37,286 bases of DNA from Anaerolineaceae bacterium (lineage in GTDB: Bacteria; Chloroflexota; Anaerolineae; Anaerolineales; Anaerolineaceae): assembly GCA_011620555.1 (NCBI GenBank), contig WOYY01000093.1:1-37286 (forward strand), read 5' to 3'. The notes under the pieces are model-generated. The model ran no database searches, was not told where the DNA came from, and worked only from the letters and a program-made list of their open reading frames with translations. A program made the position numbers and the translations under genes. Shown one piece after another: positions 1 through 37,286 of this stretch (position 1 is the stretch's first letter; every line of letters begins with the position of its first letter).

Positions 1-50
1 ATTCTCATTTTTACCCGTAAAAGCGCCATTTTTGAAGAGGGGTGGGAAAC

Positions 51-146
51 TCAGGCGGCAGCCATGACCTCACAGGCATCCCGCCCCAGCTGGCCGTTCC
101 GGCTAAGGACATCATTGGTGAACATTTCAGGGGCAAAACGGGGCAT
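51..146 (-). CDS. short ORF (31 aa), unidentified
   Basis: A 31-codon reverse ORF starts with ATG at 146. A perfect AGGAGG (positions 153-158 on this strand) lies 6 bases upstream, as good a ribosome site as any in the window. The peptide begins MPRFAPEMFTNDVLSRNGQL and ends in MAAA before a TGA at 51-53. I do not recognise it. It has no signal peptide or membrane segment. It could be a genuine small protein, or the N-terminus of a longer gene broken by a frameshift: one added base in the GCCGCCTGAG run would reopen the frame to the window edge. It is divergent from the acyl-CoA synthetase gene. The ribosome site is seen; translation is inferred. Confidence 0.35.
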   Translation of the reverse strand: MPRFAPEMFTNDVLSRNGQLGRDACEVMAAA

Positions 147-305
147 TAAAAACCTCCTGCGAGAATCCTCATTAATTCAAGAGATAATTGTCATAAGCGG
201 ACAACTCACAGAAATTATAAGGTACAATAGCCGATGTTGTAATTGTCAGATGGACATTTATTGTTCATTAATATAAGCTAGAAATATCAATTTTAGGAGG
301 ATCTC
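147..305. promoter_or_regulatory. divergent intergenic region with candidate promoters
   Basis: This AT-rich spacer separates the short reverse ORF from the acyl-CoA synthetase. On the reverse strand TATAAT lies at 214-219, and on the forward strand TACAAT lies at 223-228. Neither has a convincing -35 at 16-18 bases. AGGAGG at 295-300 is the ribosome site for the GTG at 306. TTGTCA occurs twice (188-193 and 243-248) but is not correctly spaced to a -10. Promoter positions are therefore tentative. Confidence 0.3.
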
Positions 306-2414
306 GTGGATGATGCAATTAATGGTCTTCTCAGGCCAAAAGGAATAGCCATTGTCGGTGCTTCGGATACACCGGGCAAAATCGGACATACGGTTGTTAA
401 GAAACTCATCGAAGGCGGTTACGAGGATGGTATCTACCCCGTCAACCCCAAAGCCGATGAGATTCTCGGTTTAAAAGTTTACAAATCCGTTCTCGACATC
501 CCCGGCCGTGTGGACGCTGCAGCGATCACCGTTCCCGCCAAATTCGTCTATGACGTCGCCAAGGAGTGCGGTGAAAAAGGCGTCAAAGGCCTGATCATTA
601 TCACCTCCGGTTTTAGTGAAGTTGGCGAAGTTGAACTCGAAGAACAGATCGTTGACCTCGCCCACAGCTATGGCATGCGAATCCTCGGACCTAACGTTGT
701 CGGCACCCTTTCCAATACCGACAAACTGAATGCATCCTTTGCACCCTTCCTCCCCTTAAAAGGTTCCGCTTCCCTGGTTTCCCAGAGCGGCGCTCTGCTG
801 ATCGCCATGGACGCCATCACCTACACCCGGCGGATTGGCTTTGATAAAATGATCTCCATCGGCAATATGTCTGATCTCAATTTTGCAGACATGGTCAATT
901 ACCTGGATAACGATGACAACACCAAGTGCCTCACCTTATACATCGAAGGCCTCAAAGATGGCCGCCGTTTCATTGACGAGAGCAGGCAAGCCTCCAAACC
1001 GATTGTTGTGTTGAAATCAGGCGTTTCTGAGCATGGCGCAGCCGCCGCGGCTTCCCACACCGGCTCCCTCGCCGGCGCCACCAAAGTCTATTCCGCAGCC
1101 TTCAACCAGGCCGGCGTTATTCAGGCGACGGATCTGAACGATCTGTTTGACTGCACCCTGGCTCTTTCGCTGCAGCCCCCGATGAGGGGCGAAAACCTGC
1201 TGGTCATCACCAATGGCGGCGGTGTGGGCGTGCTTGCCACCGACTCCGCTGAACAGGCCAATGTGCCGTTGAAATTCGCCCCCAAGGACGTTCAGGAAGA
1301 ATTGAAACTGCACATGCCCGCCTTTGGCTCCGCCAAGAACCCTGTTGACCTGACCGGTATGGCCGACACTGATTGGTACCATGACACGGTCAATTTCGCC
1401 TTCACCCACGACTGGGTGGACGCGCTGGTTGTGCTCTACTGCGAAACCGCCATGACCAACCCCATGGAAATTGCCCAGAGCATCTACAAGGCAATTAGCG
1501 AGACCGGCATCAAGGACAAGCCCGTCACCGTTTCTTTCGTCGGCGGTGAACGCTGTGAAGAGGCCATGCAGTGGCTGGTGGAACACGACATCCCCGCCTA
1601 CAACGCTCCCGACCTGGCCGTCAAAGCCATGGGCACTCTGCATGATTTTGCCCGTTTGCAGGAAGTGAAGGGCGACACATCCTACGAAAACAAACAGGCC
1701 GACAGCAAAGCCGCCCGTGAGATCATCGCCAAGGTCCGCTCAGATGGCCGCACCGCGCTGACCGAGATCGAATCAAAACGAATTTTCAAAGCCTATGGTC
1801 TCCCCGTGGTTTCCACAGAATTGGCCACCTCCGAAGACAAGGCCATCAAACTGGCAGAGGCCAATGGTTACCCCGTCGTCTTGAAGATCGTCTCTCCTGA
1901 TATCCTCCACAAATCGGACGCCGGCGGTGTGAAGGTCAACCTGAAAGACGAAGCCAGTGTGCGGGCTGCCTACCAGGAAATCCTCAAAAACGCCAAAGCC
2001 TACAAAGCGGATGCCGATGTCCACGGCATCGCCGTGCAGCACATGGCGCCCTGGGCGACGGAGATCATCATCGGCTCCATCAATGACGCCACTTTCGGCC
2101 CGACCGTTATGTTCGGCCTGGGCGGCATCTTCGTGGAAGTCCTCAAAGACGTGACCTTCCGGGTCGCCCCGATCTCCAAAGCGGAAGCGGCGGCGATGCT
2201 GGACGAGATCAAGAGTTCGCCCATTCTGGATGGCGTCCGGGGCGAAACCGCCCGTGACAAGGCCGCTCTGGCCGATGTCCTGGCCAAATACGCCTTCATG
2301 GTCGCAGACCTGACTGACGAGGTCAAGGAATCCGATGCCAACCCGGTTCTGGTCTACGAAAAGGGTAATGGCGTGATGGTCGTGGATGCCCGGATCATCC
2401 TCAAAGACAAATAA
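306..2414 (+). CDS. ADP-forming acetate/acyl-CoA ligase, fused alpha-beta
   Basis: This 702-residue enzyme converts acetyl- or acyl-CoA, ADP and phosphate to the free acid, CoA and ATP, the energy-conserving last step of fermentation in many anaerobes. The start is GTG with AGGAGG 5 bases upstream. Domains run in the fused order: CoA-binding Rossmann domain (residues about 8-130, AIVGAS and YPVNPK), succinyl-CoA-ligase-like domain (about 150-460) with SQSGAL and the ASHTGSLAG segment carrying the expected phosphorylated histidine H251, then an ATP-grasp domain (about 480-700) with PVVLKIVSP and HKSDAGGVKVNL. Length matches the fused bacterial and archaeal family. It is a single gene, closed by its own terminator. 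Which acyl-CoA it prefers cannot be read from sequence; the oxidoreductase at 20372-23228 would supply one. Confidence 0.93.
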   Translation: MDDAINGLLRPKGIAIVGASDTPGKIGHTVVKKLIEGGYEDGIYPVNPKADEILGLKVYKSVLDIPGRVDAAAITVPAKFVYDVAKECGEKGVKGLIIITSGFSEVGEVELEEQIVDLAHSYGMRILGPNVVGTLSNTDKLNASFAPFLPLKGSASLVSQSGALLIAMDAITYTRRIGFDKMISIGNMSDLNFADMVNYLDNDDNTKCLTLYIEGLKDGRRFIDESRQASKPIVVLKSGVSEHGAAAAASHTGSLAGATKVYSAAFNQAGVIQATDLNDLFDCTLALSLQPPMRGENLLVITNGGGVGVLATDSAEQANVPLKFAPKDVQEELKLHMPAFGSAKNPVDLTGMADTDWYHDTVNFAFTHDWVDALVVLYCETAMTNPMEIAQSIYKAISETGIKDKPVTVSFVGGERCEEAMQWLVEHDIPAYNAPDLAVKAMGTLHDFARLQEVKGDTSYENKQADSKAAREIIAKVRSDGRTALTEIESKRIFKAYGLPVVSTELATSEDKAIKLAEANGYPVVLKIVSPDILHKSDAGGVKVNLKDEASVRAAYQEILKNAKAYKADADVHGIAVQHMAPWATEIIIGSINDATFGPTVMFGLGGIFVEVLKDVTFRVAPISKAEAAAMLDEIKSSPILDGVRGETARDKAALADVLAKYAFMVADLTDEVKESDANPVLVYEKGNGVMVVDARIILKDK

Positions 2415-2432
2415 TCGCCTAAGCAATAAACC

Positions 2433-2474
2433 AAAAAGCCACTGTGTGCCGGATCATTAAGCACAGTGGCTTTT
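2433..2474 (+). terminator. rho-independent terminator after acyl-CoA ligase
   Basis: A 13-bp perfect stem (AAAAGCCACTGTG at 2434-2446 with CACAGTGGCTTTT at 2462-2474) encloses a 15-base loop. It lies 20 bases after the stop codon. The T run is short but the A/T ends of the stem make it usable in both directions. Confidence 0.8.
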
Positions 2475-2490
2475 CTATTCTCAGGAAATT

Positions 2491-3681
2491 ATGCCCAATT
2501 CGCAGCAAAAAGTAAAAACACGCCACATCCCAGCCAAAGATTTCTCCAACAGGGCCTATTTCCCAGGGACCGAAGACCACCCATTCCACGCGCTGAACAG
2601 GCTTGACCGATACGCGGGCAAAATACCAGCCATCCTTTACCCCTTCCTCTTTGGCGGATTGGTCTACCTGCTGACCCACGGTGTCACTCGCAGTATCGCA
2701 TTTACGGGCTTCATTCTGGGCGATCTGCTCATCTTGGCCCTGCTGCCCAAATTAAAGATCTCTTTCGGCCCGCCTACCCTGCCGATGCTTTTCCTGGCCC
2801 TTTTCCGGTTTCCCTTTATGGTGATCTTCAGGCTGCCGATAGCCCTTGGCTTTCAGATCGCGGGGACTCTGATGGTCATCTACGGTTTCATCATCGAGCC
2901 GCAATACCCGAAAGTTGAAAGATACAGGGTTGCCAAGCCGATTCCGGGTGAAAGCGGTATATTGAAAATCGTGCATCTCAGCGACCTCCACATGGAATAC
3001 CTCACCCAGGCTGAAGAGCGCGCGATCGAAGCGATCAATGCCCTCCAGCCGGACCTGATCCTCTTCACGGGGGATTTCTTCAACCTTTCCCACCGTCAGG
3101 ATGAGATCACCCATCAGGACATCGTCCATTTCTTCAACCGAATCCGCGGTTCCTGTGCCATCTTCGCCATCATGGGCAGCCCGGCCGTGGACCCCGCTGA
3201 GAGCCTGGATTGGATCCTCCCCCGGACCAGGATCCAATTATTGAACAATAAATCGGCAAGGATTGAAATTAACGGCAAAATGATCAACATCTACGGCCTG
3301 ACCTGCACCCACCGACCGGGGGTGGATTCTCAGAAACTATCAAAACTTCTGGAATCAGCGCCGCCGGATGGCGCGGCCAATATCCTGCTCTACCATTCAC
3401 CGGATCTGGCCCCTGAGATCGCGGATTTCGGCATTGACCTTCAACTTTCCGGTCATACCCACGGCGGCCAGGTTCAAATTCCTTTCCTTGGGCCCATTTT
3501 CTCTGCCTCACTTTACGGGAACCAGTTATCAGAGGGTCATTATTGGGTTAATGATCGCTTAAATCTGATCGTTTCGAGAGGTTTGGGCCTTGAAGGAAAC
3601 GCCGCTCCGAGGGTAAGATTCCTTAGTCCGCCAGAAATCGGCCTTATCTCTTTTGAATTTCTTCAGGATAATGTAAAATAA
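2491..3681 (+). CDS. membrane-anchored metallophosphoesterase with altered active site
   Basis: This 396-residue protein of the calcineurin-like phosphoesterase superfamily is YkuE-like in layout. Residues about 48-135 are hydrophobic and form an estimated three to four membrane segments; the phosphoesterase domain follows from residue 158. Visible metal-site motifs are DLH (D165, H167), GD (D195), a later histidine in LLYHSPD (H302) and GHTHGGQ (H322, H324). The expected GNH[DE] motif, which gives one metal ligand and the catalytic histidine, is replaced by GSPAVD at residues 229-234. Activity is therefore doubtful or altered. The start has only a weak AGGA 4 bases upstream. The gene follows a terminator and precedes the HAD phosphatase by 40 bases, so the two may be co-transcribed. 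The substrate is unknown. Confidence 0.82.
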
Positions 3682-3721
3682 GAGTGTTAAAACGATATTT
3701 AAGAGAAAGAATTTTCTAGAA

Positions 3722-4495
3722 ATGAAAAATTTTATCATCGATATGGACGGCGTCCTTATCCAGGGCAACCGGATCATCCCGGGTGCCGACCAGTTTATCA
3801 ATCGATTGCGCGCGCAGGGGCGGAAATTCCTGCTCCTGACGAACAACCCCGTCTATACCCCACGGGACCTGGCGCACCGCTTGCAGGCCACCGGATTGCA
3901 AATCGAGCAAAACCAGATCTTCACTTCAGCCTTGGCCACAGCCGCTTTCCTGCACCAACAGCGCCCGAATGGGAAAGCCTTTGTCCTGGGTGAAAGCGGC
4001 TTAACGGAAGCCGTCCACGATATCGGTTATATCATCACCGATGGCGAACCGGATTATGTCGTCCTGGGCGAGACTCTCGCCTACGATTTCCAGATGATCA
4101 AAAAAGCCATCCGCCTGATCCATGATTCCGGGACGCGTTTCATTGCCACCAACCCGGACGCCTCCGGACCCAGCGAAAACGGCCTGGTGCCGGCCTGCGG
4201 CGCCATGGCCGCCCTGATCGAGAAAGCCACCGGCGTTGCACCCTTCTTTGTGGGCAAGCCAAATGCCCTGATGATGCGGACAGCCCTGAATTACCTGAAC
4301 GTTCACTCTGAAAACACGATCATGGTTGGGGACCGTATGGATACAGACATCGTCGCGGGGGTGACCAGCGGCATGGAAACCATCCTGGTGCTCAGCGGTG
4401 TGACCAAAGAGAGCCAAATTGACAAATTCCCCTACCTCCCCACTTTCATCAGAAACTCCGTAGCCGAGATCCATCCCGAAGAATTCGACGTTTGA
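3722..4495 (+). CDS. HAD superfamily IIA phosphatase (NagD/AraL-like)
   Basis: A 257-residue soluble phosphatase. HAD motif I is IIDMDGVL (D7 nucleophile, D9 acid/base), motif II is LLTNN (T40), the motif III lysine is in FVGKPN (K179), and motif IV is [10 protein letters not shown] (D204, D209). A C2-type cap lies between motifs II and III, as expected for class IIA (NagD, AraL, phosphoglycolate or 4-nitrophenyl phosphatases). The length is typical. The substrate cannot be assigned; members usually dephosphorylate small sugar or nucleotide phosphates. No good Shine-Dalgarno precedes the ATG. Its stop codon lies inside the -35 box of the next gene's promoter. Confidence 0.88.
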
Positions 4496-4519
4496 CAACT
4501 GCCCCTGACTGAGTATAAT
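4492..4519 (+). promoter_or_regulatory. consensus promoter for the L,D-transpeptidase gene
   Basis: TTGACA at 4492-4497 and TATAAT at 4514-4519 are both perfect consensus hexamers with a 16-base spacer. The -35 overlaps the TGA stop of the upstream phosphatase gene. Only 8 bases separate the -10 from the ATG at 4528, so transcription should begin at or within a base or two of the start codon. Confidence 0.8.
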
Positions 4520-4527
4520 CTTGATAT

Positions 4528-5556
4528 ATGAGTAATAAGACCTTTTCACGCAGGAATTTTCTCAAATTGGGTGCGCTCAGCCTATCCTCCCTGGCTTTTT
4601 CGCCCCTGATTTCAGAAGCTGAACAGCAACCCCTCCAGCGCAGACTGATGCGGGTGGGTTCTGACGATCCTGTTGTCATCCGCTCCCAGCCCAGCGATAA
4701 GGGAGCCACCCTGTATCAAAGATATAAGGATGATTTGCTCAATGTCTATGATGAGGTTGAATCGCCGGATGGCCCGTCATGGAACCCGCTCTGGTACAAA
4801 GTTTGGGGCGGCTATGTTCATTCCGGAAAGCTGGTCGAGGTCGATACTATTCTGAACGAAGTCGCATCCAGCATCCACGCGGATGGGCAGCTGGGCGAGA
4901 TCACCGTGCCCTATACCCGGGCTTACCGCTATACCAATCTTTACGGCTGGGTGGAACTCTCCCGGCTCTATTACCAATCCGTCCATTGGATCTGGGATAT
5001 CATCACTGGGCCCGACGGCGCCCCCTGGTACGAACTGGAAGATGAGCTTTCCCGCCTGCGCTATGCGATTCCAGCCGAACACATGCGGTTGATCCCTGAC
5101 CAGGAACTGTCGCCCATCCACCCAGACGCTTCCGGTCGCAAATGGATTGAAGTATCCCTCACCGGCCAGCAATTGACGGCCTACGAGGGCAGCGACATCG
5201 TCCTGCAGACCAAGATCTCCAGCGGGTTGCTGACCCAGGAGATGGCGACCCCGGCCGGAGATTTCCGGATCGAATCCAAATATGCCTCCAAACACATGGG
5301 TGATGGCGATGTCACCTCGGATATTTATGCCTATGAACTGATGGGCGTCCCCTGGGACTGTTTTTTCGTCCTCGATTCCGGGATCGCCACCCACGGCACC
5401 TACTGGCATAACAATTTCGGGATCCAGATGAGCCACGGATGCGTTAACATGCGCAATGCGGAAGCCAAATGGCTCTTCCGCTGGGCGGAACCCGCCTTTG
5501 ATCCCCATCTCTTCACCCGCACCATGGGCTACGGCACGCCGATTTCGGTGGTCTGA
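4528..5556 (+). CDS. Tat-exported L,D-transpeptidase (YkuD domain)
   Basis: This 342-residue enzyme forms 3-3 cross-links or attaches proteins in peptidoglycan outside the membrane. The N-terminus carries a twin-arginine signal (SRRNFLKLG, residues 7-15, then a hydrophobic stretch). Two SH3-like repeats seem present at about 45-105 and 125-190, each holding a W-Y/K core. The catalytic YkuD domain spans about 205-342 with ATHGTYW (H289) and SHGCVNM (H303, nucleophile C305). No Shine-Dalgarno is present and the -10 ends 8 bases before ATG, so the message is probably leaderless. It meets the hemW gene tail to tail with 6 bases between the stops. The catalytic motif makes the family certain; the precise wall role is inferred. 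Confidence 0.92.
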   Translation: MSNKTFSRRNFLKLGALSLSSLAFSPLISEAEQQPLQRRLMRVGSDDPVVIRSQPSDKGATLYQRYKDDLLNVYDEVESPDGPSWNPLWYKVWGGYVHSGKLVEVDTILNEVASSIHADGQLGEITVPYTRAYRYTNLYGWVELSRLYYQSVHWIWDIITGPDGAPWYELEDELSRLRYAIPAEHMRLIPDQELSPIHPDASGRKWIEVSLTGQQLTAYEGSDIVLQTKISSGLLTQEMATPAGDFRIESKYASKHMGDGDVTSDIYAYELMGVPWDCFFVLDSGIATHGTYWHNNFGIQMSHGCVNMRNAEAKWLFRWAEPAFDPHLFTRTMGYGTPISVV

Positions 5557-5568
5557 AAACGCTCAGAC
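5551..5568. terminator. hairpin spanning two convergent stop codons
   Basis: GTCTGA (5551-5556) and TCAGAC (5563-5568) form a 6-bp stem with a 6-base loop. The forward TGA stop and the reverse TGA stop each lie in one arm. No T run follows on either strand, so it is a weak terminator at best. Confidence 0.35.
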
Positions 5569-6747
5569 AAAGGCCATGAACACCTGGTTGCCCACCATCG
5601 TCCCACGATGCGTCAAGCGAATCCTTTTACTTTCCCCCTCACCTACCCATTCCAATAAGCCCAGACCGACCAGCCGGTTCAACTCAGCTTCAAAAACCGC
5701 TTCCATAGATGCGTTATAGCGGCGGTGGAAATTCTTTGCGCCGACGCCCTGCCTAATCAGGCGCAGACCCAGCATCATCTCGTCCATCATCCTGGTCTCA
5801 GGATCGACAAACTCGCTTGAGATCGTCGCCGGGGTGTTTGTCGGCGTCCAGTCTGCGCCGCCAGCCCCCTGCATCCGGGTGATGTAATCCGTCAGACCCG
5901 GCGTATTGACCAGCCTGAGGTGCTCAAAGTAGCCCTGAGCGCCCGCCCCGACGCCGATATAAGGATCATTCAGCCAATACTGTAAGTTATGCCGGCAGCG
6001 CAGGTCCACTCCGTCGTTTTCTTTCGCCCAGTTGGAAATCTCATAATGCTGGTACCCCGCCTCAGCCAGCAGTTCCATGGCAAGTTCATACATATCCGCC
6101 TGCAAATCCTGATCCTGCGGTTCGATCAGCCCCCGCTGGTGCCAGCGGTAAAGCGCCGTCCCTTCCTCGATAATTAAGGAATACAGCGAAAAATGCTCCG
6201 GTTGCAGATCAATGGCCCGCTGGAGCGAATTTCGCCAGCTCTCCAGGTCCTGCCAGGGCAGCCCGAAGATCAAATCCAGGTTGATATTCCGGAAACCGGC
6301 CCTTCTGGCACCGGAAACGGAGGTGAGGACATCCCGAATGGAATGGACCCGGTCCAGTCGCGCCAGGTCAAACGAATCGGTGGATTGAACGCCAATGCTT
6401 ATGCGGTTGAACCCCAAAGCGTGCAGGCCTTTGAGGTAATCCGCCTGAATCGTCCCCGGGTTGGCCTCCAGGCTGATCTCGCATTCTTCAGTCAGCGCGT
6501 AGCTTTGCCGGATCGCCTCCAGGACTTTTTCATAATCCTTCAAAGCCATCAACGAGGGGGTCCCTCCGCCAAAGTAAATGGAGTGCAGAGGTATTTTTTC
6601 GGTGTATTGATTGGCTATGCGAATTTCTTTGACCAAGGCATCCGCATACAGCGGCAGCTCGCTCTCGCGCCCGGCGGTTGTGATAAAATCACAATAATGG
6701 CAGCGATGTTTGCAGAATGGGATATGAACATATAAACTGTGATTCAT
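5563..6747 (-). CDS. hemW: radical SAM heme chaperone HemW
   Basis: This 394-residue radical SAM protein is related to HemN. I chose the ATG at 6747, giving MNHSLYVHIPFCKHRCHYCDF, because the family starts directly before YVHIPFC; the frame stays open for 15 more codons upstream. The iron-sulfur motif is CX3CX2C (C12, C16, C19) followed by DF. True HemN oxidases have a fourth cysteine two residues on, so this is the HemW type, a heme-binding chaperone rather than a coproporphyrinogen oxidase. Other family signatures are YFGGGTPS, the EANPG strand and SIGVQS. The C-terminal HemN-like winged domain is present. There is no close Shine-Dalgarno; TATAAC lies 7 bases upstream of ATG, so the transcript may be leaderless. 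Confidence 0.9.
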   Translation of the reverse strand: MNHSLYVHIPFCKHRCHYCDFITTAGRESELPLYADALVKEIRIANQYTEKIPLHSIYFGGGTPSLMALKDYEKVLEAIRQSYALTEECEISLEANPGTIQADYLKGLHALGFNRISIGVQSTDSFDLARLDRVHSIRDVLTSVSGARRAGFRNINLDLIFGLPWQDLESWRNSLQRAIDLQPEHFSLYSLIIEEGTALYRWHQRGLIEPQDQDLQADMYELAMELLAEAGYQHYEISNWAKENDGVDLRCRHNLQYWLNDPYIGVGAGAQGYFEHLRLVNTPGLTDYITRMQGAGGADWTPTNTPATISSEFVDPETRMMDEMMLGLRLIRQGVGAKNFHRRYNASMEAVFEAELNRLVGLGLLEWVGEGESKRIRLTHRGTMVGNQVFMAFV

Positions 6748-6795
6748 ATCCCCAGTTATACCACTCCCCCTTTGGTAATCCCCAGCTTTCACGAA

Positions 6796-6824
6796 TGGTC
6801 AACTTCTCCGCCTTAGGGTATACT
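6796..6824 (+). promoter_or_regulatory. promoter before the zinc-ribbon/LysM gene
   Basis: TGGTCA at 6796-6801 (4 of 6 consensus), a 17-base spacer, then TATACT at 6819-6824 (5 of 6). The ATG at 6836 lies 11 bases after the -10, leaving an expected leader of only a few bases and no Shine-Dalgarno. Confidence 0.6.
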
Positions 6825-6835
6825 AGTCCAGAATT

Positions 6836-8005
6836 ATGATGAGCCAAGATACGAACACCTCAAAAACGAAACTGTGTCCGGTTTGCGGCACCCGCCTGAA
6901 CGAGTCCGCGACCAGGTGCCTTGTCTGCGGTACTGAACTCGATGGCAAAGCCAGCCCCAGGAAAAATGACGGCGTCAAGGCAAAAAGGCTGCCCGAAATC
7001 ACGCTTAGCCTGCCGGCCGCCCTGGGCCTCCTGGCCCTTTTCATCACGCTCGGCGCCGTGGTCGTCTTCCTGATCATCAGCTCAAACGCGCAAGGCGAAA
7101 CGCCCGAAGAAATGGTAGCTGTGGGCAGCCCCACGGTCAGCCCGACCGTCACGCTCACCCCAACCGTGACCCAGACGGCGACCCTGGAGCCAACCTGGAC
7201 GCCGCTGCCGACCATCGCCTATACGGTCAAGGCCAACGAAACCTGTTCCGATATCGCCGTGGCTTTCGGTATTTCCGTCCAAAGCATCATCCTCGAAAAC
7301 AACCTGACGGCCAGTTGTACACTCTTCGAAGGCCAGCCGCTGAACATCCCCCAGCCGACACCTACCGCATCGCCCCAGCCGACCGCGACGCTTAGTGATG
7401 TTGAAAAGACGGAGAAAGCCTGCGATGTTGTGTACTACACTGTGACTGAGGGCGATACGCTGAGTAAGATTGCCGATGAGTACAATGTCAGCATGACAGC
7501 GATCAGGGAATACAACGGCCTGCCCAATGATACCGTCTACGAAGATATGCCCTTGGCCATTCCGCTCTGCCAGCGTGAACCCACGCAAGGCCCCACGCCA
7601 ACGCCGACCAATCCCCCGCCCTATGCGGGGCCAAACCTGCTGCTCCCAGCGGATGGCGCTTCTTTCGTAGGCTCAACCACATCCATCACCCTGCAATGGG
7701 CCGCAGTCGGCAATTTGCGGGAAAACGAGGCCTATGCGGTCACCGTGACAGACCTGACCAGCGAAAACCGGGAGACCGTCACGGATTTCGTCACAGACAC
7801 CTCTTATATCCTGCCGCAATCCCTGCTGCCAACGGATGGAGTCCCGCACATCTACCGCTGGTCGGTCTATATCGCCCGGCAGGTGGGCGGCGGCGAAACC
7901 GAAACCGATAACTGGGTCTCTGCGGGCAACCTGAGCGACCAGCGAGTGTTCGGCTGGTTCACGGCGAGCGGCTCAGTGCCCGCAACGGTCACCCCGACAC
8001 CCTAA
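6836..8005 (+). CDS. zinc-ribbon, single-TM protein with two LysM domains
   Basis: A 389-residue mosaic protein. An N-terminal zinc ribbon carries two CXXC pairs (C14, C17, C28, C31) and should sit in the cytoplasm. One membrane helix follows at about 58-82. Outside come a Thr/Pro linker, LysM 1 (about 128-172), another Thr/Pro linker, LysM 2 (about 199-244), a third linker, and a C-terminal beta-rich domain (about 264-385) resembling a fibronectin type III or Ig fold. LysM domains bind N-acetylglucosamine-containing glycans, so the protein probably ties the membrane to peptidoglycan. Each LysM is bracketed by a cysteine pair (C137/C161 and C196/C245), suggesting disulfides. A second ATG at 6839 is also possible. 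No enzymatic domain is seen. Confidence 0.85.
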   Translation: MMSQDTNTSKTKLCPVCGTRLNESATRCLVCGTELDGKASPRKNDGVKAKRLPEITLSLPAALGLLALFITLGAVVVFLIISSNAQGETPEEMVAVGSPTVSPTVTLTPTVTQTATLEPTWTPLPTIAYTVKANETCSDIAVAFGISVQSIILENNLTASCTLFEGQPLNIPQPTPTASPQPTATLSDVEKTEKACDVVYYTVTEGDTLSKIADEYNVSMTAIREYNGLPNDTVYEDMPLAIPLCQREPTQGPTPTPTNPPPYAGPNLLLPADGASFVGSTTSITLQWAAVGNLRENEAYAVTVTDLTSENRETVTDFVTDTSYILPQSLLPTDGVPHIYRWSVYIARQVGGGETETDNWVSAGNLSDQRVFGWFTASGSVPATVTPTP

Positions 8006-8013
8006 TTAAAAGC

Positions 8014-8046
8014 AAAACCGGAGGAGCGTGCTCCTCCGGTTTTTTT
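8014..8046. terminator. strong bidirectional terminator
   Basis: A 13-bp perfect stem (8014-8026 with 8031-8043, core ACCGGAGGAG) has a CGTG tetraloop and a seven-T run on the forward strand. The A-rich left side gives a T run on the reverse strand. It lies between the convergent LysM and thioredoxin reductase genes and should serve both. Confidence 0.92.
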
Positions 8047-8063
8047 ATCTCGATACGATTTAA

Positions 8064-9005
8064 TTAAGCTTCCAAATTCTCAAGATAATGCGTGGCCTGG
8101 ATCGCAGCCACCGCGCCCATCCCCGCTGAAGTGATCACCTGGCGGAAGTGCGGGTCGGTGATCTCGCCAGCCGCGAAAACACCAGGAATTGAAGTCTCCA
8201 TCAGGCCATTGGTGACAACGTACCCAGTCGCGTCCATTTCAACTTGCCCTTTGAAGAGGTCCGAGTTGGGGATATTCCCAATGAAGATAAAAATGCCATC
8301 CGTCTGGTGAACCTTCTCTTCACCGGTCTTGACATTCTTCAGTTTTACAGCGGTCACTGCATCTTCACCCATAATTTCAGTGACCACGGTATCCCAAATG
8401 AATTTGATCTTCGGGTTTTCCAGCGCCCGCTTGCGCAGGATCGCGCCCGCGCGCAATTCATCCCGTCGGTGGATGATCGTGACGGTATTGGCGAAGCGGG
8501 TCAGGAACAGACCTTCTTCCAAGGCGCTATCCCCACCGCCCACCACGACAATGTCCTTACCCTTGAAAAACCAGCCATCGCAGGTGCCGCAGTAAGAAAC
8601 CCCCTTGCCGGTAGATTCCTTTTCACCGGGAATGCCCAATTTCCTGGGGTCCGCGCCGGTCGTGATAATCAGGCTTTTACATTCATATCGCTTGCCATAA
8701 GATTCAATCACAATTGGCTTCCGGCTCAAATCCACCGAAGTGGCGTAATCCATTTCAAATTCTGCCCCAAAACGCTCGGCCTGAGTCTGGAAGAGCTGAC
8801 CCAATTCCGTACCGCCAACCCCTTCAGGAAAACCAGGATAATTTTCGATTGTATCGGTTGTTGAAACTTGGCCATGGAGGGTCATCCCTGTGAGGACAAG
8901 CGGGTTTAATTCTGCCCGGGCGGCATAAATAGCCGCAGAAAGACCGGCCGGTCCCGATCCTAAAATGATCAAATCTCGTTTGACTGTCTCTTTTTCATTT
9001 GCCAT
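8064..9005 (-). CDS. trxB: thioredoxin reductase
   Basis: A 313-residue NADPH-dependent flavoprotein that reduces thioredoxin. The FAD site is ILGSGPAGLSAAIYAARAE near the N-terminus. The NADPH domain carries the redox pair in YCGTCDG (C139, C142) and the nucleotide loop VVGGGDSALEEG. The C-terminal FAD motif is AAGEITDPHFRQV. The length is typical of the low-molecular-weight bacterial enzyme. AAGGAGG lies 10 bases before ATG, and a good sigma-70-type promoter is at 9078-9106. It is transcribed alone and diverges from the dipeptidase gene. In an anaerobe it would maintain thiols and defend against oxygen. Confidence 0.96.
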   Translation of the reverse strand: MANEKETVKRDLIILGSGPAGLSAAIYAARAELNPLVLTGMTLHGQVSTTDTIENYPGFPEGVGGTELGQLFQTQAERFGAEFEMDYATSVDLSRKPIVIESYGKRYECKSLIITTGADPRKLGIPGEKESTGKGVSYCGTCDGWFFKGKDIVVVGGGDSALEEGLFLTRFANTVTIIHRRDELRAGAILRKRALENPKIKFIWDTVVTEIMGEDAVTAVKLKNVKTGEEKVHQTDGIFIFIGNIPNSDLFKGQVEMDATGYVVTNGLMETSIPGVFAAGEITDPHFRQVITSAGMGAVAAIQATHYLENLEA

Positions 9006-9077
9006 GTTGAATCTGCCTCCTTGTTATCATCGTAGCTATGATGCACCTTTGTCGTGATTGGTTACAAAATCCTATTC

Positions 9078-9106
9078 ATTATGCCCAACCCGCAATGACG
9101 CGTCAA
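9078..9106 (-). promoter_or_regulatory. trxB promoter
   Basis: On the reverse strand TTGACG (9106-9101) and CATAAT (9083-9078) are separated by exactly 17 bases. The expected start is near 9071, giving a leader of about 65 bases with AAGGAGG before the ATG. Confidence 0.75.
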
Positions 9107-9142
9107 GCGGACTCAAACAATTTCAATAAATTCAGACCCTTA

Positions 9143-9173
9143 TTGCCCATAATCTTGCAACATGGCATATAAT
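9143..9173 (+). promoter_or_regulatory. promoter of the M20 dipeptidase gene
   Basis: TATAAT at 9168-9173 is a perfect -10. The best -35 is TTGCCC at 9143-9148 with a long 19-base spacer, so the -35 is uncertain. Transcription should start near 9180 and the gene has a good AAGGAAG ribosome site before ATG 9207. Confidence 0.55.
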
Positions 9174-9206
9174 TCTTATGGTCTTTTTTAGAATGGAAGG
9201 AAGAAT

Positions 9207-10574
9207 ATGACGTCCAAAAACATCACAGACGCAATCGCCTATTACCAATCGCATTACGACGAACTGCTCGGACAGTTCCAAACGCTTTTACGCATTCCGT
9301 CCATTTCAACTTCGGAGGAAGCAAAAAAGGACGTCCAAAAAGCAGCTGACTTTCTGGTCAACAAACTCGAATCCATTGGGCTGCACAATGTCAAAGCCTA
9401 TCCGACCCCCCGCCATCCCCTGATCTATGCAGACTACCTTGTCAATCCAGATAAACCCACCGTTTTGATCTATGGTCATTATGACGTCCAACCCCCGGAC
9501 CCCATGGATGAGTGGGAAACGCCGCCCTTCGAACCGACAATCCGCGGCGACTATCTCTTTGCCCGGGGGGCATCAGACATGAAAGGTCAGGTCTGGGCCA
9601 ACATCTCCGCACTCGAATCCATTCTCAAGACCAGCGATCTGCCCGTCAATATCAAGATCCTGTTTGAGGGCGAAGAAGAGATCGGCTCTCCAAGCCTCGA
9701 TTCCTTCCTCGAAGAGCATAAAGACCTGCTCAAGTGCGATCTGGTCCTGAACACCGATGCCGGTATGGTTTCACCCGCCAAGCCCACCATCATCTATGCC
9801 CTGCGCGGCCTGGCCGTCTTTGAACTGCGAGTCTACGGCCCCAATGCCGATCTTCATTCCGGCATCTTCGGCGGTGTGGTCGCTAACCCGGCCAATGTCC
9901 TGGCGAAACTGATCGCCGGCATGCACGATGAGCATGGACACATCACGCTGCCCGGCTTCTACGATGAAGTCCGCAGGATCAGCCCCCAGGAAAGTGAAGC
10001 CCTGTCCCGGATCGGTATGGACGAGGACTTTTTCAAAGCCATCTCCGGCGTCCGGGCCCTGGGCGGTGAAGACAATTACCCACCCGTCGAGCGCATCGGC
10101 GCCCGGCCCACCCTGGATGTCAATGGCCTCTATGCCGGCTATATTGCACCCGGCACCAAGACTATCATCCCGGCCTACGCCATGGCAAAAATCTCAACCC
10201 GGCTGGTGCCCGATCAGAACCCCAGAGCCATCGAAAAAAGCCTGCTCGCCTACCTCGAGGCCAATGTCCCGGATACCGTTCGCTGGGAGCTGGATTATAT
10301 GTCCGGCGCAGAAGCCTATCTCACCGAAGAAGCGCCCGGTGTGGACCTGTTCATGCAAGCTCTGGAAGATACCTGGCAGGTCAAGCCCATCAAAAAGCGG
10401 GAAGGCGGCTCCATCCCGGTGGCAACTTCGATGAAAAAGATCCTCGGGGTCGATTCCATTCTCACCGGCTTCGGTTTGCCGGATGACCAAATCCATTCAC
10501 CCAACGAGCGGCTCCACCTGCCCACCCACAAAAAAGGCGTGCAGGCGCTGATCCGCTTTTATTCAAGCTTTTAG
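9207..10574 (+). CDS. M20 family dipeptidase (carnosinase/PepV-like)
   Basis: A 455-residue di-zinc peptidase of the M20 family, the subgroup with beta-Ala-His dipeptidases and CNDP. Metal-site and catalytic motifs are IYGHYDVQPP (metal His, followed by the conserved Asp), GASDMKGQ (bridging Asp), EGEEEIGS (catalytic Glu then metal Glu), LNTDAG and, near the C-terminus, DDQIHSPNERL (last metal His). The lid/dimerisation domain occupies roughly residues 190-330. No signal peptide is seen, so it should act on imported peptides in the cytoplasm. It begins a long forward run of genes and is followed at 18 bases by the DUF1385 gene. The exact peptide specificity is unknown. Confidence 0.92.
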   Translation: MTSKNITDAIAYYQSHYDELLGQFQTLLRIPSISTSEEAKKDVQKAADFLVNKLESIGLHNVKAYPTPRHPLIYADYLVNPDKPTVLIYGHYDVQPPDPMDEWETPPFEPTIRGDYLFARGASDMKGQVWANISALESILKTSDLPVNIKILFEGEEEIGSPSLDSFLEEHKDLLKCDLVLNTDAGMVSPAKPTIIYALRGLAVFELRVYGPNADLHSGIFGGVVANPANVLAKLIAGMHDEHGHITLPGFYDEVRRISPQESEALSRIGMDEDFFKAISGVRALGGEDNYPPVERIGARPTLDVNGLYAGYIAPGTKTIIPAYAMAKISTRLVPDQNPRAIEKSLLAYLEANVPDTVRWELDYMSGAEAYLTEEAPGVDLFMQALEDTWQVKPIKKREGGSIPVATSMKKILGVDSILTGFGLPDDQIHSPNERLHLPTHKKGVQALIRFYSSF

Positions 10575-10592
10575 AAATATAAAGGTACCTCT

Positions 10593-11489
10593 ATGAAAGA
10601 AAGAATGCCGTCCTACGGCGGCCAGGCAGTGATTGAAGGCGTATTGATGCGGGGTCAAACTTCCCTCGCGATGGCCAACCGCACGCCAGAAGGTGAAATC
10701 GTTGTCAACCAGGAAAAATTAACCGGGATCTATACGACCAATATCCGCAAGATCCCCTTCCTCAGAGGCTTGATCCTCCTTTGGGATTCGCTGGGTCTGG
10801 GAATGCAATACCTGACTGAATCCGCCAATATCCAAACCGGAGAAGAAGAAAAGCTGGAAGGGCCAGCGCTTTTCCTGACCCTTGCTTTCTCGCTGGTTGG
10901 TGGAATCGGCCTGTTTTTCCTGCTGCCCGCCCTTGTTTCCGGCCTGCTCGAAAAGGTGGTCAGCGTCAGCCCCTGGGTAACCAACCTCTTTGAAGGGGTG
11001 CTCCGCCTGGCCATTTTAATCCTCTATTTATGGGTCATCGGAAAAATGCCTGAGATCGAACGGGTTTTCATGTATCATGGCGCGGAACATAAGACCATCA
11101 ATGCCTTCGAAGACAACGCCGAATTGACGCCCGCCATAGTCAAAGGCTACTCTCTGGAACATCCCCGCTGTGGGACCTCCTTTATCCTGACCCTGGTCCT
11201 GCTTTCCATCATTGCCTTTTCACTCCTGGGGCCGCTCTCCCTGCTATGGCGCTTACTATCCCGCCTGCTGATGATCCCAATTTTGGCCGGCATTGCGTAT
11301 GAATATATCCGCTTGATGGCAAACCACCTGGACTCCCCCGTCGTCAAAACCTTGATCAAGCCCAACCTGGCCCTTCAACACCTCACCACCCGGGAACCCA
11401 GTGAAGAAATGCTGGAAGTTTCCATCAAAGCATTCGAAACCATGTATGCCATGGAACAGACGAAAGGTGAAGAAATACCAATCGCCTGA
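10593..11489 (+). CDS. DUF1385 membrane protein (YqhQ-like)
   Basis: A 298-residue polytopic membrane protein of the DUF1385/YqhQ family. Diagnostic segments are YGGQAVIEGVLMRG at the N-terminus, YHGAEHKTINAFE (about residues 155-168) and the EHPRCGTSF stretch about 25 residues later. Hydrophobic helices lie at about 88-112, 128-146, 198-216 and 218-240. The conserved His, Glu and Cys residues suggest a metal or catalytic site, but no function is established for the family to my knowledge. A modest AAAGGT lies 8 bases before ATG. It is co-directional with its neighbours, with a 23-base gap to the next gene. Confidence 0.88.
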   Translation: MKERMPSYGGQAVIEGVLMRGQTSLAMANRTPEGEIVVNQEKLTGIYTTNIRKIPFLRGLILLWDSLGLGMQYLTESANIQTGEEEKLEGPALFLTLAFSLVGGIGLFFLLPALVSGLLEKVVSVSPWVTNLFEGVLRLAILILYLWVIGKMPEIERVFMYHGAEHKTINAFEDNAELTPAIVKGYSLEHPRCGTSFILTLVLLSIIAFSLLGPLSLLWRLLSRLLMIPILAGIAYEYIRLMANHLDSPVVKTLIKPNLALQHLTTREPSEEMLEVSIKAFETMYAMEQTKGEEIPIA

Positions 11490-11512
11490 CTCACAGCGCA
11501 TCGGAGGGGACA

Positions 11513-12115
11513 TTGAACAAACCTTGGCTCTTTTCATTGACCGGCCAGCTCATCGGCCTGTTATCCACTGGGCTGATCCTCCTGATCGCCCAGCCCAGGC
11601 AGGGCGTCCCGATCACACTTAGCCCCCCGTCCACAGCCACGCCGACTCTTCCCACCCGCACCCCGGAACCAATCTTCGTTCAGGTCAGCGGTGCGGTCCT
11701 TTCGCCTGGAATTTATCCCCTTCCACCCGGCAGCCGGACGGAGGATTTGATCAAAGCCGCGGGCGGCTTGACCGCCGATGCCGACCTGGACCGGATCAAC
11801 CTGGCGGCTATTCTGCGGGATGGGGCCTATTATTATTTCCCAAGTCCCAATGAACCCATCCCCGAAACGGCGGCCAACGCGCCGGGAAATGCCGCCAGCG
11901 CCGCTGAGAACGACATCTCCTATCCCATCAATCTGAACACGGCCTCGCAGGAGGAACTGGAATCCCTGCCTGGCATCGGCCCATCCAAGGCTGCGGACAT
12001 CATCAACTATCGAGACGCACAGGGACCCTTCGCCACCCTGGAAGACCTGGCGAATGTCCCCGGCATCGGGCTAACCACGGTGGAAAGCCTGAGAGAATAT
12101 TTAACCGTTGAATAA
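11513..12115 (+). CDS. ComEA-like helix-hairpin-helix DNA-binding protein
   Basis: A 200-residue protein with the layout of the competence DNA receptor ComEA: an N-terminal membrane anchor (about residues 5-24), a Thr/Pro linker, an SLBB domain (about 50-108, VSGAVLSPGIYPLPPG), a variable linker and a C-terminal double helix-hairpin-helix (about 136-198, INLNTASQEELESLPGIG and LANVPGIG). It would bind double-stranded DNA outside the membrane for uptake. The start is TTG with GGAGGGG 3 bases upstream. No other competence gene is visible here, so uptake function is inferred from the family. The Het-C-like gene follows after 9 bases. Confidence 0.88.
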   Translation: MNKPWLFSLTGQLIGLLSTGLILLIAQPRQGVPITLSPPSTATPTLPTRTPEPIFVQVSGAVLSPGIYPLPPGSRTEDLIKAAGGLTADADLDRINLAAILRDGAYYYFPSPNEPIPETAANAPGNAASAAENDISYPINLNTASQEELESLPGIGPSKAADIINYRDAQGPFATLEDLANVPGIGLTTVESLREYLTVE

Positions 12116-12124
12116 ACCTAAACC

Positions 12125-12769
12125 ATGAAGAGCAAATACCACATCGAAATGACCCGGAACGCCCTGAGCGATCCCTTCACGGAAAAAGCGTTGCGGACTA
12201 TCGTCAGAGCGAATGTCTGGCAGGACCGCCCCCGCAACCAATTTGGGCATGATTATATCCATTTTGATGGCAGCGCCTTTGAAGCTGGCCAGGCCTACAT
12301 CCGCGATCAAAAACGGGTGATTATCGCATCCCTCCAAAATGAGAAGCTGCTAAAAGCCAGAAAAGCGTTTGGCCAAATCACGCACACCTGGCAGGATTTC
12401 TACAGCCACAGCAATTATGTCCGGCTGTGGCTGCAAGCCCATCCCGACGCCGCGCCGGATGGGATCAACCCATCCGACCCGGCCATTCTCAACAGCCCTG
12501 AGCTGCGGTCCGGCGTGAATTACGGCCTGATGGAATTCATTTCCATGATCCCCCTGCTCTCAAAAAGGATCGTTCCCAGGATGCCGGCCGACTCGCACGC
12601 CAAAATGAATATGGATGGGCCAGAGACAGGCCCCCTCTTTCCCTACGCCATCGCCGCCGGTCAAAAACGGACAGCCCAGCTATGGCAGGAACTCCTGGAA
12701 GAATTTGAGGAGGAAGGCATCCCGCAGGACCGGATCAAGAGCTTTCTGGGCAGGGAAAAAGACAACTAA
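12125..12769 (+). CDS. Het-C/zinc-dependent phospholipase C-like protein
   Basis: A 214-residue protein. The segment GQITHTWQDFYSHSNYV (about residues 83-99) closely matches the H-x3-D-x2-SHSN motif of Het-C and von Willebrand A domain 7 proteins, which share the all-helical fold of zinc-dependent phospholipase C. Other potential metal ligands are H6 in KYHIEMT, H42 and H46 in FGHDYIHFD, and SHAKMNMD at about 158-165. No signal peptide is visible, unlike secreted phospholipases, so it appears to be cytoplasmic. There is no Shine-Dalgarno; its ATG lies 9 bases after the ComEA-like stop, suggesting translational coupling. A hydrolase function is an inference from motif and fold only. Confidence 0.6.
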   Translation: MKSKYHIEMTRNALSDPFTEKALRTIVRANVWQDRPRNQFGHDYIHFDGSAFEAGQAYIRDQKRVIIASLQNEKLLKARKAFGQITHTWQDFYSHSNYVRLWLQAHPDAAPDGINPSDPAILNSPELRSGVNYGLMEFISMIPLLSKRIVPRMPADSHAKMNMDGPETGPLFPYAIAAGQKRTAQLWQELLEEFEEEGIPQDRIKSFLGREKDN

Positions 12770-12772
12770 AGG

Positions 12773-12778
12773 TATAAT
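12773..12778 (+). promoter_or_regulatory. -10 element before yqeY
   Basis: A perfect TATAAT lies just after the TAA of the upstream gene and 7 bases before the ATG at 12786. No clear -35 exists at 16-18 bases. If used, transcription starts at the ATG and the message is leaderless; no Shine-Dalgarno is present. Confidence 0.5.
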
Positions 12779-12785
12779 AATTCAC

Positions 12786-13235
12786 ATGAACAAGAAACAG
12801 GAAATCCAACAAGCATTGACCGCCGCCATGAAGGCCAGAGATGAAGATACCAAGCGCACTTTGCGCCTGGTGATGTCCGCCATCAAACTGGCTGAAGTCG
12901 AATCAGGTGGAGAATTGGAGGAAGACCGGGTTCTGAGCATCCTGCAGAAGGAAGTGAAGACCCGGGAGGATATCATCGCCGAATCAGAAAAAGCCAAGCG
13001 GCCGGATCTGGTCGAGGCGGCAAAGAAGGAAATGGACATCCTCAACACCTTCCTTCCCCGGCAGATGGATGCGGCTGAACTCAAGGCCTTGGCTCAGGAA
13101 GCCATCACCGAGGCCGGCGCATCCAGCATTCGGGATATGGGCGAGGTGATGAAAGTCCTGATGCCCAAACTGCAGGGCCGCGCAGCGGGTTCCGACGCCA
13201 GCAAAGCGGTCAGGGAACTCCTCCAGAACGCATAA
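12786..13235 (+). CDS. GatB/YqeY domain protein
   Basis: A 149-residue protein made only of the YqeY domain, the same helical module found at the C-terminus of the GatB subunit of Asp/Glu-tRNA amidotransferase. The start MNKKQEIQQALTAAMKARDE matches the family, and the frame extension further upstream overlaps the previous gene and is not coding. Family landmarks include LRLVMSAIK, KREDI-like KTREDI, FLPRQM and DMGEVMKVLMPKLQGRA. It probably has a tRNA- or translation-associated role, which is inferred. In many Firmicutes yqeY lies near the pgpH-ybeY genes, the same neighbours seen here. Confidence 0.92.
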   Translation: MNKKQEIQQALTAAMKARDEDTKRTLRLVMSAIKLAEVESGGELEEDRVLSILQKEVKTREDIIAESEKAKRPDLVEAAKKEMDILNTFLPRQMDAAELKALAQEAITEAGASSIRDMGEVMKVLMPKLQGRAAGSDASKAVRELLQNA

Positions 13236-13241
13236 CGACCC

Positions 13242-15371
13242 ATGGCCATCCAGACCGAGGTTTCGCAACGACCGAACAGATCGGCAACGATCAAAACCCT
13301 CATCCTGATCCTCACCGGTGTCCTTTCGTTCTTCGCGTTAATCCTGCCGGAAACTTTCAGCGATTCAGCCTACCCCATGGCTATTGGCGAAGCTTCTCCT
13401 CAGGACATCCTGGCGCCTTATTCTTTGACCTTTGAAAGCGAAGTCCTCACGGAAAAAGCCCGGCAGGAGGCTGCGGATGGGATTTCGCCCATTTACCTCC
13501 CCACCGATCCCAGCATTGGTCGCCGCCAGGCTGAGTCCCTGCGGACCATTCTGTACTTTATCACAACGGTCCGCCAGGACGATTTTGCGACCCTCGAGCA
13601 GCAGATTGCAGATATTCAGGCAATTGACGCAATCGACCTCTCGGATGAAACAATCACCCGAATCCTGCAGCTCAGCGACAGCCGCTGGGAAGCTGTTGAA
13701 TCGGAAACAACCGCGGTTCTTGAGCAAGTGATGCGGAACACCATCCGGGAAAGCGACCTCTATTCCGCCAAACGTAACATCCCATCCCTGATTGACTTTT
13801 CCTTCCCCCAGGACCAGGCGGATATCGTCGCTGAACTGGCCGAACCTTTCATTGTTCCCAACAGCTTGTACAGCGCAGAACAGACTGAGGCCGCCATAGC
13901 CGAAGCCCGGCAAGCCGTCGCCCCGGTGATCCGTTCCTTCATCTCCGGTGAAACTCTGGTCCGCAGGGGCCAGATCATTGAGGATGTGGATTGGGAAGCC
14001 CTCCAACGCTATGGACTCATCCAGACTGGCAACCGGGTTCGGGACGTGGTCGGCGCGGGAATCCTGGCTGTCCTTTTGACCGTACTCGTCGGCCTCTATT
14101 TCCGCTGGCGGCGCAACACCCAGAATTATTCCTTCAAATCCGTCGTGTTGATCTCCATCACTTTCCTGGCTTTCCTGACCATTGGGCGCTTTGCCATCAT
14201 TGATCGCACAATCCTGCCCTATGTGTTACCCCTGGCCGCATTTGCCCTGACCCTGTCGACCATTTTCAACTTTGAATTGGCCGCTATTTTATCCGTCGTC
14301 CTCGGGATCATGACCGCCTATGGCATGCCCCAGGGTTTCAACCTGACCCTCTTTTATATCATCCCCACACTCGTGGGGATGCTGGTCTTAGGTAAAGCCC
14401 ATCGCATCGCATCCTTTTTTATCTCAGGGATCACCGTCGGGATCGCCGGCATTGGGATCATCCTGAGTTACCGCCTGCCAGACTCGGTCACCGACTGGGT
14501 CGGAATTGCCACGCTGTCAGGCGCAGCGATGATCAACGGCATCGGCGCGGCAGGTTTAACGCTGCTCCTGCAATACGGATTTTCTCAGATCCTGGGGACG
14601 ACCACCGCCCTGCAATTATTGGATACCTCCCGGCCAGACCATCCCTTGCTACAGCTATTGCTGCGGAATGCGCCCGGCACTTACCAGCATTCCCTCCAGG
14701 TCTCCAATTTGGCGGAACAGGCTGCGGAAGCGATCGGCGCGAATGGGCTACTGGTTCGCGTTGGCGCCATTTTCCATGACTGCGGCAAATCGCAAAACCC
14801 CCAGTTCTTCATCGAAAACCAGATCCTTGAGAAGGTCAACCCCCATGACGATCTGGACCCCCTGACCAGCGCCCAGACCATCATCAGCCATGTGACAGAT
14901 GGTGTTGAACTGGCCAAGAAATATCACCTCCCCAGCCGGGTCATTGACTTCATCCGCGAACACCATGGCACGATGTACACCCATTACCAATACACCCAGG
15001 CGGTCAAAGAGGCCGGCGGGGATGAAACCCAGGTTGATAAGTCCCTCTTCACTTACCCCGGCCCGCGGCCTCAATCCCGGGAGACCGCGCTTCTGATGCT
15101 GGCCGATGGCACGGAGGCCCGCGCCCGAGCGGAAGCGCCTAAAAATGAAGAGGAATTACGCTCGTTGATCGACACCGTCTTTATCTTTTACACCCAAAAT
15201 CACCAACTGGAAGATACCAACCTGACCTTGAAAGACCTGCAGATCGCCAAAGAGTCCTTCTTCCAGACGCTGAAGGGCACTTACCATCCCAGAGTGAAGT
15301 ATCCCGCATTGGGAATCAAAACCGAGCCCACCCCACTGCCGCAGCCCGAAGAGAAAGCCCTGCCGAAATGA
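13242..15371 (+). CDS. PgpH-type 7TM-HD phosphohydrolase (c-di-AMP hydrolase family)
   Basis: A 709-residue membrane enzyme. A first membrane helix (about 19-37) is followed by a large extracellular 7TMR-HDED domain (about 45-270). A block of about seven membrane helices (about 268-460) follows, then a cytoplasmic HD domain (about 475-670). The HD site shows the YQHSLQV histidine, the paired HDCGK motif, ISHVTDG, EHHGT and the family's P-G-P-R-P-Q-S segment. PgpH of this architecture cleaves cyclic di-AMP to pApA; the extracellular domain probably senses a signal. The gene starts 6 bases after yqeY with no clear Shine-Dalgarno and overlaps ybeY by 4 bases, indicating coupling. The substrate is inferred from the family. 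Confidence 0.9.
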   Translation: MAIQTEVSQRPNRSATIKTLILILTGVLSFFALILPETFSDSAYPMAIGEASPQDILAPYSLTFESEVLTEKARQEAADGISPIYLPTDPSIGRRQAESLRTILYFITTVRQDDFATLEQQIADIQAIDAIDLSDETITRILQLSDSRWEAVESETTAVLEQVMRNTIRESDLYSAKRNIPSLIDFSFPQDQADIVAELAEPFIVPNSLYSAEQTEAAIAEARQAVAPVIRSFISGETLVRRGQIIEDVDWEALQRYGLIQTGNRVRDVVGAGILAVLLTVLVGLYFRWRRNTQNYSFKSVVLISITFLAFLTIGRFAIIDRTILPYVLPLAAFALTLSTIFNFELAAILSVVLGIMTAYGMPQGFNLTLFYIIPTLVGMLVLGKAHRIASFFISGITVGIAGIGIILSYRLPDSVTDWVGIATLSGAAMINGIGAAGLTLLLQYGFSQILGTTTALQLLDTSRPDHPLLQLLLRNAPGTYQHSLQVSNLAEQAAEAIGANGLLVRVGAIFHDCGKSQNPQFFIENQILEKVNPHDDLDPLTSAQTIISHVTDGVELAKKYHLPSRVIDFIREHHGTMYTHYQYTQAVKEAGGDETQVDKSLFTYPGPRPQSRETALLMLADGTEARARAEAPKNEEELRSLIDTVFIFYTQNHQLEDTNLTLKDLQIAKESFFQTLKGTYHPRVKYPALGIKTEPTPLPQPEEKALPK

Positions 15372-15820
15372 TCGAAATCCAATTTGATCCGCAAGATTCA
15401 ATCGAGCTGCGACCGGCACGAATCCGCGAGGCGATCACTGCTGTGCTCACCATCCTCAAGAAACCAGAATTTGAGATCACCCTGGGTCTGATTGACGATA
15501 AAGAAATGCAGCAGTTAAACAAAACCTTCCGTGGCGAAAATAAAACCACGGATGTTTTGTCATTTAATCAGGACCTTCAGGACCCTGAAACAGGGCGGTT
15601 TTATCTGGGGGACATCCTCATCTCTCTCCCTCAGGCCGCCCGCCAGGCCGCTGAACACCATCATCCCCTGGAAGACGAGGTCGTCTTCCTCGCCATTCAC
15701 GGCACGCTGCACCTCCTGGGGTATGACCATTACACCCCAGAGGAAAAGGCCAGCATGTGGCCGCTTCAGGATCAGATCTTCGCCGACTTAAAATCTAAAT
15801 GGAACGAGGAGGAAAAATGA
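15368..15820 (+). CDS. ybeY: endoribonuclease YbeY
   Basis: A 150-residue single-strand endoribonuclease used in 16S rRNA 3' maturation and ribosome quality control. The zinc motif is HGTLHLLGYDH, giving ligands H111, H115 and H121. Upstream family features are the FRGENKTTDVLSF segment and LGDILIS. The ATG overlaps the pgpH stop as ATGA, and its own TGA overlaps the next ATG the same way, so three genes are tightly coupled. pgpH-ybeY is a conserved pair in many bacteria, which supports both assignments. Confidence 0.96.
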   Translation: MIEIQFDPQDSIELRPARIREAITAVLTILKKPEFEITLGLIDDKEMQQLNKTFRGENKTTDVLSFNQDLQDPETGRFYLGDILISLPQAARQAAEHHHPLEDEVVFLAIHGTLHLLGYDHYTPEEKASMWPLQDQIFADLKSKWNEEEK

Positions 15821-16659
15821 GATCCCCCCAACGCCTGCAAAAAATCGGACTTGTTCTTTCGGGTTTTGCGATCCTCGGCATGCTGTTCTCATTGCTGGGC
15901 ACCGCTGGGGTCTGGATTGTTCGGCCAGGCCTCACCCGCAGTGTCGCCAGTGTACTGGACCTCTCAAATAACACCCTGGTGACGACCCAGTCCGCCATCG
16001 GTGTCCTTTCCAGTTCTCTGGACCAGGCCGAGCAGGATCTGGGCCTGATCCAATCCTCGTTGGAAACCCTCAGCGGGACTATGGAAGATATTTCAGCCTC
16101 ATTGACCACATCCGGAAACCTGATCGGAGATGACCTCAGTCTGACCGTGACCGAGGTTCAGGCGGCCCTGGTATCAGCCGCTGCCAGCGCCGAGTTCATT
16201 GATGACACCTTGGCTTTCATCGCTGCAATTCCGCTCATCGGCGCAGATTACCAGCCCGAAACGTCATTGCACCTCAGCCTGGGGAAAGTGGCCGAAAATC
16301 TCGAAGACGTGCCGGATTCGCTCTCAACGCTCGAAACCACCCTGGTGTCCGCCGCCGGCAGTCTGGAAGATTTCTCGGCGGATTTAGCCATCCTTTCGGC
16401 CGACCTGGAGACAACCCTTGAGGACCTGGGCGATGCGGAATCCATTCTGGCGGAGTATGATAGCATTCTTACCGAAGCGATCAGCAAGATTGAACAGGTC
16501 CAAACCCACCTCAACCTTTACAGCGTTTTAACTTCTATGTTCCTCTCAGGCGTGTTATTATGGTTGGGCGTTGCCCTGTTCAGCGTCTACCTGCAGGCGC
16601 AGGATTACATCCATTATGAAGAAAAGATCGTTTCGCTCACGGACTTGGAGCAAGAGTGA
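15817..16659 (+). CDS. two-TM coiled-coil membrane protein, unknown
   Basis: A 280-residue protein of unknown function. I chose the ATG at 15817, since GAGGAGG sits directly upstream and the codon overlaps the ybeY stop; a further ATG at 15799 would place the ribosome site inside the gene. One membrane helix lies near the N-terminus (about 10-35) and another near the C-terminus (about 232-254). Between them run about 190 residues that are rich in Ser, Thr, Leu, Asp and Glu, nearly free of Lys/Arg, with heptad-like spacing. A non-helical break (PLIGADYQPE, about 134-143) splits this into two halves. The topology places the coiled coil outside, with short cytoplasmic tails. It resembles sensor or tether ectodomains but has no signalling output domain. 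Confidence 0.75.
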   Translation: MRSPQRLQKIGLVLSGFAILGMLFSLLGTAGVWIVRPGLTRSVASVLDLSNNTLVTTQSAIGVLSSSLDQAEQDLGLIQSSLETLSGTMEDISASLTTSGNLIGDDLSLTVTEVQAALVSAAASAEFIDDTLAFIAAIPLIGADYQPETSLHLSLGKVAENLEDVPDSLSTLETTLVSAAGSLEDFSADLAILSADLETTLEDLGDAESILAEYDSILTEAISKIEQVQTHLNLYSVLTSMFLSGVLLWLGVALFSVYLQAQDYIHYEEKIVSLTDLEQE

Positions 16660-16701
16660 GCACCTCACAACCAAACTCATCACCTTTAGGAGAATGAATA
16701 T

Positions 16702-17643
16702 ATGAAACACTTTCTTGATATCGCAGATTTCACCAGTGAAGAAATTCAGGGATTGCTGACACTGGCGACCAGGCTCAAAGCCGAGCAGAAAAGGGGCGAA
16801 TCCCGCCCCCTGCTGAAAGGCAAAGTCCTGGCGATGGTCTTCCAGAAACCCAGTCTGCGCACTCGAGTCAGTTTTGATATGGCCATGCGGGACCTCGCTG
16901 GTGACGCGCTTTACCTCTCACCCAATGAAATCGGGCTGGGCAAACGGGAATCCATCGCTGATATCGCCCGGGTGCTTTCCGGGTATGTCCAGGTGGTGAT
17001 GGCCCGGGTCTTTGACCACCAGCACATCCTGGAACTGGCGAAATGGTCGTCCGTTCCCGTGATCAATGGCCTCAGCGATTACAACCACCCCTGCCAGGCC
17101 ATGGCCGATGCCCTCACGATCTATGAAGAATTTGGCTCGCTCAAGGGCCGGAACGTCTCCTATATCGGCGATGGCAACAACGTCGCTGTCTCCCTGATGA
17201 AAGCGGTCACCAAATTGGGCGCGAATTTCCGGATCGCCAACCCGAAAGGATATGACATGCCCCAAGGCGACATCGAATTGGGCAAAGAGATCGCCCGGGA
17301 AAACGCAGGGTCGGTGACCCTGCTGCGCGAGCCTCAGGCAGCCGCCGAGGGCGCCGATGTGATTTACACCGACACCTGGACCAGCATGGGCCAGGAAGAG
17401 GAAGCCAAAAAGCGCGAAGCGGTCTTCCCACCCTACCAGATCAACGACGACCTGCTCAAATTGGCTAAACCCACCGCCATCGTGATGCACTGCCTGCCCG
17501 CCCACCGCGGCCAAGAGATCACCGATGCGGTCGCTGATGGGCCGCAATCCCGCCTTTTCCCCCAGGCCGAGAACCGCATGCACGCCCAGAAAGCCATTCT
17601 GGTTGATCTGCTGCTCGGAGGCGATCCCGATGATGTCAAATAG
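16702..17643 (+). CDS. argF: ornithine carbamoyltransferase
   Basis: A 313-residue transcarbamoylase converting ornithine and carbamoyl phosphate to citrulline. The phosphate loop is SLRTR (51-55), the carbamoyl site is HPCQ (129-132), the ornithine loop is DTWTSMG (224-230) and the catalytic cysteine is in HCLPAHRG (C264). These distinguish it from aspartate transcarbamoylase. AGGAGA precedes the ATG. The gene lies 42 bases after the coiled-coil gene and overlaps the ornithine aminotransferase gene by 14 bases. No carbamate kinase or arginine deiminase is present here, so direction (biosynthetic or catabolic) is open; the pairing with ornithine aminotransferase suggests control of ornithine flux. 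Confidence 0.94.
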
Positions 17644-18838
17644 TGAATATTTCATTCGCCTGGAGGATCAATACGGCGCCCACAACTACCATCCCCTCGA
17701 TGTCGTCCTGACCAGGGGCGAAGGCGTCTGGGTATACGATGTTGACGGAAATAAATATCTGGACTGTCTAAGCGCCTATTCCGCGCTCAACCAGGGCCAT
17801 AACCACCCGAAAATCCGCCAGGCGATGATTGATCAACTCGATAAGATCACCCTGACCTCCCGGGCTTTCCGCAACGACCAACTCGGGCCATTCTACAAGA
17901 AACTCTCCGATGTAACGGGGTATGAAATGAGCCTGCCGATGAACAGCGGCGCAGAGGCCGTTGAGACGGCAATCAAGGTCGCCCGGAAATGGGCCTATGT
18001 CGTCAAAGGCGTCCCCCGCTATGAGGCGGACATCATCGTCGCCGAGGGCAACTTCCACGGCCGGACGACAACCATCATCTCATTTTCTTCCATCGAATTC
18101 TACAAGCACGATTTCGGCCCCTTCACGCCGGGCTTCCCCAGCGTGCCCTATGGCGATCTGGATGCAATCAAGGCCGCCATCACACCCAACACCGCCGCAA
18201 TCATGCTTGAACCGCTCCAGGGAGAGAACGGGGTCATCGTCCCACCGGAGGGGTATCTCAAAGCTGTCAAATCACTATGCGAAGAGAATAATATTCTTTT
18301 CATCGCGGATGAAATCCAGACCGGGCTGGGCCGCACAGGCGCGCTTTTCGCCAGTCAGCATGAGGGCGTCCGGCCGGATATCACCATCATCGGCAAGGCC
18401 CTTTCCGGCGGGTTCTACCCGATATCCGCCGTCCTGGCCGATCAGGCCATCCTGGGCCTCTTGGAACCCGGCGAACACGGCTCGACCTTTGGCGGCAGCC
18501 CTCTGGCCGCGGCGGTCGCTGTTGCTGCCCTGGAAGTCATTGAGGAAGAAAACCTGGTCGAGAATGCCCGCAAAATGGGGCAGTACATCATGGAGTATCT
18601 CGAAGAGATTCCCAAGAAAAACATCCGGGACATCCGGGGCAAGGGCCTGCTGATCGGGGTCGAACTTAAGCATGAACGGGGCGGCGCCCGCCGCTTTGCT
18701 GAAGCCCTGCAAAAACAGGGGATTCTCGTGAAGGAAACCCATGAACATATCCTGCGGCTGGCCCCCCCCCTGACCATTGACAAATCCACAGTGGACTGGA
18801 TGCTGCCCGTCCTGCGGGATGTCTTACTCATGGATTAA
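17630..18838 (+). CDS. rocD: ornithine--oxo-acid aminotransferase
   Basis: A 402-residue PLP enzyme (fold type I, class III) that transfers the delta-amino group of ornithine to a 2-oxoacid, giving glutamate semialdehyde. I chose the ATG at 17630 because GGAGG lies 8 bases upstream inside the argF end; the open frame before it is not conserved in character. Family segments are [62 protein letters not shown] and the PLP lysine in [12 protein letters not shown]. ArgD would look different around the N-terminal GAHNYHP segment. A run of nine C lies in frame at 18762-18770. It is coupled to argF and lies 20 bases before pyk. Confidence 0.93.
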
Positions 18839-18858
18839 CGAGCATCTGGGAGGATGTG

Positions 18859-20307
18859 ATGAAACGTTTCGCAAAGATTGTGTGCACCCTTGGCCCCAGC
18901 AGCAACACCAAGGAAAAGATCCTCGCCCTGGTCAATGCCGGGATGAACGTCGCCCGGTTAAATTTCTCGCATGGCTCCCAAGAGGACCACGCGAAAATGA
19001 TCGGGCTCGTCCGGGAAATCTCGGACGAAGTAGGGACGCCCATCACCATCCTCCAAGACCTCCAAGGCCCCAAACTTCGGATCGGCAAGCTGCCGGAGGG
19101 CCTCATCGAACTCAAACCCGGCGACGAGGTCGCCCTCAGCTCTTCCGAGGACTTCGTCAGCGATCAGAATGATATTTTCATCCCCTTTGAAGTGCCAGAC
19201 CTGCATAAAGCGGTCCAGCCCGGTAACCATATCCTTCTGGATGACGGCCAGCTTGAAATGGAAGTCACCCAGATCACCGGCGACCGGATTGATGCGGTGG
19301 TGGTGCTGGGCGGCACGCTCAAATCGAACAAAGGCGTCAACCTGCCGGGCGCGAACCTCACCTTCCCCTCCTTCACCGAAAAAGATCGGAACGATCTGGC
19401 CTTCGGCCTGAAACAGAATGTGGATATGGTCGCAATTTCCTTCGTCAAGACCGCGGCCGATGTTGAAACGGTCCGCAAAGCCATTCAGGAATTGGCTCCC
19501 ACCCCGGCTCAGAAAAAAACGCCGATCATCGCCAAACTTGAGCGGCCTGAAGCCCTTGAGAACCTGGAAGAGATCATGCAGGTGACCGATGGCGTGATGG
19601 TGGCGCGGGGCGATCTGGGCGTGGAAATGTCCCCCGCCAGAGTCCCGATCGCTCAAAAGGAGATCATCGCCAGCGCCAACCGGCATGCCCGCTACGTGAT
19701 CACCGCAACCCAGATGCTCGATTCGATGATCAATAATCCCCGCCCCACCCGAGCGGAAGCCACCGACGTGGCGAACGCGGTCTTCGATGGCACCGATGCT
19801 GTAATGCTTTCCGGCGAGACGGCTGCGGGGAAATACCCGGTGGAAGCGGTCAGCATGATGGACTCCATCGTACGCCAGGCGGAAGCCAACAGCAATCAAT
19901 GGGGCAAGGCCGTGGGTGAGATCATTGATGGCTCCCGCAGTGATGCCATTTCAATCACTCGGGCGGCCAAGTCGCTGGCCAGCGATCGGAATGTGATCGC
20001 CATCGTGGTTTTCACCCAGTCCGGCCGCACGGCCCGCCTGATGTCCAAAGCACGCCCGGATGTTCCAATCCTGGCTTTCACGCCCGAGATTCGGACCTAT
20101 GAACAAATGGGCTTGTTCTGGGGCGTCAGCCCGATGCTGGTTCCCCATGCGGACACCCTTGAAACGATGATCAAACACGTTGAGACGGCCATCTCCGCCA
20201 CCACCGACTTGAAAAACGGCCAGCAGGTGATCGTGATCACGGGCTTCCCCGTGGGCGCGCGCCGCCAGCCCAACCTGGCCCTCCTGCACACCCTGGGCGA
20301 AATCTGA
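18859..20307 (+). CDS. pyk: pyruvate kinase
   Basis: A 482-residue glycolytic enzyme making pyruvate and ATP from phosphoenolpyruvate and ADP. GGAGG lies 5 bases before the ATG at 18859; the GTG one codon earlier is too close to that site. The barrel holds KIVCTLGPSS, RLNFSHG, the catalytic segment IAKLERPEAL, the metal loop RGDLGVEM and the PRPTRAEATDVANAVFDG helix. The C-terminal domain (about 355-482) ends near residue 482, so there is no extra PEP-utiliser extension. Most pyruvate kinases have I rather than L in the AKIE motif, a mild change. It closes the long forward run, which ends at a strong terminator. Confidence 0.96.
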   Translation: MKRFAKIVCTLGPSSNTKEKILALVNAGMNVARLNFSHGSQEDHAKMIGLVREISDEVGTPITILQDLQGPKLRIGKLPEGLIELKPGDEVALSSSEDFVSDQNDIFIPFEVPDLHKAVQPGNHILLDDGQLEMEVTQITGDRIDAVVVLGGTLKSNKGVNLPGANLTFPSFTEKDRNDLAFGLKQNVDMVAISFVKTAADVETVRKAIQELAPTPAQKKTPIIAKLERPEALENLEEIMQVTDGVMVARGDLGVEMSPARVPIAQKEIIASANRHARYVITATQMLDSMINNPRPTRAEATDVANAVFDGTDAVMLSGETAAGKYPVEAVSMMDSIVRQAEANSNQWGKAVGEIIDGSRSDAISITRAAKSLASDRNVIAIVVFTQSGRTARLMSKARPDVPILAFTPEIRTYEQMGLFWGVSPMLVPHADTLETMIKHVETAISATTDLKNGQQVIVITGFPVGARRQPNLALLHTLGEI

Positions 20308-20321
20308 GCCTCAATGATCAA

Positions 20322-20352
20322 AAAACAGCCGTCTTGTGCAGACGGCTGTTTT
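20322..20352. terminator. bidirectional terminator between pyk and korB
   Basis: A 13-bp perfect stem (AAAACAGCCGTCT at 20322-20334 with its complement at 20340-20352) has a 5-base loop. It ends in TTTT on both strands and lies between convergent genes. Confidence 0.9.
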
Positions 20353-20371
20353 CGTTTTCCAGTAGAGCGGG

Positions 20372-21406
20372 TTAAACCATGGCCTGGTTGATCGCTTCCA
20401 GACTTTCAGGGGAAGGCCGCAGGTCATCGCTTTTGACCCTGTTCAAAGGTTCATCTGTCAGATTCAGGAAATCATAAAGCGAGGGCTGGTCAGGATTGAC
20501 GTAGATCAAACCGGTCACGAGATAGTGATCCCGCTCACCCTCCTCCAGGATCTTCAGAGCCTGGAACTTATCGGTCGGGTCATATTCTTTTTCCAATTTC
20601 TTCAGGACGACGACTGACCCATCATGCAGGGTCACTTCCTTGAAGGAGCCTTCTCCAAATTCATCCAGGATGATCGCCCGTCGGGTGGGCACATAGGAGA
20701 TGTCGTGCAGCGGGGCTTCATGCTGCCGGCCCCATTGGTAGGAATGCAGGGTGTCCTCCCGGTCATTAAAGCTCACGCAGGGGCTGATGATGTCGATCAC
20801 TGAGGTGCCGTTGTGGCTCAGGGCGGCCTTGAGCAGTTCCCGCACCTGTTTGGGGTCGCCGGCAAAGGACCGCGCCACAAAGCTGGCATTGCCCACCAGC
20901 GCCTCCTTGACAATGTCAATCGGCATAAAGGGGTTCATGCCCTGGTGCTTAAGCTCCAGGCCCATCTCAGCGGTGGCGGAGAACTGGCCCTTGGTTAGGC
21001 CGTAAACGCCGTTATTCTCGACGATGTAGACCATCGGCAGATTGCGCCGGATCAGGTGTTTGAATTGGCCGATCCCGATGCTCGCCGTGTCGCCATCGCC
21101 CGAGACACCGACCACCTTCATTTGCCGGTCGCCAAAGGCCGCACCCAGCGCCAGGGAGGGCATCCGGCCGTGCAGGCCGTTGAAGCCAAAGGACTTGCTC
21201 AGGAAATAAGTCGGGCTTTTGCTCGAACAGCCGATCCCGCTGAATTTGACGATCTTCTCAGGCGGGATGTTCATCTCAAAACAGGCCGTGATGATCTGCA
21301 CGGAAATGGTGTTGTGCCCACAGCCGGGGCAGAGCGTTGAAACCTCGCCCCGATAATCCGTGCGGGTCAGGCCAATCTGGTTGGTGGAAACCGTTTTTTC
21401 AGCCAT
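20372..21406 (-). CDS. korB: 2-oxoacid:ferredoxin oxidoreductase, beta subunit
   Basis: A 344-residue thiamine-diphosphate subunit. I chose ATG 21406 (MAEKTVST), with GGAGC 9 bases upstream; the upstream in-frame ATG lies inside korA. The N-terminal CPGCGH motif, GIGCSS, HGRMPSLALGAAFG and the TPP site VSGDGDTASIGIGQFKH ... IVENNGVYGLTKGQ are typical of KorB/OorB. With korA it oxidatively decarboxylates a 2-oxoacid to acyl-CoA while reducing ferredoxin. The start lies 1 base after the korA stop, so translation is coupled. Which 2-oxoacid (2-oxoglutarate, branched-chain or pyruvate) is used is not certain; family resemblance favours 2-oxoglutarate. No separate ferredoxin-like delta subunit is present. 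Confidence 0.88.
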   Translation of the reverse strand: MAEKTVSTNQIGLTRTDYRGEVSTLCPGCGHNTISVQIITACFEMNIPPEKIVKFSGIGCSSKSPTYFLSKSFGFNGLHGRMPSLALGAAFGDRQMKVVGVSGDGDTASIGIGQFKHLIRRNLPMVYIVENNGVYGLTKGQFSATAEMGLELKHQGMNPFMPIDIVKEALVGNASFVARSFAGDPKQVRELLKAALSHNGTSVIDIISPCVSFNDREDTLHSYQWGRQHEAPLHDISYVPTRRAIILDEFGEGSFKEVTLHDGSVVVLKKLEKEYDPTDKFQALKILEEGERDHYLVTGLIYVNPDQPSLYDFLNLTDEPLNRVKSDDLRPSPESLEAINQAMV

Positions 21407-21407
21407 T

Positions 21408-23228
21408 TTATTTTCGCTCCCGTTCAACCACTGCATTAACGATATAGTCTGCCGTCATCGGCAGGCCATCCATAAAGGCCAGCGAGACCATTTTTTCCGT
21501 CAGGTGACAGTAATCAATGGTCAGGATCTGGTTCAGCTGCCCATCCCGGTTCAATTCTACAACGTAGTTAACGTTATGGGCATGGATGAAATCGCCCACT
21601 TCCTGCGAGAAAGGCAAAGCCCTGATCCGCATGTAATCGCATCGGATCCCCACTGCCTTCAGCTTATCCTGGGCTTCCAGAAAAGCCGGCTCCGTGGACC
21701 CCATCCCGATCAAGCCTATCCTCGCGCCCTCCACTTCTCTGATTTCAGGCTTGGGCAGCTTCTCACGGGCGTTCTCGATCTTGGCCTTGATCCGGTCCAT
21801 CACCCGCACCCAGACATCCGGCTCTTCGCTGTAATTGCCATATTCATCGTGGCCGGTGCCGCGGGTGAAATAGGGCGCCTTGGGGTGCGTATTGCCCATC
21901 ACAGTCCGGTAAGGGATGCCATCCCCATCAACATCCAGGTAGCGGCCCCATTCTTTCCCGAAGTTTTCCAGGTCCTCTTCCCAGAGGATCTTGCCCCGCT
22001 GGATCGGCTGATTGGGATATTCAAATTTCCTGGTCATCCACTGGTTCATGCCGAGATCCAAATCGCTCAGGATAATGACCGGTGTCTGGAACTCCTCGGC
22101 ATAATCAAAAGCCTGCCACCCGAAAGTGAAGCACTCATTAACCGTTGAGGGGATCAGGATGATCTGATTCGTATCCCCATGGCCGAGGAAGTAGGTCAGG
22201 TTCAAATCCCCCTGCCCCGTCCGGGTGGGCAGCCCCGTGCTCGGCCCGACCCGCTGGACGTCCCAGAGGACCAGGGGAACCTCGGCGTAATAGGCCAGGC
22301 TCATATATTCCGTCATCAGGCTGACGCCGGGGCCGGAAGTGGACGTCATCGAGCGGATGCCCGCCCAGCCGGCGCCGACCGCCATCCCGATCGAGGCCAG
22401 CTCATCCTCGGCCTGGACAATGGCAAAGGTGTTCCTGCCGGTTTTTGGGTCCTGCCGCAGCTGGGGAGCAAAGGTATTCAGCGATTCGGCCAGACTGGAC
22501 GCCGGCGTGATCGGGTACCAGCCACAAAACTGGAAACCGCCATAGATCGCGCCCAAGGCCCCGGCCGTGTTGCCATCGGTCATAATGTAATCTTCCAAAG
22601 GCGGCATAGATTCAATGAAATAGCGGTCTTGCTTCTCCAGGTTATCCCTGGCCCAGTCCGCTGCCAGTTTGACCATCGCAAAGTTGCTTTCAGCCACCGA
22701 GGTTTTTTGAGTGAACTGGTTCAAAAGGACCTGGTGAACCACCCCCAGATCAATCCCCAACATCTGCGAGACCACGCCAACATAGACCATGTTCTCCATG
22801 TAATCCCGCAGGTTGCGGGGGACATCGGCCTCGCTGATCAGCTGCTTGACAGGCATCGGATAAGCGATCACATCATCCCGATGGATCGGGACGGCGATAT
22901 GGTCCGCATAGAAGATCACCCCGCCGGGGACATTGTAATCCAGGTCCTCAGTGAAAGTTGTCGAATTCATTTGCACGATGATGTCATCATGCGCAACCCG
23001 GGCCAGGTATCCATCCTTCGAGACCCGGATCGAGAACCAGGTTGGCAGGCCCTTGATGTTGGAGGGGAAAATATTCTTGCCGGAGACGGGGATCCCCATG
23101 TGGAACATGGCCCGCAAAAGGGTTGTGTTGGCCGTGGCGCTGCCAGAGCCGTTGACCGTGCAGACCGTCATACAAAAGTCATTGACGGCCTTCGCTTGCA
23201 TCTGCCCGATTTCGGATTCCTTTTTCAT
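21408..23228 (-). CDS. korA: 2-oxoacid:ferredoxin oxidoreductase, alpha subunit (gamma-alpha fusion)
   Basis: A 606-residue subunit that joins an N-terminal gamma domain (about 12-190; GSGSATANTTLLRAMFHMGI, NIFPSNIKG) to the alpha pyrimidine-binding domain (about 205-606). Alpha features are TDGNTAGALGAIYGG, WYPITPASSLAE, QAEDELASIGMAVGAGWAG, TSTSGPGVSLMTEY and RVGPSTGLPTRTGQGDL. This fused arrangement is common in two-subunit KorAB enzymes. AAAGGAGC lies a few bases before the ATG. The gene starts 18 bases after the GntR regulator gene, and the three genes form one operon. It feeds acyl-CoA to the ADP-forming ligase elsewhere in the window. Confidence 0.9.
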   Translation of the reverse strand: MKKESEIGQMQAKAVNDFCMTVCTVNGSGSATANTTLLRAMFHMGIPVSGKNIFPSNIKGLPTWFSIRVSKDGYLARVAHDDIIVQMNSTTFTEDLDYNVPGGVIFYADHIAVPIHRDDVIAYPMPVKQLISEADVPRNLRDYMENMVYVGVVSQMLGIDLGVVHQVLLNQFTQKTSVAESNFAMVKLAADWARDNLEKQDRYFIESMPPLEDYIMTDGNTAGALGAIYGGFQFCGWYPITPASSLAESLNTFAPQLRQDPKTGRNTFAIVQAEDELASIGMAVGAGWAGIRSMTSTSGPGVSLMTEYMSLAYYAEVPLVLWDVQRVGPSTGLPTRTGQGDLNLTYFLGHGDTNQIILIPSTVNECFTFGWQAFDYAEEFQTPVIILSDLDLGMNQWMTRKFEYPNQPIQRGKILWEEDLENFGKEWGRYLDVDGDGIPYRTVMGNTHPKAPYFTRGTGHDEYGNYSEEPDVWVRVMDRIKAKIENAREKLPKPEIREVEGARIGLIGMGSTEPAFLEAQDKLKAVGIRCDYMRIRALPFSQEVGDFIHAHNVNYVVELNRDGQLNQILTIDYCHLTEKMVSLAFMDGLPMTADYIVNAVVERERK

Positions 23229-23246
23229 CTAGGCTCCTTTCAAAGG

Positions 23247-23945
23247 CTATTCAAAAGGGAGGTTGGTGAGTTGCTTATCGCGCTGGAATAGCAGGTCCAT
23301 GTGGGCAATCAGAGCCTGATAGCCAGCCAGGAAGTCATGCCTGGCCAAGGCGTCCACCATCTGCTGGTGATACTGCCAGACATGCTCCAGATATTTTCGG
23401 TCTTCATACACGCTCAAGCCGACTGCTTCATAGATATCCCAGTAGGTCTCGAGGATTCCCAGCACGAATTCATTTTCCAACCGCCGGTAGATCGTCAGAT
23501 GTAATTGGCGGTGTTCCGTTTGGGGAATTTGGATCGGCTCCGACTGCAATTTCTGATGGGCAGCCTGAATGGTTTGCTGCAGAACTTCAATATCCTCCGC
23601 GGTCAGGCTGCTGACAGCCTGATACCAATAGGAAGTCTCGATATGATTGCGCAGATCGGAAAATTGTTTGAAAGACTGGGGATCAACACTCACGGCAAAG
23701 GCCAGGCTCGTGGTGACCGCGGGCGCAAATTGATAAGGCAGGCACTTAATACCCGTCCGCGGTTTGACCTCCACCAAGCCCAGCGCCCGCGCGACCTGTA
23801 GTTCCTCGCGCAGCGATGCTACGCTGATTCCCAGTTCCGCGCTGATGTCATTTAAACTGGGAAGGATTTCAGCGCCTTCGGCCTTCTGGCGCGCCAGATA
23901 GGCCATAAATGTGGAGAGTTGGTGGGAGAGGGGTGAGCGTTTCAA
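23247..23945 (-). CDS. GntR family transcriptional regulator, FCD subfamily
   Basis: A 232-residue regulator. A winged helix-turn-helix (about 8-70; ILPSLNDISAELGISVASLREELQVARALGLVEVKPRTGIKCL) precedes an all-helical FCD ligand domain (about 90-225). The FCD histidines that usually hold a metal are visible as H149 (RQLHLTIY), H193 (YHQQM) and H215 (LIAHMDL). The start is TTG with AGGA about 9 bases upstream; no ATG is in frame before it. It heads the korAB operon, and its promoter is covered by perfect palindromes, so autoregulation together with control of korAB is likely. The effector is probably a carboxylate, as in other FCD regulators, perhaps the 2-oxoacid substrate. Confidence 0.9.
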   Translation of the reverse strand: MKRSPLSHQLSTFMAYLARQKAEGAEILPSLNDISAELGISVASLREELQVARALGLVEVKPRTGIKCLPYQFAPAVTTSLAFAVSVDPQSFKQFSDLRNHIETSYWYQAVSSLTAEDIEVLQQTIQAAHQKLQSEPIQIPQTEHRQLHLTIYRRLENEFVLGILETYWDIYEAVGLSVYEDRKYLEHVWQYHQQMVDALARHDFLAGYQALIAHMDLLFQRDKQLTNLPFE

Positions 23946-23956
23946 TTCATGTCATC

Positions 23957-23979
23957 CTGATTAATCAGATTAATCTGAT
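23957..23979. promoter_or_regulatory. overlapping palindromic operators upstream of the GntR gene
   Basis: CTGATTAATCAG (23957-23968) and ATCAGATTAATCTGAT (23964-23979) are perfect 12- and 16-bp palindromes that overlap by 5 bases. They contain two direct copies of GATTAATC spaced 9 bp apart. They lie just downstream of the predicted start of the regulator's own promoter, a repressor position. Confidence 0.65.
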
Positions 23980-23982
23980 GAT

Positions 23983-23996
23983 TACTCGCGCGAGTA
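23983..23996. promoter_or_regulatory. 14-bp palindrome over the regulator's -10 and start site
   Basis: TACTCGCGCGAGTA is a perfect 14-bp palindrome. It overlaps the reverse-strand -10 (23998-23993) and the predicted start near 23986. Its sequence differs from the neighbouring AT-rich palindromes, so it may bind another protein. Confidence 0.45.
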
Positions 23997-24021
23997 TAAC
24001 ATGGCCTCACCCTGGCGTCAA
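23993..24021 (-). promoter_or_regulatory. promoter of the gntR-korAB operon
   Basis: On the reverse strand TTGACG (24021-24016) and TATACT (23998-23993) are separated by 17 bases. Each hexamer matches consensus at 5 of 6 positions. The leader from about 23986 to the TTG at 23945 contains the palindromic operators. Confidence 0.8.
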
Positions 24022-24086
24022 TACCCTGAAAAGTGTTACAATTCCTCCGTGTACAAAGTAAATAATTATCTAATCACCTGAAAGTT

Positions 24087-26234
24087 ATGCTCATGGACCT
24101 GATCAAAACCATCGCCGACCAATTAAGCCTGCCAGCCGGCAAGGTTAAGAACACCATCGAACTCCTGGACCAGGGCAACACCATCCCCTTCATCGCCCGC
24201 TACCGCAAAGAGGTCACCGGGACCCTGGATGAGGAGCAGATCCGCAACATCAACGAGGCCTGGGAACGACTCAAGAGCCTGGAAGAGCGCCGCGGGGTCA
24301 TCCTGCAGAGCATCGCCGAACAAGGCAACCTCACCGATGGCCTGGAACAAGCCATCCACGCTGCCGCAACCCTGACCGCCCTGGAGGATCTCTACCTGCC
24401 CTACCGGCCCAAACGCCGGACCCGGGCGATGATCGCCCGCGAAAAGGGGCTGGAACCCCTGGCGCAGTTGATCCTCAATCAGGAAATCACCAAGCAAAGC
24501 CTCGAAACGATCGTCAAGCCCTATCTCTCGGATGAGGTGGCCACGCTTGAAGAAGCCCTCTCCGGCGCAAAGGACATCGTCGCGGAAACGATCAGCGACA
24601 ACGCCCTGGTCCGCCAGCTCACCCGTGAAAAAGGGTTGCAGTTCGGCAAGATCTCAGCTGAAAAGATTGCGGACGCCAAAGACGAGCGAGGCGTCTTCCA
24701 GATCTATTACCAGTTTGAATGCGCCCTGAAATACCTGAGACCGCATCAGGTCCTGGCGCTCAACCGGGGAGAAAGCGAAAAAATCCTGCGGGTCAGGGTC
24801 GCCATCAACGAGCGCGATTGGCGGACGGCCATCCGCACCCAGTTTTCCCCGGACCGTAGATCCATCTTCTTTGACGCGCTCAACGAAGCCACCGATGACG
24901 GCGCCAACCGCCTCCTGCTGCCCTCCATTGAGCGGGATATCCGCAATGCACTGACCGAAAGCGCCGAAGCTCATGCCATCAAGCTCTTTGCCCTAAACCT
25001 GAAAGCGCTTCTGACCCAGCCGCCTCTTGCCGATCAGGTTGTCCTCGCAATCGACCCCGGCTTCCGCACCGGCAGCAAAATCGCCGTGATGGATGAAACC
25101 GGGAAAGTCCTGGAAACCGGAACGATTTATCCTCATCCCCCTCAAAACCAAAAGGATCAATCCAAGCAGATCCTCAAGGCTCTGATCGCCAAATACCATG
25201 TCACCCTGCTGGTGATCGGCAACGGCACCGCCTCCCGCGAGACGGAAATGCTGGCCGCCGAGATCACCCAGGAGCATCCGGGATTGCACTATCTGATCAC
25301 CAGCGAAGCCGGCGCCAGCGTTTACAGCGCCAGCAAATTGGCTCGCAAGGAATTCCCCGATCTGGATGTCTCGATCCGCGGGGCGGTGTCCATCGGCCGG
25401 CGAGTGCAGGACCCGCTGGCGGAGCTGGTCAAAATCGATCCCAAATCGATCGGCGTTGGGCTTTACCAGCACGATATCAACCAGACCAACCTGGCGGGCG
25501 CCCTGGATCAGGTCGTTGAAACGGTGGTCAATTCGGTCGGCGTGGAACTGAACACCGCTTCCAGCGCACTGCTGACCCATATCGCCGGGATCGGCCCCAG
25601 CCTGGCGGACAAGATTGTCCAATATCGGGAAGAAAACGGCCCCTTCCCCTCCCGCCGGGAGGTCACCGCAGTCCCGGGCATGGGGCCGAAGTCCTATGAA
25701 CAGGCCGCCGGCTTCCTCCGCATCCGGGAGGGTGAAAATCCGCTCGATTCCACCGCCATCCACCCGGAAAGCTACGCCGTTGCAAAGCAAGTTCTGGATA
25801 GGCTCAACCTGCCTGAGGCTGCCAGCAGTTCGGAAAGGGTCAGGATTGTGGATCAATTCATCGAGACCACCGACCTGAAGGCCCTCGCAAAGGACTTAAA
25901 TACGGGCCTGCCCACGCTGGAAGACATTTTGAAGGAAATTGCCCGGCCCGGCCGGGACCCGCGGGAAGATCTTCCCAAACCCATCCTGCGGGTGGATGTC
26001 CTGAAAATGGATGACCTGGCGCCTGGGATGCAATTAAAAGGTACAATCCGAAATGTGGTTGACTTTGGCGCATTCGTGGATATCGGCGTCAAAACAGATG
26101 GGTTACTTCACCGCTCACAAATACCTCAACACGCTCACTTGCAGGTCGGCGACATCGTTGATGTCCTTATTCAATCCATTGACAAGGATCGAAATCGGAT
26201 CGCCCTGGAGATGAAAGAAAGCAGCCATCCATGA
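24087..26234 (+). CDS. Tex-like RNA-binding transcription accessory protein
   Basis: A 715-residue multidomain nucleic-acid-binding protein. Order: Tex N-terminal helical region (about 1-190), central region, YqgF/RuvX-like RNase H fold (about 320-450; VLAIDPGFRTGSKIAV), double helix-hairpin-helix (about 490-560; IAGIGPSLADKIVQYREENGPF and AVPGMGPKSY) and a C-terminal S1 domain (about 640-712; GTIRNVVDFGAFVDIGVKTDGLLH). Tex proteins associate with RNA and elongating polymerase; the precise role differs between species. Start is ambiguous: ATG 24087 or ATG 24093, neither with a clear Shine-Dalgarno. A TACAAT at 24037-24042 may be its -10. It overlaps the following ABC transporter gene by 4 bases, which couples their translation. 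Confidence 0.94.
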   Translation: MLMDLIKTIADQLSLPAGKVKNTIELLDQGNTIPFIARYRKEVTGTLDEEQIRNINEAWERLKSLEERRGVILQSIAEQGNLTDGLEQAIHAAATLTALEDLYLPYRPKRRTRAMIAREKGLEPLAQLILNQEITKQSLETIVKPYLSDEVATLEEALSGAKDIVAETISDNALVRQLTREKGLQFGKISAEKIADAKDERGVFQIYYQFECALKYLRPHQVLALNRGESEKILRVRVAINERDWRTAIRTQFSPDRRSIFFDALNEATDDGANRLLLPSIERDIRNALTESAEAHAIKLFALNLKALLTQPPLADQVVLAIDPGFRTGSKIAVMDETGKVLETGTIYPHPPQNQKDQSKQILKALIAKYHVTLLVIGNGTASRETEMLAAEITQEHPGLHYLITSEAGASVYSASKLARKEFPDLDVSIRGAVSIGRRVQDPLAELVKIDPKSIGVGLYQHDINQTNLAGALDQVVETVVNSVGVELNTASSALLTHIAGIGPSLADKIVQYREENGPFPSRREVTAVPGMGPKSYEQAAGFLRIREGENPLDSTAIHPESYAVAKQVLDRLNLPEAASSSERVRIVDQFIETTDLKALAKDLNTGLPTLEDILKEIARPGRDPREDLPKPILRVDVLKMDDLAPGMQLKGTIRNVVDFGAFVDIGVKTDGLLHRSQIPQHAHLQVGDIVDVLIQSIDKDRNRIALEMKESSHP

Positions 26235-28000
26235 CAGCACAGACGGCAGAGAGCATCTCTGAATTCAGTTTTAAAACCAAATACGAAACCAATCGCAAAT
26301 CCCCCGGAACCTGGATCTTCTCCCACGCAATCCATCAATGGCCCTGGATCCTCATGGCGTTAATCGGCGCGATCGGAAATGCCGCCCTCGCCAGCGTGGT
26401 GCCGATCTATATCGGCAGGGCCTTCAACGAGATCATCAAAGACACCCCCTCGCTGGCCGTTCTTGGCAACTACGCGGTGATCATTGGCCTTTCCCAAGTC
26501 CTCAGGGGTTTCCTGCAATTCACCCGCAATTTTGGTTTTGAGATCATCGCTCAAAAAATGGAGAAAAACGTCCGGGAGGAGCTTTATGTCAACCTCCTGG
26601 GCAAGAGCATGACCTTCCACAACCTCCAATCGGTCGGTGATCTGATGGCCCGCGCCACCAATGATGTCCGCGAGGTCAATTATATGTTCAGCCCCGGCTT
26701 CAACCTGGTGATCGGCTCTTTGAACTTCCTGTTCATCCCCCTCCTGATCGGGCCAACCTACCACCCGACGCTGATCATCACGCCCGCAGTGTTCATCGTC
26801 CTCTACGCCTTGGCCCTCTGGCATTATCTGACCGTCCTCAACCCCGTCACCAATCAGGTTCGCCAGAGTTTCGGCGATCTCAACAGCCGGCTGGCGGAAG
26901 CGATTGACGGCGTGGAGATCGTCAAAGGTTCAGCCCAGGAAGATTCGGAAATTGAATTGTTCAGCGACAACGCCGTCGCCTATCGCGATGCCTCCGTCCG
27001 CCAGGGCGATATTGAAAGCCGCTTCCTGCCCATGCTCCTGCTCGGCATCACCATGGCGGCCGGCCTGGGTCAGGCCCTGCTGCTCCTCCAGCAAGGAGCG
27101 CTCAACATCGGGGATGTCATCTCCTATTTCGGCATCCTGTCTCTGCTCGGTTTCCCAACGAACACCTCGCTGTTTGCTTATTCCCAGATCTCATTGGGAT
27201 TTGCCGGCGCCCGGCGGATTCTCCAATTGATGAACACGGAAAATAAACTCGATCAGAACGTCCGGGGTTATGCCAAGCCGATCACAGGCGAGATCGCCTT
27301 TGAAAACGTTTCATTTGGCTATGACGACGAAGAAACCAGTCTGACCAATATCAATATCAAGATCCATCCGGGTGAAACCATCGCCATTGTGGGACAGACT
27401 GGCTCCGGCAAAACCACCCTGGTCAAATTGATCAACCGAACTTTCGACGTCCGCAGCGGGACAGTTAAAGTGGATGGTGTGGATGTGCGGGATTGGTATC
27501 TGGAAGCCCTCCGCAGCCAGATTTCGATCATCGAACAGGATATTTTTCTCTTTTCACGCTCAATCGCCGAAAATATTGCCTTTGGTAAACCGGAAGCGAC
27601 AATGGACGAGATCATCCAGGCAGCCAAAGAAGCCCAGGCCGATGAATTCATCATGAGCTTTGAAAAGGGCTACGACACGATCATCGGCGAACGCGGCGCC
27701 ACGCTGTCGGGCGGTCAGCGCCAGCGTCTGGCTCTGGCGCGGGCCTTCCTGACCTCCCCCCGCATCCTCATTCTGGACGATTCCACCAGCGCAATTGACA
27801 GTGAAACCGAGGATAAGATCCAGCAGGCCATTTTCCGGGCGGCGGAGGGCCGAACAACCCTCATCATCACTCACAGGCTGTCACAGATCCGCTGGGCAAA
27901 CCAGATTGTCGTCATGCGAAAGGGCAAGATCGCCGCGACTGGGACCCACGAAGAACTCATGCAGTCATCCCCCTCCTACCAACGAATATTCAGCGAGTAA
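26231..28000 (+). CDS. heterodimeric ABC exporter, subunit with non-canonical Walker B
   Basis: A 589-residue exporter half: a six-helix type IV transmembrane domain (about 35-330) and an ATP-binding domain (about 355-589). Walker A is GQTGSGKTTL, the signature is LSGGQRQRLALARAF, and the H-loop is ITHRLSQI. Walker B reads ILILDDSTSAID, with Asp where the catalytic Glu is expected. It therefore contributes a degenerate ATP site and a good signature motif to its partner. The next gene starts 2 bases after its stop and has the reciprocal pattern, so they form one asymmetric transporter of the TM287/288 or BmrCD type. The substrate (drug, lipid or peptide) is unknown. Confidence 0.92.
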   Translation: MTAQTAESISEFSFKTKYETNRKSPGTWIFSHAIHQWPWILMALIGAIGNAALASVVPIYIGRAFNEIIKDTPSLAVLGNYAVIIGLSQVLRGFLQFTRNFGFEIIAQKMEKNVREELYVNLLGKSMTFHNLQSVGDLMARATNDVREVNYMFSPGFNLVIGSLNFLFIPLLIGPTYHPTLIITPAVFIVLYALALWHYLTVLNPVTNQVRQSFGDLNSRLAEAIDGVEIVKGSAQEDSEIELFSDNAVAYRDASVRQGDIESRFLPMLLLGITMAAGLGQALLLLQQGALNIGDVISYFGILSLLGFPTNTSLFAYSQISLGFAGARRILQLMNTENKLDQNVRGYAKPITGEIAFENVSFGYDDEETSLTNINIKIHPGETIAIVGQTGSGKTTLVKLINRTFDVRSGTVKVDGVDVRDWYLEALRSQISIIEQDIFLFSRSIAENIAFGKPEATMDEIIQAAKEAQADEFIMSFEKGYDTIIGERGATLSGGQRQRLALARAFLTSPRILILDDSTSAIDSETEDKIQQAIFRAAEGRTTLIITHRLSQIRWANQIVVMRKGKIAATGTHEELMQSSPSYQRIFSE

Positions 28001-28002
28001 TT

Positions 28003-29820
28003 ATGGGCTTCTTTTCAGGCTTAAACGCAGAACAATATGACCGGCAATATTCCGATAAAAAGCTCTTTAGCAGAATTGTCGATTATTTCAAGACTCAATC
28101 CAATAAGTTGGTGGTAATCGCCATCGCGGTCGTTATCCGCGCGATCATTGAGGCGGCCATGCCCGTCATCGTCGCCCGGGGTTTGGATCAGGTCACTGGA
28201 CAAATCATCACCACCCGGTTCATCCTGACCTTATCCGGGATCGTCCTGGCCCTGGGCATCCTCAGCTGGCTCGCGAACCTGCTTTTGCGGCGCAACTCTG
28301 CGCGCACGATTGCGGAGATCATCCGCCAGCTCTCCACGGACGCCTTCAAGGCTTCTGTCCGGCAGGACCTCTCCTTCCATGATAATTTCTCCTCCGGCAA
28401 GATCGTTTCACGGATCACCTCTGATACCCGTGAATTCGGCCAGCTGGTCACCCTCACCACCGACGTCCTGATGCAGCTGATCAGCTCGATCATCTTGGCC
28501 GTGATCCTGCTGCAAACCGAATGGCGGCTGGCTGTTGCCATCTTCCTCGTGGTCCCAATCCTTTTTTTGCTGGTTATGCGGTATCGCCATACCGCCCGCA
28601 AGGTGACCCGCGAGGGGATGCGCGCCATGGCCAATGTCAACTCCACGATCAAGGAAACCGTCAGCGGGATTGCCATCGCCAAGAACTTCCGTCAGGAAGA
28701 GTCGATCTACAACGAGTTCGCAGATGCAAACCAGACCTCATACAAGGTCAATATCCGGCGGGGCCTCATCCTCTCCATTGTCTTCCCCCTCCTCCGCACC
28801 GTCACCGGGATTGCGACGGCCTTGATGGTCTACTTTGGCGCAATGACTGTGCTGCAGGGCCTGGTCTCCGCCGGCGCCTGGTATCTTTTCCTTTCCACGC
28901 TCGACAAGTTCTTTTACCCGGTGATGAGCCTCTCATCTTTCTGGACCCAGGTGCAGACCGGCCTCTCCGCGGCTGAGAGGATTTTCGCTCTGATCGATGC
29001 CAAACATTCCGTCCAGCAGATTGAAGATATCAAACCGGACCGATTGCTGGGCCGGATTGACATGAACCACGTGAACTTCAATTACACGCCGGACGAACCC
29101 ATCCTGACAGACTTCTCCCTGCATATCCAGCCCGGTGAGACCCTGGCGCTGGTGGGGCATACCGGCGCCGGGAAAACTTCCATCGGCCGGCTGATCACCC
29201 GTTTCTACGAATTTCAAGAGGGCGAGATCCTGATCGACGGCATAGATATCCGCCGCTTCAATCTGGTCGCCCTGCGCCGCCAGATGGGGATCGTTTCCCA
29301 GGTGCCCTTCCTTTTCTCAGGGACCGTGGAAGAGAACATCAATTACGGTTGCCCCAGCTGCGGCTCAAACGAGGTCCTGCGGATCGCGCGCCAGATCGGC
29401 GATGGCGAATGGCTGGAAACTCTGCCCAACGGCCTGGATACCCAGGTCGGCGAACGCGGTGCGCAGCTCTCCATGGGGCAGCGCCAACTGGTTGCCCTGA
29501 TGCGGGTGCTGATCCAAAAACCTTCGATCTTTATCCTCGATGAGGCCACGGCCAGCATTGACCCTTTCACCGAGACCCAGATCCAGACCGCCCTGGACCT
29601 GATCCTCTCGGAGACCACCAGCATCCTGATCGCCCACCGGCTCTCGACCGTCAAGTCCGCCGACCGCATTCTGGTCATGCGCCAGGGCGAGATCATCGAA
29701 GAAGGCAGCCATCAGGAATTGATGACCCAGGGGCAGCATTACGCCGAACTGTATAACACCTACTTCCGGCATCAATCCCTGGAATACGTGGAAGAATCCA
29801 GAAAATACGTCAGGAAATAA
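28003..29820 (+). CDS. heterodimeric ABC exporter, catalytic subunit
   Basis: A 605-residue exporter half with transmembrane domain (about 25-330) and ATP-binding domain (about 345-595). Walker A is GHTGAGKTSI, Walker B is IFILDEATASID with the catalytic Glu intact, the H-loop is IAHRLSTV. The signature reads LSMGQRQLVALMRVL, a degenerate form of LSGGQ. The catalytic site of the pair is this Walker A/B with the partner's LSGGQ; the other site is degenerate on both sides. An unusual YGCPSCGSN segment sits after the Q-loop where most exporters have a charged YGKPDA-like stretch. The gene ends at a strong terminator, so the Tex-ABC-ABC unit stops here. Confidence 0.92.
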   Translation: MGFFSGLNAEQYDRQYSDKKLFSRIVDYFKTQSNKLVVIAIAVVIRAIIEAAMPVIVARGLDQVTGQIITTRFILTLSGIVLALGILSWLANLLLRRNSARTIAEIIRQLSTDAFKASVRQDLSFHDNFSSGKIVSRITSDTREFGQLVTLTTDVLMQLISSIILAVILLQTEWRLAVAIFLVVPILFLLVMRYRHTARKVTREGMRAMANVNSTIKETVSGIAIAKNFRQEESIYNEFADANQTSYKVNIRRGLILSIVFPLLRTVTGIATALMVYFGAMTVLQGLVSAGAWYLFLSTLDKFFYPVMSLSSFWTQVQTGLSAAERIFALIDAKHSVQQIEDIKPDRLLGRIDMNHVNFNYTPDEPILTDFSLHIQPGETLALVGHTGAGKTSIGRLITRFYEFQEGEILIDGIDIRRFNLVALRRQMGIVSQVPFLFSGTVEENINYGCPSCGSNEVLRIARQIGDGEWLETLPNGLDTQVGERGAQLSMGQRQLVALMRVLIQKPSIFILDEATASIDPFTETQIQTALDLILSETTSILIAHRLSTVKSADRILVMRQGEIIEEGSHQELMTQGQHYAELYNTYFRHQSLEYVEESRKYVRK

Positions 29821-29836
29821 GCTTCTCCCCCAGGGA

Positions 29837-29872
29837 GAACAAAAAAGCGCTCGAATAAGCGCTTTTTTGTTC
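29837..29872. terminator. bidirectional terminator after the ABC exporter genes
   Basis: A perfect 15-bp stem (29837-29851 with 29858-29872), core AAAAAAGCGCT, has a 6-base loop. It gives a six-T run on both strands and separates the convergent ABC and fatty-acid hydroxylase genes. Confidence 0.92.
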
Positions 29873-29887
29873 CTCTATCGCCCGGCG

Positions 29888-30523
29888 TCATTTCCCCGCC
29901 GGCATAGTCTTGAACACATAGTCCCAGAGCGGGTTCGAGACGCCGAAGCGTTGATCCGGCGTCTGGAAGTGATGATGCATGTGGTTGCGCCGGACCATCC
30001 TGAAATAGCCCTTTTTGACGGGAAAATGATGAGTCCCATAATGGATCATGTCATAGGCAAGATAGCCCAGCAGGAAACCGGCGAACACCGGCGAAACCCA
30101 ACGGGGGGTCATGAGGACGTAAGTGAAGATGAGCTGGAACAGGCCGTAAAATACCAAAGCCATGGGAATGCTGACAACCGGCGGCATGACCAGACGGCCC
30201 TTATCCCGGGGTTGGGCATGATGCACACCATGCATCAGGAAAGAAAGCCGCTCCTGCCACGCGTTCTTTGGCTTGAAATGAAAAAGGAACCGGTGCAGGG
30301 TGTATTCCGCGAAGGTCCATAAAAACAAGCCCAGCAAAATGCCAAATACCATCGTCAAAGCCGATGCCTGCTGGATGGCAATTCCCCGGTAGATGAAGTA
30401 GGCGACGATCGGCACCCAGATCACCAAAACAGTGATGGGGCTTATATGAGTGAAAAACTCCAAAAAATCGGATTTAAATAAGCGGATGGATTCTTCCTTG
30501 TTTTCAACCTGTACTTGGGCCAT
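29888..30523 (-). CDS. fatty acid hydroxylase / sterol desaturase family membrane protein
   Basis: A 211-residue integral membrane di-iron protein. Four hydrophobic helices occur at about 31-48, 54-75, 112-134 and 140-160. The histidine boxes are EYTLHRFLFH (about 73-82), HGVHHAQP (about 98-105), IHYGTHH (about 160-166) and NHMHHHF (about 180-186). The spacing matches fatty acid 2-hydroxylase-like members. It likely hydroxylates an acyl chain of a membrane lipid and would need oxygen, which is notable in an otherwise anaerobic gene set. GGAGG precedes the ATG. The gene stands alone. The reaction is inferred; a different oxygen-dependent modification is possible. Confidence 0.87.
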   Translation of the reverse strand: MAQVQVENKEESIRLFKSDFLEFFTHISPITVLVIWVPIVAYFIYRGIAIQQASALTMVFGILLGLFLWTFAEYTLHRFLFHFKPKNAWQERLSFLMHGVHHAQPRDKGRLVMPPVVSIPMALVFYGLFQLIFTYVLMTPRWVSPVFAGFLLGYLAYDMIHYGTHHFPVKKGYFRMVRRNHMHHHFQTPDQRFGVSNPLWDYVFKTMPAGK

Positions 30524-30786
30524 TGTATTTCCTCCATAATCCTAACAATAAATTTACTACTTAACTATAACGCAATTTTCCATCGGATGGTTTTGTCTTT
30601 TTGTTAAATTTCCTGTGAAATGGTTAACTGGACTTTAGGATTCCGCCCCAACAGTTGATCAATAGAAGCTCCCCCCTTCCCGGCTAGCCCATAAAGCACT
30701 ACAATGAAATCAATGTTGGTTAATTAGGCGCCACATTGCTGGGCCAGAGTCCGCCTTCCCTACCATCGATTCAAGCGAAGGTAACG

Positions 30787-31308
30787 ATGAATCGCAAACG
30801 AGTTTTGATCTCCGTCTTGTCCGCCGCTGGGCTGATAGGCGCAGCGCTGGGTCTGTACTTCATTTTCAGACCTCAGCCAGCCCAAACCAACCAGGAACGC
30901 AGCGATGAGGCGCTCGCGGAAAAGGCTCTGACGGACTACTTAACTTATCTATCCGAAGGGGACTATCAAGGGGCGGTGGACCTGTATGGCGGGTCCTATG
31001 AAATGCTGCAGGGGTATAACCCCAACGTCGACCCTTCTGACTACGCGGCCCTTCTGGAACACGGCTGCACCTATAACGGCTTTCGCTGCCTCCAACCCCA
31101 AGAAATCACGTATGTTGGAACAAATTCAGCGGGTGAATTTGTTTTTTCCGTTAAATTCCTGGATGAAAACGGCGAGATGCTTGTCATTGGACCCTGTTGC
31201 GGCGGCAACGCAACGGATTCTCCCCCCAGGTCTGAATTCTCGCTCAGGGTGCAGAAGAGCGGGCCTGGCCAATTTAAGGTGCTGGACTTGCCGCCCTATA
31301 CACCTTGA
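30787..31308 (+). CDS. small membrane-anchored protein with four cysteines, unknown
   Basis: A 173-residue protein. I chose ATG 30787 (MNRKRVLISVL), which begins directly before a hydrophobic anchor (about 6-24) and has GAAGGTAA upstream; the frame extends 17 codons further without a better site. The exported part starts with a helical segment (KALTDYLTYLSEGDYQGAVDLY, found as a general pattern in NTF2-like or DUF4878-type exported domains). Four cysteines follow: one pair 8 apart (GCTYNGFRCL) and an adjacent pair in GPCCGG, suggesting disulfides. It ends in LDLPPYTP. I do not recognise the family with confidence. It stands alone between the hydroxylase and the gcv operon. Confidence 0.6.
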   Translation: MNRKRVLISVLSAAGLIGAALGLYFIFRPQPAQTNQERSDEALAEKALTDYLTYLSEGDYQGAVDLYGGSYEMLQGYNPNVDPSDYAALLEHGCTYNGFRCLQPQEITYVGTNSAGEFVFSVKFLDENGEMLVIGPCCGGNATDSPPRSEFSLRVQKSGPGQFKVLDLPPYTP

Positions 31309-31325
31309 CAGCCTGGAACCGCTCA

Positions 31326-31360
31326 AAGCCTCACAGAATTGCCAACCAGGCTTGACTTTT
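31326..31360 (+). terminator. weak candidate terminator after the small Cys protein
   Basis: AAGCCT (31326-31331) pairs with AGGCTT (31348-31353) across a 16-base loop, followed by a T-rich stretch. It overlaps the -35 of the gcv promoter. The stem is short, so this is only a possibility. Confidence 0.2.
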
Positions 31361-31380
31361 ATTTCTGCTGCTTTTAAAAT
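31352..31380 (+). promoter_or_regulatory. promoter of the glycine riboswitch and gcv operon
   Basis: TTGACT at 31352-31357 and TAAAAT at 31375-31380 (each 5 of 6 consensus) are separated by 17 bases. Transcription should begin near 31387, about 15 bases before the riboswitch P1 stem. The 8-bp inverted repeat ATTGCCAA (31338-31345) / TTGGCAAT (31385-31392) brackets it. Confidence 0.78.
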
Positions 31381-31401
31381 TTAATTGGCAATCGTTGGAA
31401 G

Positions 31402-31486
31402 TTAATGGGAAGAGACCGCGCGTTCAAAGCGGCACCGAAGGGGCAAGGCATTCAAGCCGAAACTCTCAGGTAAACAGACCCATTAA
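31402..31486 (+). ncRNA. glycine riboswitch, single aptamer
   Basis: The conserved core of the gcvT/glycine riboswitch is plainly visible: an AGAGACC junction, CACCGAAGGGGCAAG, then CCGAAACTCTCAGGTAAA. P1 is a perfect 8-bp helix, TTAATGGG (31402-31409) with CCCATTAA (31479-31486). P2 is CCGC (31416-31419) with GCGG (31429-31432), and P3 includes GGC (31447-31449) with GCC (31456-31458). Only one aptamer is present. It lies between a good promoter and gcvH-gcvPA-gcvPB, whose products degrade glycine, which is the classical target of this riboswitch. In known examples glycine turns expression on. Confidence 0.95.
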
Positions 31487-31493
31487 ACAGACA

Positions 31494-31594
31494 CCTCTGA
31501 AAAACTGGCTTCTTTTCTTTTATTGAATGGATCCCGCGGGTTGATTGACAGAGGATACGTAAGTTCTTTGTCCAAATTTAACTTTTTAGAGGAG
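31494..31594 (+). promoter_or_regulatory. putative ghost helix and SD-sequestering expression platform
   Basis: CCTCTG (31494-31499) is complementary to CAGAGG (31549-31554), in the place where a second aptamer's P1 would be (a ghost helix). The same strand extended, CCTCTGAAAA (31494-31503), can instead pair over 10 bp (one G-U) with TTTTTAGAGG (31583-31592), which contains the gcvH Shine-Dalgarno (AGAGGAG, 31588-31594). The two pairings exclude each other. No terminator hairpin is visible, so control of translation is the likely mode. The pairings are seen; the switching is inferred. Confidence 0.6.
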
Positions 31595-31601
31595 TAATTG
31601 C

Positions 31602-31994
31602 ATGAACACACCCAAAGGATTGAAATACGCCAAGACAGATGAGTGGGTCAAGCTGGACGGCGATGTCGCCACAATCGGCATCTCCGACTATGCCCAGGAT
31701 CAACTCTCGGACATTGTCTATGTTGAAATTGTTGTCGAAGCTGGCGACAGTGTGAGCAAGGGCGACACCATCGCCACCGTCGAATCTGTCAAAGCCGCCG
31801 CAGATGTGAACTTCCCCGCTGATGGCGAGATCCTCGAAATCAATGAAGCGCTTGCCGAAACCCCGGAAACCCTAAACTCTGACCCCTATGGCGAGGGCTG
31901 GCTGCTCAAGATGAAACTGTCTAATCCTGCTCAGTTGGACGCTCTGATGGATGCAGATGCCTACGAAGCCTACAACGAAAGCCGTGAGGGATAA
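31602..31994 (+). CDS. gcvH: glycine cleavage system H protein
   Basis: A 130-residue lipoyl carrier protein that shuttles the aminomethyl group between the P, T and L proteins. The lipoylated lysine is K64 in TVESVKAAADV. Other H-protein features are the HEWV-like TDEWVKLDGDVATIGISDYAQDQLSDIVYVE opening (residues 12-42, conserved in order) and the NSDPYGEGWLLKM segment. AGGAG lies 7 bases before the ATG and can be hidden by the riboswitch. The TAA overlaps the gcvPA ATG by one base. H protein first in the operon places it directly under riboswitch control. Confidence 0.97.
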   Translation: MNTPKGLKYAKTDEWVKLDGDVATIGISDYAQDQLSDIVYVEIVVEAGDSVSKGDTIATVESVKAAADVNFPADGEILEINEALAETPETLNSDPYGEGWLLKMKLSNPAQLDALMDADAYEAYNESREG

Positions 31995-33349
31995 TGTTCA
32001 CACCTCACACTCCCCAAGAAATTGAGGAGATGCTGAAGGTTGTTGGGGTAGAGACTATCGAAGAACTTTTCGAGAAAGTTCCGGAGGATTTCCGTTTTCC
32101 AGAACTTGATCTACCAGAAGGCCTTTCTGAGATGGCGATTTCCGCCGAACTCAAGGAACTGGCCTCCGGCAATGCCACCACCGAGGATTTCATCTCCTTT
32201 CTCGGTGCGGGCGCCTATAATCACTACATCCCCGCCGCCGTGGATATGATCCTGCGCCGGGGTGAGTTTTATACCGCCTATACCCCCTACCAACCCGAAG
32301 TATCTCAAGGCACGCTCCAGGCGATTTTTGAATTTCAATCGCTGATGACCGAATTGACGGGCATGGATGTCAGCAACGCGTCCCACTATGACGGCGCGAC
32401 GGCCACGGCTGAAGCCGCCAACCTCGCCTATCATTTCTTCCGCGGCAAACGTAAGAAGATCGTCGTCTCCCGCTCCGTCAACCCGCAATACCGCGAAACC
32501 CTGCGCACCTACATGCAGGGTCTGGAAAACGTTCAGGTGCTGGGGGATGAACCCGCGGCTGGCGTATCCGGCGATCTGAATAAGCTGCTGGCCCTGACCG
32601 ACAAAGACACCGCCCTGGTGATTGTCCAATATCCGGACTTCTTCGGCCGGATTATCGACTACACGAAGCTGATCGAGGCCGCCCACAGTCAGGGCGCACT
32701 CGTGGCCTTTGTGTTCAACCCCACCGCGCTGGGGCTGCTGAAACCGCCCGGAGAATTTGACGTCGATATCGCTGTTGGCGACGGCCAGCCCCTTGGCATC
32801 CCCTTATCTTACGGCGGTCCCTATCTCGGCATCTTCACGATCAAGGACAAGTACGTCCGCAAACTGGCCGGCCGCCTGGTCGGCGAGACGGAGGATGAGA
32901 CCGGCAAACGGGCCTATGTCCTGACGCTGACCGCCCGCGAACAGCATATCCGCCGCGAAAAATCGACCTCCAACATCTGCACCAACCAGGGCCTGATGGC
33001 TCTGGCGGCCACCGTCTACCTCAGTTTGCTGGGCAAATCCGGCTTCAAGCAGGTCGCCGAACTCTGCTATCAGAAGGCCCATTACGCAGCGGAGCAGATC
33101 AGCAAGGTCAAAGGTTACGATCTGGCCTTCCCCGAAACGCCGTTCTTCCACGAGTTTGTGGTGAGCACCCCTGAGCCCGTGAGCATGATTAACGCCCACC
33201 TGCAGGAACATGGGTTCCTGGGCGGCTATGACCTGAGCCTGGACTATCCCGAAATGAAAAATAAAATGCTGATCGCCGTCACAGAAAAGATCACCAAACA
33301 AGATATTGACGACCTGGTCGCCGTTCTCGAGGAGGCCCATCATGATTGA
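31994..33349 (+). CDS. gcvPA: glycine dehydrogenase (decarboxylating) subunit 1
   Basis: A 451-residue subunit, the N-terminal half of the split P protein that decarboxylates glycine and loads the remainder on lipoyl-H protein. Landmarks are FTPHTPQEIEEML, FLGAGAYNHYIPAAVD, FYTAYTPYQPEVSQGTLQ, the NASHYDGATATAEA stretch and REQHIRREKSTSNICTNQ. It lacks the PLP lysine, which is on subunit 2. It overlaps gcvH by 1 base and gcvPB by 8 bases, giving tight coupling of an expected heterotetramer. The two-gene P protein is usual in Firmicutes, archaea and Chloroflexota. Confidence 0.97.
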   Translation: MFTPHTPQEIEEMLKVVGVETIEELFEKVPEDFRFPELDLPEGLSEMAISAELKELASGNATTEDFISFLGAGAYNHYIPAAVDMILRRGEFYTAYTPYQPEVSQGTLQAIFEFQSLMTELTGMDVSNASHYDGATATAEAANLAYHFFRGKRKKIVVSRSVNPQYRETLRTYMQGLENVQVLGDEPAAGVSGDLNKLLALTDKDTALVIVQYPDFFGRIIDYTKLIEAAHSQGALVAFVFNPTALGLLKPPGEFDVDIAVGDGQPLGIPLSYGGPYLGIFTIKDKYVRKLAGRLVGETEDETGKRAYVLTLTAREQHIRREKSTSNICTNQGLMALAATVYLSLLGKSGFKQVAELCYQKAHYAAEQISKVKGYDLAFPETPFFHEFVVSTPEPVSMINAHLQEHGFLGGYDLSLDYPEMKNKMLIAVTEKITKQDIDDLVAVLEEAHHD

Positions 33350-34799
33350 GCCTACCATCTATGAACTTTCTCAGCCCGGACGCAAAGGCGTCGCTTTCCC
33401 AGAATCCGATGTGCCAGCCTATGACCTGCCGGCCGGCTTCGCCCGCGAAGCGCTGAAGCTCCCCGAACTCTCCGAGCAGGATGTGGTCCGCCATTTCACG
33501 CACCTCTCACAGTTGAACTACTCGATTGATGGCGGTTTCTACCCCCTGGGGTCCTGCACGATGAAATATAACCCCAAGATCAACGAAGAAATGGCCCGCC
33601 TGCCGGGCCTGGCAAACACCCACCCCCTCCAGCCGATCGAGACCGTTCAGGGCAACCTGTACATCATGTATCAGCTTCAGGAATGGCTGCAGGAGATCAG
33701 CGGCCTCAACCGGGTCTGCCTCTCGCCCGCGGCGGGCGCCCAGGGTGAATTGGTCGGCGCATTGATCATCAAGAAATACCACGAGATCAACAACGCGCCT
33801 TTGCGCACGAAAATCCTGATCCCGGATTCAGCCCACGGCACCAACCCCGCGACCTCTGCGATGAGTGGTTTCAAAGTTGTGTCCCTGCCTTCGGATGCCC
33901 GCGGCAATGTGGACCTGGAAGCCCTCAAAGCGGAATGCGATGAGACCCTGGCCGGCCTGATGCTGACCAACCCCAACACCCTCGGCCTCTTCGATGAAAA
34001 CGTCCTGGAAGTGATCCAGCTGGTGCATGAAGCCGGCGGCCTGGTCTATGGCGACGGCGCCAACCTGAACGCCCTGCTCGGCGTTGTCCGGCCGGGCGAC
34101 CTCGGTTTCGACATCATGCATTTCAACCTCCACAAGACCTTCTCGACCCCGCATGGCGGCGGCGGACCAGGGTCCGGCCCGGTCGGCGTCTCCGAGGCGC
34201 TGGCCGAATTCCTCCCCAGCCCGGTGGTGACGATCATCGAAAAAGGCGACGAGGAAACGCCCCCCTTCTTTGGCTTCTACACGCCCCAGCACACCATCGG
34301 CCGGATGAAAGCCTTCTACGGCCATTTTGGGATGCATATCCGAGCCTACACCTACATTGCCATGCACGGCCCCGCAGGGCTGCTGGATATCGCTCAGAAG
34401 GCCGTCCTGAACGCCAATTACCTGATGGCACAGATCAAAGAGGACTATACCCTGGCCTATGACCGCACCTGCATGCACGAATTTGTGGTCGAAGGCGCCT
34501 GGGAGGACATCCCCGATATCCACGCCCTGGATATCAGCAAACGCCTGATGGATTACGGCTACCACCCCCCAACGAATTACTTCCCACTGATCGTCCATGA
34601 AGCGCTGATGATCGAACCCACCGAGACCGAAAGCAAGCAGACCCTGGATGCCTTCGCCAAGGCGATGAAAGCGATCGCCAAAGAAGCGCGGGAAGATCCC
34701 GACCTATTGCAGACCGCGCCGCATAACACCCCCATCCGCCGCTGCGACGAAGTCAAAGCCGCCCGGGATTTGGTGCTCTGCTGCTGGATCCCTGAGTAA
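33342..34799 (+). CDS. gcvPB: glycine dehydrogenase (decarboxylating) subunit 2
   Basis: A 485-residue PLP-binding half of the split P protein. I chose ATG 33342 (MIEPTIYELSQPGRKG), since GAGGAGG lies 6 bases before it; the open frame upstream lies in gcvPA. Landmarks are FYPLGSCTMKYNPKINE, the SPAAGAQGELVGAL loop, DSAHGTNPATSAM and the PLP-lysine segment NLHKTFSTPHGGGGPGSGPVG. The C-terminus is complete. No gene for the T protein (gcvT) or the L protein (dihydrolipoamide dehydrogenase) follows; both must be elsewhere or the cassette is incomplete. Confidence 0.97.
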   Translation: MIEPTIYELSQPGRKGVAFPESDVPAYDLPAGFAREALKLPELSEQDVVRHFTHLSQLNYSIDGGFYPLGSCTMKYNPKINEEMARLPGLANTHPLQPIETVQGNLYIMYQLQEWLQEISGLNRVCLSPAAGAQGELVGALIIKKYHEINNAPLRTKILIPDSAHGTNPATSAMSGFKVVSLPSDARGNVDLEALKAECDETLAGLMLTNPNTLGLFDENVLEVIQLVHEAGGLVYGDGANLNALLGVVRPGDLGFDIMHFNLHKTFSTPHGGGGPGSGPVGVSEALAEFLPSPVVTIIEKGDEETPPFFGFYTPQHTIGRMKAFYGHFGMHIRAYTYIAMHGPAGLLDIAQKAVLNANYLMAQIKEDYTLAYDRTCMHEFVVEGAWEDIPDIHALDISKRLMDYGYHPPTNYFPLIVHEALMIEPTETESKQTLDAFAKAMKAIAKEAREDPDLLQTAPHNTPIRRCDEVKAARDLVLCCWIPE

Positions 34800-34821
34800 A
34801 AAACCAGCTTTCAAGAAACAA

Positions 34822-34850
34822 AAGGGACACCTCTTTGTCAGGTGTCCCTT
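34822..34850 (-). terminator. terminator between gcvPB and exonuclease III
   Basis: AAGGGACACCT (34822-34832) pairs with AGGTGTCCCTT (34840-34850), an 11-bp perfect stem with a 7-base loop. The T-rich tail (TTTTGTTTC) follows only on the reverse strand, so it mainly ends the exonuclease transcript; it may also protect the gcv mRNA end. Confidence 0.8.
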
Positions 34851-34880
34851 AGGATGTACAAATGATCTCATCGGTGAGGA

Positions 34881-35645
34881 TTAATTCTTCAAAATCAAAC
34901 TCACCGGACAGTGATCAGAACCCATGATGTCATCGTGGATCACAACATCCACAACCTTATCCATCAGAGATTCTGAAACCAGGTAATAGTCCAAACGCCA
35001 GCCGATATTCCTGGCCCGGGCATTGGTGCGGTAAGTCCACCAAGTGTAGCCAACCTGCTCGGGATACAGTTTCCGGTAAGCATCCACGAAACCATGTTCC
35101 AGGTATTTATCAATCCAGACCCGCTCCTCCGGCAGGAAGCCGGTGTTTTTTTCATTGGCTTTCGGGTTCGCCAGGTCAATCTCGTTGTGAGCCGTGTTGA
35201 AATCCCCGGTGATGATGATCTGTTTGCCCTCGCTATGGAGATCGTCACAGATTTTCAATAATTCTTCGTAAAATTCCAGTTTATAAGGCACCCGGGTATT
35301 TTCCTGGCCGCCATTGGGGAAATAAATGTTGTAGAGGTACATGTTTCCAAACTGGCTGCGGATCACCCGGCCTTCCACGTCAAACTTCTCAAGGCCAAAG
35401 CCCTTTTCTACCGAATCGGGCGGCGTTTTATGGAATGTCGCGGTTCCGCTGTAGCCTTTTCGCTCAGCCGGGTTCCAGCAGGCCTCATAACCCGCCAGAG
35501 AGGCTTCCCCATCACTCAGCTGGCCTCTTTGGACCTTGATCTCCTGGAGACAAAGGACATCCGGGTCCACTTCCGGCACCCAATCCAGCGCGTTTTTCTT
35601 CAGCACAGCCCGAAACCCATTGACATTCCACGTCGTGATCTTCAC
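34881..35645 (-). CDS. xth: exodeoxyribonuclease III / AP endonuclease
   Basis: A 254-residue DNA repair enzyme of the ExoIII/APE1 family, which cuts at abasic sites and trims 3' ends. I chose the GTG at 35645, giving MKITTWNVNGFRA, the usual family start, with AAAGGTG about 6 bases upstream; a GTG five codons earlier has no such site. Motifs are TWNVNGFRA (metal Asn), LCLQEIK (metal Glu), NIYFPNGG, the catalytic ITGDFNTAHNEIDL and GSDHCPVSL (catalytic His pair region). It stands alone, with a terminator downstream. Confidence 0.94.
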   Translation of the reverse strand: MKITTWNVNGFRAVLKKNALDWVPEVDPDVLCLQEIKVQRGQLSDGEASLAGYEACWNPAERKGYSGTATFHKTPPDSVEKGFGLEKFDVEGRVIRSQFGNMYLYNIYFPNGGQENTRVPYKLEFYEELLKICDDLHSEGKQIIITGDFNTAHNEIDLANPKANEKNTGFLPEERVWIDKYLEHGFVDAYRKLYPEQVGYTWWTYRTNARARNIGWRLDYYLVSESLMDKVVDVVIHDDIMGSDHCPVSLILKN

Positions 35646-35781
35646 ATCAGCACCTTTCACTTCACATCGACCCTATGGTAAACTTGGTAGTTGAATTTAT
35701 AACTGATCCATCTAACTATCCACTTGATTTTACTCAGCCCCTCCAAATTTTCAAAGGCTGTTTAGAAATAAATTTGAAACC

Positions 35782-37179
35782 ATGAAAATTCACTTCACCC
35801 GGTTCATCGTCCTCCCCCTGCTGATCCTAATAAGCCTGACCCTTGCGACCACACCTGCCAGCGCCTCCACCCACGCGCAGGAGGGCAATGCGGTTTACAT
35901 CGTGCAGGCCGGAGACACCCTCAGTTCCATCGCCGTGCAGTTCGGCGTGGACCCGGATGAGATCCAAAGTGCAAACGGGATCGCCGATGCCAACACCTTG
36001 GACATTGACCAGCGCCTGATCATCCCCGGTCTGGACGGGGTCTCAGGCGTTCTGACCACCGAGGTCATCCCCTTTGGAGCTTCAATGGCCGCGATTGCCC
36101 GGGAATATCAGATCAAGCCCCAAACGCTGATCCAATTGAACAAAATTACCAGCCCATCCGAAGCCATTGCCGGGGTCGAATTTATCATTGCCGTGGATGA
36201 AACTAAGGACCCCCTGGTTCCGATCAAAATGGTATCTCAAAATCAAACAACACTCGAAGCGGCCATTTTGAACGGCAACTCGCCCTGGCTGCTCTCAGCG
36301 GAAAACCAGCTGAATGGCAGCTGGGATTTGCTGCCCGGCGACATGCTTTACGCCCAGGGCGAAGAAGAGACCGCAGCCCAGCAAGCCTTCTCCGCTGCGG
36401 CGATCACGATTAACCCCCTGCCCGTCCTTCAGGGTGAGACTCTTGAAATCGGCGTGAGCGGCCCGCAAGGAACCACCTACACCGGCTCCTTCAACGGCGA
36501 ACCATTAACCTTCTTCTCCGATAACGGCAGCCGGTTTTACAGTTTCCATGGAATCCACGCCCTGGCGGAAACCGGCGTCTTCCCCCTCAGCGTCACGGCA
36601 ACAAACTCCGATGGGCAAAGTCAGACTTTTGAGCAGCTTGTCCTCCTGGCCGATGTCGCCTATGGGCAGGAATATGTCTATGTCACCGAAGGTCTGGGCC
36701 AGGATGAGATCGCTTATGAAGAAAACTTCCTGGGTGGAGCCCTCGCCAATCCAAGCGCTGAGCGGCTCTGGGACAGTCCATTCCATTACCCGGTGGATGA
36801 TCCCTGCTTGGGCAGTTATTTTGGCCCGGACAGGACCTATAACGACGGTAAACTTTATTACTACCACACCGGCCTGGATTTCACCGTCTGTGCGCCGAAC
36901 CTCAATATCTATGCCCCAGCGGCCGGCCGGGTCATCATCGCCGAAGAGCTGCCCGTCAAAGGCAATGCGATTTTCATTGACCATGGTTGGGGTGTGTATT
37001 CCGGCTACGCCCACCTGTCCACCTTTAATGTTCAGGTCGGCGATTTTGTTCAACCGGGCGATATCCTCGGCCAGATCGGCAACACCGGGCGCTCGGCCGG
37101 CCCGCACCTGCACTTTGAAATTAATATTGGCAGCACGCCTGTCAACCCCCTGACCTGGCTGGAAGAGGAATACCCTTAA
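35782..37179 (+). CDS. secreted LysM and M23 peptidase (peptidoglycan hydrolase)
   Basis: A 465-residue exported protein. A Sec signal (about 1-31, ending near ASA) precedes a clear LysM (about 38-83; YIVQAGDTLSSIAVQFGV). A second, weaker LysM-like repeat lies at about 90-137, and possibly a third at about 150-192. An Ig-like beta domain follows (about 207-292), then the M23 metallopeptidase (about 335-460). Zinc ligands are H362 and D366 (HTGLD), and H444 of HLHFE; H411 and H442 complete the active site. It would cleave cross-linking peptides in the cell wall. C342 and C370 flank the first zinc ligands and may form a disulfide. No Shine-Dalgarno precedes the ATG. A division or remodelling role is inferred; activity looks intact. 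Confidence 0.93.
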   Translation: MKIHFTRFIVLPLLILISLTLATTPASASTHAQEGNAVYIVQAGDTLSSIAVQFGVDPDEIQSANGIADANTLDIDQRLIIPGLDGVSGVLTTEVIPFGASMAAIAREYQIKPQTLIQLNKITSPSEAIAGVEFIIAVDETKDPLVPIKMVSQNQTTLEAAILNGNSPWLLSAENQLNGSWDLLPGDMLYAQGEEETAAQQAFSAAAITINPLPVLQGETLEIGVSGPQGTTYTGSFNGEPLTFFSDNGSRFYSFHGIHALAETGVFPLSVTATNSDGQSQTFEQLVLLADVAYGQEYVYVTEGLGQDEIAYEENFLGGALANPSAERLWDSPFHYPVDDPCLGSYFGPDRTYNDGKLYYYHTGLDFTVCAPNLNIYAPAAGRVIIAEELPVKGNAIFIDHGWGVYSGYAHLSTFNVQVGDFVQPGDILGQIGNTGRSAGPHLHFEINIGSTPVNPLTWLEEEYP

Positions 37180-37197
37180 ATTGCGAATTAAAACAAA

Positions 37198-37220
37198 ACA
37201 AGCACTTAAAATGTGCTTGT
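37198..37220 (-). terminator. terminator of the tRNA-Leu transcript
   Basis: ACAAGCAC (37198-37205) pairs with GTGCTTGT (37213-37220), an 8-bp stem with a 7-base loop. The T tract (TTTTGTTTT) follows on the reverse strand, so it ends the tRNA transcript, 13 bases after the mature 3' end. Confidence 0.75.
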
Positions 37221-37232
37221 GTCGTTGTTCAA

Positions 37233-37286
37233 TGCGCTGGGAGGGAGTCGAACCCTCACGCCTTGCGGCACGTGGCCCTCAACCAC
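37233..37286 (-). tRNA. tRNA-Leu(GAG), 5' part cut by the window edge
   Basis: Read on the reverse strand, the visible part holds the anticodon arm GTGG-TTGAGGG-CCAC with anticodon GAG, a long class II variable arm (TGCC-GCAA-GGCG), the T arm GAGGG-TTCGACT-CCCTC and the 3' acceptor strand CCAGCGC plus discriminator A at 37233. The long variable arm and GAG anticodon identify leucine. CCA is not encoded. The acceptor 5' strand and D arm lie outside the window. Confidence 0.93.

Follow-up and report, generated by a model that had tools for sequence, protein, structure and literature searches.

A tandem-derived single-aptamer glycine riboswitch with a ghost helix upstream of gcvH in an Anaerolineaceae bacterium, and a predicted translational relay

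Introduction

Singlet glycine riboswitches are regarded as eroded tandems. Type-1 singlets consist of one aptamer with a ghost on its 3' side, are proposed to derive from tandems, and in the survey of Crum 2019 were located before glycine cleavage genes in 93% of cases (PMC6944388). The pairs that act as A-minor receptor in the aptamer-2 P1 of Vibrio cholerae are C5-G84, U6-A83, and G7-C82, and the crystal dimer of that aptamer is said, in the review that lists them, to resemble the Fusobacterium nucleatum tandem (PMC7357161).

Two tandem systems illustrate the outputs that such riboswitches can have. The gcvT riboswitch of Bacillus subtilis, which like the locus described here controls glycine cleavage genes, is described as ON with glycine, with a downstream stem in the off state; unlike our locus, it has two aptamers and a Rho-independent terminator (PMC5666159). 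The gcvT riboswitch of Neisseria gonorrhoeae is described as a translational tandem ON switch for which no terminator was predicted, and in the published model the translation start is sequestered by base pairing with a segment of the aptamer-2 region when glycine is absent, a likeness to the mask reported below; however, a second aptamer is present there (PMC13104608), whereas our locus has only a ghost helix, together with an additional hairpin that competes with it.

Here we analyze a 37,286-nucleotide stretch of contig WOYY01000093.1 (assembly GCA_011620555.1), referred to as the window, from an Anaerolineaceae bacterium. Like a type-1 singlet (PMC6944388), the window has one aptamer, a 3' ghost corresponding to the aptamer-2 P1, and glycine cleavage genes downstream; no terminator was found behind it. 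The window belongs to the Chloroflexota, a phylum in which glycine riboswitches have already been described (PMC3766115); the word "Chloroflexi" has 0 occurrences in the main text of the type-1 singlet survey (PMC6944388). A search for Brevefilum together with riboswitch found no paper in the literature collection that was covered.

Results

One glycine aptamer precedes gcvH, gcvPA, and gcvPB

The leader and operon contain the following features; genus leaders are the nine aptamer-bearing leaders of the window's genus.

31352-31380, + strand: sigma-70-like promoter, TTGACT-17-TAAAAT, 10/12 consensus matches, ending 16 nt before the aptamer match
31394-31396 / 31490-31492, + strand: P0-like 3-bp leader-linker pairing GTT/GAC, paired in 9/9 genus leaders
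31397-31491, + strand: glycine riboswitch aptamer RF00504, 70.9 bits, E 5.1e-13, model positions 1-94 of 94
31590-31594, + strand: Shine-Dalgarno (SD) sequence AGGAG of gcvH, read from the sequence 7 nt upstream of the ATG at 31602
31602-31994, + strand: gcvH, TIGR00527 and NF002270 both above cut-off
31994-33349, + strand: gcvPA, NF001696 above cut-off
33342-34799, + strand: gcvPB, NF003346 above cut-off, start set at the ATG at 33342, overlapping the 3' end of gcvPA

The genes that follow the aptamer, in the order gcvH, gcvPA, gcvPB, are glycine cleavage genes, as is typical of type-1 singlets. A similar promoter-like site (10-11/12 matches, 17-nt spacer) is located 15-16 nt 5' of the aptamer match in 9/9 genus leaders. 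The draft genome of the host comprises 2.32 Mb and is 96% complete; we call the host Brevefilum-like on the basis of the named relatives of its GcvH, which are Brevefilum and other Anaerolineaceae records. The sole match to GCV_T (PF01571) found in this genome is on another contig (G000:C71:6811-7608, L212), in a 1042-aa open frame, and the single RF00504 match of the genome is not there. Upstream in the window, a 211-aa frame on the minus strand (29888-30523) had no NCBIfam match at E 0.001.

The initial annotation had described one glycine aptamer with an 8-bp P1. This was borne out with exact coordinates: cmscan of the whole window gave a single RF00504 match, which covers the full model length, far exceeds the gathering cut-off of 32 bits, and is also the only one in the host's draft genome. 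P1 is formed by TTAATGGG (31402-31409) and CCCATTAA (31479-31486), and the fold of 31402-31486 has a z score of -3.4. The aptamer is predicted to bind glycine. The leader-linker pairing GTT/GAC is invariant in the genus (n=9), so that covariation is uninformative there; a kink-turn may form at this pairing.

A ghost helix stands in the place of the aptamer-2 P1

Beyond the aptamer, two short strands and the spacer between them were assigned as follows.

31494-31499, + strand: ghost helix 5' strand CCTCTG, in the place of the aptamer-2 P1 5' strand; the longer strand 31494-31503 can mask the SD
31500-31548, + strand: 49-nt spacer replacing the aptamer-2 core
31549-31554, + strand: ghost helix 3' strand CAGAGG, in the place of the aptamer-2 P1 3' strand

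No second RF00504 aptamer was found in 31487-31601 at E up to 10, where three unrelated families were listed, and on this result we rejected the idea that the spacer retains a recognizable remnant of the aptamer-2 core.

For comparison, we collected 99 aptamer-bearing leaders, from 79/147 genomes of the family and 20/24 genomes of the same order outside it; searches across more than 40 genomes used stricter filters, which lose weak matches. A gcvH match was present downstream in 96/99, and the three leaders for which none was found in the stretch examined were dropped (n=96). An aptamer-2 core was present in 61/96 gcvH leaders (tandem) and absent in 35/96 (single), these labels being sequence-pattern calls and not covariance scores. 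In the tandem relatives, CCTCTG- and CAGAGG-like strands flank aptamer 2, matching the position of the ghost strands in the window.

The pairing of the ghost strands was then followed through these leaders. Over the nine genus leaders, 96.3% of cells were paired, and both-side changes were observed at 2/6 pairs, both contributed by one leader, G011. Family-wide, the two positions adjoining CTG/CAG were paired in 93/96 and 91/96 leaders, and 0/2000 shuffles were as high; this count was made without choosing pairs by their pairing, an earlier best-pairing choice being one that favors pairing. With one leader per genus the family covariation was weaker, with 17/2000 and 464/2000 shuffles as high. 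A CTG/CAG candidate pair was offered by 96/96 leaders, the search pattern itself having required CTG/CAG. The length of the spacer ranges from 25 to 50 nt across the genus leaders.

The CUG/CAG half of the ghost helix reads the same as the receptor pairs of the V. cholerae aptamer-2 P1 (PMC7357161). The conserved CTG/CAG would therefore correspond to the same bases as the published A-minor receptor pairs, and aptamer 1 should dock on them. On sequence comparison, the ghost helix 31494-31499/31549-31554 is the surviving aptamer-2 P1, homologous to the P1 of the tandem relatives. Its position, its covariation, and the match of its CUG/CAG pairs to the receptor together identify the element in the window, by its sequence features, as a type-1 singlet glycine riboswitch. 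The initial annotation had proposed that a CCTCTG/CAGAGG ghost helix replaces the P1 of a second aptamer, with about 50 bases between the strands, and both proposals hold in the tandem relatives, in the covariation of the genus and the family, and in the length of the spacer.

A gcvH tree was built from 94/96 leaders and genome G014, two proteins under 100 residues being left out; it was made by a quick method over 130 columns and has many open forks. The tandem and single labels change 5 times on this tree, which is a rough count. The window's genus clusters with the genus g15 and a third single leader (SH-aLRT 91), and within this group the window and G009 are sisters (SH-aLRT 95). Comparison with these relatives shows that the predicted switch of the window descends from the tandem form, with the aptamer-2 core gone and only its P1 left. 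Within the genus, the aptamer was found in 9/16 genomes and a full-length gcvH in 10/16, an eleventh genome having a weak partial match only. The genome with gcvH and no RF00504 match is G014 (98% complete; L189, G014:C41, gcvH at 1501), and no aptamer was seen by eye in the 400 nt upstream of this gcvH. The switch seems to have been lost in G014.

Terminator-like hairpins are common in tandem relatives, and none was detected in the leader of the window

In 45/61 tandem and 13/35 single leaders, a strong hairpin resembling a terminator begins within the P1 3' strand or immediately before it. With shuffled downstream sequence, such hairpins arose in 18/183 (tandem) and 1/105 (single) cases, where the control counts any hairpin starting in the region of the strand, whereas a real leader was counted only if its best hairpin starts there. 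Over all 96 leaders, pairing of the P1 3' strand was stronger with the sequence downstream of it than with the downstream sequences of other leaders (0/5000 permutations), and within the window's genus the ghost 3' strand showed no such preference (3199/5000). From this anatomy and from the B. subtilis system, we infer that P1 and the terminator are mutually exclusive in most relatives, which would imply an ON switch.

The absence of a terminator, reported in the initial annotation, was confirmed: a scan of 31250-31700 found no terminator-like site, and 0/9 genus leaders had a hairpin that both reached -8 kcal/mol and was followed by a T-rich tail. An intrinsic terminator in the window was rejected, since the scan gave no such site and the hairpin described below has no U-tract directly behind it. 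The best reading of the element is a glycine ON switch; its ancestral output, at the level of transcription, would have decayed in the genus. In the single leaders of genus g15 (L060, L084, L052, and others), the ghost 3' strand is inside a strong hairpin of about -18 kcal/mol, and these hairpins have only a short T stretch behind the stem.

A predicted competing hairpin uses the ghost 3' strand

Two further pairings involve the ghost strands of the window.

31547-31556/31563-31572, + strand: competing hairpin, -10.8 kcal/mol, z -4.1, no U-tract directly behind
31583-31592, + strand: SD-masking strand TTTTTAGAGG, which pairs with 31494-31503; P 0.88 once 31592 is transcribed

The hairpin, which the initial annotation had overlooked, was matched by 0/200 shuffles; it occupies the 3' strand of the ghost and stands at the place of the relatives' terminator. 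Within the genus it was seen in the window and G009 only, with 48% of cells paired elsewhere, and G012 and G006 have a different short pairing of the ghost 3' strand. In G009 nine of ten pairs are identical (31547-31555/31564-31572), compared with 5/8 positions of the loop and 30/47 of the spacer; because 176/220 aligned bases are the same overall, this identity is weak evidence.

A hairpin at this place raises the alternative that the aptamer and ghost bind glycine and the hairpin works at the level of transcription, either as a terminator that is weak or of the pause type, or via Rho, being the worn ancestral terminator. It shares both place and strand with the terminator-like hairpins of the 45/61 tandem leaders, G009 keeps its nine-pair core but not the mask, and five T are present at 31583-31587. 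However, the bases directly 3' of the stem are CAAATTTAAC, the scan of 31250-31700 gave no terminator-like site, and none of the nine genus leaders had the hairpin with T-rich tail described above. We consider an output at the level of transcription unlikely.

The SD mask is strong in the window and is not conserved

The initial annotation had also described a 10-bp alternative that masks the SD. It is present: CCTCTGAAAA (31494-31503) pairs with the masking strand over 10 bp, one of them a G-U. With its own ribosome-binding site (RBS), the ghost 5' strand forms a duplex of -12.8 kcal/mol, and none of 176 other RBS, drawn from roughly 260 kb of window and genome with a heuristic choice of starts, gave so strong a duplex; a 10-nt run with the ghost 5' strand was also reached by 2/176 of these. 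Over the nine genus leaders, the mask pairing occupied 56.7% of cells, compared with 57.8% in the best slid control, and a preference for own over other sequence was absent (630/5000 permutations as low). The nearest sister, G009, has a 3-nt indel at the mask and SD region. The mask was rejected as a conserved mechanism on these three grounds. Covariance in related leaders, which the initial annotation had put forward as the check on its pairings, thus supports the ghost helix, which covaries, and not the mask. Its translational ON switch does not stand as a general mechanism, the mask being unconserved, and is possible in the window, where the mask is thermodynamically strong.

In five of the nine genus leaders (L008, L011, L012, L014, and L017), ACCCC immediately follows the ghost 3' strand and might act as an anti-SD sequence; it is absent in the window.

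Folding of growing transcripts suggests an ordered exchange of pairings

In folds of growing transcripts of the window, the ghost was dominant up to 31566 (P 0.97-0.98). The hairpin reached P 0.98 at 31572, where the ghost cost +3.3 kcal/mol, a value that stayed at 2.1 to 3.3 until 31590; at 31592 the mask formed (see above) and the ghost then cost +7.9 kcal/mol. The preference against the ghost (7.8) was equaled by 0/200 shuffles in each of two designs, 31556-31588 and 31556-31600. A gap of 7 to 8 kcal/mol exceeds what glycine alone would be expected to pay at equilibrium. A relay built on these pairings therefore needs a kinetic decision.

These folds bear on the direct two-state model of the initial annotation, in which the glycine-stabilized ghost alone competes with the SD mask; the hairpin would then be incidental. 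The mask is the strongest of the sampled ghost-RBS duplexes, and it appears in the minimum-energy structure of the full length. However, the hairpin already outcompetes the ghost when transcription is still 20 nt short of the mask, the minimum-energy structure contains both hairpin and mask, and the mask is unconserved. We regard the direct two-state exchange as distinctly unlikely; a translational switch in the window would have as its lever the hairpin 31547-31572, which the initial annotation did not name.

With the ghost formed, opening of the SD in the window was predicted to become easier by 3.4 kcal/mol, a gain matched by 7/200 and 2/200 shuffles, and by 3.3 kcal/mol when the aptamer P1 was held. 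P1 was held, in folds of the nine genus leaders, because forcing the ghost had allowed pairing between leader and SD that disrupted the aptamer P1; the change that resulted was small. The mean unpaired probability of the SD was not raised by the ghost in the window (0.25 versus 0.24), and with P1 held it was 0.28 with the ghost versus 0.33. Among the genus leaders, a gain above 1 kcal/mol was seen in 3/9, and with P1 held in 4/9, none being below -1. In the sister G009 the effect was of opposite sign (-1.3 kcal/mol; -0.7 with P1 held). The mean effect was +0.92 kcal/mol in the window's genus and -0.86 in genus g15 (16 leaders).

Folds for this effect covered 95/96 leaders, one of over 450 nt being left out. 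Among the single leaders, 6/35 gained more than 1 kcal/mol and 5 were below -1; among the tandems, 10/60 were above and 12/60 below. Over all leaders the effect was centered on zero, gains and losses balancing. The gain of the window was the largest of the 35 single leaders, and the tandem L062 reached 4.0.

A further reading is that the switch is decaying in the genus, with regulation through a defined output stage gone. An SD effect near zero in most genus leaders agrees with such decay, as do the variation of the output-stage sequences among the nine leaders and G014, a nearly complete genome that has gcvH without the aptamer. Against this, 9/9 genus leaders keep the aptamer core, ghost helix, and leader-linker pairing almost unchanged while the spacer varies, and the promoter is kept. 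These constraints argue for function, and we judge decay unlikely.

Discussion

The reading that we favor is that of a tandem-derived type-1 singlet ON switch for gcvH-gcvPA-gcvPB, with a relay of ghost, hairpin, and SD mask in the window's species; we hold it tentatively, with confidence a little short of even. With glycine, binding and docking would hold the ghost helix 31494-31499/31549-31554, which would persist while about 31572-31590 is transcribed and leave the SD easier to open. Without glycine, the hairpin 31547-31572 would capture the ghost 3' strand, and the freed 5' strand 31494-31503 would then pair with 31583-31592 and mask the SD. In most tandem relatives the corresponding strand would instead be drawn into a terminator; in the window's species a hairpin with no U-tract directly behind it occupies that place. 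Thermodynamics is the sole basis for the translational relay in the window's species, and some of it, such as the unpaired probability of the SD, points the other way. The relay is a prediction for the species and not a rule for the genus, and the output stage is probably lineage specific.

A tandem-derived switch with one aptamer and a ghost before glycine cleavage genes is of a known kind, and it is the control of output that, we predict, has been rebuilt. A broader view is that a riboswitch is seen here in the course of changing its output: the old terminator hairpin would have become a lever that evicts the ghost and passes its freed strand to the SD, and the ancestral ON switch at the level of transcription would have turned into a translational relay of three steps. 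Aptamer 2 and the U-tract of the terminator would have been lost before the hairpin became a lever, and among the sisters in the genus the switch would rely on different pairings or be gone. We think this history rather unlikely.

The family around this Anaerolineaceae bacterium contains, before the same gene, tandem and singlet versions of the riboswitch and genomes in which it is absent, with terminators that are kept, weak, or not found. Such a series allows one to ask whether the second aptamer disappears before or after the output stage, and whether output can shift from transcription to translation. To this series the window contributes a testable three-part switch.
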